DNA from: an uncultured Planctomycetaceae bacterium
GTDB lineage: Bacteria; Planctomycetota; Planctomycetia; Planctomycetales; Planctomycetaceae
Direction: 5' to 3'
Length of the DNA: 54,438 nucleotides
NCBI GenBank assembly: GCA_937916515.1
Contig: CALFSX010000076.1
Coordinates: 1 to 54,438 of the forward strand
In this document: positions 1 to 54,438 of the stretch, piece by piece
Position numbering within the stretch: position 1 is the stretch's first letter
How the letters are laid out: every line of letters starts with the position of its first letter
Notes under the pieces: generated by a model
Told to the model about the DNA's origin: nothing
Database searches by the model: none
Seen by the model: only the letters and a program-made list of their open reading frames with translations
Program-made: the position numbers and the translations under genes

Positions 1-166
1 GTTCGAGAAATCAGTCTTGATGCAACGCTGGGCTGCGACTGCCTTATTGTCTGATATGTTATCAGCCGATCGCAAGTCTGTCACGATAACACGACTTCAC
101 GATGATGCTATATTCATAGCAATCAATTTCATGGGGGCCAATTCTGAAGGAATTCGCTTGTCTGCA

Positions 167-955
167 CTATTTGCCTGGTGAACCGCTTAGGCTGGTGGCG
201 AAGTGGGTTTTCAGGGTTCGTTCGCCGATGAGTGTGACGACGCTGAAGAAGACGACTCCCAGCAGTGTGGCGACGAAGACTGTGGCGTAGAGTTCGTCCA
301 TGTTCATGCCCTGCGATTTTTTTTGAATCATGGCACCCAGCCCCGGTTGGCCGGAACCGACAAAGAACTCGCCCACAATTGCACCTACAATGGCCGCACC
401 TCCAGCGATTCGAATGCCGCTGATCATGTAGGGCAGGGAACTGGGCAATCGCAGTTTCCAGAGTTCCTGCCACCATGTCGCCTTGTTCAGACGGAAGAGT
501 TCCAGCAGACTTGCTTCAACCTGCAGCAGTCCTGTCGTGGTGCTGGTGATGACGGGGAAGATGCTGATGATCATGGAAATCAAAGCGACGCTCAGGAACC
601 CACGTCCGAATGAAATCACAACAATAGGGGCAACGGCGATTATTGGAACGGTTTGCAGCAGGATTGCAAAGGGGTAAAAAGTCGTGCGAATTAAACGCGA
701 TTGAGAAAACCCAAACGCACAAATGACTCCCAGGATCGTACTTGCAAACAATCCCAGAATCGCAGCAGTGCTGGTCCGCATAGCTGCGTTCAGTAACTTT
801 GGAGCTTCCTTTTTAAGTGCCATCATCACTGACGTGGGAGCTGGCATTACGATTGGGGAAACACCGGTAAGCCATACGACCGCCTGCCAGCAAAAAATTG
901 CCAGCACCAGAGCGGTTAACGGAGCAATGATGGAAAGGTAAAAGCGTTGTGACAT
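167..955 (-). CDS. ABC transporter permease (SsuC/TauC/ThiX type)
   Basis: This is an inner-membrane permease of the BPD_transp_1 family, 262 aa, a usual length for SsuC/TauC/ThiX/RibX-type importers. Hydrophobic segments lie at about residues 8-31, 62-83, 94-114, 118-138, 183-200 and 224-244. The EAA-type cytoplasmic loop that docks on the ATPase lies at about 147-195 and contains PSSLPYMISGIRIAGG. It is on the same strand as and 7 nt downstream of the ATPase gene, so the two form one operon. No substrate-binding protein is in the window; it may lie beyond the left edge, downstream of this gene. The substrate (thiamine precursor, taurine/sulfonate, nitrate or riboflavin) cannot be told from sequence alone. 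The family call is sure; the substrate is open. Confidence 0.88.
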   Translation of the reverse strand: MSQRFYLSIIAPLTALVLAIFCWQAVVWLTGVSPIVMPAPTSVMMALKKEAPKLLNAAMRTSTAAILGLFASTILGVICAFGFSQSRLIRTTFYPFAILLQTVPIIAVAPIVVISFGRGFLSVALISMIISIFPVITSTTTGLLQVEASLLELFRLNKATWWQELWKLRLPSSLPYMISGIRIAGGAAIVGAIVGEFFVGSGQPGLGAMIQKKSQGMNMDELYATVFVATLLGVVFFSVVTLIGERTLKTHFATSLSGSPGK

Positions 956-962
956 TGGGGGC

Positions 963-1793
963 TTAACCGAATTGTCCTGCGGCGGCCGCTGACCTTAGTG
1001 CATCGGTGACTTCAGCAACGGCAGAATGAAATTGAGGCGTGTTCCGCAGCTGACCACTGCGTTCTGCTGTCAGGTTGATCTTCAGGTCTTTGTGAATTGT
1101 TGACGGTCGATTCCCCAGAACCAATACTCGATCGCTCATGAAGACTGCTTCGGCGATATTGTGCGTTACCAGCACTGTCGTTAATGCCTGGGCTGCATGG
1201 ATTCTGCGAACGTCTTCTTCAAGCTGCATTCGTAATAAATCGTCGAGTGCAGAAAATGGTTCGTCCATCAGCAACAGGTTGGGGTCTCGGACCAAAGCTC
1301 GCGCCAATGAAATTCGCATTTGCATGCCACCGGATAGAGCGGACGCTTGTTTCACCTTGTCTGCGGTTGTTAGTCCAACCAGCTGGAACAATTCGTCAAT
1401 GCGATCGCTGCTGATTTGTGTCGGCTGCGTGCCAAGTTCGGACGGTAGTCGGACATTGCCTTCGGCTGTTCGCCAGGGCACAAGATTCGCACTCTGAAAG
1501 ACCATGCCCGTGGCAGCTGGCGAACTGCTATCGGACGACGGCGACTTTACTGTACCTGAGGTTGGTTGAGTAAGGCCGGCGATTAAGCGTAACAAAGTCG
1601 ATTTGCCGCTGCCTGAAGCTCCCACGACACTGACGAAATCGCCGCTGTGAATGGTCAGGTTTTGAACCTGCAACACGATTGGTGATGAAGTGTTGAATCG
1701 AACGGAAACGTCATGCAGCTCAGCAATAGAGACTTTCGTGTCGATGGAATTCGTCACGAGATAATCGGCCATAAAAAGGATGCGAGAAATCAC
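963..1793 (-). CDS. ABC transporter ATP-binding protein (SsuB/TauB type)
   Basis: Cytoplasmic ATPase, 276 aa, that powers the neighbouring permease. Walker A GASGSGKST is at residues 58-66, the Q-loop glutamine at about 100, the signature LSGGM at 153-157, Walker B LLLMDEP at 173-179 and the switch histidine at 211, so every catalytic element is present. The order and spacing fit the nitrate/sulfonate/taurine branch. The first seven residues are doubtful: Met8 (position 1772) is an alternative start, since the ABC fold begins only near residue 21. Upstream lies a palindrome-rich gap separating it from the isochorismatase-ThuA gene, so it is probably the first gene of its own transcript. Confidence 0.9.
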   Translation of the reverse strand: MISRILFMADYLVTNSIDTKVSIAELHDVSVRFNTSSPIVLQVQNLTIHSGDFVSVVGASGSGKSTLLRLIAGLTQPTSGTVKSPSSDSSSPAATGMVFQSANLVPWRTAEGNVRLPSELGTQPTQISSDRIDELFQLVGLTTADKVKQASALSGGMQMRISLARALVRDPNLLLMDEPFSALDDLLRMQLEEDVRRIHAAQALTTVLVTHNIAEAVFMSDRVLVLGNRPSTIHKDLKINLTAERSGQLRNTPQFHSAVAEVTDALRSAAAAGQFG

Positions 1794-1807
1794 CTGCAGG
1801 CTGCAGT

Positions 1808-1866
1808 TGTAGTCTTAGCAGACTACATACCGAAAGCCAGATTTCAATCTGGCGAAGCCACCGGCT
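1808..1866. repeat. Cluster of three short palindromes
   Basis: Three perfect inverted repeats sit back to back between two minus-strand genes: TGTAGTC/GACTACA with a 6-nt loop (1808-1827), GCCAGAT/ATCTGGC with a 4-nt loop (1836-1853), and AGCC/GGCT with a 3-nt loop (1856-1866). No T-run follows any of them on the minus strand, so they are not classic intrinsic terminators. They could stabilise the mRNA end of the isochorismatase-ThuA gene or be dispersed planctomycete intergenic repeats. Confidence 0.55.
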
Positions 1867-3439
1867 ACTTTTCGTTAGCGGCTTCCTTGTTTTTGGCGAT
1901 GTACTTCAGGGCGTTTTTTAGAAATGTTGCAAAGTGAACGTTTTGGAAGTCGTCGATGTGTCCCAGCGACGTGTAGAAGCTGATGCCGCCGTCGCTTCGC
2001 CGGTTGAACCATGCCACTGGTTCGGGCGATTGGCTTGGTATTGTTCCCGTCAGAATAGTATCGGCTGTTTCAGCAAGCGGGCTGACCACGTACAGCGAAC
2101 CGTTGCCGACCAGTTGCGATGTGTCAACATCGTTGAACAACGCTTGTTTCAGGTCTTTGTTAAGGTCTGCAACAGTGATCGCTGTTTTCGGACCTGCTTT
2201 GTGATGATTGGAATAGTTCCCACCGAAAACCTGTTTGTCGAATTCCGGCCAGTCAGCCAGACCTTCAGGGGCCGGTTTTTCTCGCAGACAAAACGCGTGG
2301 CTTGCCGTGCGAATTCCAACCACCGGCTTACCAGATGCGACGAACTCTCTGACGAATTTAAGCTGGGCTTCCGGCAATGTTCGGCGACGGACGCTCACAA
2401 ACAGCACGTCTGCGTTGGCGACAGTATCGATGCCCGGGAGGTTGTTGGCTTCGTTAGCGTCATCCCAGACAAAGCTGACTCGGAAATCGTGTCCCAGTTG
2501 CTCACGGGCAAACTTTGGCAGTGATTCGTTCGTTTGGTATTCTTTTTCGGCGCACAGCACGACAAGGTGTTTGCGATCGTCTTTCGCAAAGCGGAACTCT
2601 TCACCGCCGATCAGGTCGGTGCTTAAAATAGTTGGGCACCAGTGCTTTTCGATGTGTTCGACAACCAGGTCCGTGCCGGTGAAATGGCTGACGAATGGAG
2701 CCATTCCGGGGTTGTACATGGTGTCAGTCATGTCTCGCATCAGGACCACGTTTTGTCCCTGCTGCACCATTTGCCGAATCGAAAACGGGCGACCGAGCAC
2801 GCACATGTTTGTGTGAACTCCCATGACGATGACGTTGGTGATTCCTTTCTGCTTCAACAGATAAAACGCTTCAGCGCTATCTGTGATTGCATCGTTCGCA
2901 GCGATCTCGATGGCGGGGTGCTGACGACTCCATGCTTTGAAACTTTTTATTGGGGTGTCACAGTCGCAGCCTCCATCAGAATCATCAATGGGCAAGGTTG
3001 CACCTTCAACCGTCTTGTCCAGATGACACCATCGTTGCAGGGGGATCGTTGTTTCGACGACCGGCGCCGACTGAGCCAGCTTTCTTTGAGGCGTATCTTT
3101 ATAGAAGTCCAGCGTGTCGCTGGGGCAGTGGATAATGAGTGCTCCACGTTTTCGAGCTGCCTTGATGACTTCATTCATCCTCGGTGCCATCTGGCCGACT
3201 CGTTCTGTCGCCTGCGGGCACCAGTGTTTATCCCACATGTCGCAGACCACGATTGCCGTTTCCGATGCCTTCCACGTGGCGGGCGCAGTCGTGGTGTGCC
3301 AGCGTCCGCTTTCACTGGCGGTTTCGGACCGCTGACGGACGTGCAACCGGAGGTCGTTGTCGTTGCAACGGGCCTGCGTCGTACTTAGCAGGGCTACGCC
3401 GATGGAGAGCCACGTTAAACGGTTAAGTCGCGCCAACAT
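1865..3439 (-). CDS. Secreted isochorismatase-like / ThuA-like fusion protein
   Basis: 524 aa with an N-terminal signal peptide (about residues 1-24, hydrophobic core LSIGVALL), so probably exported. Residues about 58-260 read as a cysteine-hydrolase (isochorismatase-like) domain: strand TAIVVCDMWD carries the catalytic Asp (about 67) and GVHTNMCVLGRP the nucleophilic Cys (about 213). Residues about 280-520 read as a ThuA-like, glutamine-amidotransferase-fold domain with VVGIRTASHAF and the motif GGNYSNHH. ThuA-like domains are abundant in planctomycetes and linked to sugar catabolism; the activity of this fusion is unknown. It lies downstream of the sulfatase and DUF6807 genes on the same strand (45-nt gap), so it probably belongs to that catabolic operon. 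The domain calls are firm; the substrate is unknown. Confidence 0.82.
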   Translation of the reverse strand: MLARLNRLTWLSIGVALLSTTQARCNDNDLRLHVRQRSETASESGRWHTTTAPATWKASETAIVVCDMWDKHWCPQATERVGQMAPRMNEVIKAARKRGALIIHCPSDTLDFYKDTPQRKLAQSAPVVETTIPLQRWCHLDKTVEGATLPIDDSDGGCDCDTPIKSFKAWSRQHPAIEIAANDAITDSAEAFYLLKQKGITNVIVMGVHTNMCVLGRPFSIRQMVQQGQNVVLMRDMTDTMYNPGMAPFVSHFTGTDLVVEHIEKHWCPTILSTDLIGGEEFRFAKDDRKHLVVLCAEKEYQTNESLPKFAREQLGHDFRVSFVWDDANEANNLPGIDTVANADVLFVSVRRRTLPEAQLKFVREFVASGKPVVGIRTASHAFCLREKPAPEGLADWPEFDKQVFGGNYSNHHKAGPKTAITVADLNKDLKQALFNDVDTSQLVGNGSLYVVSPLAETADTILTGTIPSQSPEPVAWFNRRSDGGISFYTSLGHIDDFQNVHFATFLKNALKYIAKNKEAANEK

Positions 3440-3483
3440 AATGGATGCCTATCGTTGCGGGTTTCTGAGGTCAGGTTGAAGCA

Positions 3484-4962
3484 CTAATCTGCAGGGGGCC
3501 ATGCAGGCGAGTCGTTGACCAGATCGCGATAGCCTGCTTCGATGGCATTCACCAGCTGGGTTTCTTCTGCGATTCCGCGGCCAGCCAGGTTTTGGGTTTC
3601 ACCCGGATCAGTGCTGATGTTGTAGATTTCGAAGTTTGTGAGAGTGGCGGCTTTGGCTGCGGCAAGCGTTGCTGGTGTCAGGTTTTCTGTTCTTGGTAAG
3701 TCGCCACCGTTCAGGCGGGCCAGCACTTTCCACTGGTCGTGCCTTAACGCGACGCGGGCATCATTGATACCGTTATAATAGGTCCACACCAACGGCTTTG
3801 TGCGTTCTGCGGCCGTGCCTGTTTCGAAGAGTGATGCCAGGCTTATTCCGTCAAGGCTTCTGTTTGCTGGCAGCGGGGTTTGGGCGAGACTGCAGGCTGT
3901 TGGAAGCAGGTCCAGCGCTGAGCCGACTGTGTCTGTGACCTGGCCGGGCTTGATGCCATTCGGCCAATTGAAGATTCCGGCGACGTGGAAGCCACCGTCG
4001 TGAGTGTGCAGCTTCATGCCTCGCAAATGAGCCGTACTGCCCCAGCTGCGATTCGCGCTGCGGTATCGGTTGTGTGTTTCCGGACCGTTGTCTGCCGTGA
4101 ACACGATCAGCGTGTTGTCTCGGACCTTCAGCTTCTGCAAAGCCTTAACCAGTTTGCCGACGGCCAGATCCACGTTATGTACGTTGGCGTAGTACTGAGC
4201 CTGATCTGTGTCGAAGGTGACGTTTTTGTATTGTTCCACCAGTTCCGGGGGAGACGCTACGGGTTCATGAGGTTCGTGAAACGCCAGGTAAACGAAGAAC
4301 GGCTGGTCAGGATTTCCTTTAACGTGTTGCGTTGTCCAGTTGATGGCTTCGTCTGCGGCGATCTGGCAGCTGAAGCCTTCGATTTTGCCAACCGTTGTTC
4401 CATTACGAACGTAGTTGGTGGGGTTTTCGTGAGACGGCGCTGCATTGTTTTGCGTGGCAAACCAGTGGTCGAAACCGGCGTCGTCCGGTTGAGGCTGCTT
4501 GTCGCTGTTGAATGCGGCGTTGCAGTGCCACTTGCCGGACATGCAGGTGGCATAGCCTGCATTCTTCAATACATGAGCGATTGTTGTTTCAGACGCCTTC
4601 ATGTGAACCTGCTCTCTGGCGTCCGCTTTCGCCTTTCCGGATGGTGGAATCCAGTCGTACACGCCTGCTCTGTTTGGACTGCGACCGGTCAACAGTCCGA
4701 CTCGCGATGGAGAACACACGGGGGCTGTTGAGTAGAAGTTTGTGAATCGCAAACCTTCGTTGGCCAGCTTATCCAAGTTGGCTGTTTGAATGTGCGGATG
4801 GCCGTAAATGCCGAGATCTCCGTAACCAAGATCGTCGCAAAGAATGACGACCATATTCGGGCGGTCGTCAGCCGTGGCGACTGATGTGCAGGATGACCAA
4901 ATCGCGGCAATCGCCACAACGGCAAAACGGAATCGATTCAATTGCTTCATCGTAATTCTCAA
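3484..4962 (-). CDS. Secreted type I sulfatase
   Basis: 492 aa formylglycine-dependent sulfatase that removes sulfate esters, probably from algal or animal polysaccharides. A signal peptide covers about residues 10-31. The metal-binding pair DD is at 43-44, and the formylglycine motif C-S-P-S-R is at residues 83-87, followed by the usual helix VGLLTGRSPNRAG. Further metal site elements include the TADNGPE motif. Met5 (position 4950) is an alternative start and the likelier one, since MKQLNRF precedes the hydrophobic stretch directly. It lies between the DUF6807 gene upstream (39-nt gap) and the isochorismatase-ThuA gene downstream, consistent with one degradative operon on the minus strand. 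Confidence 0.92.
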   Translation of the reverse strand: MRITMKQLNRFRFAVVAIAAIWSSCTSVATADDRPNMVVILCDDLGYGDLGIYGHPHIQTANLDKLANEGLRFTNFYSTAPVCSPSRVGLLTGRSPNRAGVYDWIPPSGKAKADAREQVHMKASETTIAHVLKNAGYATCMSGKWHCNAAFNSDKQPQPDDAGFDHWFATQNNAAPSHENPTNYVRNGTTVGKIEGFSCQIAADEAINWTTQHVKGNPDQPFFVYLAFHEPHEPVASPPELVEQYKNVTFDTDQAQYYANVHNVDLAVGKLVKALQKLKVRDNTLIVFTADNGPETHNRYRSANRSWGSTAHLRGMKLHTHDGGFHVAGIFNWPNGIKPGQVTDTVGSALDLLPTACSLAQTPLPANRSLDGISLASLFETGTAAERTKPLVWTYYNGINDARVALRHDQWKVLARLNGGDLPRTENLTPATLAAAKAATLTNFEIYNISTDPGETQNLAGRGIAEETQLVNAIEAGYRDLVNDSPAWPPAD

Positions 4963-5001
4963 CAGGCTCGTGTACGTTGGCAGGGCAGGGATGCGGGCGA
5001 A

Positions 5002-5943
5002 TCAGTTTTCTGTAACTTTCAGAAACTGCTGGTAAGCGTCGGCAACTTTTCCTGTTTCTGTGTCACCGTTGTGTACAAACATCGCGTAGGTAAGTTTCAA
5101 CGGTTCTTTGTCCGGTGAAATTGTGACGGGCGATGCTGGCTCTGTTTTGTTGCTGTAGGCGTGAGGTCCGAACGGGCTGATTGAAAACAGTCCATAGCTG
5201 CGAACGTGATAGCGTGACTGTCGGAAGTTGCTGGGATGGTCCATTAATGCGATGCCGCATGTTGAGTCACCCACCTGCCCATAATAGTCAATCCATGGCG
5301 ATGGTTTGCCCCAGCATTCTTTTTCGCCTTTCAGGCCTTCCGCGTTGACGATGTGTCCGCCTTGCATTTCTCGCATGGTGTGAGCGATGCGAACGGCGAA
5401 GAAACCTTCTTTGGTGTCATAGACGGTAACGTCTTTGTCGATGGCTGCCAGTTCAATATGATAGGTCACCAGTCGTGATGGGTAAAACGTGGCCATCGTT
5501 GTTTCCTTCAGCAGCGGCTTGTCGTCCTGCATCCATGTGTTGTGGATTGTCAGTCGCCCTGAATGATCCTGGTTTGTTGCATATTCAATTTTGTTAGAAA
5601 CGATCTTCGCTTTTTCGTGCCAGAAGTTGAGCTTTTCGTCATTGACCGAATCTACTGAAACCCAGACACCTTTGTGATGAAAGTGGTCGGTTCCTTCTTT
5701 GGAACTTCCCTGCTCCTTTTCCGTTGGAATAATGTCTCGCAGGATGTTGGTGCCATCCGGGGCGCTGACGGGAAATAGAAACGGCTTGTTCCAGTTCTTG
5801 CCATGGTTCATTACAGCGAAAACGTTCTCGCCGATCAGCACTTCCACGTGTTCGCTGTCTTTGTCGCGAAAAGTGACTTCCTGAATTGACTGAGCTGACA
5901 CGGAAGCGATCACGGTTGCGAGTAGCAAAAACTGTTTCATCAA
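5002..5943 (-). CDS. DUF6807 (PmoA-like) secreted protein
   Basis: 313 aa with a short signal peptide (residues about 1-18). The family motifs are plain: DHFHHKGVWVS near residue 87, GKPSPWIDYYG, then DHPSNFRQSRYHVRSYG and SPFGPHAYSN. These belong to DUF6807, often named PmoA or methane-oxygenase PmoA-like, although the planctomycete members have nothing to do with particulate methane monooxygenase. The fold is thought to be a beta-sandwich like galactose mutarotases; the function is not established. It is the first gene of the minus-strand run with sulfatase and isochorismatase-ThuA, which suggests a role in sugar catabolism. Confidence 0.82.
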   Translation of the reverse strand: MMKQFLLLATVIASVSAQSIQEVTFRDKDSEHVEVLIGENVFAVMNHGKNWNKPFLFPVSAPDGTNILRDIIPTEKEQGSSKEGTDHFHHKGVWVSVDSVNDEKLNFWHEKAKIVSNKIEYATNQDHSGRLTIHNTWMQDDKPLLKETTMATFYPSRLVTYHIELAAIDKDVTVYDTKEGFFAVRIAHTMREMQGGHIVNAEGLKGEKECWGKPSPWIDYYGQVGDSTCGIALMDHPSNFRQSRYHVRSYGLFSISPFGPHAYSNKTEPASPVTISPDKEPLKLTYAMFVHNGDTETGKVADAYQQFLKVTEN

Positions 5944-6342
5944 TGGATGGCCTTTAAGAAAATCGATTCGCGATCCCTGCCATGGGGCTGATCACGAAGA
6001 ATTGTGGTGGGGAAACTGGCTGGTGACAAACTTGCCGCCAATCCGAAACCGGGCGCCAAACGCCGCAAGTATTCGAATTTTGGAGACTTCAACAACAGCA
6101 ATGCTACTGCAGGACTTTCATGGATGCCACAAACCTGCCAAGTTCGGTGATGACTTGGTTGGGCATCCTGGAATAGAATGCCAAATGTTACCGGCAGTTC
6201 AGCGAACTGACCTGGTTGCCACGCCCGGAGCATGTTTCATTTGCCGCCATTTTTTGATCTGGCGCGAAATCAAGCTTTGTAAAATTAGAGTGTGGGAAGA
6301 ATTCTCTGCGAAGCGTAAATCCACTTTTTAGACTTCAGGGCC
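5944..6342. other. Divergent intergenic region, no gene seen
   Basis: About 400 nt between the minus-strand DUF6807 gene and the plus-strand AsmA-like gene, so promoters of both must lie here. Short open frames on both strands have no recognisable domain and no good start context. A weak TAAAAT box near 6280 could serve the rightward gene. Nothing else was identified. Confidence 0.4.
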
Positions 6343-7743
6343 ATGGATACGGAAAAAACGGACAATCCCAGGACTCGACCGCCAGCCGTTCCCAGGTGGA
6401 GACGGGCGTTTGTGGCGTCGTCTGTGCTGGGCGGGATGCTGTTTTCCGGGACCGTGATTCTGCCCATTGCGGTCATGAAATCCACGTATCGCGACAGCGT
6501 GTTGAATGATCGGTTGGAGAAATTCGGGCTGACTGCCACGTCAGGAGCCGGGGCGGGCAGTTGGTTTACACCCATAGAATATGAAAACGTCAGCATTTCT
6601 GACGAATCGGGGCGCGTTCAACTAACCGTGAAAGCGGTTCGGACGTCGCAGTCGGCGTTTGGGTTTCTGGCAAACGGTGGAGATTTGGGAAAAATCACCA
6701 TTGTGCAGCCTTCGCTCACGGTGACTCTGGATGAAAACGGGAACCTGCCTCTGAACGTTATTCAGGAATCCGAACAGGCCGCCAAGCCTGACGTGCAGTT
6801 CGAAATTCAGAATGCCGCACTTGTTTTGAAGTCTGACTATCGCGAATTGCCGTACATCGATCTGGCGGACGTCGATATCGAAGGATCGGTTGAAACGACG
6901 GAAGCCGGGCGTTGGCTAATAATCAACCCGGTTCAGATTTTTGATCATGAACCACTGTCTGAATCTCATACGGAGCAGAATCTGGCGTTGATTGCTCCCG
7001 TTTTGTCGCAATCGACGGCGTTGTCCGGCCAAGTTTCGGTTCGGCTGGAATCAATGGCGGTCCGGTTGGACGCTGATCCGGTTTCGCCATTTCCGATTCG
7101 TGGTACGGCCGTGTTTCATGAAGTTAATGCGCAGCTGAAGAAGCAGTGGGCTTCAGAAATCAGCCGCATGCTGGGGCAGATCGCCGGACAAAGTGTGCCG
7201 AATCGACTGCAGATTGCCAGAGATTCCGCTGTCGCGTTCAGTGTGGATGCGCTGGGGATCCATCACAATGGTTTAGTGTTTTTGCTGCCCGACATGGCTG
7301 CTCGAATGCGTATTGAATCGTCCGGAGTTGTCGGTTTGGACGAAACTCTTGATCTTGCCCTGGCGTTGCAGTTTGCGCCTGCTTCCCCAACTGGTGGCTT
7401 GATGTCGATGTTGTCAAAAGTGGTCCGCAATCCATTCCAGTTGCAGATTAAGGGAACGGTGGCTGAGCCTAAGCTGATCACACCTCCCGGCTTTTCGTTA
7501 GTCGATCAGATGGCGCTAAGTGCTGATCCCGAAGGTTTCACTCCGGAGCCGCCTCCGGTTTCTGATGCCGTCATGAATTTGATCGGAGACGTGTCTTCGT
7601 CACCACCTGGAACGCCGCCTGCGGACTTGTCGGGGGGGATTTTGGGACTGATTCGGTCGATTCAGAAAGCTCGTGAAGATGCTCCGCCCCGTGAAAAGCC
7701 AGTTCGACGGAAAAAGCTTCGTAAGGGCGACTTGCCGGAATAG
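6343..7743 (+). CDS. AsmA-like single-span membrane protein
   Basis: 466 aa. A proline/arginine-rich cytoplasmic leader (residues 1-24) precedes one membrane span at about 25-47 (SSVLGGMLFSGTVILPIAV). The rest is a long periplasmic region rich in beta strands, with repeated phrases such as YENVSISDESGRVQL and LGKITIVQPSLTVTL. That pattern is typical of AsmA/DUF748-type proteins, which form elongated lipid-transport or envelope-bridging structures. The C-terminal 60 residues are proline-rich and then basic (RRKKLRKGD). No catalytic motif is seen. It stands alone on the plus strand, about 450 nt before the polysaccharide export genes. The envelope role is inferred from architecture only. Confidence 0.55.
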   Translation: MDTEKTDNPRTRPPAVPRWRRAFVASSVLGGMLFSGTVILPIAVMKSTYRDSVLNDRLEKFGLTATSGAGAGSWFTPIEYENVSISDESGRVQLTVKAVRTSQSAFGFLANGGDLGKITIVQPSLTVTLDENGNLPLNVIQESEQAAKPDVQFEIQNAALVLKSDYRELPYIDLADVDIEGSVETTEAGRWLIINPVQIFDHEPLSESHTEQNLALIAPVLSQSTALSGQVSVRLESMAVRLDADPVSPFPIRGTAVFHEVNAQLKKQWASEISRMLGQIAGQSVPNRLQIARDSAVAFSVDALGIHHNGLVFLLPDMAARMRIESSGVVGLDETLDLALALQFAPASPTGGLMSMLSKVVRNPFQLQIKGTVAEPKLITPPGFSLVDQMALSADPEGFTPEPPPVSDAVMNLIGDVSSSPPGTPPADLSGGILGLIRSIQKAREDAPPREKPVRRKKLRKGDLPE

Positions 7744-8193
7744 TTGCGGCTGCCCAGTGCTTAATGGTTCGTTTGCCTGTGGTGGGAATGCAAGCGTGGC
7801 ATAGTTGTTGCCTGTTACTGCCGCTGTTCTTGACGTTGTCTTCTCGGAATCAGGCTGTTGCCGTGTCGGTTCTCGGAAGTTTGCATCGCGTTCTGCAGAT
7901 ATTGCCGCTTGGCTGAAGCGGTGAAGCATGTTTTGCTCCTTTGCGTCGTGCTGGATGCGTGATTCGTCTTGACCCGTTTTCGTGAATTCAAATAGAACGT
8001 CAACAATGCCGCCGATCTCAAGGCCGCATCACTCCAAATACTCCTCTCAACAATTGCTTCCCGTCTCAATTGGGCATCATTGCCTTCCCATCCTCTCTCA
8101 CTACATTTGATCCGTGTTCACAATGGCTTCTGTGCTGTCCATTAATGGCAGAAGTATCGGTGTGGCTACGTGTCTGAATGGGCTTACTTCCAG
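7744..8193 (+). promoter_or_regulatory. Intergenic region upstream of the polysaccharide export genes
   Basis: No convincing gene. A perfect 6-bp hairpin CCGCTT/AAGCGG (7905-7921) could mark the end of the AsmA-like transcript, though it lacks a following T-run. A candidate sigma-70 promoter TTGACC (7969-7974) and TAGAAC (7993-7998), 18-nt spacer, points toward the export operon, leaving a leader of about 190 nt. Both calls are by eye and weak. Confidence 0.3.
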
Positions 8194-9300
8194 ATGACCA
8201 ATCAAAACTCTGGATCCAAATTTCTCCGCGTCAGCGCACAACTGCTGCTGGTGCTGGTGATTTCCGGGTGTCAGACATCCAGAAATTATTATCGCGCTGA
8301 ATCGATCCCCAAGGGGCTTGCCGTTATTCCTCAGGCAAATCCTCAGGAAGTTGATTTAACGCGACTTGCAAGCGTGTCTGGAAGCAGCGAAATGATCGGC
8401 CCTGGCGACCTGCTGAATGTCGCGATCGCGGCTGGCCTGGGCAAAGACGATCTTGTGGAAAGAACGGCTCGGGTGGGCAGTGATGGCTTTGCTCCGATAC
8501 CCGGAATTGGTCGAGTCGAACTGGCTGGGAACGAGCCTCAAGGTGCGGAAGCCCTGATTCGCATGGAAGCGGTTAACAAAGGGCTGTACCTGAATCCCAC
8601 TGTAACTGTCTCAGTCGTTCAAAAGAAGATGAACCGTATCCGAGTGATTGGTGCGGTGAAAGAACCTCAGATTTATGAACTTCCGCCAAACGCCAGCGAC
8701 GTTGTTTCTGCCATTGCAGCGGCAGGTGGACTGGCTGATAACGCGGGCGAAAATGTCGAGATTCGCAATCCCAAGCGAGGCGGTTCAGTGCAGCGGCCAT
8801 CGGTTGCTGGAGGTTCCAATTTGCCATATTCCACTGTCAGCGATTCCACTGAGGTCAGTGGCGATGGCATGAATTCCTACAGCATTAACCTGATTTCGGC
8901 GTCAGTGTCGGGAACCAACAGCTACAACATTCAGGATGGTGGCGTAGTGATGGTTGAAAAACGCGATCCGGCTCCGCTGCAGGTTACCGGTTTGGTGAAT
9001 AAGCCGGACACTTACGACTATCCCATCGGCAAGCCGTTAACGGTGCTGGGGGCAATTTCCAAGGCTGGCGGATTAAGCAATCAATTAGCGGACAAGGTGT
9101 TTGTGATACGTCCGTTGGCGAATCCCGGTGATCGCGCCCTAATCGAAGTCAGCCTTCGCAAAGCAAAACGAAATCCGAAGTCAGATCTTGTGCTGGGACC
9201 TGGGGATATTGTTTCTGTTGAGCAAACGGCTGGAACAGTCTTCCTGGAAGCATTGCAGCTAATTCGAGTCGGCATCACGGGTTCGGCTGGAATCTTTTAA
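8194..9300 (+). CDS. Polysaccharide export lipoprotein (Wza/SLBB family)
   Basis: Outer-membrane export channel subunit of the Wza type. The start is taken at ATG 8194 (an in-frame GTG lies at 8170) because this gives a clean lipoprotein signal: hydrophobic QLLLVLVISGC with the lipobox Cys at residue 26. The protein is 368 aa. The poly_export domain starts near GPGDLLNVAI, and two SLBB repeats follow, around RIRVIGAVKEPQIYEL and LQVTGLVNKPDTYDYP. The spacing and size match the family. The tyrosine autokinase gene follows 134 nt downstream, the usual partner. It probably guides surface polysaccharide across the outer membrane. Confidence 0.9.
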   Translation: MTNQNSGSKFLRVSAQLLLVLVISGCQTSRNYYRAESIPKGLAVIPQANPQEVDLTRLASVSGSSEMIGPGDLLNVAIAAGLGKDDLVERTARVGSDGFAPIPGIGRVELAGNEPQGAEALIRMEAVNKGLYLNPTVTVSVVQKKMNRIRVIGAVKEPQIYELPPNASDVVSAIAAAGGLADNAGENVEIRNPKRGGSVQRPSVAGGSNLPYSTVSDSTEVSGDGMNSYSINLISASVSGTNSYNIQDGGVVMVEKRDPAPLQVTGLVNKPDTYDYPIGKPLTVLGAISKAGGLSNQLADKVFVIRPLANPGDRALIEVSLRKAKRNPKSDLVLGPGDIVSVEQTAGTVFLEALQLIRVGITGSAGIF

Positions 9301-9434
9301 CAAAGCGGTGAGTCGGGCCAATGGAGCTGACGTTCGGAAACGTTCCGTTGTCAGATCTGGAAACCTGACTCAATGCGAACAGTTTGATTCAGTAAGAACT
9401 TTAACCTGATAAACGCGGCAGGAAGCCGAGCTTT

Positions 9435-11762
9435 ATGACATCTCCTCAAGCTAACATGACAGGACTTGAAGCTGCAGGGCAGGACGCTTTGGCAACCACG
9501 TTGCATTCAGTGGCTCGCTTTATGCGTACGGTACGCCTGCGCAGCGGTATTCTGTTGGCGTGTCTGGTGGTTTCCGGAATCATGGGAGCCGCTTACTACT
9601 CAACGGCTCCACGAATCTATCAGTCGTCGGCTTCGTTGTACGTTGTGAAAAAGGACAGCGTCACAGAAGAGCGGGTTCAGGGTGCCAGTGATTCGGCTCG
9701 CGACATGCCCACGTTTCGCAAGTTAATGTCGTGCGAGGCTGTTATGCAGAGGGCACTCTCGATTCTTCCCGAACGCTTTAAGGGTGGATTTGAAGGCTTG
9801 TCAGAAGCAGAAGCCGTTATGATGATCCAGGCCTCTTTGTCTGTGTCGTCGGAATTCAATACCAAGGTCCTGGATCTTAAGTATCGTTCTCGAGATCCCA
9901 AGGTTGCCGCAGCCGTGCTGACAGCCGTGCTGGCCGCCTATCAGGGATATATGACCGACGTTAGCAGAGATTCGTCGGATCAAAATCATGAACGGTTGCG
10001 TGAGACGCTTGAAGAAATCAAAACAGAACTGGAAACGAAGAAGAACTATCGAAATCAGCTGTTTGCTTCCGCCCCGGACCTGATGCGAGGCCGTAACACG
10101 ATTGTCAATATGGCGGAAGAAAACGTTAAGTTGCTGACTGACCGATATTCTGTGGCACAACAGGAAACCGCTGAGGCTCGAGCCAGCGTTGAAGCGTTGA
10201 TGGAAGCGATTCGCAATAACGAAGACATCACTCGCTTCGCCGATGAAGTTGGTTTGCAGATGCTGGAACAGTCCGTTGGAATCGGCGGGCGAAATTCAAT
10301 TTACGCCGGGCGAGCTGAAGAAGATCTGATTCGGCTGAAGACAGAATTGGACGTGGCGCTTCGGAAATTCGGCCCCAACAATCCGATCATCGTGGATCTG
10401 CAGGAACAGATTCGCATGAAGGAAACGTCAATCCGACAAGCTCCGCTGCGAGAAATCGAAACAGCTCGCAAGCTAAGTCAGGAATATCTTCAGCCCGCAT
10501 TGCTGGAAAGTTTTATGCAGCGTTACAAAAAGGCGTTGCAGGCAGAACAGGCGTTGCTGACTGAAGTGCAACGCGGAAAAGCTCACGCATCTCAACAGAC
10601 AATGACTCTGGGGCAGATCATCGAACTTAGCAAGGAAATTGATCGACTCGATACCAACTATGCGATCATTGACGATCAGATGAGAAACATCGACACCAAT
10701 CGAAATGCTTCTATTCTGACTGAAATTTCGGCTCCTCCCCGCATCCCGATTAAGCCTGTTTCGCCACGGCTGGTGGTGGTTGGTTTTCTGTCAATGTTCT
10801 TTGGGACAGTTGCAGGGCTCGGCATCATCTGGGTGCTGGATATTATGGACGATCGCTTCCGAACTCCGGAAGAATTGAAGATGCATTTGAACACTCAGAT
10901 TCTGACGATGGTTCCGGCGATGGAACAACTTGAAGGCCCCGGGTTTGATGCCGTAATGTGCAACGCCCGGCCCAACAGTACGGAAGCAGAATCGTTCCGA
11001 AGTTTGCGAACGAACCTGGATTTTGCTCCCGGAGAAACTGGTCGAATTGTCTGTACCAGCACAGAGCCCGGTGACGGAAAGACAACTGTTTCGTCCAATA
11101 TGGCTGTCGCGTTTGCTCAGTCAGGCCGTCGCACGTTGATTATTGATGCGGACATGCGTCGTCCTGGTTTGTCGACGTTGCTGGATCTTCGAGATGATCG
11201 CGGACTGTCTGTGATTCTGCGATCGACCGATGATTTGGATACTTCAATTGTGGCAAATCTCCGCGAATCGATGGTGAGCGGTTTGGATGTAATTTCCAGC
11301 GGGCCTCGTCCGGTCAATCCGGCGGAACTGCTTTCCGGAGAACGTTTTGCGAATCTGCTGGCGTGGGCGGAAACTCGTTACGATCAGATTATCGTGGATG
11401 CTCCACCAGTGCTGGCCGTCAGTGATCCCTTGATTGTTGCTCGCATGGTTGACGGTGTCGTGCTGGTGGTTCGACCGGACAAAGATCGCCGTCGCATGGT
11501 TATTCGAGCCGCCGAGGCACTGGCCAGCCTGAAGTGCAATTTGTTGGGCATTGTTGTGAATCACTTGAGCGGTAGCGATGCGGGTGGCTACGGTTATGGT
11601 TACGGCTACGGTTATGGCTATACGGAAAACGAAGACGGTCGGAATCAGGCAACAGACCATTCCGACATGCATGATGCCGCTGTTAGTTTGTCGATGATTG
11701 GGGCTGCTAAGTCAGCCTCAAAGATTCCGGATTCGCAAGTGTCAGGCAGGAAGGCCGCGTAG
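9435..11762 (+). CDS. Polysaccharide co-polymerase / bacterial tyrosine autokinase (Wzc type)
   Basis: 775 aa inner-membrane protein that controls polysaccharide chain length and export by cycles of tyrosine autophosphorylation. Two membrane spans (about 35-60 and 435-458) flank a periplasmic region with long coiled coils (about 170-350), as in Wzz/Wzc proteins; the second span follows the proline-rich PPRIPIKPVSPR. The cytoplasmic BY-kinase domain has Walker A GDGKTT near residue 546, Walker A' LIIDADMRRP and Walker B IIVDAPP. The tail has six Gly-Tyr pairs in a row (about 718-729), the autophosphorylation cluster. Both kinase and co-polymerase parts are in one chain, as in Proteobacteria. 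It precedes the Wzy-like gene. Confidence 0.92.
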   Translation: MTSPQANMTGLEAAGQDALATTLHSVARFMRTVRLRSGILLACLVVSGIMGAAYYSTAPRIYQSSASLYVVKKDSVTEERVQGASDSARDMPTFRKLMSCEAVMQRALSILPERFKGGFEGLSEAEAVMMIQASLSVSSEFNTKVLDLKYRSRDPKVAAAVLTAVLAAYQGYMTDVSRDSSDQNHERLRETLEEIKTELETKKNYRNQLFASAPDLMRGRNTIVNMAEENVKLLTDRYSVAQQETAEARASVEALMEAIRNNEDITRFADEVGLQMLEQSVGIGGRNSIYAGRAEEDLIRLKTELDVALRKFGPNNPIIVDLQEQIRMKETSIRQAPLREIETARKLSQEYLQPALLESFMQRYKKALQAEQALLTEVQRGKAHASQQTMTLGQIIELSKEIDRLDTNYAIIDDQMRNIDTNRNASILTEISAPPRIPIKPVSPRLVVVGFLSMFFGTVAGLGIIWVLDIMDDRFRTPEELKMHLNTQILTMVPAMEQLEGPGFDAVMCNARPNSTEAESFRSLRTNLDFAPGETGRIVCTSTEPGDGKTTVSSNMAVAFAQSGRRTLIIDADMRRPGLSTLLDLRDDRGLSVILRSTDDLDTSIVANLRESMVSGLDVISSGPRPVNPAELLSGERFANLLAWAETRYDQIIVDAPPVLAVSDPLIVARMVDGVVLVVRPDKDRRRMVIRAAEALASLKCNLLGIVVNHLSGSDAGGYGYGYGYGYGYTENEDGRNQATDHSDMHDAAVSLSMIGAAKSASKIPDSQVSGRKAA
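11586..11621 (+). repeat. In-frame GGY-TAY hexanucleotide repeat (Gly-Tyr x6)
   Basis: Six consecutive GGY TAY codon pairs encode alternating Gly-Tyr in the C-terminal tail of the tyrosine kinase. Third positions vary between C and T, so the array is imperfect at the DNA level but perfect at the protein level, implying selection for the tyrosine cluster. Slippage could still change the number of phosphorylation sites. Confidence 0.85.
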
Positions 11763-11787
11763 CCGCGTTGTTGCAGGGAGCAGCTTT

Positions 11788-14670
11788 GTGTCGCACTTGA
11801 TCATGTCAGAAACAGAAATCGATTCAGGCTCTGGTTCGCTTAGCAAAGTTTTGCTGAAGCTTGTGGACTGCCTGATCGCCGCTCTGGTTTTTGTTCTGCC
11901 ATTTATAATGGGGGGGCGAGAAGCCTGGGGGCATTGGTTTTTGATTTCGACGGCATTGTTGCTGGGCGTTGCCTGGGCGATTTACGCTGCGGTTAGTGGA
12001 GCTCGCTATTCGTTTTCGTTTTTGGAAGTCTTCTTTCTGGCTGGCCTTGCTGTCGTCTGGTTTCAGATTCAACTGCAATCGGTTGATGTGCTGCAGCAGT
12101 TTTCAACGGAATACACTCGCCTGCTGCCTGCCTGGTCGGCCACTCAACCGGGGCAACCTGCGGACAGCCACTGGTTAACGCTAAGCCTGACTCCCAATGA
12201 AACTCGACACGCGCTCTGGATGTTTGTGGCTTACGGCGTGATTGGTCTGGTGCTGTTTCAACGTGTGCGAGACCTGGCCGACTGTCACCGACTTTTGAAG
12301 TGGGTTGGTTTGGTTGGTGTTGCCATGACGGGCTTTGGCCTGCTGCAGTGGGCGACTTCGAACGGTCGGTTTTTCTGGTTCTACCAGCATCCGTTTACAG
12401 AACCGACGCTGCACCTGAAAGGGGCCTTTACTAACCGAAACCACTTTGCTCAGTTCCTGGCGTTGTCTATGGGACCATTGCTGTGGTGGCTGTTTGCCAG
12501 TTTGAAACAATACATGCACGGCTCCACCAATGCGGTGAATTCGGAAGCATCTGCCAGTCTCGGGTTTGCCGCTAAACCTGGTAATCCCGAACGCAGAAAG
12601 AAACGTAAGCGGTCACGTACTGGTGGCAGTTCTAATCGGATGGCTGTTGATTCCAGACAGTCTTTTAGTCAGGTTGTATCTTTTTCTGTGTTGGCACTAT
12701 TAAGCGCAGTGGCGGTTGTGGTGTTGGCGGTGATGCTGTCTCTTTCTCGCGGTGGCATGATCGCGGCGGCTGTATCGGGCATTATTGCTGTGGTGGGTTT
12801 ATGGCGTGGATTTAAAGTTGGTGGAGCAGCGGTTGGTCTTGTGATTGGCGGCGGCTTTCTGTTTTTTACGATGCTTTCATTTGTTGATCAGGAAGAAGTT
12901 CAGACAAAGGTTGAGCAGATACTTTCAACCGACGCGGACAAGATTGACACTGGTGGAAACCGACGAGCAATCTGGGCGGCGGACGCGAAAGTTGTTGAAA
13001 GATTTCCGCTGCTGGGCACCGGCATTGGCAGTCATCGCGACGTTTACGTGATGTACATGGACGATTATGCAAATCACGCGATGGCCGAATTAACTCACGC
13101 AGAAAGCAGCTTTGTGCAGATTGCGTTGGAAGCCGGTTTGATCGGTTTTGGTTTGTTGGCCGTTTCGCTGTTGCTGTTGCTGGCCAGACTTGCGATGGGC
13201 TATTTTCGATCACAAAGTGACGCGGGACGAGCATGTGTGGTGGCCGTGTTTGCGAGCTCCGTGGCCGGAATTCTGCACGCCATTGCCGACTTCATTTGGT
13301 ATGTGCCCGCGATTGTGGTTGTGAGTCTTGTGTTGGTTGTTGTGGGGTTGAAAGCTGCAAAGGCCAATTTCGGGACAGCCGGTGCTCGACAGGGAATCTG
13401 GTTCCCAAGAATTGGCTGGGCGATTGGTGGTGGATTCTGCATTCTGGGGCTGGCGACCGTGCAGCCGGAACTGCTGGCGCGAGTTCAGGGTGAGAAGCAT
13501 TGGTATGCGTCGCTACGGACTGCTCTTGCTGTTCAGTACGACGATTCCGACGGCCTTGGTGATCTGCAGTCAGGCGATCAGATTTCAATCAGTGAATCGA
13601 AGCCACGACTGACCGAGCAGGAACGGGCAGCCATTGAAGCGGATAGACTGGTTCGAATGGAGGCTGCTCAAAAACGCTTTCTGGAAGAACGCATCGGTCA
13701 TCTTGCCGCATCTCTAAGAGCCTGTCCTGATCAGCATCGAGTTCAGTTGGCTCTTGCAGAACAGTTGTTGAAACTGTTCGACGTGTTGCAACTGCGAGGC
13801 GATAATCGTATGCCGTTGAGCATGATTAGAGACGCCGCGCTGGCGTCTGGATTCAGCACTGCGGAAGAGCTTCATGCCTGGTCTTCGAGGGCTTTTGGTA
13901 AACGAATTCAGCTTGTGTTGCTGGCTGATAAGCTGGCTCGACAATCGCTGGCTGCATGTCCGGTTCAGGGTTACGCCTACCTGACGTTGGCGGAGACTAA
14001 CTTTTTGTTGGACCCGGCAGATTCCATGCATCAGGCGTTGGTTGATCAGGCGATGTTGGTTCGTGGGCATGATCCTCAGGTTCGCTTCATCGCTGGTCGA
14101 GAAGCTTCGGTCAACGGTGACGAAGCGGCAGCACTTGAACTGTGGGGATCGGTCTTTCATTCCAATCAGCTGTTTCGCATGAACGTTGTGGAGTTGCTGG
14201 CGCGGCGCGTTCCCGTGGAATTCTTCCTGAAACACTTTCAGCCGAATGCGATTGAATTGCGAGACGTGTTGGCGGTGTACGAAGCTCTGGATCGTCGGCG
14301 AGACATCGCTGTCACTTTAAACGAGCTTTGCATTGCAATTCCACGTGATCTTGGCCTGCTTGATGATGAAGACGAAAAGCTGAAGTACATGATGTTGGCG
14401 TACACGTCGGCAAGGCGGCTTGAGAATCTTGATCTGGCGGTTTCATTGCTGACAAAGGCTGTCGAAGACTTTCCGTTTGTATTTGCCCCGCGATATCAGT
14501 TGGGGATTACATTGGTTGAGCTTGAACGGCCGACCGAGGCATTGGAATGCCTGGAATGGTGCTATGAGCAGGATCCTGGGAATATCAACGTTCCCAAATG
14601 GATTCGCCTGGCAGCAAAGCAACTAAGAGAAGCTGAGACGGAATCGTCAGGTCGGCTGACTCAGCTGTAG
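11788..14670 (+). CDS. O-antigen ligase/polymerase-like (Wzy family) membrane protein with TPR tail
   Basis: Multi-span inner-membrane protein that likely polymerises or ligates repeat units of a surface polysaccharide. The GTG at 11788 has a GGGAG ribosome-binding site 7 nt upstream (11776-11780), better than the ATG at 11803; the frame is open further upstream but overlaps the kinase gene. Around ten to twelve spans lie in the first ~600 residues, interrupted by a basic loop (ERRKKRKRSRTGG). The Wzy_C signature region holds SLSRGGMIAA and later LLGTGIGSH with HAESSFVQIALEAG. The last ~350 residues are soluble and helical with TPR-like pairs (APRYQLGITLVELERPTEAL). At about 960 aa it is about twice the usual length because of this tail. 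Confidence 0.85.
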   Translation: MSHLIMSETEIDSGSGSLSKVLLKLVDCLIAALVFVLPFIMGGREAWGHWFLISTALLLGVAWAIYAAVSGARYSFSFLEVFFLAGLAVVWFQIQLQSVDVLQQFSTEYTRLLPAWSATQPGQPADSHWLTLSLTPNETRHALWMFVAYGVIGLVLFQRVRDLADCHRLLKWVGLVGVAMTGFGLLQWATSNGRFFWFYQHPFTEPTLHLKGAFTNRNHFAQFLALSMGPLLWWLFASLKQYMHGSTNAVNSEASASLGFAAKPGNPERRKKRKRSRTGGSSNRMAVDSRQSFSQVVSFSVLALLSAVAVVVLAVMLSLSRGGMIAAAVSGIIAVVGLWRGFKVGGAAVGLVIGGGFLFFTMLSFVDQEEVQTKVEQILSTDADKIDTGGNRRAIWAADAKVVERFPLLGTGIGSHRDVYVMYMDDYANHAMAELTHAESSFVQIALEAGLIGFGLLAVSLLLLLARLAMGYFRSQSDAGRACVVAVFASSVAGILHAIADFIWYVPAIVVVSLVLVVVGLKAAKANFGTAGARQGIWFPRIGWAIGGGFCILGLATVQPELLARVQGEKHWYASLRTALAVQYDDSDGLGDLQSGDQISISESKPRLTEQERAAIEADRLVRMEAAQKRFLEERIGHLAASLRACPDQHRVQLALAEQLLKLFDVLQLRGDNRMPLSMIRDAALASGFSTAEELHAWSSRAFGKRIQLVLLADKLARQSLAACPVQGYAYLTLAETNFLLDPADSMHQALVDQAMLVRGHDPQVRFIAGREASVNGDEAAALELWGSVFHSNQLFRMNVVELLARRVPVEFFLKHFQPNAIELRDVLAVYEALDRRRDIAVTLNELCIAIPRDLGLLDDEDEKLKYMMLAYTSARRLENLDLAVSLLTKAVEDFPFVFAPRYQLGITLVELERPTEALECLEWCYEQDPGNINVPKWIRLAAKQLREAETESSGRLTQL

Positions 14671-15136
14671 GTTGGTGAGTTCTTCGCTTTATGGCCGAGA
14701 AAAAGTGCGACTTTGGCCGCGAAGCACGACTTTCTTGAGGCTTCAAGTCTACGTACCGCTACACCCTCTGGCTTCTCGTTCATTGCCGGTTCTAAAAGTT
14801 CTCTTTTAAGCGGGCATTGATTCGGCCTGGTTCCCGGATCGAACGGTTTGGCAGCGGCCCCACGACCGGTTGCCGTGCGACCGTTCGTCTTGATTCGTGG
14901 AGATCTGCTTACGGAACCCCGGAAACGGCGTTTCAGGCATGAAATCAGCTTGTTTATTTGGCTTTGACTTCGTAAATTCAGGGCTCAGGCCAATTGGAGC
15001 GTCAAGCTACAATTCGTAATTTGTAGATATTTTGCATCCTTTGCCGTTAGTTGTCCGCACATTTTGCGGAGTGCCCGATGCGGCCAAGGCTGCCGTTCGA
15101 CTAAAGACCACACCTTTCAAGAGAAGAAAATTCGCT
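14671..15136 (+). promoter_or_regulatory. Long non-coding region and leader of ahcY
   Basis: About 465 nt without a credible gene. It holds a long stem-loop (14840-14887, listed separately). A candidate promoter is TTGTTT (14950-14955) with TAAATT (14973-14978), 17-nt spacer; a TACAAT box also occurs at 15008. Two small hairpins precede the start: CCGCA/TGCGG (15055-15069) and CGGC/GCCG (15081-15095). I looked for the conserved core of the SAH riboswitch (GAGGAGCGCUGC-like) and did not find it. A structured leader is possible but unproven. Confidence 0.35.
14840..14887 (+). other. 48-nt imperfect stem-loop
   Basis: Outer arms CGAACGGT (14840-14847) and ACCGTTCG (14880-14887) are perfectly complementary. 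Inside, GGCA (14850-14853) pairs with TGCC (14871-14874) and GG (14856-14857) with CC (14866-14867), leaving small internal loops and an 8-nt apical loop. No T-run follows, so it is not a simple terminator of the Wzy-like gene. It may be a structured RNA, an mRNA-end stabiliser or a dispersed palindrome. Confidence 0.55.
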
Positions 15137-16474
15137 ATGAGCGCCGTCACGGAAAAGCTTCCATACAAAGTCGCTAACATCAACCTGGCTGAATTCGGCC
15201 GCAAAGAAATTCGTTTGGCGGAAAACGAAATGCCAGGTTTGATGGCACTTCGTGAAAAGTACGGCCCAACTAAGCCATTGAAGGGTGCTCGAATTGCCGG
15301 CTGTCTGCATATGACTATTCAGACGGCTGTGTTGATTGAAACCCTGGTAGAACTGGGTGCGGAAGTTACCTGGAGTAGTTGCAACATTTTCAGTACTCAG
15401 GACCACGCTGCTGCTGCTATCGCCGCTGCCGGTATTCCCGTTTACGCCTGGAAAGGCATGAACGAGCAGGAATTTGAGTGGTGTATTGAACAGACAATTA
15501 TGTTCCCGTCTGGCAAGCCATTGAACATGATTCTGGACGATGGTGGTGACCTGACAGAAATGGTTCACGCCAAGTTTCCTGAACTGCTTGAAGACATCAA
15601 GGGTATCAGCGAAGAAACGACTGCCGGTATTCACCGCCTGCAGCAGTTGGTTGCCACTGGTGCCTTGAAAGTGCCTGCGATCAACGTCAACGATTCCGCC
15701 ACCAAAAGCAAGTTCGACAATCTGTACGGTTGCCGCGAATCTTTGGCAGACGGTGTTAAGCGAGCAACGGACGTGATGCTGGCTGGTAAAGTTGCTGTCG
15801 TTGCTGGTTACGGCGACGTCGGCAAGGGTTGTGCTCATTCACTTCAGCGATACGGGTGCCGTGTACTGGTTACCGAAATCGATCCAATCAACGCTCTGCA
15901 GGCGGCGATGGAAGGTTTTGAAGTAACCACAATGGAAGACGCTGCTAAAGAAGGCAACCTGTTTGTCACAACCACGGGCAACAAGGACATCATCCTTGGC
16001 AATCACATGGTTGACATGTCTGAAGATGCCATTCTGTGCAACATCGGTCACTTCGATACAGAAATTGATATTGCATGGTTGGAAAAAGAAGTTGCCGCTG
16101 GTCGAGCAACCAAAGACGAAATCAAGCCTGCTGAAATCGGCTGCGTTGAACGATATACGTTCAAGGATTCAGGTCGTTCGATCATCATTCTGGCCAAGGG
16201 GCGCCTGGTGAATCTTGGCTGTGCCACAGGTCACCCAAGCTTTGTAATGAGCACTTCGTTCACCAACCAGGTTCTGGCACAGCTGGAGCTTTGGGAACGA
16301 GCCGAAAATTATTCGGTTGATATTCACCTGATGCCAAAGATTCTGGACGAAGAAGTTGCTCGTCTGCACCTTGGCAAGCTGGGCGTGAAACTGACAACTC
16401 TGACTCCGGAACAGGCTGCCTACATGCACGTGCCGATTGAAGGCCCGTACAAGCCTAATCACTATCGATACTAA
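15137..16474 (+). CDS. ahcY: S-adenosylhomocysteinase
   Basis: Cytoplasmic NAD-dependent enzyme that hydrolyses S-adenosylhomocysteine to adenosine and homocysteine, closing the methyl cycle. The start at ATG 15137 is preceded by GAGAAG and gives [15 protein letters not shown], matching the family N-terminus; an upstream in-frame start would add 35 unsupported residues. The protein is 445 aa, the normal length. Visible hallmarks are [27 protein letters not shown], the Rossmann glycine motif [13 protein letters not shown], and the conserved C-terminus YKPNHYRY. It appears monocistronic: a strong intrinsic terminator lies about 160 nt downstream. Confidence 0.98.
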
Positions 16475-16556
16475 CAAGGGCCTCGCCCTTGACCCGGTGG
16501 CGTGGCACTTGGGAAGACGTAGAGCGCTCGAATCGCCGAGCCTCGACGTTGTCTCC
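16473..16556 (+). repeat. Dispersed ~85-nt repeat, copy 1
   Basis: Begins on the stop codon of ahcY. Its reverse complement recurs, diverged, at 18256-18341. The best-kept blocks are the start (AACAAGGGC, then CCCTTGAC), the middle GTGGCGTGG, and CGAATCGCCGAGCC. The copies have the same length, differ by scattered substitutions, and flank the LarA-like gene in opposite orientation. The first block is itself a small palindrome (AAGGG/CCCTT). Confidence 0.75.
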
Positions 16557-16632
16557 ACGAAAAAGATATATGCACTGAGTGTGCATCTTTTGAGTAAGAC
16601 TCAAAGATGGTGTGAGGGATAGCACGAAATCC

Positions 16633-16664
16633 AAAGCCCGGCGTTACCCAACGTCGGGCTTTTT
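16633..16664 (+). terminator. Rho-independent terminator of ahcY
   Basis: An 11-bp stem AGCCCGGCGTT / AACGTCGGGCT (one G-T pair), loop ACCC, extended by flanking A-T pairs, is followed directly by TTTTT. It is the best intrinsic terminator in the window and separates ahcY from the LarA-like gene. Confidence 0.93.
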
Positions 16665-16857
16665 CGTTGGCTTTCAACAAACAGCCTGGCTTTAGAAAAC
16701 AGGCTGGCCAACCGACTGGTATAACGGGCAACGAGAACTCAGTGTTTCGATCAACGGTATGGGATACCTGATTTCGGCGAACGTGTGATCGTCATAGCCA
16801 GCAACAACCGTGTTCTCGAAATTCTTTGCAACGTAACAAGAAACCGGCGATCGAAAA

Positions 16858-18060
16858 GTGAAAGTATCCATCAATTCGGGTTCCGTAAACGCAACTCTTG
16901 AAGTGTCAGAGGACGCCTGTGTTCATCAGGTTGAAGCAGCGGGTGCGAACATTATTGGCACTGGCCTGAGTTCCCCCATTGCTCTGCCGCCTCTGCATGA
17001 GTGCGTTGTTCCTGGGGACAACGTGACCATTGTTGTTGACCCGGAAACGCCTCAGGTTGTTGACGTTATCAATGCCGTTTGGGAGCAGTTTCAGTCCAAC
17101 AGCGTGACGGATCTGCACTGTACGCTCTTGCTGCCTCCAGATAACAGCGGCAACAATTGGAAGGCACTTGTTGACGTACTACCTGTCTCAGTGACCGGGC
17201 AAATGGTGGTTGATGTTTACGATCCCGCTGATGAAAATCAACGCCGCTACTTAGCCAGTTCTGCGGCCGGAGAACGAGTTTACCTGGCTCATCATATTAT
17301 TGATGCCGATTTAATTGTGACCATTGGCGTCATTGGATTTGATGCCCTGTTTGGTTATCGAGGCACAAATAGTGGCATCTATCCAGCGTTTTCTGACGTG
17401 GCAGCGCTAAAGGCTGCTGAAGCAATGCGGCACGTTGAACTTGAACCTGATGCCAAGCGTCCGTTGCGAGAACTCACCGACGAAGTTGGTTGGCTGCTGG
17501 GAACTCAGTTCACCGTGCAGGTGATCCCGAATTCTCATGGCCAGATCGCTCAGGTGCTTTGCGGAGCTCCCGAAGAAGTCTTCAATGAAGGACGCGAATT
17601 CGCAACTCGGCACTGGAAGTTGCAGGTTGAGGACACTTTTGAGCTGGCTGTGATTTCCATTCCCAGGTCGTTGCCTCAGCTGGGATGGAAGCAATTTGGA
17701 GCCGCCGTTGCTTCAGCGACCAGGCTGGTGGAAGACGGTGGTCGGCTTGCGGTTGTGGCCGAACTTCCGATTCCGGATAGCCCGGCTTTCGGCATGTTGC
17801 GTCGATGCAATGAACCAGGCGACCTGCTGAAGCCGCTTCGTCTGGAACCAACTTATGATGCCGTTGAACTCACTCAATTGATTAACGCTTTGCAGCACTG
17901 CAGCGTCTTTCTGTTGAGCAACCTGGACGACAGCGTGGTTGAGGAGCTCGGAATGCTGGCTTTGTCTTCCGAAGGTGAACTGCAGCGAATGATTGCGGCT
18001 GCCAACAGCGTTGCAGTAGTGCCGTCTGCGAATTATGCGTGGGCGAACGTTGGCGTGTGA
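16858..18060 (+). CDS. LarA-like (DUF2088) protein, probably lacking racemase residues
   Basis: 400 aa, GTG start at 16858, with the fold signature of the lactate racemase LarA family: GDNVTIVVDPETPQ in the N-domain, GERVYLAHHIIDADLIVTIG, then FGYRGTNSGIYPAFSD. In LarA, a lysine in the GGxK loop anchors the nickel pincer cofactor and nearby histidines act in catalysis. By hand alignment the lysine position here is serine (RGTNS), the PH motif before it is FD (IGFDALFG), and the upstream histidine region reads VYDPAD. So this is probably not a nickel racemase; perhaps a divergent binding protein. No larB, larC or larE is nearby. The gene stands alone between two inverted repeat copies. Confidence 0.72.
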   Translation: MKVSINSGSVNATLEVSEDACVHQVEAAGANIIGTGLSSPIALPPLHECVVPGDNVTIVVDPETPQVVDVINAVWEQFQSNSVTDLHCTLLLPPDNSGNNWKALVDVLPVSVTGQMVVDVYDPADENQRRYLASSAAGERVYLAHHIIDADLIVTIGVIGFDALFGYRGTNSGIYPAFSDVAALKAAEAMRHVELEPDAKRPLRELTDEVGWLLGTQFTVQVIPNSHGQIAQVLCGAPEEVFNEGREFATRHWKLQVEDTFELAVISIPRSLPQLGWKQFGAAVASATRLVEDGGRLAVVAELPIPDSPAFGMLRRCNEPGDLLKPLRLEPTYDAVELTQLINALQHCSVFLLSNLDDSVVEELGMLALSSEGELQRMIAAANSVAVVPSANYAWANVGV

Positions 18061-18354
18061 TAAGAGCGATCGTGTTGTGGTTCTGGGGAAACTGTGTTGT
18101 CATTCGGCAACATCAATGAATCATTGCTGCAACCCCCGTCGGCTATGGGGTGGTCGATTCATTTTTGCTTGACGCATTCCAGTTTGGGGCTCATGTTTCA
18201 GAAGACGCCATTAGAGTCTTCCTGAAAATCGAGACGGTGCGCACATCGTTTAATCGTAGCGACAACGGAGCGGCTCGGCGATTCGAACGTTGTATGTTTT
18301 TCTGCATTCCACGCCACAGCGTCAAGGGTGAAGCCCTTGTTTTCGAGCTTCTCT
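18061..18354 (+). other. Intergenic region holding repeat copy 2
   Basis: Contains the inverse copy of the dispersed repeat at its right end and no supportable gene. No terminator with a T-run was seen after the LarA-like gene. Confidence 0.5.
18256..18341 (-). repeat. Dispersed ~85-nt repeat, copy 2 (inverted)
   Basis: Reverse complement of the copy at 16473-16556, about 1.8 kb away. Shared blocks include AACAAGGGC, CCCTTGAC, GTGGCGTGG and CGAATCGCCGAGCC. It ends just before the start chosen for the next gene, which argues against an earlier start there. Confidence 0.75.
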
Positions 18355-18921
18355 ATGGTCAACTTGCAACAGCTTCGACGGTTTGGTGCGAATGTTGTGA
18401 TTGTGACGTTTGTCATTGTCATCGCAATCGACGCTGTGCCGTCTACGTGTACCGCTCATCAGCGGCTTAAGAATGCTCTTGATCCCGCGCTGGATGCCAG
18501 CGGCTTGTGGCAGGAATCGTGGCGGTTGTTTGCTCCTGAACCGGATTCCATCAACACTCGCGTGAGTGCCCGGATTCAATTTGTGGATGGCACCGAAGTT
18601 CAATGGGAGTCTCCTGATTGGCCGGAAATGTCGTCGTGGCAGAAGTTTACTCATTTTCGCCACATGGAGTACTTCGATAAGCTTCGAAACGATGAAAGTT
18701 CAGCTGCATGGGGGCCGTTCGCAGCATACCTTGCCAGAACTGTACCGGCGGAATCCGGCATTACAACTGCGGTTGCGAAGATCGAGCTGACTCGACATTG
18801 GGTGCTGGTGAATGAGCCTCAGGCAGATCAACCACTGATGAAAATTGGCGGTGATTCGTCTCACTGGGATTCCTGGATGTTCTACACGTGGACGCCAGCT
18901 TCTGAAGGAGCAGTTCAATGA
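18355..18921 (+). CDS. Membrane-anchored protein paired with HTTM protein
   Basis: 188 aa from ATG 18355; an upstream ATG at 18328 lies inside the dispersed repeat and is unlikely. One hydrophobic segment (about residues 10-28, GANVVIVTFVIVIAIDAVP) is followed by a short soluble domain with SGLWQESWRLFAPEPDS and PDWPEMSSWQKFTHFRHMEY. I do not recognise the family by name, but small proteins with the phrase W-x-LFAPxP often sit next to HTTM genes. The stop overlaps the next start (ATGA), indicating translational coupling with the HTTM gene and a shared function. Confidence 0.6.
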   Translation: MVNLQQLRRFGANVVIVTFVIVIAIDAVPSTCTAHQRLKNALDPALDASGLWQESWRLFAPEPDSINTRVSARIQFVDGTEVQWESPDWPEMSSWQKFTHFRHMEYFDKLRNDESSAAWGPFAAYLARTVPAESGITTAVAKIELTRHWVLVNEPQADQPLMKIGGDSSHWDSWMFYTWTPASEGAVQ

Positions 18922-19982
18922 CGAACGTTACTGAACAGGCGGTTTCGCCCCTGCAACTGGCTGGTCTTAAGAAGAAGTGGAACTGGTTTTTCTTCGAATC
19001 AGCCGATCCCGCTAACTGTGCCATCATTCGAATCGGCTACAGCGCTCTTTTGCTGTTGATGTTGCTTGTTCAGTGGCCAGATGCCGCTTTTTGGTATTCG
19101 GATAGTGGAGTGCTGCCGTTATCTGCGTCTCGCAAGCTGATTGATTCGGACACACTGACCGTGCTGGCATGGCTGCCCACCGACGCCAGTACCATTCAGT
19201 TGTGCTACGGACTTTTCATACTTCAAGCCGTGATGCTGCTGGTGGGGTTTAAGTCTCGCTTGCAGGCGGTGTGTCTGCTGGTGTGGCTGACCAGCTTCCA
19301 CCATCGAAACGGCCTTCTGCTGGATGGCGAAGACACGGTGTTTCGAATTTTTGCGTTTCTGTTGGCGTTTTCGCCCTGCAGTTGTCGCTGGTCGGTGGAT
19401 AACTGGCTGCATCGACGGCTTTGTGGGCAGGATATGCCGGTGGCTTCAGGATCTGCCTGGGCTCTGCGATTGATGCAGATTCAAATGACAATGATCTACG
19501 CTTCGACAGCGTGGGAAAAGTTAAATGGGAATGCCTGGTTGGATGGCACTGCGTTGTACTATGCGTCTCGACTGGACGATGTCTTCGGGCGGCTTCCTGT
19601 GCCTGGCATTCTGTTCAACAGCTTGACGGCGCTGAAGTTGATGACGTGGACAGTGCTTGTTGCGGAGGTGTTGTTGCCGTTGGGGCTGTGGGTGCGTGAA
19701 ACTCGTCGTGCAGCGATTCTGGGCGGAATTGCTCTTCACCTGTCCATTGAGTGGATGATGAATCTGTTTCTGTTTGAATGGATCATGATTGTCGGCCTGC
19801 TGTCGTTTGTGACCGCCGCTGATCTTTGCTGGTTGAGGCAACTTTGTGTGTCGCTGATAAAGTTGCCTCAGTCGCAGCATCCCGTGCGTGGTCCCGTCAT
19901 CAGCAATCTGCCTGCCGCGAAGGCAACGCAGACTGGCAAGTCAGTTGCCGCCAACACTGATCAGGTGGCCGCTGGTTCTTAG
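18918..19982 (+). CDS. HTTM-domain membrane protein (vitamin K carboxylase-like)
   Basis: 354 aa integral membrane protein of the HTTM family, a four-helix module shared with vitamin K-dependent gamma-glutamyl carboxylase and sporulation-delay proteins. Typical phrases: ADPANCAIIRIGYSALLL, WYSDSGVLPLS, GFKSRLQAVCLLVWLTSFHHRN and MQIQMTMIYASTAWEKLNG. Six or more spans are visible. Bacterial members lack a proven reaction. It overlaps the upstream gene by 4 nt. Its last 42 nt overlap the convergent PQQ-repeat gene on the other strand, an unusually tight tail-to-tail arrangement. Confidence 0.85.
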   Translation: MTNVTEQAVSPLQLAGLKKKWNWFFFESADPANCAIIRIGYSALLLLMLLVQWPDAAFWYSDSGVLPLSASRKLIDSDTLTVLAWLPTDASTIQLCYGLFILQAVMLLVGFKSRLQAVCLLVWLTSFHHRNGLLLDGEDTVFRIFAFLLAFSPCSCRWSVDNWLHRRLCGQDMPVASGSAWALRLMQIQMTMIYASTAWEKLNGNAWLDGTALYYASRLDDVFGRLPVPGILFNSLTALKLMTWTVLVAEVLLPLGLWVRETRRAAILGGIALHLSIEWMMNLFLFEWIMIVGLLSFVTAADLCWLRQLCVSLIKLPQSQHPVRGPVISNLPAAKATQTGKSVAANTDQVAAGS

Positions 19983-21215
19983 AAACATGCGTCCGTTGGC
20001 GATGGCTGGAGTAGACATGCAGGTTTCGTTCAGCTGGCTTTTCCCAAGCAGTCTGTATTCCGTTGACGCGGCAATCACCCAGACGGTGCCTTCTTCATCG
20101 ACGGAATAGATACGATCGCCCACACGCACAGGAGATCCTGACAACGCTGCACCTGTGCGTTCAATCCAGTGGACTTTGCCGGTTTTTGCATCAATGCAGC
20201 TGGCGAATCCCTTATCGTACATACAGAACACCAGGTCGCCGTCGGAAACAAGGCATGGCACATAGGGGGCCTTGAACTTGCTGTTGTTGGCGACTTTGTA
20301 GGCGAGCTGTGCATCTTTGCCTGGCTGCACGGCAACGATGTAGTTGCTGGAATAAGCCCCCGATCCGTTGCTGCCGAAAATCAGGCCTCCCGCTTCAATC
20401 GGCGACGCCACGGTTCTCATGCTGAACAGGCCATCGTTGACGGCCCAGTTTTTGTCTCCAGTGTTTGGGTCAAGGCTGAAAATGCCATCACCCGTGCTGC
20501 AGCAGATTAATTCGTCTGCCGCTCCATCGCCGGGCGAATAGATGAAGGGAACCGAATAGCAGACATTGGTTGATGTCAGCTTGCTGCGCCATTGTTCTTT
20601 GCCCGACTTGCGATCGAAGGCCATCATAAAGCTGTCGCCGGGCAGTTCGCCCTTGTTCAGTTTGTCGGCCTGCTGTGAGAAGTGCAGGATCACCAGTTCT
20701 TTATAGACGATTGGTGAAGTGCCGAATCCGTGTTGGCTTTGCCACGTGCCAAGGTCCAGGCTCCACGCTTCGCTGCCGTCGTGGTGGAAGGCCTTAAAGA
20801 TGGTCTGTTTGGGAGTGGACCATGCGACGTAAACACGTTCTTCATCGACGGCTGGAGTACACGATGCATAGCTGCTGCGCGTATGCAGATGGTGGGGTTC
20901 GGATTTGAATTCCTTTGTCCAGTTTGACTGGCCATTTTCCGCGTTCAGGCAAACCACATATCGTGTTGCGTCTTCAGAGTTGGCGCTCATTACGAAAACT
21001 TTGTCGCCCCAGACAACGGGCGATGAACATCCGGAACCGCCGGGCAGTTCTGCTTTGAAGTTTAAATCTGCCTCCGTGAATTCAACCGGAATTGAGCTGG
21101 CATCTGAAACTCCAGTACCGTTGGGGCCTCGAAAACGAGTCCATTCCTGAGCGTTGACCGTGAAGTGTGGCGTGAGCAAACAGAATGGCAGAATGGCCAG
21201 AAGAATTCGTTGCAT
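19941..21215 (-). CDS. Secreted PQQ-type beta-propeller (BamB-like) protein
   Basis: 424 aa with a signal peptide (about 1-22, LLAILPFCLLTPHFTVNA). It begins with WTRFRGPNGTGVSD, the usual planctomycete start of these proteins, and carries repeated blades such as DKVFVMSANSEDATRYVVCL, AKTGKVHWIERTG and GDRIYSVDEEGTVWVIAAS. These are PQQ-like propeller repeats; no PQQ dehydrogenase active site is seen. Such proteins are very common in planctomycetes and are probably periplasmic scaffolds. It is convergent with the HTTM gene and may be monocistronic. Confidence 0.85.
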   Translation of the reverse strand: MQRILLAILPFCLLTPHFTVNAQEWTRFRGPNGTGVSDASSIPVEFTEADLNFKAELPGGSGCSSPVVWGDKVFVMSANSEDATRYVVCLNAENGQSNWTKEFKSEPHHLHTRSSYASCTPAVDEERVYVAWSTPKQTIFKAFHHDGSEAWSLDLGTWQSQHGFGTSPIVYKELVILHFSQQADKLNKGELPGDSFMMAFDRKSGKEQWRSKLTSTNVCYSVPFIYSPGDGAADELICCSTGDGIFSLDPNTGDKNWAVNDGLFSMRTVASPIEAGGLIFGSNGSGAYSSNYIVAVQPGKDAQLAYKVANNSKFKAPYVPCLVSDGDLVFCMYDKGFASCIDAKTGKVHWIERTGAALSGSPVRVGDRIYSVDEEGTVWVIAASTEYRLLGKSQLNETCMSTPAIANGRMFLRTSGHLISVGGN

Positions 21216-21386
21216 GGAGGCGGGCCTTGGGCGATGGTTGATCGAAGTTGATGTGACTTTGGTTGGCGGGAAACTGTCGCGAATCGGCTTGCACTGCGAC
21301 AGGCCGGCATTATTTCAAGAGATGCCGGGCCTCGCTACTGAACCGCCGAAATTGAAGAACTCAATACTTCGGGTGCTGCGGAAATG

Positions 21387-21440
21387 TCTGGCGTAACTAC
21401 GCTCGCCAGAGCGCTGGATGCTGCCATCTGGCGACGGCAG
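21387..21440 (-). other. Two hairpins in the gap after the DUF1501 gene
   Basis: The ~325-nt gap between the PQQ gene start (21215) and the DUF1501 gene end (21542) holds TCTGGCG/CGCCAGA with a 10-nt loop (21387-21410) and CTGCC/GGCAG with a 10-nt loop (21421-21440). Neither has a T-run on the minus strand, so factor-independent termination is doubtful. Nothing else was found in the gap. Confidence 0.4.
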
Positions 21441-21541
21441 CTACGTCGAGGTGCGCCAGTATTATTCGGGTCGCTGCAGAGTCCTCAGGCAAAATCTGTT
21501 TCAGAGTAACTCAACCATTTTTGCTGATGGCTTGTAATTCC

Positions 21542-22984
21542 CTATGCCAGAATCTCGTGCACAACTTCGCCGTGGACGTTGGTGAGTCGTCGTTGGATGC
21601 CGTTGTGGTAGTAGGTCAGTCTTTCGTGGTCGATGCCCAGAAGGTGTAAGACGGTGGCGTGGTAGTCGTGCCAGTGGACGGGCTTTTCGACGGTCTTCCA
21701 GCCGATGTCGTCTGTTGAACCGTAAGATATTCCGTGTTTCAGTCCGGCTCCTGCCATCCAAATGGAAAAGCCGTACATATTGTGGTCTCGACCTGCACCA
21801 ATATTTTCGGCTCCCGATTGGGTGAACGGGGTACGGCCGAATTCGGTTGTGCAAAGCACCAGGGTGTCGTCCAGCATGCCGCGTTGTCGCAGATCCTTCA
21901 GCAAAGCGGCAACCGGCTGATCCAGTCGCAGGGCTTCTCGCGAGTGATTGCGTTTCATGTCTTCGTGTCCGTCCCAGTTAATTCTGGGCGAACCGAATGA
22001 TCCTCCGGAATATAGCTGCACAAATCGGACTCCCTGTTCCAAAAGTCGCCGACTTAGCAGGCAGCGGCTGCCGAAGTCGGTGGTGTCTTCGTTGTTGAGT
22101 CCATACATGTTGCGTGTGGCTGCGGTTTCCTGATTCAGTTCGCTGACCATGGGCACAGCCAGTTGCATCTTCGCAGCCAGTTCATAGCTTTTCATTCTGG
22201 CCGACATGCTGTCGTCGGTTCCTGCGGCATGCAGGTGAGACCGATTCAGATGGCTTAACAGGTTGCGGCTGGCGGTTTCGTGTTCGGAGGTCACGCTGCG
22301 TGAAGGAAAAAGGTCGTGAATGATTGGTCCTTTGGTTTGGAACGTCACGCCTTGATGTTGTGCCGGAAGAAAACCGTTTGACCAGTTGATTGATCCGCCG
22401 GCGGGCAGGCCGCGAGCATCCGGCAGTACCACATAGCCCGGCAGATTATCTGTTTCGCAGCCCAGTCCGTAGGAAATCCAGGAGCCCATGACTGGGAAGC
22501 CGTTCAGGCGAAACCCCGAATTTTCTTCAAACGTCGCCGGTGTATGATTGGCTGAATCTGCAACCATGGATCGAATGACAGTGAGTTCGTCGGCGACTTC
22601 CGCAAGGTGAGGAAACAGGTCAGAAATCCAGAGGCCGCTGTTTCCGCGTTGTTTGAATTCCCAGTCGTTTTTGCGAATGAGTCCAATCTGGTTGAAGAAC
22701 GTGGCCGGTCGTTCTTCTGATTGCAGCGACTTGCCATGAAAGGCGGCAAGTTCCGGTTTGTAATCGAATGAATCGATCTGGCTGACGCCGCCAAACAGGC
22801 AAAGGTGGATGACTCGCCTGGCTTTTGCTGGCAGGTGCGGCACGCCCATGGCTGCGCCTGGCACAGAATCTGCCGTCGCAATCTTGTCACGCAGCAACAG
22901 TGACGCCAGCGCTGTGCCGGTGAGTGAGTTGCCGCAGAAGTCTAAAAAGTCTCGCCGGGATGTTGTTGGATGCATGTTGGTCAC
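21542..22984 (-). CDS. DUF1501 protein (Tat-exported)
   Basis: 480 aa. The N-terminus SRRDFLDFCGNSLTG is a twin-arginine signal. The body has family hallmarks: HLPAKARRVIHLCLFGGVSQIDSFDYKP, GSWISYGLGCE, and a C-terminal DDTLVLCTTEFGRTPFTQ then GRDHNMYGFSIWMAGAGLK. DUF1501 proteins have a sulfatase/alkaline-phosphatase-like fold, but their reaction is unknown. The start codon overlaps the stop of the cytochrome-DUF1553 gene by 4 nt, the normal gene order of this planctomycete pair, so the two are translationally coupled and probably act together in the periplasm. Confidence 0.93.
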   Translation of the reverse strand: MTNMHPTTSRRDFLDFCGNSLTGTALASLLLRDKIATADSVPGAAMGVPHLPAKARRVIHLCLFGGVSQIDSFDYKPELAAFHGKSLQSEERPATFFNQIGLIRKNDWEFKQRGNSGLWISDLFPHLAEVADELTVIRSMVADSANHTPATFEENSGFRLNGFPVMGSWISYGLGCETDNLPGYVVLPDARGLPAGGSINWSNGFLPAQHQGVTFQTKGPIIHDLFPSRSVTSEHETASRNLLSHLNRSHLHAAGTDDSMSARMKSYELAAKMQLAVPMVSELNQETAATRNMYGLNNEDTTDFGSRCLLSRRLLEQGVRFVQLYSGGSFGSPRINWDGHEDMKRNHSREALRLDQPVAALLKDLRQRGMLDDTLVLCTTEFGRTPFTQSGAENIGAGRDHNMYGFSIWMAGAGLKHGISYGSTDDIGWKTVEKPVHWHDYHATVLHLLGIDHERLTYYHNGIQRRLTNVHGEVVHEILA

Positions 22985-25900
22985 CGCACGTAGAGGAATT
23001 CATTGCTGTTCAGGATGACTCGGCAAAACGAAGGCAGGCCGTGTTGTTCAACAAAGTCGGTACTCACTTTGATTTCTCCGTCGCTGGCCGGGCGTCCATA
23101 GGCGATTTCGTAGACCAGTTTGATCTGCTGTGAAGCATTGTCTCCGGCAGAACGCTTAACGCGTTCTGCAAACTTATCGGACATATCAAAGATCAGGTCG
23201 TTGTTCATCAGCGACAACGCTTGCAGAGGAGTGGTTGTTGATGCCCGATCAGGCGTTGTGGCGGATGGATCGGGACAATCGAACGTATTCAAAAACGGAT
23301 TGCTGCCACCTCGCGGTGAGAACCGATAGATCGTGCGTCGCAGTTTCTTGTCGGCGGGCTCCGTGATTGATTCGTAGAAGTTGCTGCCCTTGAAATTATA
23401 GTGCCGCACGTCTCGATAGCCGATACCACCCACGGTTTCGTCCAGTTGGTTGGTGGCAACCAGAATCGCGTCTCGCAGTTCTTCAGCTTCCATTCGAACG
23501 GGCGATTTTCGCCACAGAAATTGGTTACTGGCGTCAATGGCGGCTGCCTGAGCGTTGAACCTGGACGCCTGACGATACGTGGCCGAAGTGACGATAATTC
23601 GATGCAGCGGCTTCAGGCGATAGTCGTTTGCTTTCAGGTATTGTGCCAGCCAATCCAATAGTTCCGGGTGACTGGGAAGTCCGCCATTGAAACCGAAGTC
23701 ACTGGGCGTTTTGACCAGCCCGTGACCGAAGTGATAGTGCCAAAGTCGGTTTACGATGACTCGGGTGAACAGCGGGTTGTCTTCGTGAGTGATCCAGTTG
23801 GCTAGTTTGGTTCGGCGATCTGCATCAGCGGAGTCTCGTTCCAGGCCGAAGTTCGGTGATCCACCAGCCAGTGCGCTGAGTCCACCGGGTGACAATTCTT
23901 CTGTGGCATTGGCAACATCACCACGAAGAAGCAGGCGAGTGATTCCGGGCTTTGTGGAAACGCAGGCATACATTGAAACTGTTTGCGACGCATTGATGGC
24001 CGCCAGTTCTGTTTCAAGTGCTTTCGTTTCTATGTTGAGTTGTTCCAGTGTTGATCGCTGTGCTGGTGTGAGTTGTGCCAATAGTTGGCTTCGGGAAACG
24101 TAGTTAATGTCTGCTGCCGCAGCAGATCCTTGAACTTCAGCGGCTGACAGTGCTTTGTTGTAAAGTCGAGCTCTTTGGATACGCCCCGCCAGCATGCGAT
24201 TGCCTCCCGCGGGGCTGTGTCGCATTCCGAAAATAATTTGACTTGTGCCAGCTTCGTAAGACTGCAGATTGCCCGGTCGATACGCCTGGCCATAAGGCTG
24301 ACCATCGCGATAGCCAATGATTGTTCCATCAGCTTGATAAACGATCGCGATCTGGACGAAACGTTCTGCGGCCGCCGATTCTTCAGTTGCCTGGAATGAT
24401 TGTGTGCGGACAAAGCTGTTACTACCCGCCATCCACCTTTGTGGTTCGCGTTCTCCAAAGACGATCGCGTCAAATACAGTGCCATCCATTTTCTGAATGC
24501 TGATGACGCCTCCACCACGTTGGCTTAGCGAATCCAGTTTTACCCAGGCTTCCAGAGTTTTTTCGTGCAACGCAATGTTAATTGGCGTCGTGGCGGCATA
24601 TTGATTGTTGCCATTTACCACAAGGCAGCCATCTTCGATTTTGGCGTTGCCGCTGGCTGTTGCGTGTAGGTCGCCAGATGTATCGTTGAAATTGCCATCA
24701 AAGTTCCATGCGGCATAAGGCGTCGGTGGAAGCGTTGTGGGAGCGGTGCCATGGTTTCGTTCGCGAATGATGGTTTCAATTACGGGACGTTCAATTGCCT
24801 CCACTTGGGCGCGAATGGCAGCCGAACGTTCTGTGATCTTCTGTGTTCGCAGAAGTTGTTCGGGGCTGAGCTTTACTTTGAGGTTTCGCTCTCCGTGAGT
24901 CACTCCCGTAAGTGTGGCGGCAAACTGATAGTATTCCTTTTGAGAAATGGGATCGAACTTGTGGTCATGGCAGCGAGCGCAGTTAACCGTGAGGCCCAGG
25001 AATGTTTGTCCCACAATGCCTGCAAGTTCTTCCAGTTCTTCCTGTTGCATCGTCATTCGCATGTTGTCGTTGGCTGGAAGTGTTGTGTTGTGTGGCCCGG
25101 CGACCAGAAAGCCGGTCGCTGCCGCTGCCTGACGGTCGTTGGGGAACAGCACGTCGCCTGCCAGTTGCAACTGTACGAATTCGGTGTACGGCATGTCGTC
25201 GTTTAGTGCATTGATGACCCAGTTGCGATAGTGCCATGCGTTGTCGCGAGGTTGGTCGTATTCAAATCCGTTGCTTTCGCCGAAGCGTACGATGTCCAGC
25301 CAGTGTCGGGCCCAGCGTTCGCCGTAGTGAGCCGAATTCAACAGGCGGTCTGTCAGGTGTTCGTACGCAGAATCTGAAGTGTCTTCCAGAAATTCATTGA
25401 TCATAGCGGGCGTTGGCGGAAGTCCCAGCAGATCGAACGAAAGTCGGCGGATTAGCGTGCGTCGATCGGCTTCCGGTGCTGGATGAAGACCTGCCACTGA
25501 TCGACGGGCGTCAACGAATGCGTCGATTGGGTTTTTCCCCCAACCAGAGTTTGGTGATGTGGGTGGCACTGAGGGTTTGAGTGGTTGAAGAGACCACCAG
25601 TCTGTTCCTGCTCTTTCGTCGGTTGAGAAGCGAAATGGATCGATGATTTCGGTTCCCCAAACCGCGCCGTTGGTGATCCAGTTTTTGAGGATGTTCTTTT
25701 CCGGGGCGGATAACGGCTTTTTAGGCGGCATTTCGTCGGATTCAACGTACTGCCACAACAGGCTTTCGTTAAGCATACCTGGATGGATGGTTGCGCCGGA
25801 TTCTCCGCCGCGCAGGGCTGTTTTCTGGGTGGTCAGATTCAGCCGGCCTTTGGCTTCGTCGCCGCTGTGGCAACTGAGGCAGCGTTGAGCCAGCAGCGGG

Positions 25901-26010
25901 GCAACATGACGATCGAAATATTTAACGGAAGATTCGTCTGCCACCGTTATTGCTGAAGACAGCACCGTCACCAGCAGGCACAGATGTTGAACTGAAAAGA
26001 ACTGCCGCAT
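22981..26010 (-). CDS. Planctomycete cytochrome C / DUF1549 / LamG / DUF1553 protein
   Basis: About 1009 aa from ATG 26010; an in-frame start 24 codons earlier exists, but only MRQFFSVQHLC begins a good signal peptide. Order: PSCyt1 heme motif CLSCH with SGDEAKGRLNLTT (about 45-65), DUF1549 with DAFVDARRS and SFDLLGLPPTP, a LamG/concanavalin-like insert (about 425-630, AAWNFDGNFND and LEAWVKLDSLSQRGG), then DUF1553 with RLWHYHFGHGLVKTPSDFG and FKGSNFYE. These proteins bind covalent heme and pair with DUF1501; the LamG part may bind sugar. It is the upstream gene of the coupled pair. Confidence 0.93.
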   Translation of the reverse strand: MRQFFSVQHLCLLVTVLSSAITVADESSVKYFDRHVAPLLAQRCLSCHSGDEAKGRLNLTTQKTALRGGESGATIHPGMLNESLLWQYVESDEMPPKKPLSAPEKNILKNWITNGAVWGTEIIDPFRFSTDERAGTDWWSLQPLKPSVPPTSPNSGWGKNPIDAFVDARRSVAGLHPAPEADRRTLIRRLSFDLLGLPPTPAMINEFLEDTSDSAYEHLTDRLLNSAHYGERWARHWLDIVRFGESNGFEYDQPRDNAWHYRNWVINALNDDMPYTEFVQLQLAGDVLFPNDRQAAAATGFLVAGPHNTTLPANDNMRMTMQQEELEELAGIVGQTFLGLTVNCARCHDHKFDPISQKEYYQFAATLTGVTHGERNLKVKLSPEQLLRTQKITERSAAIRAQVEAIERPVIETIIRERNHGTAPTTLPPTPYAAWNFDGNFNDTSGDLHATASGNAKIEDGCLVVNGNNQYAATTPINIALHEKTLEAWVKLDSLSQRGGGVISIQKMDGTVFDAIVFGEREPQRWMAGSNSFVRTQSFQATEESAAAERFVQIAIVYQADGTIIGYRDGQPYGQAYRPGNLQSYEAGTSQIIFGMRHSPAGGNRMLAGRIQRARLYNKALSAAEVQGSAAAADINYVSRSQLLAQLTPAQRSTLEQLNIETKALETELAAINASQTVSMYACVSTKPGITRLLLRGDVANATEELSPGGLSALAGGSPNFGLERDSADADRRTKLANWITHEDNPLFTRVIVNRLWHYHFGHGLVKTPSDFGFNGGLPSHPELLDWLAQYLKANDYRLKPLHRIIVTSATYRQASRFNAQAAAIDASNQFLWRKSPVRMEAEELRDAILVATNQLDETVGGIGYRDVRHYNFKGSNFYESITEPADKKLRRTIYRFSPRGGSNPFLNTFDCPDPSATTPDRASTTTPLQALSLMNNDLIFDMSDKFAERVKRSAGDNASQQIKLVYEIAYGRPASDGEIKVSTDFVEQHGLPSFCRVILNSNEFLYVR

Positions 26011-26196
26011 GCACTTCGCCTTTCTGCATGATTGCCAGAACGTTGAATGTGTCTGGCCTGTCAGCAGTTTAGCCTGCAACATCCGCGTTGCCGAACGTCA
26101 GGCGAAGATAAGTTTGCGTTCGGGCACCGAAGGGCTAATTTGAGTTCGGCAGGCGTATGTCGATTGCCCCGCCATGAGGCTGCCTGTGGAAGCGAA

Positions 26197-26222
26197 TCAG
26201 GCCCAATGTTGCCTGACTTTTT
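26197..26222. terminator. Possible terminator after the GGDEF gene
   Basis: TCAGGC/GCCTGA with an 8-nt loop, flanked by CTTTTT on the plus-strand 3' side. On the minus strand, where the GGDEF gene ends at 26241, the stem is preceded by AAAAAG and followed only by TTC. No plus-strand gene ends here, so it may be a weak terminator of the minus-strand signalling genes. Confidence 0.4.
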
Positions 26223-26240
26223 CGTGGTGTCTCAGCAGAC

Positions 26241-27230
26241 CTACAGCGATTTTGTGAGGTCTTTTTCGGATGCGGACAGGACTTGTACGGGGCGGGAATT
26301 CTGTCGGCTGGTCGATTCGATTTCCAGTTTGAATGCGCAATCTCGACCGTTGTCTTTGCTGCGATACAAACACATATCGGCCAATTCGATCAGATCTTCA
26401 GCCCGATCGAATTCGCTGATGCTATGTACCACCACAGCTCCAATTGACAACGAAAGTGGCGGCAGTGCAACAGCCGTTCTTGCGAAATTGGATTTGATGC
26501 CGTCCAGAATTCGAGCGATTGGGATATCGATGTCGCCTGGCGTGCATCCACTGCAAATTGCGGCAAATTCGTCACCGCCATATCTGGCCAGTACATCGTA
26601 TGAACGCAGTTGTGTGCGAATTTGATTGGCGATGGAATGCAGAGCAACATCGCCGACACAGTGGCCGTAAATATCGTTGACTTCTTTGAACTTATCGACA
26701 TCCAGCAGGATAACGGCCATGGAATGCTGGTCGCGACTTGCTCGACCGATTTCTTCCACCAGTCGACGTTCGAATATCTGTCGATTGGGCAGCGACGTGA
26801 CAGTATCAGTCATTGCGTCGGAGAGCGACTTTCGTACGACCTGCCAGCTTACAAAGACATCATCGTCCGAAACAAGAGCGCTAATGCCGTCTTCGCATTC
26901 GACAGCCGTGCAGGTAGTGGGAATTGTTCTGAGTTTTGTGGCTCCGGTTGAGGCGGCGTCGGATGGGGAAATTTTCCATTGCAACGCGGCTTCGGCAGGC
27001 ATTTTCTCCCATCGTTTGCGTTCGACCAGGTTGTCGGCATTCAAGCGGCGGAGGATCAATTCCGTCTCAACAATGCCGATCAGTTGTCCTTCGCTCTCAA
27101 CAAGAATGTGAGACACTTTTGAAGTGTCAATTCGTTTCACAACGTCCCTGAGGCATGTATCCGCAGGCACCATACACTCATGGGCTGTACCGTTGGGCGA
27201 CGGTGATAGTTGTGTGGAATGGTATTTCAC
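26241..27230 (-). CDS. Diguanylate cyclase (GGDEF) with N-terminal CBS-like region
   Basis: 329 aa, soluble, makes c-di-GMP from two GTP. Residues about 15-135 look like a CBS-type sensory module (DVVKRIDTSKVSHILVE, QLIGIVETELILRRL). The catalytic domain follows: DTVTSLPNRQIFERRL, DVDKFKEVNDIYGH, then the intact active site GGDEF at 218-222. The inhibitory I-site RxxD is present (RSYD, 209-212), so product feedback is expected. It lies 61 nt downstream of the HD-GYP regulator on the same strand, placing synthesis and breakdown of c-di-GMP in one transcript. It is the only undamaged gene of this signalling locus. Confidence 0.92.
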   Translation of the reverse strand: MKYHSTQLSPSPNGTAHECMVPADTCLRDVVKRIDTSKVSHILVESEGQLIGIVETELILRRLNADNLVERKRWEKMPAEAALQWKISPSDAASTGATKLRTIPTTCTAVECEDGISALVSDDDVFVSWQVVRKSLSDAMTDTVTSLPNRQIFERRLVEEIGRASRDQHSMAVILLDVDKFKEVNDIYGHCVGDVALHSIANQIRTQLRSYDVLARYGGDEFAAICSGCTPGDIDIPIARILDGIKSNFARTAVALPPLSLSIGAVVVHSISEFDRAEDLIELADMCLYRSKDNGRDCAFKLEIESTSRQNSRPVQVLSASEKDLTKSL

Positions 27231-27291
27231 GTTTGTCTCAGTTCTGTCGTGCTCTTGATGTCTGAATCTTCAATAGTTGTTGAAATCTGAG

Positions 27292-28248
27292 TCACGGTGT
27301 TCTGGGGAGTGAGTCTGCAAGAGCAACCTGGATTCCCACGATTTCTTCTTTGCGTCGCAGAAATGCATCCAGCACAACTGGATCGAATTGTGTCCCGCGG
27401 CCTTGCTCAAGAAGATCGAAGCAGTGACTTAGCGGGAACGCGTCTTTGTAGTATCTTTTGCAGCTAAGAGCGTCGAAAACGTCGGCGACTGCTGTGATGC
27501 GGCCTTCCAGTGGAATGTCTTCGCCTGCCACGCCACTTGGGTATCCGTCTCCATCCCAGCGTTCGTGATGGGACAGTGCAATTCTGGCTGCCAGATGAAG
27601 CAACGGCGTTGAGGGTTCTTCTGTTTGCGGGCTTTGAGTGTCAGAGAGTTCACCGTTGGGTGTCCACCGGCGATCGTCCTGTCGGTCCAGAACACTTTTC
27701 CCGATTGCACAGTGTTGCTGAACAACGGCGAATTCTTCCGGCGTTAGCTTGCCTTGTTTTCGCAGGATCGAATCCGGAATTCCGATCTTTCCAACATCGT
27801 GAAGCTGAGCGGCAAGTTCCAGCAGATGAGCTTCGTTGGGAGACAAGCCAAGTTCTTCGCCGATCAGTCCTGCGTATCGGCCTACTCTTGCAACATGTTG
27901 GCCGGTTACGTCGTCGTGAAAGTCGGCAGCCCTGGCAAGGCAGTGTACGACCTGTAACCTTGAGGCGACAATTTCTTCAGTTCGTCTCTTAACGGTTTGT
28001 TCAAGTTGTTTTGAGTACTCTCGGATTTGATCGTGGCAGGCTTTCATCTGCAGGGCATTGCGTACGCGTGGGATCAGCTCTGCGCGGTCAACGGGCTTTG
28101 TCAGAAAGTCGGTCGCTCCCAGCTGCAGAGCTTCCGGCTTTGTTTCGCGATCAACAGAAGCCGTCAGAACCAGAACGGGGACATGTTTCAGATGGGCGGT
28201 TGCCCGTATTGCTTCCAGAAGTTCCAGTCCACTGATGTGTGGCATCAT
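27292..28248 (-). pseudogene. HD-GYP response regulator, 3' part (frameshifted gene)
   Basis: 318 codons holding the second half of a receiver domain (MMPHISGLELLEAIR, VLTASVDRE, the KP motif at 51-52) and a complete HD-GYP phosphodiesterase domain: HDVGKIGIPD at about 150-159, HHERWDGDGYPSG near 228-239, and ADVFDALSCKRYYKD. HD-GYP enzymes degrade c-di-GMP. An insert of about 25 residues (TPNGELSDTQSPQTEEP) lies between the catalytic helices. The phosphorylated Asp should come three residues before MMP and is outside this frame; a 1-nt deletion near 28311-28325 separates it from the first half. The frame starts at ATGATG overlapping the upstream TGA, so a truncated but catalytically complete protein could be made by reinitiation. 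Confidence 0.85.
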
Positions 28249-28628
28249 GATGTCAAGAAGTATGACGTCTGGATTGGATGTCCGAATTTTTGCAAGTGCT
28301 TCACGTGGGTCGGTGATGTCCGTAAATCGGTAAACCCTACGTCCTGAAGTACTTTTCGAACCAGTTTGATGTTGATGGCTTCGTCGTCGATAACCATGAC
28401 ATGACCTGATTCGACTTCCACTTCGCCAAGTTTCGGCGGTCGGAGTTCCTGCTGCTTCTCCACGCCGAACATCTCCGAGATCTCCGCCAGGATATCTCGT
28501 TTTAGCTGAGTATTGTTGGTGAGGTTGGTCATGTGTTCAGGGCATTCGTGAGGGAGGAGGGTGATGACAAATGTCGATTCGCGTGCAGGGCATGATTCGA
28601 ATTGAAGTTTTCGAATCTTTGCTTTCAA
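28245..28628 (-). pseudogene. HD-GYP response regulator, 5' part (receiver N-terminus)
   Basis: 127 codons; Met33 (position 28532) may be the true start. It carries the receiver start VMVIDDEAINIKLVRKVLQDVGFTDLRT with the acidic pair DD, then runs out of frame. In the other frame the same DNA reads ITDPREALAKIRTSNPDVILLD, exactly the continuation expected, so one nucleotide is missing near 28320 (the DNA reads CGG-AC-ATC where CGG-ACN-ATC is expected). Joined, the gene would encode about 440 aa (REC plus HD-GYP). It is divergent from the TonB receptor gene. Confidence 0.83.
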
Positions 28629-28948
28629 CAGACCAATGACAATGTCAGCCCAATCTTACGCTAGCTCATGTTTTCAAAATGCAACTGGAATTGCCTACCC
28701 ATTGGTGCGGAGTTGGTGGGAGTTCCCCCGTGCATTTTGCTTATTCTGGTCAATCGGCTTTAAGTGTGCGGTCCCCACAATACTTTCATGCGGACTCATA
28801 TGGCCACAACAATCGTCGATGGTGACACGCCTCTGGTTTTTCTGCCTTGTCAAACGCATTTGTACTTGCGGAGCGGACGCTTTAGTTTCCGACGATACCG
28901 GGTAGCGGGCATGCAAATTCAGGATGACATTTGTGGCGAGAGTACAGG
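28629..28948. other. Divergent intergenic region, no gene seen
   Basis: About 320 nt between the HD-GYP regulator and the TonB receptor genes. It must hold both promoters, but no convincing box, palindrome or small gene was identified. Confidence 0.4.
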
Positions 28949-29875
28949 ATGGACTCAATCGGTATTCGTACAATTATCAATCGAATCTGCGCGTTCGTTA
29001 CGACATGTTTGCTATTACTTGATGGAGTTGCAGACGCGCAGCAGAAGACCACGGCAACTCAACAGATGGCGTGGGGGAAATCCGGCCCGCCGGTTCCAGC
29101 CGTTCCGCTGATGTCGTCGGAAGCGAACTACTACCCGTCTCAGGCTGAATTGCTGTCTGCGGAAGACGAAGACGCTGAACTTGATGAAGACGAAGATCTG
29201 GGAGACCTTGACAAGCTTCTGGAACTCTCCGAAAACGATATCGGAAGCTTGTCGCAGGTTCAGGTGGCTCGGCTCTCTATCGCTCCGTCTTTGGATACAG
29301 TTGTATCGACCGTTGAGCGTAAAGAAAGCACGGTGGGGCGAACGCCCGCCGCAGTCTTCGTTATTACTCGTGAAATGATTCGGCGATCTGGTGCACGCCA
29401 TGTTCCTGAAGTGCTGCGGATGGCACCTGGTGTTCAGGTCGCTCAGATCGATGCCAACAAATGGGCCGTTTCGATTCGAGGATTCAACGGTCGCTTTGCT
29501 AATAAGCTGCTGGTCCAGATTGACGGCCGAAGTGTATACAACCCGTTGTTTGGCGGTGTGTTCTGGGACGCTCAGGGAGTTCTGCTGGAAGACGTTGAAC
29601 GGATCGAAGTGGTTCGCGGCCCCGGCGGAACTGTTTGGGGCGCGAACGCTGTAAACGGCGTAGTGAATATTGTGACTCGCAAAGCTGCCGACACACACGG
29701 TTCGTTTGCTGAGGCTGGCGGCGGCAATCTTGAACGGTCGTTTGGTGCGTTCCGCCAGGGGGGCAATGTCGGGAAGGATGCGGACCTCCGCGTTTTCGGG
29801 CAATGGGCAGAACGCGGGGCGTTTTCGTCGCCAACGGACCATGACGACTGGCAGAATGGTCGTTTCGGTGCTTGA
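28949..29875 (+). pseudogene. TonB-dependent receptor, 5' part (ends at in-frame TGA)
   Basis: From ATG 28949, preceded by GAGAG, the protein has a signal peptide (about 10-29, ending VADAQ), an acidic stretch (EDEDAELDEDEDLGDLDKL) and a full plug domain: TPAAVFVITREMIRRSGAR, VSIRGFNGRFANKLLVQIDG, RIEVVRGPGGTVWGANAVNG. These are typical of TonB-dependent outer-membrane receptors. The frame ends at TGA 29873-29875 after NGRFGA, and the same frame then continues with barrel sequence LDWKTSCEDSHTIQGDFYNG, so this is a nonsense change, most simply CGA (Arg) to TGA. The truncated product has a plug but almost no barrel and should not insert. Confidence 0.9.
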
Positions 29876-31156
29876 CTGGACTGGAAGACCAGTTGCGAAG
29901 ACAGCCACACTATTCAGGGGGATTTTTACAACGGTTCGTCAGGGACGCTTAGTGTGTTTCCCACAGCAACGACGCCTTTTGCGGAACTCACAAAGTACAA
30001 TGAGAGAATCAGCGGCGGCAATATCATGTACCGCTGGAATCATAAGTTGTCTGACGATTCCGACTGGCAGATTCAAACGTATTATGAACAGACACAACGC
30101 CGCTTTGTTCCGACAGGGTCCTATTATGAACGTCATACAATTGATCTGGATTTTCAGCATCGGTTTCGCTGGCATGAAAATCATGAGTTCATTTGGGGGG
30201 GCTGTTATCGAGCTTTCTGGGATGAATTTACAGCTCAGCCGTATTTCCTTTCTGCCGCTCACGAACGCGATCAATACGGAATTGTTAGCGCTTTTGCTCA
30301 GGATACGATTACTCTTCGTGAAGACTATCTGTCGCTCACAATCGGTACAAAACTGCTTCACAACGATTTTACCGGTGGCGAGGTGCAACCGTCTGCCCGG
30401 TTGTTGTGGACTCCTACAGATCGCATCTCAAGCTGGTTTGCGGCATCGCGAGCGGTTCGTACTGCAACGCGGTTAACGAACGATGGGCGAGTTGTTTTGC
30501 CGGGTGGCCCTGCCGGTCCGTTTCCAGTTGTCTACCCTGTTATTCAAGGGAGTTCGCAGCTGGAATCAGAAGACGTCTTCGCTCTGGAAGCAGGATTTCG
30601 TCACCAGCCTACGGCACGGTTTTCATGGGATCTAGCCGCTTTCTGGAATCGGTACGAAGATCTGGTTGGCCTTGGTTCAGGGGGAGGAATTTCGCTTGCG
30701 CCGGAAGGTGCTATCTCTGTGATTCCATTTGCCAATTCCGGATCGGCTCAGACGTATGGCGTTGAGTTTGCCTCAAATTTTCAAGTGAACGACAAGTGGT
30801 CTCTGCAGGGGAACTACACTTTTGTGAAACTCAATTTTGATGGTTCAGTTTTGGGCTCGGCAAACGATGCTCCCTTGAATCAGTTTTATCTTCAGTCATC
30901 TCATCAGCTTAGTAAGCAGGTTGAGCTGGACTTGATTTGGCGTTACATCGATTCGCTGTCCGCGCAGTCTGTCTCGGCTTATTCGTCATTCAATGTGCGT
31001 TTGGGGTGGCACCCCAGAGAAGCCGTTGAAGTATACCTGATGGGGACAAATCTGTTCTCGTCGCCTCATTCCGAATACGGCAACGACCCGTTTGCCGGAA
31101 CGCAATCCACAAAAGTACCACCGGGCGTTTTGGGGGGAGTCGCAGTGCGATTTTAG
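29876..31156 (+). pseudogene. TonB-dependent receptor, 3' part (beta-barrel)
   Basis: The same reading frame as the 5' part, open from the TGA to a stop at 31156. It holds the barrel: alternating strands such as WQIQTYYEQTQRR, FQHRFRWHENHEFIWGG, SARLLWTPTDRISSW, GSAQTYGVEFASNFQ, and a C-terminal strand GGVAVRF ending in Phe, the usual outer-membrane insertion signal. Without readthrough it would have no signal peptide. The whole receptor would be about 735 aa, normal for the family. The only likely internal start is GTG 29951. Confidence 0.88.
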
Positions 31157-31270
31157 GCGTGCGTGCCTGCGCAATTTATGGACATCGCCTCTGTTCTGTC
31201 TGATTCAATAATTCCCACCTTCTCTTAAATCGCTCGTTTTTATCGTTGCCGTCTCGCTGCAATCTTACTT

Positions 31271-31642
31271 ATGAATTCGTCTTGCCAAACAACTCAAGTG
31301 CCATGCCGGGGATCATGTTTCATGATCATCCTGCTGTTCGCATGCGCGTTTGGTAGGGAGGTTTGTTCAACGGTCTTTGCTCAGCAATACGGCACGGTCG
31401 CAAACCCTCGACAGGGCGAAGTTGTGACCGTCGTTGACCGAACGGCTGAATACAATGTGAAAGCCGTGTATCTGTACAATTTTGGTCGCTATGTGGAGTG
31501 GCCTGCCTTTGAGAGCATGTCCACAAACGCGTTCCATATTGGTGTGTTTGGTCAGTCCAACTTACTTCCTCCTTTGCAAAAACTGGCCAGGTACAAGAAG
31601 GTGGTTGATAAACGTACAGGGCAGAACTTCCTATTGAACTAA
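31271..31642 (+). pseudogene. YfiR/DUF4154 periplasmic protein, 5' part (frameshifted)
   Basis: Signal peptide (about 17-38, MIILLFACAFG), then the DUF4154 start EYNVKAVYLYNFGRYVEWP and FHIGVFGQSNLLPPL. YfiR is the periplasmic repressor that holds the membrane sensor YfiN inactive in Pseudomonas. The frame breaks at 31619-31621: it reads ACA GGG CAG and stops soon after, whereas the next frame reads AELPIELTEFTSVTECRPCH, the expected continuation. One nucleotide appears to be missing in a short G run, which is also a typical place for a sequencing indel. Confidence 0.87.
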
Positions 31643-31950
31643 CTGAGTTCACATCAGTTACGGAGTGCCGCCCGTGTCACATTCTGTTTATTGGTGAAGG
31701 TGTAAGTTCGGAGCGTGTCGCTGAAATTCGAACGCAGCTTAAGGATGTCCCAGTGTTGCTGGTGGGGGAATCTCCGGATTTTGCCACCAGTGGTGGAACA
31801 GCCGTGTTTCGCCTGGTGGACGGCGGTGTTCGTTTTGATCTGAATCTGGATCAGGCAAACCTTAAAAAACTAAAGCTTGATGCGAAACTGTTAAAAGCGG
31901 CCAATCAAATTGTGAGCGACCGTGCTGACAATTCAGTAACGCAAAAATAA
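31621..31950 (+). pseudogene. YfiR/DUF4154 periplasmic protein, 3' part
   Basis: Out-of-frame continuation of the preceding fragment. It reads AELPIELTEFTSV, CHILFIGEGVSSERV, VPVLLVGESPDFA and the family C-terminus GGVRFDLNLDQANLKKLKL. Joined, the protein is about 225 aa, normal for DUF4154. The next gene, a membrane histidine kinase, starts 3 nt after the stop, so the two were one operon. Confidence 0.85.
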
Positions 31951-31953
31951 AAC

Positions 31954-33513
31954 GTGAAGTGCAAATCCATGTTTACCAACATTAAAGACCGGCTGTCGAA
32001 TTCATCCATTCGCTTCAAGCTGATTGCGATGATGTCTATGTCCTGCCTTGTTGGTGTGATTCTGTGTTGTTGTGGGTTCATTTTTAATGACATGCACACA
32101 CTACGCAACGCGAAAGCCCGGCAGATTACAGCTCAGGCGGAAATGCTGGCCTTTAACAGTTCAGCCGTGATTGCCTTCATGCAGCAGGAAGCCGGTGAAG
32201 ATCTTTTGTCTGCATTTAGTGCGGAGCCAACTGTAGAGCTGGCGGTGCTGTATTCGGCAGAGGGGGATGTGATTGCTCGCTATCCCAGGACTTTCAATCA
32301 ACCATTGCCAGATGGCAGTTCGTTACAGGATGGCACTCGCCTGAATTCGACAGGTCACTTGTCTCACGTGACTGCCGTGTCGGATGCGGGTGACCGAGTC
32401 GGTTCGCTGTACGTTGTTTCCAACATGAAGGACGTCGATAATAAGATTCAGGATTATCTGAAAATAGCCGTGCTTATGTCGGCTGTGTCAATGGGCGTTG
32501 CCTTCCTGTTTTCTGTGCTTGTGCAAGGGTTTCTGTCGCGCCCGGTTGTCCAGTTGGCAGACGTGGCTGTAAAAATTCGCGAGCAGGAAGACTATTCCGT
32601 CAGAGTGAGACGCAATGGCAGTGATGAGTTGGCGACACTGTATTCTGCCTTTAATGCAATGCTGGCTCAGATTGAACAGTCCAAAAATCAACTGCGAATG
32701 GCTAACGACCATCTTGAAGATCGAGTTGTCGAACGGACAGCTCAGCTTCAGCAGGAAATTGAAGAGCGGGAAAAAACTCAGGAGCAGCTGATTGCCGCCA
32801 AGGAAGAAGCAGAAAACGCCAACGTTGCAAAAAGTATGTTTCTGGCAAACATGAGCCACGAGATTCGTACACCAATGAATGCGATTCTGGGCTTCACTGA
32901 TTTGCTGCGACGGCAGGGAGAAAGTGTTGATCCGGTAGAACGTGAAGACTATCTGCAGACGATTCACAAGAGTGGTCAACATCTGCTGGGCCTGATCAAC
33001 GATATTCTGGACCTGTCCAAGATTGAAGCAAATCGAATGGAGCTCGAGTTTGTGGCAGAATCTCCGCATCAAATTGTCGCAGAAGCGATTTCTGTCATGC
33101 GAGTTCCCGCATTGCAGAAAGGGCTGACTCTGGAATATGCCTGGAACGGACCGGTTCCTGCGACCGTTCAAACAGATCCTTCGCGCCTACGGCAACTGTT
33201 GATCAACCTTATTGGCAATGCAATCAAGTTTACTCGCCACGGAGGTGTGCGGGTGAGTGTTGAATTGGTTGATCTGGAGGCCATTCCATCGTTGCGCATG
33301 GAAGTTATCGATACAGGTATTGGTATTCCTGAGCAGAAGCTGGAAGAAATCTTCAAGCCGTTTTCTCAGGCAGACGTCAGCACAACGCGCGAATTTGGTG
33401 GCACCGGACTGGGGCTGACCATCAGCCGCCGAATTGCCGAAGCGTTTGGAAGTTTCCAGCGAACCGGGGCAGGGCAGCGTGTTCACGGTTGTTGTGCCCG
33501 TCGGCCAGCTTGA
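31954..33513 (+). pseudogene. CHASE8-HAMP hybrid histidine kinase, 5' part (frameshifted)
   Basis: GTG start at 31954. Two spans (about 25-47 and 168-190) enclose a CHASE8-like periplasmic domain (ITAQAEMLAFNSSAVIAFM, AVLYSAEGDVIARYP), the sensor type found in YfiN. A HAMP region (SRPVVQLADVAVKIREQE), a coiled coil, and a histidine-kinase core follow: phospho-acceptor His302 in MSHEIRTPMN, N-box LINLIGNAIKF, DTGIGIPE and FGGTGLGL. After RRIAEAFG the frame is lost at about 33444-33450; 24 out-of-frame codons follow before the stop. The ATP-binding core is nearly complete, but the receiver and HPt are cut off. Confidence 0.9.
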
Positions 33514-34414
33514 GCAGCTTGATCTTAGGTCTACTGCTCCCATCGCTGACATTGTTCAAATGTTGCCACAGCAAATACCGGATTCACCATTGCCGCGCAT
33601 AGACAATGCCTCAATCCTGTTGGTGGAAGACGGGCAGACGAACCGTCGGATGATGAAGCTGATTCTACGCGCTCACAACGTGACCGTGGTTGAAGCGGAA
33701 AACGGCGAGATTGGAGTTGAACTGGCAATCAATGGAAACTTTGACGTGATCCTTATGGACATGCAGATGCCCGTTCAGGATGGCTATTCTGCAACTCGTG
33801 AACTACGTGGCAAGGGGCTTCAGATACCCGTGATCGCACTAACGGCCCATGCAATGAAAGGTGACCGTGAAAAGTGCATTGCCGCAGGATGTACGGACTA
33901 TTTAACCAAGCCAATCAATGAAGAACGGCTGATTCTTGCTCTCAGCAAATACCTGACGGTAACGTCGCCGAGAAAAGGCGGCGAAACGCCTGATCCATCC
34001 ACAACTGTTGTGGCTGATCTTCAGGAAGCACAGCCGACGGAAACTTTCCGAGCTGCGGAACTGCAAGAGCCCGTGGTGTCTGCATTGCCATACGAAGACG
34101 CTGACTATCGTGAAATCATCGACGACTTCCGTCGCGAGCTGGCTCAAAAGCTGGCGCAAATGAATGACTGTTTCGAAGTTCGAGATTTTGAAGGCATGGC
34201 CGGATTGGCTCACTGGTTGAAAGGCACTGCCGGAACGGCAGGCTTTGACCATTTCACCATTCCCGCGATTCGCCTGGAACGCGGTGCAAAGTCGAAAAGC
34301 ATCGATGCTGTCCATGATTCGTTTCTTGTTGTCATATCCCTGGCAGAAAAAATTCGGCCCGAAGTCGAAACAATTCCGCTTGCACCGCCCAGGCCCGTTC
34401 AGCAGCCTGGTTGA
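33434..34414 (+). pseudogene. Hybrid histidine kinase, 3' part (receiver and HPt)
   Basis: The shifted frame resumes the kinase end (RLEVSSEPGQGSVFTVVVP), then a receiver domain with ILLVEDGQTNRRMM, the phospho-acceptor Asp in VILMDMQMP and the KP motif in YLTKPINEERL, and a C-terminal HPt domain with the phospho-His in AHWLKGTAGTAGF. The expected join is AFGGSLEVSS, which would need 11 more nucleotides lying between two GTTTGG copies. Joined, the kinase would be about 815 aa. As it stands the fragment has no good start. Confidence 0.85.
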
Positions 34415-34454
34415 TTCTTCGGTTATTCAGCCGGAGCGAACGAAATGAGCTAAG

Positions 34455-35816
34455 TTATCGATCTGTGCTGATGGTCTGATGCCACGTTTTAATTTCTGCC
34501 GATAGCCGCTGCACAATCTCCGGATTTTGCTGCGCCAGATTGTTCTTTTCGTGCGGGTCTGCAGTTAAGTTGTAGAGCCGAACGGGCACTTCGTCCCAGA
34601 CATGCAGGTTGCGGTATTGCGTTGTGTCTTTGCCGTGATGACGCACCAGAAGTTTCCAATCACCTTCCACGCACCACAGATACTGCAGAGTGTCGTTGGG
34701 GTTGCCGACCGTCATGTTGTGAATCGAGTGGGTGACCCCGAACACTCGCTGACGATCAATACGAGCCGCCTTGTCCATCAGATTAACGCCTGCAAGGCTC
34801 GCGGGCGGATCAAATCCTGCTGCCGCAGCAATGGTGGGAAACAGGTCGATTGCATGAGCAAGCTCTTTGCAACGCTCGGGCTTAAGTTTCTTCGGCCACG
34901 AAACCATGATCGGGGTGCGTATGCCGTTTTCGAATGGTGAGCCTTTCGACCGCTGAGCGAACGCCTTCCACAGCTTTTGATTGGGATCGTCGGCGTTGGT
35001 GCTGGTGGCGGACCAGCCGTTGTCGCAGATGTAGAGCACAAGTGTGTTGTCTGAAACTCCCTTGGTATCCAGATGGTCGAGCAGCTCGCCACACGTTTCG
35101 TCAAACCATTCGCACATGGCGTAGTACTTAGCGACATCTGCAGCTCGACCTGGCTGTGCATATTTATCCAGAAGTCTCTGCGGTGGATTGTGTGGTGTAT
35201 GCGGCAGGAACGGGGCGTACCAGGCAAAGAACGGTTTTTCTTTTTCGATCGCCATATCAATAAAGTCGGTAACTGGCTGCATGCCCTCTCGTCCGATTTT
35301 CAGACCTGCATCGCCATGACGCCCGCCGCGTTTCGGATCGCCGTGAGTCATCCCGTGCGTGAACCCACCATCCTGAAATGAGCCTTCCCAGAATTTTCCC
35401 GACTGATGCGTCAGGTAACCGTTTTCTGTAAGGGACCGAATAAAGCCGGGCCGCTGGTGAAACGCTTCCCGCACCGGCAAATCAAGCTCGGCGCGATTTT
35501 TACCACCCTCAACATCATTGCCGGTGACGCCATGTTGAGTTGGATATAGCCCCGTGATCATGGAAGCCAAAGAAGGTCGGCACAACGGCGAAGCAACATA
35601 CCCACGATCAAAAACCAAGCTACGCTCAGCCAATCGGTCCAGATGTGGCGTCCGGATCTCTGGATGATTCATAAACCCATAGTCGGTCCATGCCTGATCA
35701 TCGCTGAGAATCAGCACGATATTTGGTTGCTCTGCTGGCGCTGCAGCTTGAGACACGAATGTCAATAACCCCCAAATGTAGAGAGTCAGTAGCATGAAAT
35801 TGAAACGCGATTTCAT
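34455..35816 (-). CDS. Secreted sulfatase with C-x-P-S-L active-site variant
   Basis: 453 aa from the ATG at 35816 (seven codons after an earlier in-frame ATG), which starts the signal peptide MKSRFNFMLLTLYIWG. The sulfatase fold is clear: NIVLILSDDQAWTDYG with the metal-binding Asp pair, NTLVLYICDNGW, and the C-terminal YNLTADPHEKNNLA. The active-site segment reads SPLCRPSLASMITGLYP. The formylglycine Cys, Pro and Ser are in place, but the Arg of C-x-P-S-R is Leu. The body is otherwise canonical. It is a single gene next to the decayed signalling locus (tail-to-tail with the kinase). Confidence 0.9.
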   Translation of the reverse strand: MKSRFNFMLLTLYIWGLLTFVSQAAAPAEQPNIVLILSDDQAWTDYGFMNHPEIRTPHLDRLAERSLVFDRGYVASPLCRPSLASMITGLYPTQHGVTGNDVEGGKNRAELDLPVREAFHQRPGFIRSLTENGYLTHQSGKFWEGSFQDGGFTHGMTHGDPKRGGRHGDAGLKIGREGMQPVTDFIDMAIEKEKPFFAWYAPFLPHTPHNPPQRLLDKYAQPGRAADVAKYYAMCEWFDETCGELLDHLDTKGVSDNTLVLYICDNGWSATSTNADDPNQKLWKAFAQRSKGSPFENGIRTPIMVSWPKKLKPERCKELAHAIDLFPTIAAAAGFDPPASLAGVNLMDKAARIDRQRVFGVTHSIHNMTVGNPNDTLQYLWCVEGDWKLLVRHHGKDTTQYRNLHVWDEVPVRLYNLTADPHEKNNLAQQNPEIVQRLSAEIKTWHQTISTDR

Positions 35817-36251
35817 TGGGGTACTTTCAGGGGGCAAGGCTCAGGCGGGGGGCGACGGTGAAAAATTTTGTTGAACCACTTAGCTGAATATGCTCTGGGC
35901 AGCTGGAATCGTCAATGGAGCGTGGGGACAAACTTGTTCCAGTTCAGCCTGTTAAGTTGGGGCTGAAAACAATGCCGCTGCTCTGAATTGTGGTTGCCGA
36001 AGTCGTGAGCTGCTGCCGGGCCATCGATCGATCTGCTTGCAATTCCGTTCAAGATACGTCGTCACCCGTGATCCCTGGCTTCAATCCAGAACAAACTTCC
36101 GTCTGAACCTTCTTCCGGTAACTTAGGGGGAGTGATGTGCTCGCCAGCCTGGCGGCTGGTAAAACCTATGAAAACGGCTATTTTGGACTTCATTTGGGAA
36201 AGCCCTTGCTTCCTTTGATTTATTCACTTATGTTTATGTTATATGTGACCG
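35817..36251. promoter_or_regulatory. Divergent intergenic region between sulfatase and toxin-like gene
   Basis: About 435 nt with no credible gene. It holds two perfect hairpins: TTCAGCC/GGCTGAA with an 11-nt loop (35943-35967) and CCAGCC/GGCTGG with a 4-nt loop (36144-36159). Near the right end a weak promoter TTGATT (36215-36220) and TTATAT (36239-36244) would put transcription start almost on the ATG at 36252. Confidence 0.35.
36224..36248 (+). promoter_or_regulatory. Candidate operator of the toxin-antitoxin-like operon
   Basis: Inverted repeat TCACTTAT (36224-36231) and ATATGTGA (36241-36248) with a 9-nt spacer, 7 of 8 positions paired, overlapping the putative -10 box and ending 3 nt before the first start codon. 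Such a site suits autoregulation by the HTH protein of the operon. Inference from position and symmetry only. Confidence 0.4.
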
Positions 36252-36668
36252 ATGGAAGAAAATCAAGAGACTGAACTTCCGGTTCGTTGGAGCGTGAGAA
36301 TTAGTCTCTCGGCATTTCGCGATGCCCATGCAGTAATCCCGAGGCTGGCCGGGCGGGCTCGACTGCGTCGGCAGGCATGGAAGCTGCAATGGTGGAATTC
36401 GGGTGATGCAGAGGTACTTGATGTTCAATGCCGACCGATACCAGGTGTGCCAATGTGGGAAGTGTTGGTTGAAGAAGGTTACGGTTTCGGGCATGGCTTT
36501 CGAGTTGTGTTCGTGCCACTTGAACCTGATGGAACAATCTGGGTCTTGTGCATCATGAAGATGGGCGAACCAGTCACTGAAGCAATGAAGATGATATTTC
36601 AGGCGCGCCTCAATGCTATTGTTGAGCGTAAAGATGTCAGTATGGAAAACCCGTTTGGTGTCACATGA
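36252..36668 (+). CDS. RelE/HigB-like toxin candidate
   Basis: 138 aa, no membrane segment. The second half (GVPMWEVLVEEGYGFGHGFRVVFVPLEPDGTIWVLCIMKMGEP) resembles the RelE/HigB fold, where W-E-L/V, R-V-V-F and a final beta strand form the core, followed by a helix with an Arg (IFQARLNAIVERK). Toxins of this type cleave mRNA on the ribosome. The resemblance is by eye and moderate. The stop overlaps the start of the HTH gene (ATGA), the toxin-first order of HigBA systems, which supports the call. It could otherwise be an uncharacterised partner of the HTH protein. Confidence 0.5.
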   Translation: MEENQETELPVRWSVRISLSAFRDAHAVIPRLAGRARLRRQAWKLQWWNSGDAEVLDVQCRPIPGVPMWEVLVEEGYGFGHGFRVVFVPLEPDGTIWVLCIMKMGEPVTEAMKMIFQARLNAIVERKDVSMENPFGVT

Positions 36669-37345
36669 GTACTTCTGAAACATCCAATGAAGCGATCAGC
36701 CACGCCATTCCCTTTCTGCGTTTTCTGATCTCAATGCCGCCCAGGGCACTCGAAGAGTTCTGTCATGCGTTGATGGAATGCAGTGGCCAAATTCGTGCGG
36801 ACGTTCTGCAAATGTTCGAAATTGCGGAAGACGAAAGTCTGTCCGTTGACGAGCGGGGGCACGCGCTAAGAACTATCGTCGATCAGCTGCACTTGATTCC
36901 TGACGATGAGGGTCGGTTCGGCATGGATCTTGCCAGGTCCGAAGAACTGGCTGCGTCCAATTTTCCTGCATTGGCGTACCAGGTTGGACGGATGAACCTG
37001 CAGGAATCTGAGTTTGCAGACCGACTGCGACATCTTATGAAAACGAAGCACATTACTCAAAAGGAACTCGCAGCTCGTATCGACTGTACGCAGCCAGCTA
37101 TCTCTCAGATGTTAAATCGCAAGTGCCGCCCGCAACGCAAGACTCTCAATAAGATCGCAACTGCGCTCGCTGTCGATGTGCGTGAACTCTGGCCGGACCT
37201 GGAAGTGTCTGAGTATCTGGATTCCGTGGCTGAATTTCAGCAGGACGATCGTATTATGACAGAGCCAGAAGCCGTTGCACTGCGCGATACAAGTCAACCT
37301 CGTTCGAAGCTCAAGGGCCAGCCACTGCCATCACGGAAGAAATAA
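36665..37345 (+). CDS. Xre-type HTH protein, antitoxin candidate
   Basis: 226 aa. An N-terminal helical region of about 115 residues precedes a Xre helix-turn-helix at about 120-180 (FADRLRHLMKTKHITQKELA, QPAISQMLNRKCRPQRKTL, KIATALAVDVRELWPDL). The tail is basic (RSKLKGQPLPSRKK). It overlaps the upstream toxin-like gene by 4 nt and is followed 6 nt later by a GNAT gene. HigA-type antitoxins are usually ~100 aa; the extra N-terminal domain is unusual and might bind a ligand or the toxin. It is the likely autorepressor at the palindrome before the operon. Confidence 0.72.
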   Translation: MSTSETSNEAISHAIPFLRFLISMPPRALEEFCHALMECSGQIRADVLQMFEIAEDESLSVDERGHALRTIVDQLHLIPDDEGRFGMDLARSEELAASNFPALAYQVGRMNLQESEFADRLRHLMKTKHITQKELAARIDCTQPAISQMLNRKCRPQRKTLNKIATALAVDVRELWPDLEVSEYLDSVAEFQQDDRIMTEPEAVALRDTSQPRSKLKGQPLPSRKK

Positions 37346-37351
37346 CGCAGC

Positions 37352-37882
37352 GTGAGTAAGCATCAACTAAGCGCCGACCTGTTCACTGAAGCCGACCAGC
37401 AGCAGCTTGCCAGCTTTTCGTGTGGAGATACAGTTGTTGGCCGAGCGTGTACCGAATGGATTCGTGGATCGGATGTGCTTGATTCGATGCAGCGAGGGTC
37501 CGGCGTGTGGCTCTACCGAAACTCGGATGACGAGATCGTTGGTTTCGGTTCGCTGGGGCCAATTCGTTGGCGATGGCCGCTGCCTGACGGCGATTATGCA
37601 AAACTTGCGATCATCCCGATGCTCGGGATCGACGAGCGTTTTCAGGGCCAGCCGCCAGGCAAAGAATGGCGTTACTCACGTCAGATTATGAACCATTTGA
37701 TTTATGAGGCACACGTTTTTTCGGCCATGCAAAAGAAGCCCGTCGAATGGCTGTTGCTGTTGGTTCATCCCGAAAACAAGCCAGCAATCAAACTGTATGA
37801 AGAGTTCGATTTCGTTATGATCCCGGACGTAAGACGTGGTGCTGCAAATAGCTGCGTAATGAAACATCGTTTGGCGGAATAG
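37352..37882 (+). CDS. GNAT-family N-acetyltransferase
   Basis: 176 aa, GTG start. The GNAT fold shows in DEIVGFGSLGPIRWRW, YAKLAIIPMLGIDERFQGQP (motif A, where Q/R-x-x-G-x-G/A is relaxed to QGQPPG) and LLVHPENKPAIKLYEEFDF (motif B), with a final strand. The acceptor is unknown. Third gene of the operon with the toxin-like and HTH genes. GNAT proteins can themselves be toxins (TacT/AtaT, charging-tRNA acetylation) but usually with ribbon-helix-helix antitoxins, so here it may be an accessory or a second effector. Confidence 0.78.
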   Translation: MSKHQLSADLFTEADQQQLASFSCGDTVVGRACTEWIRGSDVLDSMQRGSGVWLYRNSDDEIVGFGSLGPIRWRWPLPDGDYAKLAIIPMLGIDERFQGQPPGKEWRYSRQIMNHLIYEAHVFSAMQKKPVEWLLLLVHPENKPAIKLYEEFDFVMIPDVRRGAANSCVMKHRLAE

Positions 37883-38307
37883 AAGCTGCTGTGATTTGCG
37901 TAGCCTGCAAGCCAGAGCCGTGCTGGCAGGCATTTAAGAGCAGCGTTTCGTTCAGCTTGCGGGAAGCTCGAATCCCGTGGTTATCTGGCATGTGTTTCGT
38001 TTGCGGACGCTCAAGCGGGGAAAGTTCTGGAAGTTCTGGAGGTTTTGGAGGCCGGTCCCTACGCCCCAATTGCGGAACATCAAAGCAAAACGACGTAATC
38101 CAGCGATTACAACATGGCGCTACAACAATCATTCAGCCCCAAGCCATGATTTTCGAAGAATCCGCTATCGTGGCGGCGACGAAGGACTTTGCGACCATCG
38201 CACCGATTCGAACGAACATCGCCACCTTGCATGCGATCCGGAATTGGCCACGCAGTTCAGCAGGGCAGTTCAGATATAACGCCAACAAAAATAAAATTGT
38301 TGTCGTG
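37883..38307. other. Convergent intergenic region, no gene seen
   Basis: About 425 nt between the GNAT gene and the ribokinase gene end. It holds a hairpin (37903-37931) and a short tandem of GTTCTGGA-like units (38019-38052). Open frames here lack any recognisable domain. A T-arm-like segment near 37970 has the wrong loop size for a tRNA. Confidence 0.45.
37903..37931 (+). terminator. Possible terminator of the toxin-HTH-GNAT operon
   Basis: A two-part stem, GCCT/AGGC outside and GCCAG/CTGGC inside, separated by a 4-nt bulge, 7-nt loop. It lies 21 nt after the GNAT stop. The sequence that follows is ATTTAAG, so the T-tract is poor. Confidence 0.4.
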
Positions 38308-39240
38308 TCATTCATGCACATTCAGCGTGATCCATTCGTTGACTTCCTTCAAAGATGGGAAGGCAGATTGAGTTCCAACACGAGTCACGGAAATGGCAGC
38401 GACCATTGCAGCACGATGGGCGGATTCCGTGAGGCTCATACCATCAGCCAGTGAAGTTGCGAACGCCGCGGTAAAGGCGTCGCCAGCACCGGTCGTATCC
38501 ACTGCATCCACCTTGATGGCCGGAATGTGAGTTGATCCGGAGTCGTCAAGAAGCAGGACGCCGTCGCTGCCCATAGTCAAAGCAACGCGTTTTACGCAAC
38601 GTTCGCGAAGTCGTTCCGCTGCACGAATGGCATCGGCTTCGCAGTTAACAGTCTGTCCGGTTAACGAACAGATCTCCGTCTTGTTGGGAATACATACGTC
38701 ACATAAAGCCAGCAGTTCGTCTGTAACGTGTTCGGCGGGCGCCGGCGTTAGTATTGTCAGCACGCCTGCATCGCGGGCAAGGCGGAACGCTTCGATCGCG
38801 GCATCCACTGGTGTTTCCAATTGACAAAGAACGACGTGGGATTGTTCAACCATGGACGACGCGGCCCTGACGTCCCTGGAGTTAAGCCCTGCATTCGCTC
38901 CTGCGACAACGATAATGCAATTTTCGGCATTGTTGTCGACCAAAATTGCAGCTGTTCCGGTTGGCTGGTCTGCTGCACGCCGAACAAACGATGTCTGAAT
39001 GCCTTCCGCCACATAGGCGTCGAGGGCCGTTTTTCCGAACGCGTCGTTTCCGACACAGGCAATGAACGTGACATCGGCACCAAGTCTTGCCGCAGCGACA
39101 GCCTGGTTGGCGCCCTTGCCACCCATGCCCTGATGCAGCGCATGTCCAGTCAACGTTTCGCCGGGTTGTGGAAACCGGGGCGTACGAAATGTCAGATCAA
39201 TGTTGGCGGAACCGACGACGCAAATGCGTGGATGTTTCAT
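38308..39240 (-). CDS. rbsK: Ribokinase (PfkB family)
   Basis: 310 aa cytoplasmic kinase, ATP + D-ribose to ribose 5-phosphate. N-terminal ICVVGSANIDLTFRTPRFPQPGET, the glycine motif GMGGKGANQAVAAARLGA, and the C-terminal DTTGAGDAFTAAF with the catalytic Asp are all typical of ribokinase rather than fructokinase or KDG kinase. Its start lies inside the end of the DUF1593 gene (44-nt overlap in another frame), so translation is probably coupled. Since DUF1593 proteins resemble nucleoside hydrolases, the product of one may feed the other. Confidence 0.9.
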   Translation of the reverse strand: MKHPRICVVGSANIDLTFRTPRFPQPGETLTGHALHQGMGGKGANQAVAAARLGADVTFIACVGNDAFGKTALDAYVAEGIQTSFVRRAADQPTGTAAILVDNNAENCIIVVAGANAGLNSRDVRAASSMVEQSHVVLCQLETPVDAAIEAFRLARDAGVLTILTPAPAEHVTDELLALCDVCIPNKTEICSLTGQTVNCEADAIRAAERLRERCVKRVALTMGSDGVLLLDDSGSTHIPAIKVDAVDTTGAGDAFTAAFATSLADGMSLTESAHRAAMVAAISVTRVGTQSAFPSLKEVNEWITLNVHE

Positions 39241-40699
39241 TCAGATTTCCATTTATATGGCAGATGACGCGTTGATAGCCAGTGAGCGGTGGCATGCCGT
39301 TGTCGGTGACTTCCAGAATGATGTGGATCTGTTTGCCAGGTTCGTCTGGCACGACAAAGCTGGCCTTGTTCGCCGAATCACTTCCGGCAATCGTGACGGT
39401 CGCTTTTGCTGAGCCTGCTTCGCTGTACTGCCACCAGCGGAACGTTAATTGGTCTTCGTCCCGATCCGTGGCTGAAGCGGATAGCTGCACCGTTTCGCCG
39501 GGCTTTACGTCTCGCGTGAGCTGCCCCGTCATCGTGGCGACGGGGGCGTGATTGGCTTCGTTGAATTCCTTCGCACACCAGTCGGCTCGTGCGGCGAAGT
39601 CGTTCTGCAGCGCGCCGATCCAGCGCCATTGTGGTTTGAGATACGCAGTCAGTTCGGCGTCGTTCGGAATTTCCTTCTTCAATCGTAGCCGACCCCACGC
39701 GGTACTCGTGTACCAGCGACCGACGGGATATTCATAGCCGGGCTCAAGCACCGGGTCCAACCACGTGTTCTCCCGGACCTTCACGAAACGCCCGCCCCAG
39801 CCGCCCCAATCCGGCGATTCATCGCTTCGCAGACCGTTTGGAATGTTGTAGATGAACGCTGGCGAATCACCTTCCGATCGAAAATCACCTTCGCTGAAAC
39901 CCTTGTCACCATTCACATGAGCCTTGTACAAAGAGCACAACGGGCCGTGGTCTTCCAGAATGTTGGCCTTCATCCATGAACCAACCAGATGCGTCTGTTG
40001 GTCCGCCGGGATATATTTTTTCCAGTGATAGAAAAAGGCGATGAACTGATCGGAGATAACCGTCGGGATGTTGTACTTGCCCCAGTGCGGACGGATGTAA
40101 GTTTGGTAAGTCTCATCCTGTTCCCAGATGAAATAAAAGCGAATCTTCTCTGCAACTTCGGCCATACGCAGGGGATGTTGTTGCTCGATTGTCTTTAACG
40201 CTCGCGCGATTGTGTTCGTTCCGCCCCACGCCTGAATCCAGACGGGACGATCGTTCGATTTGTCCAGCAACACTTCAACAATCCGCTGCGACCCTGCGGT
40301 GATCTCGTCCATTTCACCTTCCGACTTTACGTTTCCGAGCAGCGTTCGAGACTGAAGGAACTCCGGAGTTGGATAACGCGGGTCGTGCTTGACGAGATTC
40401 GGATACACTTTGGCATACGCCGTCAAATACGGCTGAGCCCAATCGTCTCCGGCCCAGTTGTGCCCATGAGCATGATACTGCGAACTGGACGAGATGATTC
40501 CCTCAATGTCGAATTCGTTGGCGTACAGCAGGAAGCGCACCATCGAACATTCGTCGTCGATTTCGCCATCGCTGGTGACAATCACGCGTGGTTTGTCGGC
40601 GGCCAACAGCGAATCGTTCTGGCCGACTGCGGTTGCGGCGAACAAGAGAAGAAGAAGCGGAAATCGAACGCTCAGACTGTGATGCGGATTACTTTTCAT
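39197..40699 (-). CDS. DUF1593 nucleoside-hydrolase-like secreted protein
   Basis: 500 aa with a signal peptide (about 10-33, FPLLLLLFAATAVG). The N-terminal region PRVIVTSDGEIDDECSMVRFLLYANEFDIEGII mirrors the calcium-binding Asp cluster (DxDxxDD) of inosine-uridine nucleoside hydrolases. The last ~130 residues (MTGQLTRDVKPGETVQLSAS, TFRWWQYSEAG) form an Ig/PKD-like sandwich as in the cellulose-binding protein Sde182. The natural substrate is unproven. Its start overlaps the pectate-lyase-like gene stop by 11 nt and its end overlaps the ribokinase start by 44 nt, a compact three-gene operon. Confidence 0.85.
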   Translation of the reverse strand: MKSNPHHSLSVRFPLLLLLFAATAVGQNDSLLAADKPRVIVTSDGEIDDECSMVRFLLYANEFDIEGIISSSSQYHAHGHNWAGDDWAQPYLTAYAKVYPNLVKHDPRYPTPEFLQSRTLLGNVKSEGEMDEITAGSQRIVEVLLDKSNDRPVWIQAWGGTNTIARALKTIEQQHPLRMAEVAEKIRFYFIWEQDETYQTYIRPHWGKYNIPTVISDQFIAFFYHWKKYIPADQQTHLVGSWMKANILEDHGPLCSLYKAHVNGDKGFSEGDFRSEGDSPAFIYNIPNGLRSDESPDWGGWGGRFVKVRENTWLDPVLEPGYEYPVGRWYTSTAWGRLRLKKEIPNDAELTAYLKPQWRWIGALQNDFAARADWCAKEFNEANHAPVATMTGQLTRDVKPGETVQLSASATDRDEDQLTFRWWQYSEAGSAKATVTIAGSDSANKASFVVPDEPGKQIHIILEVTDNGMPPLTGYQRVICHINGNLNETSTHLRRRFRQH

Positions 40700-42092
40700 G
40701 TGACTTGTCCAACGAATTGATGTTGTTCTCCGGCTTGGTGTAGTCGATGAATTCAGTCGGGTCCGTACCGTTCAGATATTCTTCAACGTTGGTGTATCCG
40801 TCGCCGTCTTTGTCGGATGAACTGTCATCGGCCGCGTTCGCATTCAGGCCGTATTTATTCTCCCAGTCGTCGGGCATGCCATCACCGTCTGAATCCAGAG
40901 AAGCTTCCGCTGATTGCTGTTCCGGCCAGCCGCCGACGTCTTCCTGAGTCGTGATAATGCCGTTGTTGCCATGAGCCGCAGTGCCGTTGCGAACTTCTTC
41001 AGTGATGCGGACATCGATTGAATCACGCTTTGGTACTGAGCAGCCTGCGTGTTCCAGCACAGTCAGGTAAGCATCTGCGGCGGACTGCTGATGAATGGGC
41101 ATTGCCTCCCACGGCGTCGTCAGCTTTTTGAAGTTTTCGCCTTTCACGCCCAACCAGTTATCCACTGTGACTTCCGGAAAACGGTCGACATGGTTTTCGG
41201 CCACATACCAGGTGCCGTAATCGTCTTCGCCTCTAGACGAAGGGCTCGCGATGCAGTCCTTAACATCGGTTCGAGTGGCGGGACCAGGTTTGTAGTAGTT
41301 GGCAATCATGTTGATTGCGGAAAATTCGATGGGCGGTGTTCGCCGATCGCCCTTCTGGTGTGCTTCGCCACCATAACAGCTTTGATAACCCCAGTTGTAC
41401 AACACATTGTTGCGATAATCGTTGTATCCACAACCCGAGGCCCAGCGCACATTGCGACTGTCATTGTGTGCAATCAGGTTATGGTGATAGGTGCCATGAT
41501 GGTTTCCCCAGATTCCGCCGAAACGATGCGAGCCGTCTGCCTTCGCGCAGGCTTCGGTGATCATGCACCATTGAATCGTGACATTTTCGTTGTGGTACAG
41601 CGAGAACACTTCATCGCTGCTCCAACTGGCTGACACATGATCGACGATGATGTTGTTTCGGTACCGTCCGCCCAGCGCGTCGCCGTCGTGATCGGTCCGA
41701 ACTCTGAGATAACGAATGACGACATCATTGGCGTCGATGGCCAGATTGCCTTTGATGGTGATTCCATCTCCAGGAGCGGTCTGGCCCGCAATGGTGATGA
41801 AGTCATTCTTAATTTTCACGTCGCCATCGATGGTTCCCGACACCTTGAAGACAACAATTCGTGGTCCCTTGGCATCACACGCCGCTTGCAGGCTGCCCGG
41901 TCCTTTGGCGTTCAAATTCGTCACGGCAATCACCTGCCCGCCTCGACCACCAGGCGTCACCGAACCGTATCCTTCCGCACCCGGAAACGCGGCTACGATG
42001 GCGGGCGTGACTTCGTTGCCGGTCGCTTCGGGACGCAGGCCCATCGGTCCGCCAAGTGTCAGCAGGGTGATTAAGATTGTGGGGAGTTTCAT
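40689..42092 (-). CDS. Pectate-lyase-like protein with C-terminal calcium repeats
   Basis: 467 aa from ATG 42092, where a signal peptide begins (MKLPTILITLLTLGG); earlier in-frame starts add 26 unconvincing residues. FPGAEGYGSVTPGGRGG and VTNLNAKGPGSLQAAC open a right-handed parallel beta-helix of the polysaccharide lyase family 1 type, with ITIAGQTAPGDGITIKG, NVVIRYLRVRTDHDGD-like turns and IIVDHVSASWSSDEVFSL. The end holds calcium-binding repeats DSDGDGMPDDWENKYGLN and DKDGDGYTNVEEYLNGTDP, common in secreted planctomycete and Bacteroidetes enzymes. Likely cleaves pectin or a related uronic polymer. First gene of the operon, divergent from the AraC gene. Confidence 0.88.
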   Translation of the reverse strand: MKLPTILITLLTLGGPMGLRPEATGNEVTPAIVAAFPGAEGYGSVTPGGRGGQVIAVTNLNAKGPGSLQAACDAKGPRIVVFKVSGTIDGDVKIKNDFITIAGQTAPGDGITIKGNLAIDANDVVIRYLRVRTDHDGDALGGRYRNNIIVDHVSASWSSDEVFSLYHNENVTIQWCMITEACAKADGSHRFGGIWGNHHGTYHHNLIAHNDSRNVRWASGCGYNDYRNNVLYNWGYQSCYGGEAHQKGDRRTPPIEFSAINMIANYYKPGPATRTDVKDCIASPSSRGEDDYGTWYVAENHVDRFPEVTVDNWLGVKGENFKKLTTPWEAMPIHQQSAADAYLTVLEHAGCSVPKRDSIDVRITEEVRNGTAAHGNNGIITTQEDVGGWPEQQSAEASLDSDGDGMPDDWENKYGLNANAADDSSSDKDGDGYTNVEEYLNGTDPTEFIDYTKPENNINSLDKSHEK

Positions 42093-42236
42093 TTCGTTTC
42101 CGTTCACGATGCTTCGTCTGTCTTCAATAAGTTTTGGCTCGGTGTCTGCGAGGCGAGATCGGAGCCTCAAAGCAGATTAATTGCCCATACGCCGTAAGTC
42201 TTCCTGTCTTTGCGTCAATAGTCACGATATTCTAAG
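42093..42236. promoter_or_regulatory. Divergent promoter region, lyase operon and AraC gene
   Basis: 144 nt hold both promoters. GAGGC/GCCTC with a 9-nt spacer (42150-42168) is a candidate protein-binding palindrome. The AraC start at 42237 is preceded by TAAGGTG as ribosome-binding site. AraC proteins usually bind such divergent regions. Confidence 0.4.
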
Positions 42237-43067
42237 GTGATGAAGGCCTTCGATACATCACGCCCGGAATTTTCTCCATACGGTTTCACTTGCGAGCGGT
42301 GGAAACCGGCTCGTATGCCCCGGCCGGATCGCCACAACGAAGTCGAACTGAATTTCCTCACTGCTGGTTCGCTGACCTATCTGCTGGGCGGCCAGCGGAC
42401 GACGATCGAGGCAGGGCGGCTCGGCATTTTCTGGGCCGCCATTCCGCATCAGATCGTGGACATTGAAGGAGACGCTCCGTACTTTGTGATGACACTGCCG
42501 TTGAGCGAATTTCTGCAAGCGGAACTTGATTTGAGTTTCGTGAATCGCATTCTGCGAGGTGAGCTTATGGTCGATCTTGTCCAGAACAAATGGGACGAAA
42601 TGACCTTGCAGCGATGGGAGCAGGACCTTAAGACCGACGATCGAGTCCTGCAGCGTGCCGCACGTTTGGAAGTTCAGGCTCGGCTGTTGCGTTTTGCTCA
42701 CGTGATGACCGACGGGGCTATCACGACCTCGATGGCCGCGTTAACGCGGGCTGATCAAATCGCCTGTTATATCGCGAGGAACTATCAACAGCCGCTGACG
42801 TCTCAATCGATCGCCGAAGCATTAGACATTCACGCCAACTACGCGATGACTTTGTTCAAAAAGACGTTTGGCACCACGGTGACGGCATTCATTATCCAGC
42901 ATCGTATCTCCCACGCTCAACGGCTGCTTGTCACAACTGATGCCGCAATCTTAAACGTTGCACTGGATTCGGGTTTCCAAAGCCTCAGCCGATTCAACGA
43001 AGCGTTCAAAGCCAGCTGCGGCTGTGCACCGCGAGACTTCCGCAAAACGCATCGTCCTATGGACTGA
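42237..43067 (+). CDS. AraC-family transcriptional regulator
   Basis: 276 aa. Residues about 20-110 form a cupin-like sensing domain (NEVELNFLTAGSLTYLLGGQ, GRLGIFWAAIPHQI); residues about 175-272 hold two helix-turn-helix units (LTSQSIAEALDIHANYAMTLFKK and AILNVALDSGFQSLSRFNEAFK), ending in CAPRDFRKT as in AraC/XylS proteins. It starts with ATG at 42237 or the following ATG. Divergent from the pectate-lyase/DUF1593/ribokinase operon, it probably senses a sugar breakdown product and activates that operon; it could also act on the acetylesterase cluster, with which it is convergent. Confidence 0.9.
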   Translation: MMKAFDTSRPEFSPYGFTCERWKPARMPRPDRHNEVELNFLTAGSLTYLLGGQRTTIEAGRLGIFWAAIPHQIVDIEGDAPYFVMTLPLSEFLQAELDLSFVNRILRGELMVDLVQNKWDEMTLQRWEQDLKTDDRVLQRAARLEVQARLLRFAHVMTDGAITTSMAALTRADQIACYIARNYQQPLTSQSIAEALDIHANYAMTLFKKTFGTTVTAFIIQHRISHAQRLLVTTDAAILNVALDSGFQSLSRFNEAFKASCGCAPRDFRKTHRPMD

Positions 43068-43108
43068 TCGAGCGTTTTGTTTGCGCCGCCTTAATTTATT
43101 GAACCGGC

Positions 43109-45040
43109 TTAGTTCTTATTCACCGCGGCCTCTAAAGTTTCGGCTTCAAACAGTATTCGATCGACGTCCTGTTTGCGGAGTGCGTCAATAAGGTTCCGTT
43201 GCTGCTGGCGATCCAGTTTTTCAGTGAGCTCTTCTTCGTGCACTCCCAGTGGGACGTTTTCCAGTGACCAATCGTCGCTGCGTTGAGTTGCAAAAGGGAT
43301 GTCCGTCATGCGTTCGGCCTGCAGATTGCCCAGCGGACTGCGGCCCCAGGCATAGCGGTAGTGCACGGGACTGGCGACCATCGGACTGCTCAGCACCAGC
43401 ACCTTCTTGTCCGTTTGCGGCTGACCTCGATCGTTTTTGCCGGTCACCAGATGTTCGGCTGTGGCTGGGTGAAACTTTCGATCTTCGCCCGCCACTGCGA
43501 AACCCAGAATCGGGCCGCCGTCATCCACAGCGCCGGCTGGTTCGTCCAGTTGTAATTCGATGTGTCCGTCTTTGACATTCATGCCAACAACGATGGGTGG
43601 CTTCCAGCGGATGGACCGTTCGAAACCATACTGAGTCGCCAACGCCCAACGCGCGATGCGTTCTCCGGCCGGGATTTTCAGCTGAGGATGATACCAGCGG
43701 CGTCGCAGATCATACGTGCTGGTGAAGCCAATGTTCCTGTCGCCAGCTTTGTACAAATCCAGAAAGGTCTGGTACTGGGCTTCGCGAATGAACGGGCCGG
43801 GATTGGCCATCATTTCGCAATAGTTGTCCAGCGTCTGCACGGTGCCTTCGGTACACAACGACAGAATGCCAAACGGCATGTTGGGATCGTTAAAGGCGGC
43901 TCGCCACGACGCAACCATCTGCGGAAACACGTGGCGATACATGATGGTCCCTTCAGTTCCATTGAAGCAATTGTTGTAGCCCTGATGAAAGATAGCGCCT
44001 TTGATCTGCAGCCCTTCCAGTGGCCCAATCATACTGGCGTAGCAGTTGCCGGGGCGATTTTGATCCACCGGTGGGCCGGGACGCAGGTCGGTTGGTTCGG
44101 TTTCGTTGGCCGGCATTTCACGGCCCTCTTTTTGGAACCGTTCCACCTTTTGACGATAGCTGGCGACTCGCTGATCAAGATCCGCCTGAGCATCCCAGGC
44201 GGCGACTTTTTCATCCCATTCCTGCAGCAGAGTCTTCACTTGTGGCGAATCGATTTTTCGAAGCACTTCGTCCGGCGTCCAGGTTTCGACAGTGGTGCCG
44301 CCTCGTGAAGCGTCGATCACGCCAATCGGCACCTGCGATGCCATGTGAATTCGTCGAGCAAACACGTAACCGATGGCTGACAATTCGCGGACGATTTCGG
44401 GCGAACATTCGTCCCAGTCGCCTTTGCGGTAATGCTGCCCAAACCAGCCGCTCCATTCGTGCAGTCGAGCAAACCCTGGCTTTTTTTCGGGCCCGTTCAT
44501 CGCGGGAACGGTCAGGATTCGGATGTTGGGAAAATTTGCGGAAACGATTTCCAGTTCACCGTTTTCAATGCGGTCCAGCGGAAATTCCATGTTGCTCTGA
44601 CCGCCCAGCACCCAGACATCACCGATCAGAATGTTGTCCAGGGTCAGCGTCGTCCTGGCATTCTTGACTGTCATCGTCTGCGGCGTCGAATTGACGGCCA
44701 GTGCAGGCAGAGTTGCCTTCCAGGTTCGGTCATCAGCCGCGGTCGCCGTTTGTTCGTGACCAGCAATTGACACAACAACCTCTTCACCTGCGTCCGCCCA
44801 TCCCCAAACCACAATCGGCTTGTCTCGCTGCAGCACCATGTTTGACTGAAACGCATTGCTGACACACAAGCCTTCACCGATCGCCGGAAATTCAACCACG
44901 TCTTCTCGCGGCATTTGTTGATTCTGTGCAACGGCAATATCTGCATTGGCAAGCAACAGAAACGCCAGAATGGTGATGGTGAAAACCTGACTTGTCGGTG
45001 GACAAAATGACAAGCGAATTGGGCGGGTGACGGGTTTCAT
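43109..45040 (-). CDS. Sialate O-acetylesterase-like SGNH hydrolase
   Basis: 643 aa with a signal peptide (about 20-38, TITILAFLLLANADIAVA). SGNH block I is WVLGGQSNMEFPL with the nucleophilic Ser, and later elements are GVIDASRGGTTVETWTP and IKGAIFHQGYNN. The N-terminal ~120 residues are an Ig-like beta domain (VLQRDKPIVVWGWADAGEEV). Such enzymes remove O-acetyl groups from sialic acids or plant and algal polysaccharides; the pectate-lyase neighbour makes a pectin or similar substrate plausible. Last gene of the minus-strand run from DUF1592; convergent with AraC. Confidence 0.87.
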   Translation of the reverse strand: MKPVTRPIRLSFCPPTSQVFTITILAFLLLANADIAVAQNQQMPREDVVEFPAIGEGLCVSNAFQSNMVLQRDKPIVVWGWADAGEEVVVSIAGHEQTATAADDRTWKATLPALAVNSTPQTMTVKNARTTLTLDNILIGDVWVLGGQSNMEFPLDRIENGELEIVSANFPNIRILTVPAMNGPEKKPGFARLHEWSGWFGQHYRKGDWDECSPEIVRELSAIGYVFARRIHMASQVPIGVIDASRGGTTVETWTPDEVLRKIDSPQVKTLLQEWDEKVAAWDAQADLDQRVASYRQKVERFQKEGREMPANETEPTDLRPGPPVDQNRPGNCYASMIGPLEGLQIKGAIFHQGYNNCFNGTEGTIMYRHVFPQMVASWRAAFNDPNMPFGILSLCTEGTVQTLDNYCEMMANPGPFIREAQYQTFLDLYKAGDRNIGFTSTYDLRRRWYHPQLKIPAGERIARWALATQYGFERSIRWKPPIVVGMNVKDGHIELQLDEPAGAVDDGGPILGFAVAGEDRKFHPATAEHLVTGKNDRGQPQTDKKVLVLSSPMVASPVHYRYAWGRSPLGNLQAERMTDIPFATQRSDDWSLENVPLGVHEEELTEKLDRQQQRNLIDALRKQDVDRILFEAETLEAAVNKN

Positions 45041-45143
45041 AGAATTCTCATTCGTCTTTGCTGAGGCGGGAGTGGCCGGCTGGTGGTCTTCAAGTCACAA
45101 GCTGAAAGCCTGCGTTATGGTAGCGGATACCGGGTTACAGGAT

Positions 45144-46082
45144 CTATGGAAGCTGTACTCCATAGAATTTCATCGCGTTGCGGTAGAACAGTTTTTCGAC
45201 AAGGTCGCGACCTTTGCCGTCAGCCCAGTTTCGGGTGAGTCGGATTACAGATGCATAGTCGCCGGTGGTTCTGGATACGGGCCAGTCGCTGCCAAATACC
45301 AGTCGGTCTTCGCTAAAGCAGTCCAGCGCCAGGTTCATGATCTCTTGATATGGTTCAATGTCTGCGGGGGCAGGCTGCTGTTTAAACCGGCCATAAAGGG
45401 CGGATACTTTGCAGTATACGTTGGGGTATTTTCCGACAGCCTTGAACTGTTGAATCCAGTCAGCGTTCAGTGGCTGCCCATCCAGTTGAACGCCGCCGAA
45501 ATGATCAATGATGATCCGCAGCGAGGGTACGCGTTCAGCAATAGTGGCAACGTCTTCCAATGAATACTTGCCGAGCAGGATATCAACAGTTTTACCTTGA
45601 TCGGCGCTAATTTTCAGGTCACGAAAGAAGGCATCTGACAGTTCATTCTGATGACGGCCCGACAGACGAAATCCGACATAGCGTTCATCTTTGCAAAGAT
45701 GCTGAAACAGCGGAGAGAAGTTTTCCGTGCCAACCACTTCGGATAGGTTTCCAACAACACCTCGGTACAGCTGTTTGTTGTGGGCGGTGATGTCCAGGTT
45801 CCATTGATTGTCCGGCAGACTCTGGCCCGCCTGGACTACTACAACTCCCTTTACTTGATTTGCCAACGCAATTGGTTCATGAACCTGCGGCAACATTGAA
45901 CGATAAAGCGTGTTGTTGTCCTTTGGAATCCAGTAAATACCTTCAGGACGATTCAGGTCCCACAAATGGACGTGCGTGTCAATGATTGGGATATCGCTGT
46001 TGTCCTCAGCGAGTGCTGTGGTGTTGAAATACAAAGTCGTCAACAACACGCAACCGATGAATTGAGACCATGAATTCGCCAT
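45144..46082 (-). CDS. Amidohydrolase 2 family (TIM-barrel hydrolase), secreted
   Basis: 312 aa from ATG 46082, which begins a signal peptide (MANSWSQFIGCVLLTTLYF); an earlier in-frame ATG adds 15 residues without sense. The metal-binding motif is DTHVHLWDLNRP, followed by IIDHFGG and FGSDWPVSRT near the C-terminus, as in 2-pyrone-4,6-dicarboxylate lactonase and L-fucono-lactonase-like enzymes. It probably opens a sugar lactone, which fits a sugar-degrading neighbourhood. It follows the DUF1552 gene on the same strand. Confidence 0.87.
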   Translation of the reverse strand: MANSWSQFIGCVLLTTLYFNTTALAEDNSDIPIIDTHVHLWDLNRPEGIYWIPKDNNTLYRSMLPQVHEPIALANQVKGVVVVQAGQSLPDNQWNLDITAHNKQLYRGVVGNLSEVVGTENFSPLFQHLCKDERYVGFRLSGRHQNELSDAFFRDLKISADQGKTVDILLGKYSLEDVATIAERVPSLRIIIDHFGGVQLDGQPLNADWIQQFKAVGKYPNVYCKVSALYGRFKQQPAPADIEPYQEIMNLALDCFSEDRLVFGSDWPVSRTTGDYASVIRLTRNWADGKGRDLVEKLFYRNAMKFYGVQLP

Positions 46083-46130
46083 TGTCGCCCTCGTTTTGGA
46101 ATCGAACCTTTCCCAGCTCAGCGCCAACTA

Positions 46131-47534
46131 TCACAGAAAGTGCACAATCGGGCCTTTTTGATCGATGCTTAACGCAACGTCCATTGCGCCGTAGTGGTCG
46201 ATGGGGTTGCCGTAGGCGTTCAGGATGGTCGTGTAGAAGTTGCCGAGTGTTTTGTGGCCTTGCTGGTCGTAGCCGGGCAGGCGGATGTAGCGTCGACTGA
46301 TGTCGAGCTTCGCATTTTTACCGGCGAGCACCACGAAGGGCCATTCGCTGCCTTTGCTGTGATGCGTTTCGCCGTTATTGGGCAGATAGAACAGCATTGT
46401 GTTGTCGAACATGGTGCCACCCGCTTCAGGAACGCTTTTTAGACGAGTCGCAATGCGGTCGATGAGTGTCATGTGCTGGTTTCGCACCTTGTCGCGAATG
46501 TCGAGTGCTTCCACGCCGCCGATTGATTTGCCGTGGCCAACGTCGTGCAGGTTGACGCTTTCGCCTTCGATACCGGGCAGGCCCGTGTAGCGTGTGCCGA
46601 GTTCGTCGGCGGTGAAGGCGACCACGTTGGTCATTCCCGATATCAGCGTCGACAGCAGCACTTCGACCAATCCCGATTGCCGGTCGACGGTGGACAACTT
46701 GTCGGCCAGATATTTTGCGTCAAGTTGCGGGATGTGTTTGCGAATGATGTCGCCCATCGCTTCGACGCGACCATTCCGCTGCCGAATGTCGTTCAGCGCG
46801 TCGGCGTAGTTGGCGACCTTGCGTTGTTCGATACCGTGCAGCGGACCGGCCAGCGAAGATTCGTCGTTGGATAGAAACTGCAGGACCTTGCGTTCCAGTT
46901 CGTAACGTGTGCGAGCATCCTGATCGGCGGAAACAGACTTGAACAGTTCCTGCATCGCAATCTTTGGCGAACCAAACGCATAGTTTGGCTGCTGAGGTCC
47001 ACGAGCGGAAAAGCCTTTTTCGATACCGTCGATGTTGCCGCGCGAATTACCGCCTTCGCTGGGAAAGCAGGCCAGTTCGATGTGATAAAACGGCGATGGA
47101 AACAAGTCCGCCAGTTCAAAATCCACCGTCGCCCATTTGATGGAGCTCAAACGTTCGTTGGCCTTGTACGCTCCCAGCGACGAACACCACGTATGATGCC
47201 CGGTGGTGCACATCTTGCCCGACAGTCCCTGCAGGATGGTCATATTCTGTTTGTGTGCGGCCAGAGGACTCATCCATTCCGGCAGATCGTGATCGTCCAG
47301 ATCAGCGACGAACGCGTCTTTGCGTTTCTCGGCTTCCAGTTGCTGCTTGTTAAATGTGGGCGGCACCAGAGATTCAGGCAGCAATCCGTTGCCTTTATGC
47401 ATAAAGATAAACCGCATCGGCGGCTTGCTGGCAATGGTGTCAGCGAACACAGACTGCGACGCCAGACTCAACGCCCCAATGCCGGCAAGGGATTGCGATA
47501 AAAATTCTCGGCGAGTATTCATGGTGGTTTGCAT
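46131..47534 (-). CDS. DUF1552 protein (Tat-exported)
   Basis: 467 aa; Met5 is an equally good start. The N-terminus MNTRREFLSQSLAGIGALSL is a twin-arginine signal. Family features include FMHKGNGLLPESLVPP, GKMCTTGHHTWCSSLGAYK, SIKWATVDFELA and C-terminal MLFYLPNNGETHHSKGSEWPFVVLAG. DUF1552 is related to DUF1501 and always pairs with DUF1592-type cytochromes, here the gene upstream. The reaction is unknown. Confidence 0.9.
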   Translation of the reverse strand: MQTTMNTRREFLSQSLAGIGALSLASQSVFADTIASKPPMRFIFMHKGNGLLPESLVPPTFNKQQLEAEKRKDAFVADLDDHDLPEWMSPLAAHKQNMTILQGLSGKMCTTGHHTWCSSLGAYKANERLSSIKWATVDFELADLFPSPFYHIELACFPSEGGNSRGNIDGIEKGFSARGPQQPNYAFGSPKIAMQELFKSVSADQDARTRYELERKVLQFLSNDESSLAGPLHGIEQRKVANYADALNDIRQRNGRVEAMGDIIRKHIPQLDAKYLADKLSTVDRQSGLVEVLLSTLISGMTNVVAFTADELGTRYTGLPGIEGESVNLHDVGHGKSIGGVEALDIRDKVRNQHMTLIDRIATRLKSVPEAGGTMFDNTMLFYLPNNGETHHSKGSEWPFVVLAGKNAKLDISRRYIRLPGYDQQGHKTLGNFYTTILNAYGNPIDHYGAMDVALSIDQKGPIVHFL

Positions 47535-47565
47535 TCTGCGTTTTGAAAGTTTGGACCGTGATTCA

Positions 47566-47769
47566 GGGGCAACGCCCCGGTTATTTGCCTAGCCCAGCCC
47601 ACGGGGCTGGGTACTCATTAAGTACGTGAATCGCCGGGCCAACGGCCCTGCAGTTTGCTTTAATACAAGCGTCACAGTTAACAAACGGTCGGACCTTTGG
47701 CCCTTCACTTCGATTGTTCGAAAACCCAGCCCGATGGGCTGGGCTAGGAAAATTGATGGGCCTTTGGCC
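47566..47769. repeat. Palindrome array between DUF1592 and DUF1552 genes
   Basis: The ~290-nt gap (47535-47824) is packed with palindromes: GGGGC/GCCCC (47566-47578), CCCAGCCC/GGGCTGGG (47593-47611), GGGCC/GGCCC (47636-47648), a second CCCAGCCC/GGGCTGGG (47725-47743), and GGCC/GGCC around TTT (47759-47769). The two longest units, extended with CCTAG on their outer sides, are inverted copies of each other about 110 nt apart. It looks like a dispersed planctomycete repeat element. It should fold strongly in the mRNA joining the two genes. Confidence 0.75.
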
Positions 47770-47824
47770 AAAAAAACCGTAAGCTAAACGTGCCGTTTCA
47801 TAAGACCTTCCAATCACCAACGGC

Positions 47825-50473
47825 TTACTCAACCGCTGAACTTACATCCTTGCGATACCGAAAAGAATCCGAAGTCAGCAACGATACAACGACAGCTCGA
47901 AAACTTCCACCGCTTTCTACGTATGCTTGATCGGCATCGATCAGAGTCTGCGAATCCGACAACATTTCGTTGCGGCCCATGAAGTAGCGGAAGGCGTGGC
48001 GAATGATCGACTGACGGACTCGATCGGACTTCGCCAATCGATCAATCAATTCAAACGCATCTGCCACGTCGCCATCCAGCGCTGAGTCGCCCGTGCCGGA
48101 TAGTGATCCTGTCGCGTTGACAGGCTTTGTCTTGTAAACATCGGCCGACGTTTTGCCGTTGCCTTGCTGGATCAGGTTGTCTGGATGTTCCAGACTTTCG
48201 TCGGTGCGAAAGCGGCCGAAGTCGTCGAAGATTTCGAATGTCAGCCCCAGCGGATTCATCTGCTGATGACACTTCCAGCATTCCTGCTTGCCGGTGACAG
48301 AATCCAGACGTTCTCGCAGAGTCCGATGGTGATCTTCCGGAATTTGCGCGTCCACCGTGATCGGCACGTCGGGGACTCGGCCAGCCAGCAACTTTTCGCG
48401 AATCCAGCGGCCGCGGCGAACGGGATCGGTTTCTGTGTTCTGAGCATGAGCCAACAACCAGGCCGGGTGAGTCAGAATGCCTTTGCGGTTTTCGATTTTG
48501 AACGGCTGCACCACCGGATAGTCCCACGTTTCGACGTCTTCGTATTTGCCGCGGGACCAGCGGCCCTGATAGTCCAGCGGCCCGGCGCCGGGAACCGGCG
48601 GCAGACTGTAGATTTCGGAATGACGAAACTTTTGGCCGCCATGAAAAAACCATGGAAAGGTAACCGGCGTGATTCCTTTGCCAAACGTGTGTTCGAAGAA
48701 CGACATGAACCGTTCGAAGTCTCGGATATTGTTCTTGCGGCGGTCTTCACGAAGATCCGTGATGCGAATGATCGCGAACAATTCCTTGCGTTCTTCAAAG
48801 TTGTCCAGCAAAGCCTGTTCGGTTTTGTTCTTCCAATCCGTATCTTTGAGTCCTTCATACGCTCGCCGCCAGTCGGCGACGATCTTCTGGCCTTCTTCGT
48901 TGCTTTTGGTATGCAGGACGAAAAATTCATCGGTGGTTAGCAACCGGGCGAAAACGTCCGTGTCTTCGGTCAGAATGCGATCGACAACTCGATCGGCTTC
49001 GTTGGTCACCGATCCTGCCGTGCCGCTGTAATCTCGCCCCGCGTTGTCGTAAAAGCCGCCGCTGCGAGCCACATCTTTGAACAGCTTGATGCTGTTGGGG
49101 TAACCGAAGAATTCGCGAAAGAAGCGGTTGATCTTCGGGTGAGTCACGGAATGCGAACGAATGTGAATACCGTTCAGCGACGAATCGCCTTCGCCGTAGA
49201 ACGTGCGTTTGTCATCCAGCAGCCGATTGACTTCACGACGGAAGTCTTCTTGCGAAAGCAGTCGGCCCTGGCTGGCGGCTTTTATCAGTTGTTCATCCGG
49301 CACGCGATCGTCGATGGCATACGCGATGGCGTAGGCGGCTTCGCGAGGCGACAGTTTGCGTCGGCCGAATTCATCGGCATCGCCCGCACCAAATTCCAGG
49401 CGATACAGGAACTCCGACTTCAGCAGCACGCTAACCAGCATCTGTCGCAGGCCTTCGACATTGCCGCCCAGTTCAATGGATGATTGCAACAGCGGCAGGT
49501 ACTGATTCAATTCCGCTTCGGTCGCATCGCGTTGCAGCACGCAGTCGAATTGAGCGTGAATGGCGGCAATCATTTCGTCGTAAGTCGGCGGCGTTGGCTT
49601 GCGTACGATGCTGATAAATGCTTCCGACGATTCCGTGGGATACCAGCGATCCTTCGCGTTGGGGAATTCCAGTTTTCGCCCATCCTTGCCGTGATGAACG
49701 GCACCAAAAATCTGTTTCTCAGAAATCCATTCGGCGTTGTTCAACATCACCAACAGATGGCCACCGTCCAGAGTTGCGGTGTCGTAATATCGAACGCCCG
49801 ATTGGTCGGGCAGGACGATGGGATTGGTCACACCGTAGAAGCTGCGTTGTCGAGCGTTACCGATCAGCTTGAACACCGCGTTGACTCGTTCGTGAAATAT
49901 CTGAGGACTCACCAACCACCGTCGAGCGGGCGTGAAGGCCTTGTCGGTGATTGAACCATCGAACAGCTTCTCGTGGTCGACGTAGTTTCCATACGCTGGC
50001 TCTCGCAACTTTTCGTCCAGCTTTGACGCGTTATGAGTCCGCAGTTCACTTCGCAACCAACCGGCCAGCGTTTCGCGTTCTTCAGTGGTTGGCTGGTCAG
50101 CATCCATGGGTGGCATCAGCCCAAAGAAGATTTGGTCCTGAGCACGATTCAGTAGTTCCAGTTTAGCGTCGAGCTTCAGTGTCGTGAAATTGTCAAAGCG
50201 AACTTCCGCTTCTGCTGAACTTTCGTTGTGACAATCCATGCAGCGACTGGAGACGATCGATTGCACATGTGCGGCAAGATTCATCGCGGCATTTTGCTGT
50301 CCTGAAGTTTCCTGCCCAAAGCTGTTTCCCGACATCGCAACGCTGACAATGAAAACCATCAACGGCCGCAGCGCCGCAACTTTCGTTCGACCACGTTTCT
50401 CATAGGCCACTTGGCTGGCCGAATCGTGCCTGACCGCAGAGGGGCAGTCCATTGATTTTCGAGAACCGATCAT
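47825..50473 (-). CDS. DUF1592/DUF1588/DUF1585 c-type cytochrome protein
   Basis: 882 aa; Met39 (50359) may be the true start, as it begins MVFIVSVAMSGNSFG, a signal peptide. PSCyt heme motif CMDCH at 78-82; then DUF1587/1595-type (LVSPQIFHERVNAVFKLIG), DUF1592 (YRLEFGAG, LSPREAAYAIAYAIDD), DUF1588 (ILTHPAWLLAHAQNTETDP, with a second CxxCH, CWKCH, in GKQECWKCHQQMNPLG) and DUF1585 at the end (HAFRYFMGRNE, LLTSDSFRYRKD). The whole set is present. Two heme motifs suggest electron transfer. First gene of the cluster with DUF1552, amidohydrolase and acetylesterase. Confidence 0.92.
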   Translation of the reverse strand: MIGSRKSMDCPSAVRHDSASQVAYEKRGRTKVAALRPLMVFIVSVAMSGNSFGQETSGQQNAAMNLAAHVQSIVSSRCMDCHNESSAEAEVRFDNFTTLKLDAKLELLNRAQDQIFFGLMPPMDADQPTTEERETLAGWLRSELRTHNASKLDEKLREPAYGNYVDHEKLFDGSITDKAFTPARRWLVSPQIFHERVNAVFKLIGNARQRSFYGVTNPIVLPDQSGVRYYDTATLDGGHLLVMLNNAEWISEKQIFGAVHHGKDGRKLEFPNAKDRWYPTESSEAFISIVRKPTPPTYDEMIAAIHAQFDCVLQRDATEAELNQYLPLLQSSIELGGNVEGLRQMLVSVLLKSEFLYRLEFGAGDADEFGRRKLSPREAAYAIAYAIDDRVPDEQLIKAASQGRLLSQEDFRREVNRLLDDKRTFYGEGDSSLNGIHIRSHSVTHPKINRFFREFFGYPNSIKLFKDVARSGGFYDNAGRDYSGTAGSVTNEADRVVDRILTEDTDVFARLLTTDEFFVLHTKSNEEGQKIVADWRRAYEGLKDTDWKNKTEQALLDNFEERKELFAIIRITDLREDRRKNNIRDFERFMSFFEHTFGKGITPVTFPWFFHGGQKFRHSEIYSLPPVPGAGPLDYQGRWSRGKYEDVETWDYPVVQPFKIENRKGILTHPAWLLAHAQNTETDPVRRGRWIREKLLAGRVPDVPITVDAQIPEDHHRTLRERLDSVTGKQECWKCHQQMNPLGLTFEIFDDFGRFRTDESLEHPDNLIQQGNGKTSADVYKTKPVNATGSLSGTGDSALDGDVADAFELIDRLAKSDRVRQSIIRHAFRYFMGRNEMLSDSQTLIDADQAYVESGGSFRAVVVSLLTSDSFRYRKDVSSAVE

Positions 50474-50496
50474 TGCTATCCTGAATCACTGAGTAA

Positions 50497-50545
50497 CCGC
50501 TGTGCTGATCCTCGTGCGACAATCGCGCGATCCGCAGCACAGCGG
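50497..50545. promoter_or_regulatory. 49-nt two-tier hairpin before the DUF1592 gene
   Basis: Outer arms CCGCTGTGCTG (50497-50507) and CAGCACAGCGG (50535-50545) pair over 11 bp without mismatch. Inner arms TCGTGCGA (50512-50519) and TCGCGCGA (50523-50530) pair over 8 bp with one G-T and a 3-nt loop. Four unpaired bases on each side form a symmetric internal loop. It lies 24 nt upstream of the annotated start of the minus-strand operon. It could be an mRNA structure, a protein-binding site or a REP-type palindrome. Confidence 0.8.
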
Positions 50546-50675
50546 CATCGATGATAACAAACGTCAACCGCACTTCGCCCGTTTTTTTTGTAGAAATAAC
50601 CAGAGACTCACGTCGCCTCCTCATGTCAGCTTCGAAAACTCAGGTTGCTTGCAATAGGCGTCTACAACAGCTCAT

Positions 50676-51371
50676 TCACGGCATCTTTCTGATCGACTGC
50701 GACAGGCAATGCATCTTGTCGCTTTGTCCGGAATTGTTGTCAACCATTCGATTTTCACTGCAAGACGCCATTATTAACGCCGGTCGCAGGCGTTGATCGG
50801 TGACATCAATGGTGGTGACACCGCCAACTTGATGAATCAATCGATCCCCAACCGCGATGATGCGGATGTCGTTCCACTTCCAGTCTGTCAGTTCTTCATT
50901 GCTACCGACATTGTCGGTTTGCTTTACAGCAGCGTTCGTGTCAATCTCAACCTTCCGCCCACGCGTCATAATCTTGCCTCGTCTTTCGTACTTTTCGCCG
51001 TACAACATGCCGAAGAATTTTGCGCTCGGGTGCAGATCCATCTGGTAGCCCATCAACGCAAAATTAGGCTCGTCGATAAATTGGCTGCGGCACTGCACGC
51101 CTGAATTATTCTCCTTGAATCGAACCTTCGCCGTGAATTCAAAGTCGGCGACATCGCCACCCTGCCAGATCAGAAATGTGTTGGCGTCGATCTTCCGTTC
51201 GCGAGTCGTTCTCTCCGACGATGGAGCCGTCCACAACGCTCCCCAAATTATCAAGCCCTTTCCAGCCGGACAGGTCATTGCCGTTGAACAGCGTTTAAAA
51301 ATCATCAGCGGATGCAATCGGTAGTGAGATCAATGCAATGAAAGCCGTTGCCAGGAAGTTTCTATTCATTT
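50676..51371 (-). pseudogene. Decayed DUF1080 (3-keto-disaccharide hydrolase-like) gene
   Basis: The minus strand begins with a good signal peptide (MNRNFLATAFIALISLPIAS, ATG at about 51369), then hits TAA right after ADDF. The same frame goes on as TLFNGNDLSGWKGLDNL, the DUF1080 start, so AAA to TAA is likely. Further on an extra A breaks the frame at about 51207 (VDGSIVGE, then TTRERKIDANTFLIW in the next frame). The core follows: GGDVADFEFTAKVRFKENNSG and MGYQMDLHPSAKFFGMLY. After RPALIMA the family C-terminus is replaced by unrelated sequence. At least two lesions and a truncated end make this a pseudogene. It lies downstream of a sulfatase remnant. Confidence 0.85.
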
Positions 51372-51449
51372 TACAGATTCTCTTTTGCGTGGAATTTGTC
51401 GTCTGTTGACGTAAGTGAAGCGCGGGCCGGTTAAAGATCAGTGAAGGGC

Positions 51450-51770
51450 TTACTCTCGCGAATACTCATCTTTGTATTTCAATGCTTTTTCGCAGAGTCC
51501 TTTCAGGGTGTCGCTATACTTTGGGTCTTCAGCCACATTGACAAACTCAGCCGGGGCGACTTCGCGTTCGTAAAGCAGCTCCACCCCATCTTGTAGTAGT
51601 TGGCGTAGATGTAGCGATCGTCGCGGACACCGAACCATCTCGGCAGCTTCGCATTGCCGGAATGGTGTTCGCAGTAGAAATCGGTCCGCCAAGTGTTGGG
51701 GATTCACCATCAATAACGGGCTTCAGCGAAACGGGTACCTCCCCGAGGCGGTCACTATACACACCACGGA
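51450..51770 (-). pseudogene. Sulfatase C-terminal remnant
   Basis: Three reading frames together spell a sulfatase C-terminus: EVPVSLKPVIDGESP, then NTWRTDFYCEHHSGNAKLP with FGVRDDRYIYANYYK, then GVELLYEREVAPAEFVNVAEDP. This matches the usual order (W-R-x-D-F, V-R-x-D-R-Y-I-Y, E-L-L-Y, x-E-x-x-N-x-A). Two frameshifts interrupt it, and nothing of the catalytic N-terminal domain is present. It ends 79 nt before the DUF1080 pseudogene, in line with an old operon. Confidence 0.75.
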
Positions 51771-51899
51771 TTCGTCGAGCTAGGTGCCTTTGGTACCAAC
51801 AAGTTACGTCAAACGCGTGAAATCGTTTTCTACCCTTGGAACCCGGTTTCCGCCATTCCGAAGCCGCCAAAGTCGCCCCAAAAACCGCGTCGTGATCGG

Positions 51900-52052
51900 A
51901 TGAGACTGGCTCGCTATTACCAGTCGCTGCTGGACTCCGGCAAATTTGAAAGCCGCGCCGCTCTCGCTCGCCATTTGGGCGTCAGCCGGGCTCGCGTCAC
52001 GCAAGTCCTGAACCGGTTGAAGAACGACAATGGCGTCCGAGAGACCGCGTAG
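51900..52052 (+). CDS. Orphan HTH peptide, possibly a recombinase remnant
   Basis: 50 codons from ATG 51900, reading RLARYYQSLLDSGKFESRAAL, then ARHLGVSRARVTQVLNRLKN, a clear helix-turn-helix. The frame stays open upstream to about 51717 but without a plausible start and with the proline-rich stretch NPVSAIPKPPKSPQKP before the ATG. The R-A-x-L-A-x-x-x-G-V-S/T-R-A-R-V/I-T-Q motif resembles the end of some phage-like recombinases. It could be a remnant of a longer gene or a small regulator. It lies in a stretch with other gene remains. Confidence 0.45.
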   Translation: MRLARYYQSLLDSGKFESRAALARHLGVSRARVTQVLNRLKNDNGVRETA

Positions 52053-52243
52053 ACTCAATCACTCAATCGAGGAGTGCGACCCAACTACGTGTGGTGTGTA
52101 CGGTTTCAGCCTCGATTCAAACGTTCACATTTTTCAGCGTTTTCTCACGCTTTCTATCAACGACCTATATTCTTTCCAAAATTTTTGTCCCTAAATGGCC
52201 CATTTGCGACAGTAGAGGTGTCGGCAAAATCGGCAAACCCTGG
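52053..52243 (+). other. Gap before the ECF sigma gene
   Basis: Contains the tandem ACTCAATC twice near 52051-52066 and a TATATT box near 52170 that could belong to the sigma gene promoter, but no convincing -35. The frame is open but encodes a low-complexity peptide unlikely to be real. Confidence 0.35.
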
Positions 52244-52801
52244 TTGGACATTGTCTTGGATACGAAAGCACGAACAGCATTTGAGATTCTGGCCCGCGAA
52301 AATTCGCGGATGCTGATGGTGTACCTGCGTAGCTTGGTCCGTGACGAGGCTGCAGTAGACGATCTGTTTCAGGAAGCAATGGTCGTCGCATGGCGGCGGC
52401 TGGATGAATGCGATCTGGATCGGCCGTTTGGGCCGTGGCTTCGAGGAATCGCTTCGCGATTGGTGCTGGCTCACTACCGGAAACAGAAAACGGCTCCAGT
52501 GCTGCTACATGAGGCGGTGCTGCAGGTGGTGGACCGGCACTTTGAGAACATCAACCTGTTGGCGGGTGACACGTGGGACGACAAGGTGGCTGCTCTTCGT
52601 GTGTGCATCGATGCGTTGCCCGAGCGGCAGAAGTTGGTGATCGGTGGCAGGTACTTTGATGGTCTGTCCGCTGCGGAAGTGGCTGAGCGATTCGAGTTGT
52701 CGCTGGAAGCGTGCAAAAAGCGGCTTCAGCGTGGTCGCGCGATGTTGGCCGAGTGTTTGAAGACGAAGGGCGTTTTGGCGGCGTCAGAGGCGACATCATG
52801 A
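52244..52801 (+). CDS. ECF sigma factor (planctomycete type)
   Basis: 185 aa if begun at TTG 52244; the frame is open back to an ATG at 52091, but the N-terminal residues there do not fit the family. TTG 52256 is another option. Region 2 reads LARENSRMLMVYLRSLVRDEAAVDDLFQEAMVVAWRRLDE with PFGPWLRGIASRLVLAHYRK, and region 4 reads LPERQKLVIGGRYFDGLSAAEVAERFELSLEACKKRLQRGRAML. These match the Rhodopirellula/Verrucomicrobium ECF group. The stop overlaps the start of the membrane partner (ATGA), a sign of translational coupling, as for sigma/anti-sigma pairs. Confidence 0.9.
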   Translation: MDIVLDTKARTAFEILARENSRMLMVYLRSLVRDEAAVDDLFQEAMVVAWRRLDECDLDRPFGPWLRGIASRLVLAHYRKQKTAPVLLHEAVLQVVDRHFENINLLAGDTWDDKVAALRVCIDALPERQKLVIGGRYFDGLSAAEVAERFELSLEACKKRLQRGRAMLAECLKTKGVLAASEATS

Positions 52802-53829
52802 ACGATCGGATCGACGATTTACTTTCGGACTGGCTGGATGATGCGGATGAAAATCCTGAAGGCAATCGCGATGTGCCTATAAGCGAAGCGAGTGAGACTG
52901 TTGCCCAGTCGCTGCTGATTCATGGCATGCTGGCAGATATCGGCAGCCGCGACGACGATTCAGAGGCCGAGCGCATCCACGCAGTGATGCAGCGGATCGA
53001 TGCAGAATTTGCGGCGGATTCTGTGAATGTTGCGCCAAAGAGTGTGCCGCATAGTCGACGCAGGTTTGCGATTTTGACGTCGGCTTTGACGATCGCGGCC
53101 GCTGTGATGGTGATGTTCGTTGTGTTTGGCCCGCACCAAAGTGTGTCGGCGGCAATGGCTTCGCTTGAGAAGGTGGTGGAAGCAGCGGCTAAGCCGTTTG
53201 ACCGCACCTATAAAGTTCGCCTCGCCCAAGAGTATCCGCGTGATAAGCGTCCGCGAAATCTCTCGCAGGAGGCGTGGGATCGCGAGGCACCCGAGCAAAT
53301 CGACGGGGCGACGATTCATGTACGTGGTGCTGATGAATACGTGATGACCGTGTTGCTGAAGACGGGCGAGACAAGAACCTCTGGTTGCGACGGTCAGGTC
53401 AGTTGGTCGTTCCGCGAAAACGGACCAGTGCATGTCTCCACGGATTTGAATCGCTTCCGCGGTGGAATGCCGGGCAATCAGCAGGATATGCCGTTCCTGA
53501 ATATTCACGCCAACCTGTCACAGTTGAAAATCGGGTTTGACGTTGAACTTGCAGATGAGCAGGAAACGGGTGCCGACGGCACGTTGCTTTCGCGGCTCAC
53601 CTGTATTCGCAAATCAAGCGACGTTCGCGGTCCCAAACAGGTTGACGTCTGGTTTGACGCTGAAGATGGAACGGTTCACAAGATGCTGCTTGATGGTCTT
53701 CCGCGAGGCCGAGGTGGCCCGAAGAGCGTGATGCTGGAGTTGGTGGACCAATCCGAACTGGCTTCAGATTTCTTCTCGCACGACACGCATCACGAACCCG
53801 GAAAACGCATTCGATACGAGAATGAATAA
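52798..53829 (+). CDS. Single-span membrane protein, anti-sigma-like partner
   Basis: 343 aa from ATG 52798, overlapping the sigma stop by 4 nt. The N-terminal cytoplasmic part (about 1-85) is acidic (IDDLLSDWLDDADENPEG) with SLLIHGMLADIGSR, a pattern common in FecR-type anti-sigma proteins of planctomycetes. A basic cluster RRRF precedes one membrane span (about 86-108, AILTSALTIAAAVMVMFVVFG), then a periplasmic domain of beta strands (YKVRLAQEYPRDKRPRN, MLELVDQSELASDFFS). It likely holds the sigma factor at the membrane; no zinc-binding HxxxCxxC motif is seen. Confidence 0.72.
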   Translation: MNDRIDDLLSDWLDDADENPEGNRDVPISEASETVAQSLLIHGMLADIGSRDDDSEAERIHAVMQRIDAEFAADSVNVAPKSVPHSRRRFAILTSALTIAAAVMVMFVVFGPHQSVSAAMASLEKVVEAAAKPFDRTYKVRLAQEYPRDKRPRNLSQEAWDREAPEQIDGATIHVRGADEYVMTVLLKTGETRTSGCDGQVSWSFRENGPVHVSTDLNRFRGGMPGNQQDMPFLNIHANLSQLKIGFDVELADEQETGADGTLLSRLTCIRKSSDVRGPKQVDVWFDAEDGTVHKMLLDGLPRGRGGPKSVMLELVDQSELASDFFSHDTHHEPGKRIRYENE

Positions 53830-53831
53830 CG

Positions 53832-54438
53832 ATGAGCCATCAATTGATAATAGCTACAGCAGCGATTGCCGCTTTTTGGAGCGTGTCGCCATCCGCGGCG
53901 CTTGCTCAGCAGGGCCAGGTCGACCCGATCGTTACAGCGATCGACGCAGATGGAGATGGCTCGGTCAATTCGACGGAACTCAAATCTGCTGCCGCATCGA
54001 TCCGCAAACTGGATACGGACGGCGACGGTGTGGTTTCGCTCAATGAAGCGTCAAGCAATTCGAATTCGAGTGACGGACGTGGTGGAGGTAGCAGCCGCGC
54101 TGGCAGCAGATTGGGCGGTTACACGCAGCCGCCGCCAGCCAACAATGTTCCCGACCATCCGTTCAATATCATCGTGGGGCGACTCACGGACAACAGCGGG
54201 ACCGTTCGCGTACTGTTTCACAGCGATGTGAAAGCATATGTGGCCTATGGCGATCAGGCAGGAAGGCTGTCTAGCAAAACGGCCGTTCAAAGTCTTGCCG
54301 CCGGTGAACCATTCGACTTTGTGATCGATTCGCTCGCGAGGAACACTCGCTACTTTTATCGCGTGATGTATCAGGGCAACGGCCGAAACCAGCAGACCGA
54401 CGAATTTTCGTTTCACACGCAGCGAGACAACGGTAGCT
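53832..54438 (+). CDS. Secreted EF-hand protein, cut by the window end
   Basis: Starts 2 nt after the sigma partner's stop with ATG 53832; 202 codons are in the window and the frame is open at the right edge. A signal peptide (about 1-26, IIATAAIAAFWSVSPSAALAQ) is followed by two EF-hand loops, DADGDGSVNSTEL and DTDGDGVVSLNEA, each with the Asp/Asn/Glu positions of a calcium site. A Ser/Gly-rich linker leads to a beta-sandwich (IIVGRLTDNSGTVRVLFH, ARNTRYFYRVMYQG) like the N-terminal domain of PhoD-type phosphatases. The catalytic part, if any, lies beyond the window. It is cotranscribed with the sigma pair and is its probable target or sensor. Confidence 0.72.
   Translation, partial: MSHQLIIATAAIAAFWSVSPSAALAQQGQVDPIVTAIDADGDGSVNSTELKSAAASIRKLDTDGDGVVSLNEASSNSNSSDGRGGGSSRAGSRLGGYTQPPPANNVPDHPFNIIVGRLTDNSGTVRVLFHSDVKAYVAYGDQAGRLSSKTAVQSLAAGEPFDFVIDSLARNTRYFYRVMYQGNGRNQQTDEFSFHTQRDNGS

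Follow-up and report, generated by a model that had tools for sequence, protein, structure and literature searches.

The periplasmic domain of YfiN is a CHASE8 domain. The YfiBNR system of Pseudomonas aeruginosa (PMC2837407, PMC4655355) brings together an outer-membrane partner, periplasmic YfiR and a membrane sensor that has HAMP and a domain in the periplasm, with cyclic di-GMP as its output. In a second relevant system, HmrABCX of Caulobacter crescentus (PMC11481889), a hybrid kinase that likewise has HAMP and a periplasmic domain occurs together with an Hpt step and a proposed effect on cyclic di-GMP. Here we consider a locus with elements of both, carried on a stretch of 54,438 nucleotides from an uncultured Planctomycetaceae bacterium (the whole of which we call the window), and we argue that it probably (at roughly 0.78) represents the recent remains of one planctomycete sensory module after loss of selection on the pathway.

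Four broken genes and an intact neighbour

The first-pass annotation, made from the sequence, held that four of the five genes at the locus are each disabled once; all four breaks can be seen in the sequence and are backed by open relatives, and we infer loss of function of the four genes. The parts of the genes are as follows.

26241-27230, minus strand: intact neighbouring GGDEF gene, 329 aa (Pfam GGDEF, 6e-39; open frame)
27292-28248, minus strand: C-terminal fragment of the HD-GYP gene, comprising the second half of the receiver and the HD-GYP domain (Pfam HD_5, HD, partial Response_reg)
28245-28628, minus strand: N-terminal fragment of the HD-GYP gene in another frame, with the start of the receiver (frame translation; matches in L108 and L147)
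28931-29875, plus strand: N-terminal fragment of the TonB-dependent receptor, plug domain (Pfam Plug, 7e-22)
29876-31156, plus strand: C-terminal fragment of the TonB-dependent receptor, beta barrel, in the frame of the N-terminal part (TonB_dep_Rec, 5e-28 for 29954-31156)
31271-31642, plus strand: N-terminal fragment of YfiR (Pfam DUF4154 positions 1-51)
31633-31950, plus strand: C-terminal fragment of YfiR (DUF4154 positions 51-142 at 31624-31902)
31954-33513, plus strand: N-terminal fragment of the hybrid histidine kinase, with CHASE8, HAMP, HisKA and most of HATPase (Pfam)
33446-34414, plus strand: C-terminal fragment of the hybrid kinase, with the end of the ATPase, receiver and Hpt (Response_reg 4e-28 and Hpt 3e-8 for 33434-34414)

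The lesions that separate these parts are placed as follows.

28326-28331, minus strand: lesion 1, a frame change in the receiver of the HD-GYP gene (net -1; placement good to a few codons)
29873-29875, plus strand: lesion 2, an in-frame TGA in the TonB receptor (frame translation and relatives)
31612-31633, plus strand: lesion 3, a frame change in YfiR (preferred reading: a net gain of 17 bases, 31616-31632)
33446-33450, plus strand: lesion 4, 11 bases fewer, net, close to where the ATPase domain of the hybrid kinase ends (comparison with relatives)

Receiver and HD-GYP domain are thus split across two frames in the window, the N-terminal fragment alone giving no Pfam match and the C-terminal fragment (34-59% to relatives) having its first start codon after the phospho-acceptor Asp; the length of lesion 1, counted by eye against L108, fits a net 1-base loss. 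In the TonB receptor (44% to its best relative, in G017) the frame reopens after the TGA and runs through 31156, and full-length relatives align across this point without a gap. Most matches to the N-terminal part of the kinase stop at 33450, and the C-terminal part resumes, relative to L147 and L107, such that 11 bases are missing; this loss may lie between short repeats. The kinds of lesion first proposed therefore stand for the 1-nt loss in the HD-GYP gene, the nonsense codon and the 11-nt loss, but not for YfiR: because some 17 bases between conserved basic and Ile positions are absent from all 14 aligned relatives, a net gain of 17 is a better reading than a 1-base deletion, although the outcome for the frame is identical under both. 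A search of the whole window, allowing up to 3 mismatches, found no second copy of this 17-mer.

Each partner in the four-gene set has exactly one disabling lesion (4/4), for which the chance with four random hits is about 0.06, and no lesion was shared with relatives (35 for TonB, 14 for YfiR, and the kinase and HD-GYP relatives within the fetched loci). Recoding was rejected, as it would have to account for four breaks that differ in kind and lie at positions unrelated to one another, and no relative with them was found.

Intact counterparts and their distribution

Comparison with relatives for intact orthologues, proposed at the outset as a check, yielded open versions of all four genes. 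In L147 (from genome G385) and L148 (from G301) the four are open, adjacent and on one strand, with domains as in the window, and receiver and HD-GYP lie within one open protein. The HD-GYP gene is downstream there and divergent in the window, so its co-regulation with the module here is uncertain. L104 (G027) carries a more distantly related set with the gene order unchanged, in which the match to the kinase is confined to the sensor and kinase part. More widely, YfiR adjoins the TonB relative in 24 of 35 cases (G084, with a 44-residue TonB match, being left out), and a kinase match follows YfiR in at least 16 of these 24 by hand count. Stops occur in two of the 35 TonB relatives (G017 and G122:C10), at positions that differ from lesion 2, and the copies of the module in G017 and G407 are likewise broken. 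Several further flags were dropped: those at the start regions of G410 (TonB, YfiR) and of L129 and L143 (YfiR), a kinase flag in L102 (end of gene), another in L154 (on the strand opposite to the L154 TonB gene), and, in L269, a stop that separates kinase from receiver and was taken as the end of a gene. Among the matches listed in a limited search of open-licence PMC articles there was no description of the intact four-gene module, which is weak evidence of absence.

The GGDEF gene has paralogues that match over residues 1-305, and none of 11 module loci of relatives contained a match to it at E 1e-3; on this sequence evidence it appears to lie outside the module in the relatives examined.

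Of 170 genomes in the family, 13, this one among them, contain the TonB relative, so the module is rare and patchy. In its own genome, neither a further YfiR (beyond the window pieces) nor a further close TonB relative (besides the window receptor) was detected, while an open paralogous kinase/HD-GYP pair is retained at C300. Patchiness might also reflect horizontal acquisition of a module that never functioned here, and no matching neighbourhood was seen in the same-genus stretches examined around relatives of the flanking genes (in G005 the contigs end inside its GGDEF and sulfatase relatives). Such an origin is nevertheless very improbable, given that GC content, taken per 2 kb, is 0.49-0.53 at 26-34 kb and 0.51-0.55 in the rest of the window, a slight shortfall at most, and that the best TonB relative (G017) belongs to the same family.

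Age of the decay and the background of lesions

Conserved columns were violated in the fragments at 2/57, 2/50, 0/32 and 2/26 positions (YfiR being left out of this test), within the range of relatives; since the conserved residues are not eroded, the decay looks recent, as had been suggested from the fragments themselves. Outside its own genome, the best-scoring DNA match to the region is 72% over 355 bases. The same preservation might mean that certain fragments remain in use. The HD-GYP fragment, for instance, could be made from an internal start and act as an uncontrolled phosphodiesterase lacking the receiver half that bears the phospho-acceptor: within its 318 residues the HD-GYP domain is kept, as are most of the conserved positions. 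Recent decay predicts an identical picture, however, and we think continued use improbable.

All four module genes are broken, as against one doubtful lesion (L179) among 89 assessed genes outside the window. A probable further lesion in the same genome, G000:C79:19128 (L166:19128), falls outside the 89, its gene being cut by the end of the stretch. The wider genome thus has lesions beyond the module, this probable one and a decayed patch at 50.6-51.9 kb that had been noticed at first sight and proved real. The background test was confined to genes with a relative in the reference set (10 window genes were assessed by homology), and its pipeline caught three of the five window genes known to be broken, missing the HD-GYP gene and the gene at 50.8 kb. 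Fisher's test for 4/4 broken gave p = 5e-6 against 2/89 and 1.2e-5 against 3/89, post hoc values for a locus picked because it was broken; with the three pipeline-caught module lesions and all five raw flags, p was 0.0017, likewise post hoc. Flags at L163 and L184 were dropped as stops at apparent natural ends, and L166:14426 as a presumed antisense match. At L158 the kinase ends after a complete ATPase domain and is followed by a receiver with its own Met, so this flag too was dropped, although the reading as two genes is not proven. A codon-usage scan for frameshifts (31 events in 611 kb of own genome, window included; nine in 160 kb of G004) was discarded, as it found one of four known lesions and, in our reading, gave many false alarms at overlapping genes.

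These figures bear on whether the breaks are errors of assembly or sequencing in genes intact in the cell, as might be feared in a draft of 343 contigs. Such errors should be genome-wide, yet only the one doubtful case among 89 other genes and the one probable case outside them were seen. The lesions comprise a nonsense codon, a gain of about 17 bases, a loss of 11 and a single 1-base change; the longest homopolymer near lesion 1 is 3, and none exceeds 3 at any of the four. In kind and context they do not look like assembly errors, and that explanation seems quite unlikely.

Loss of selection on a module, and its relation to known systems

Loss of selection on one pathway, as originally proposed, fits best, because the broken genes are exactly those of the module intact in two genomes (the lesions follow the boundaries of the set open in L147 and L148), the GGDEF gene is unbroken, and conserved residues are kept. 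In the intact form, a ligand at the outer membrane would be sensed by the TonB receptor, whose signal would alter how YfiR holds the CHASE8 domain; the hybrid kinase would then start a His-Asp-His-Asp relay, and the hydrolysis of cyclic di-GMP by HD-GYP would be set by receiver phosphorylation. One lesion probably silenced the pathway, after which the other genes, free of selection, would have gained lesions independently (in whatever order), the neighbouring GGDEF gene meanwhile staying open.

The first loss may conceivably have been favourable rather than neutral. Mutations causing loss of yfiR are selected in P. aeruginosa. There, such loss has strong effects (PMC2837407), and a change in cyclic di-GMP could have favoured inactivation of one gene here, the others then following; the broken copies in G017 and G407 would agree with this. 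Nothing here separates a selected from a neutral first hit, however, and a rare, patchy module also fits neutral loss, so we consider a favourable loss unlikely, if somewhat less so than the other alternatives.

Simple lapse of selection is nothing exceptional. In ordinary pathway pseudogenisation in bacteria, several co-functional genes are lost together after one hit. Decay of this kind is ordinary, and the present case does not differ from it essentially, co-functional genes being lost, here with one lesion per partner. Its value is that it captures an entire pathway cleanly, very soon after selection lapsed, with four partners hit once each and the GGDEF neighbour spared. Lesions that track the module boundary provide an independent line of evidence for a joint function of the four genes; they also direct attention to a directly testable intact set of TonB receptor, YfiR, CHASE8 kinase and HD-GYP. 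That intact module, in which a TonB receptor and a kinase are part of a YfiBNR-like arrangement, is more interesting than its decay. It is possible, though doubtful, that the TonB receptor, YfiR, the CHASE8 hybrid kinase and the REC-HD-GYP protein together make up a planctomycete surface-sensing module not yet described, YfiBNR-like but lowering rather than raising cyclic di-GMP, which separate lineages (the present one, G017 and G407) have repeatedly inactivated as a whole.

Compared with HmrABCX, the module is alike in its hybrid kinase with HAMP and periplasmic domain, its Hpt step and the proposed effect on cyclic di-GMP. In HmrABCX, however, HmrC, the protein proposed as sensor partner, resides in the membrane and the Hpt proteins are separate; in the text of PMC11481889 YfiR does not appear, and the lone mention of TonB concerns another locus. 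With YfiBNR the module shares an outer-membrane partner and a presumed cyclic di-GMP output, and the window also has a YfiR (DUF4154 by Pfam, in two pieces in two frames) and a sensor with periplasmic CHASE8 and HAMP, of which L147 and L148 have open forms. It differs in that all four genes are broken in the window, that a TonB receptor occupies the place of YfiB (an OmpA/Pal-like lipoprotein) in the window, L147 and L148, and that the sensor ends in kinase, receiver and Hpt, whereas YfiN is a diguanylate cyclase (GGDEF). As in REC-HD-GYP phosphodiesterases, receiver and HD-GYP belong to one protein, open in L147 and L148, and since this protein and the hybrid kinase together replace the cyclase YfiN, the output of the module would be degradation of cyclic di-GMP rather than its synthesis.

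Four breaks in four adjacent genes

Translation of the stretch in all frames, set beside comparison with relatives, shows four genes to be broken once each (those for a TonB receptor, a YfiR protein, a CHASE8 hybrid kinase and a REC-HD-GYP protein, here called the module), in agreement with the first-pass annotation of the sequence.

Near 28326-28331, minus strand: frame switch in the receiver domain of the HD-GYP gene
29873-29875: single in-frame TGA in the TonB receptor gene
31612-31633: frame change in the YfiR gene
33450: end of matches to the first part of the hybrid kinase

The TonB plug upstream of the TGA and the barrel downstream share one frame, and relatives align gap-free through it. 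The second part of the kinase resumes with 11 bases missing by comparison with L147 and L107 (loci of a same-family and a same-genus genome), and the length of the HD-GYP gene, counted by eye against same-genus L108, is consistent with the net loss of one base. The longest homopolymer near any of the four sites is of three bases. In pieces, Pfam recognizes TonB plug and barrel, DUF4154 (YfiR), CHASE8-HAMP-HisKA-HATPase, receiver plus Hpt, and a partial receiver plus HD-GYP.

The YfiR lesion had been taken for a one-base deletion, which would yield the same frame as a gain of 17. The window has 17 extra bases (31616-31632) between a conserved basic position and the next Ile, and because extra residues occur there in none of 14 aligned relatives (BLASTP picks from the reference set, taken at E 1e-3 and freed of duplicates), the lesion is better read as an insertion, a net gain of 17 bases. 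No second copy of this 17-mer was found within the window, allowing up to three mismatches.

The module in relatives and in its own genome

Two loci hold all four genes open.

L147, 4378-11646: genome G385, same family; open four-gene set, same domains as window
L148, 5099-12123: genome G301, same class; open four-gene set, same domains as window

In both, the genes lie in the order TonB, YfiR, kinase, HD-GYP, and because they are open, adjacent and on one strand we infer an operon; in the window, unlike these loci, the HD-GYP gene is divergent from the other three. A more distant set (L104, genome G027) has the same gene order. TonB searches of 58, 397 and 170 genomes, sets that overlap and include the own genome, gave 35 relatives in addition to the window's copy; YfiR lies near at least 24 of the 35, and a kinase match follows in at least 16 of those 24 (a hand count; lower bounds, as most loci had only 1.5 kb of flank). 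Among the papers listed in limited searches of open-licence literature, none describes this four-gene module. The GGDEF gene adjoining the broken genes is an open frame, and had no match within the 11 loci of relatives compared.

Broken copies occur elsewhere.

G017:C167, L100 7232-10254: same family, genome 79% complete; TonB relative with a stop five codons before its end
G407:C632, L269 3631-4270: TonB-YfiR-kinase locus; frame change in YfiR

In G017 the start of YfiR runs into the second half of the HD-GYP gene, as if the YfiR end, kinase and receiver had been deleted. In G122, contig C10 holds a TonB relative interrupted by a stop in mid-gene, and the 14 kb compared there yielded no YfiR match. 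None of these three shares a lesion with the window; some of their breaks may be assembly errors, these genomes being drafts.

What, then, remains in the window's own genome (a draft of 8.33 Mb in 343 contigs, 99.3% complete, the window being contig C76 of 54,438 bases)? Searches of it found no other YfiR and no TonB match besides the window's copy; contig C300 bears an open, related kinase/HD-GYP pair (identities of 51% for HD-GYP, 54% for the kinase core and 36% for the kinase C-part). The input half has therefore been lost and a related output pair kept. Both related genes are also present in G003 (L107), and the G007 stretch (L108) shows the HD-GYP. Outside this genome the region's best-scoring DNA match is 72% over 355 bases, the same-genus genomes being distant. 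A planctomycete is indicated by domains of planctomycete type (PSD and PSCyt families) and by the kinase, whose best matches include one from a Fuerstiella MAG (56% over part of its length). By sequence, the neighbouring genes read as a sulfatase and PSD1. Paralogue sets are very large across the genus (G000-G007): the window's sulfatase-like protein has at least 134-217 matches per genome, and its PSD1-like protein at least 127-162 match segments (both family labels are sequence readings).

Age and background of the decay

Columns near-invariant among relatives, assessed for TonB, the kinase core and the HD-GYP core, are uneroded in the fragments. Violations numbered 2 of 57 in the TonB N-part (rate equal or higher in 6 of 19 relatives), 2 of 50 in its C-part (21 of 33), 0 of 32 in the kinase core (all 111) and 2 of 26 in the HD-GYP core (8 of 22). 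In bacteria base substitutions outnumber small indels roughly ten to one; at that ratio the three indels, spread over some 6.6 kb, would be accompanied by an estimated 30 or so substitutions, or about 0.5% divergence since pathway loss.

As background, 1,964 ORFs from other genomes' loci were compared with 611 kb of the own genome, window included, giving 99 assessable genes (10 in the window, 89 outside). The script flagged 5 of the 89; on reading, one (L179) was doubtful and four looked ordinary. One more gene, left out of the 89 since it runs off the end of its stretch, probably carries a frameshift 55 codons in (L166:19128, contig C79); an open 519-residue ORF of G004 matches it at 69-80% identity. 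The pipeline undercounts lesions, since two known cases escaped it, the HD-GYP gene and a broken one at 50.8 kb. In a test that is post hoc, the locus having been chosen for being broken, four of four module genes gave Fisher p of about 5e-6 against 2/89 and 1.2e-5 against 3/89. When the module count was cut to the pipeline's own three detections and all five raw flags were kept, p was 0.0017. The one-per-gene pattern is only mildly unusual, as four random hits would produce it with a chance of 0.06. The further decay noted at 50.6-51.8 kb is also real.

50676-51870, minus strand: gene for a 3-keto-disaccharide hydrolase (PF06439), broken by an in-frame stop and a frame change

Beside it lies what looks like a C-terminal sulfatase remnant in several frames.

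Comparison with YfiBNR

The finding is real and the first-pass annotation holds in its main point, loss of selection on one pathway being the best-fitting explanation; what changes is the type of the YfiR lesion and a sharper boundary for the module. Such decay of a pathway is ordinary, and the intact module merits more attention than the wreck. By analogy with YfiBNR (PMC2837407), the intact module may work as that system does, a signal from its outer-membrane protein passing through YfiR to the CHASE8 sensor, and its REC-HD-GYP output would lower cyclic di-GMP. It is not a member of YfiBNR, because two defining features of that system, the cyclase and YfiB, are absent from its gene set.
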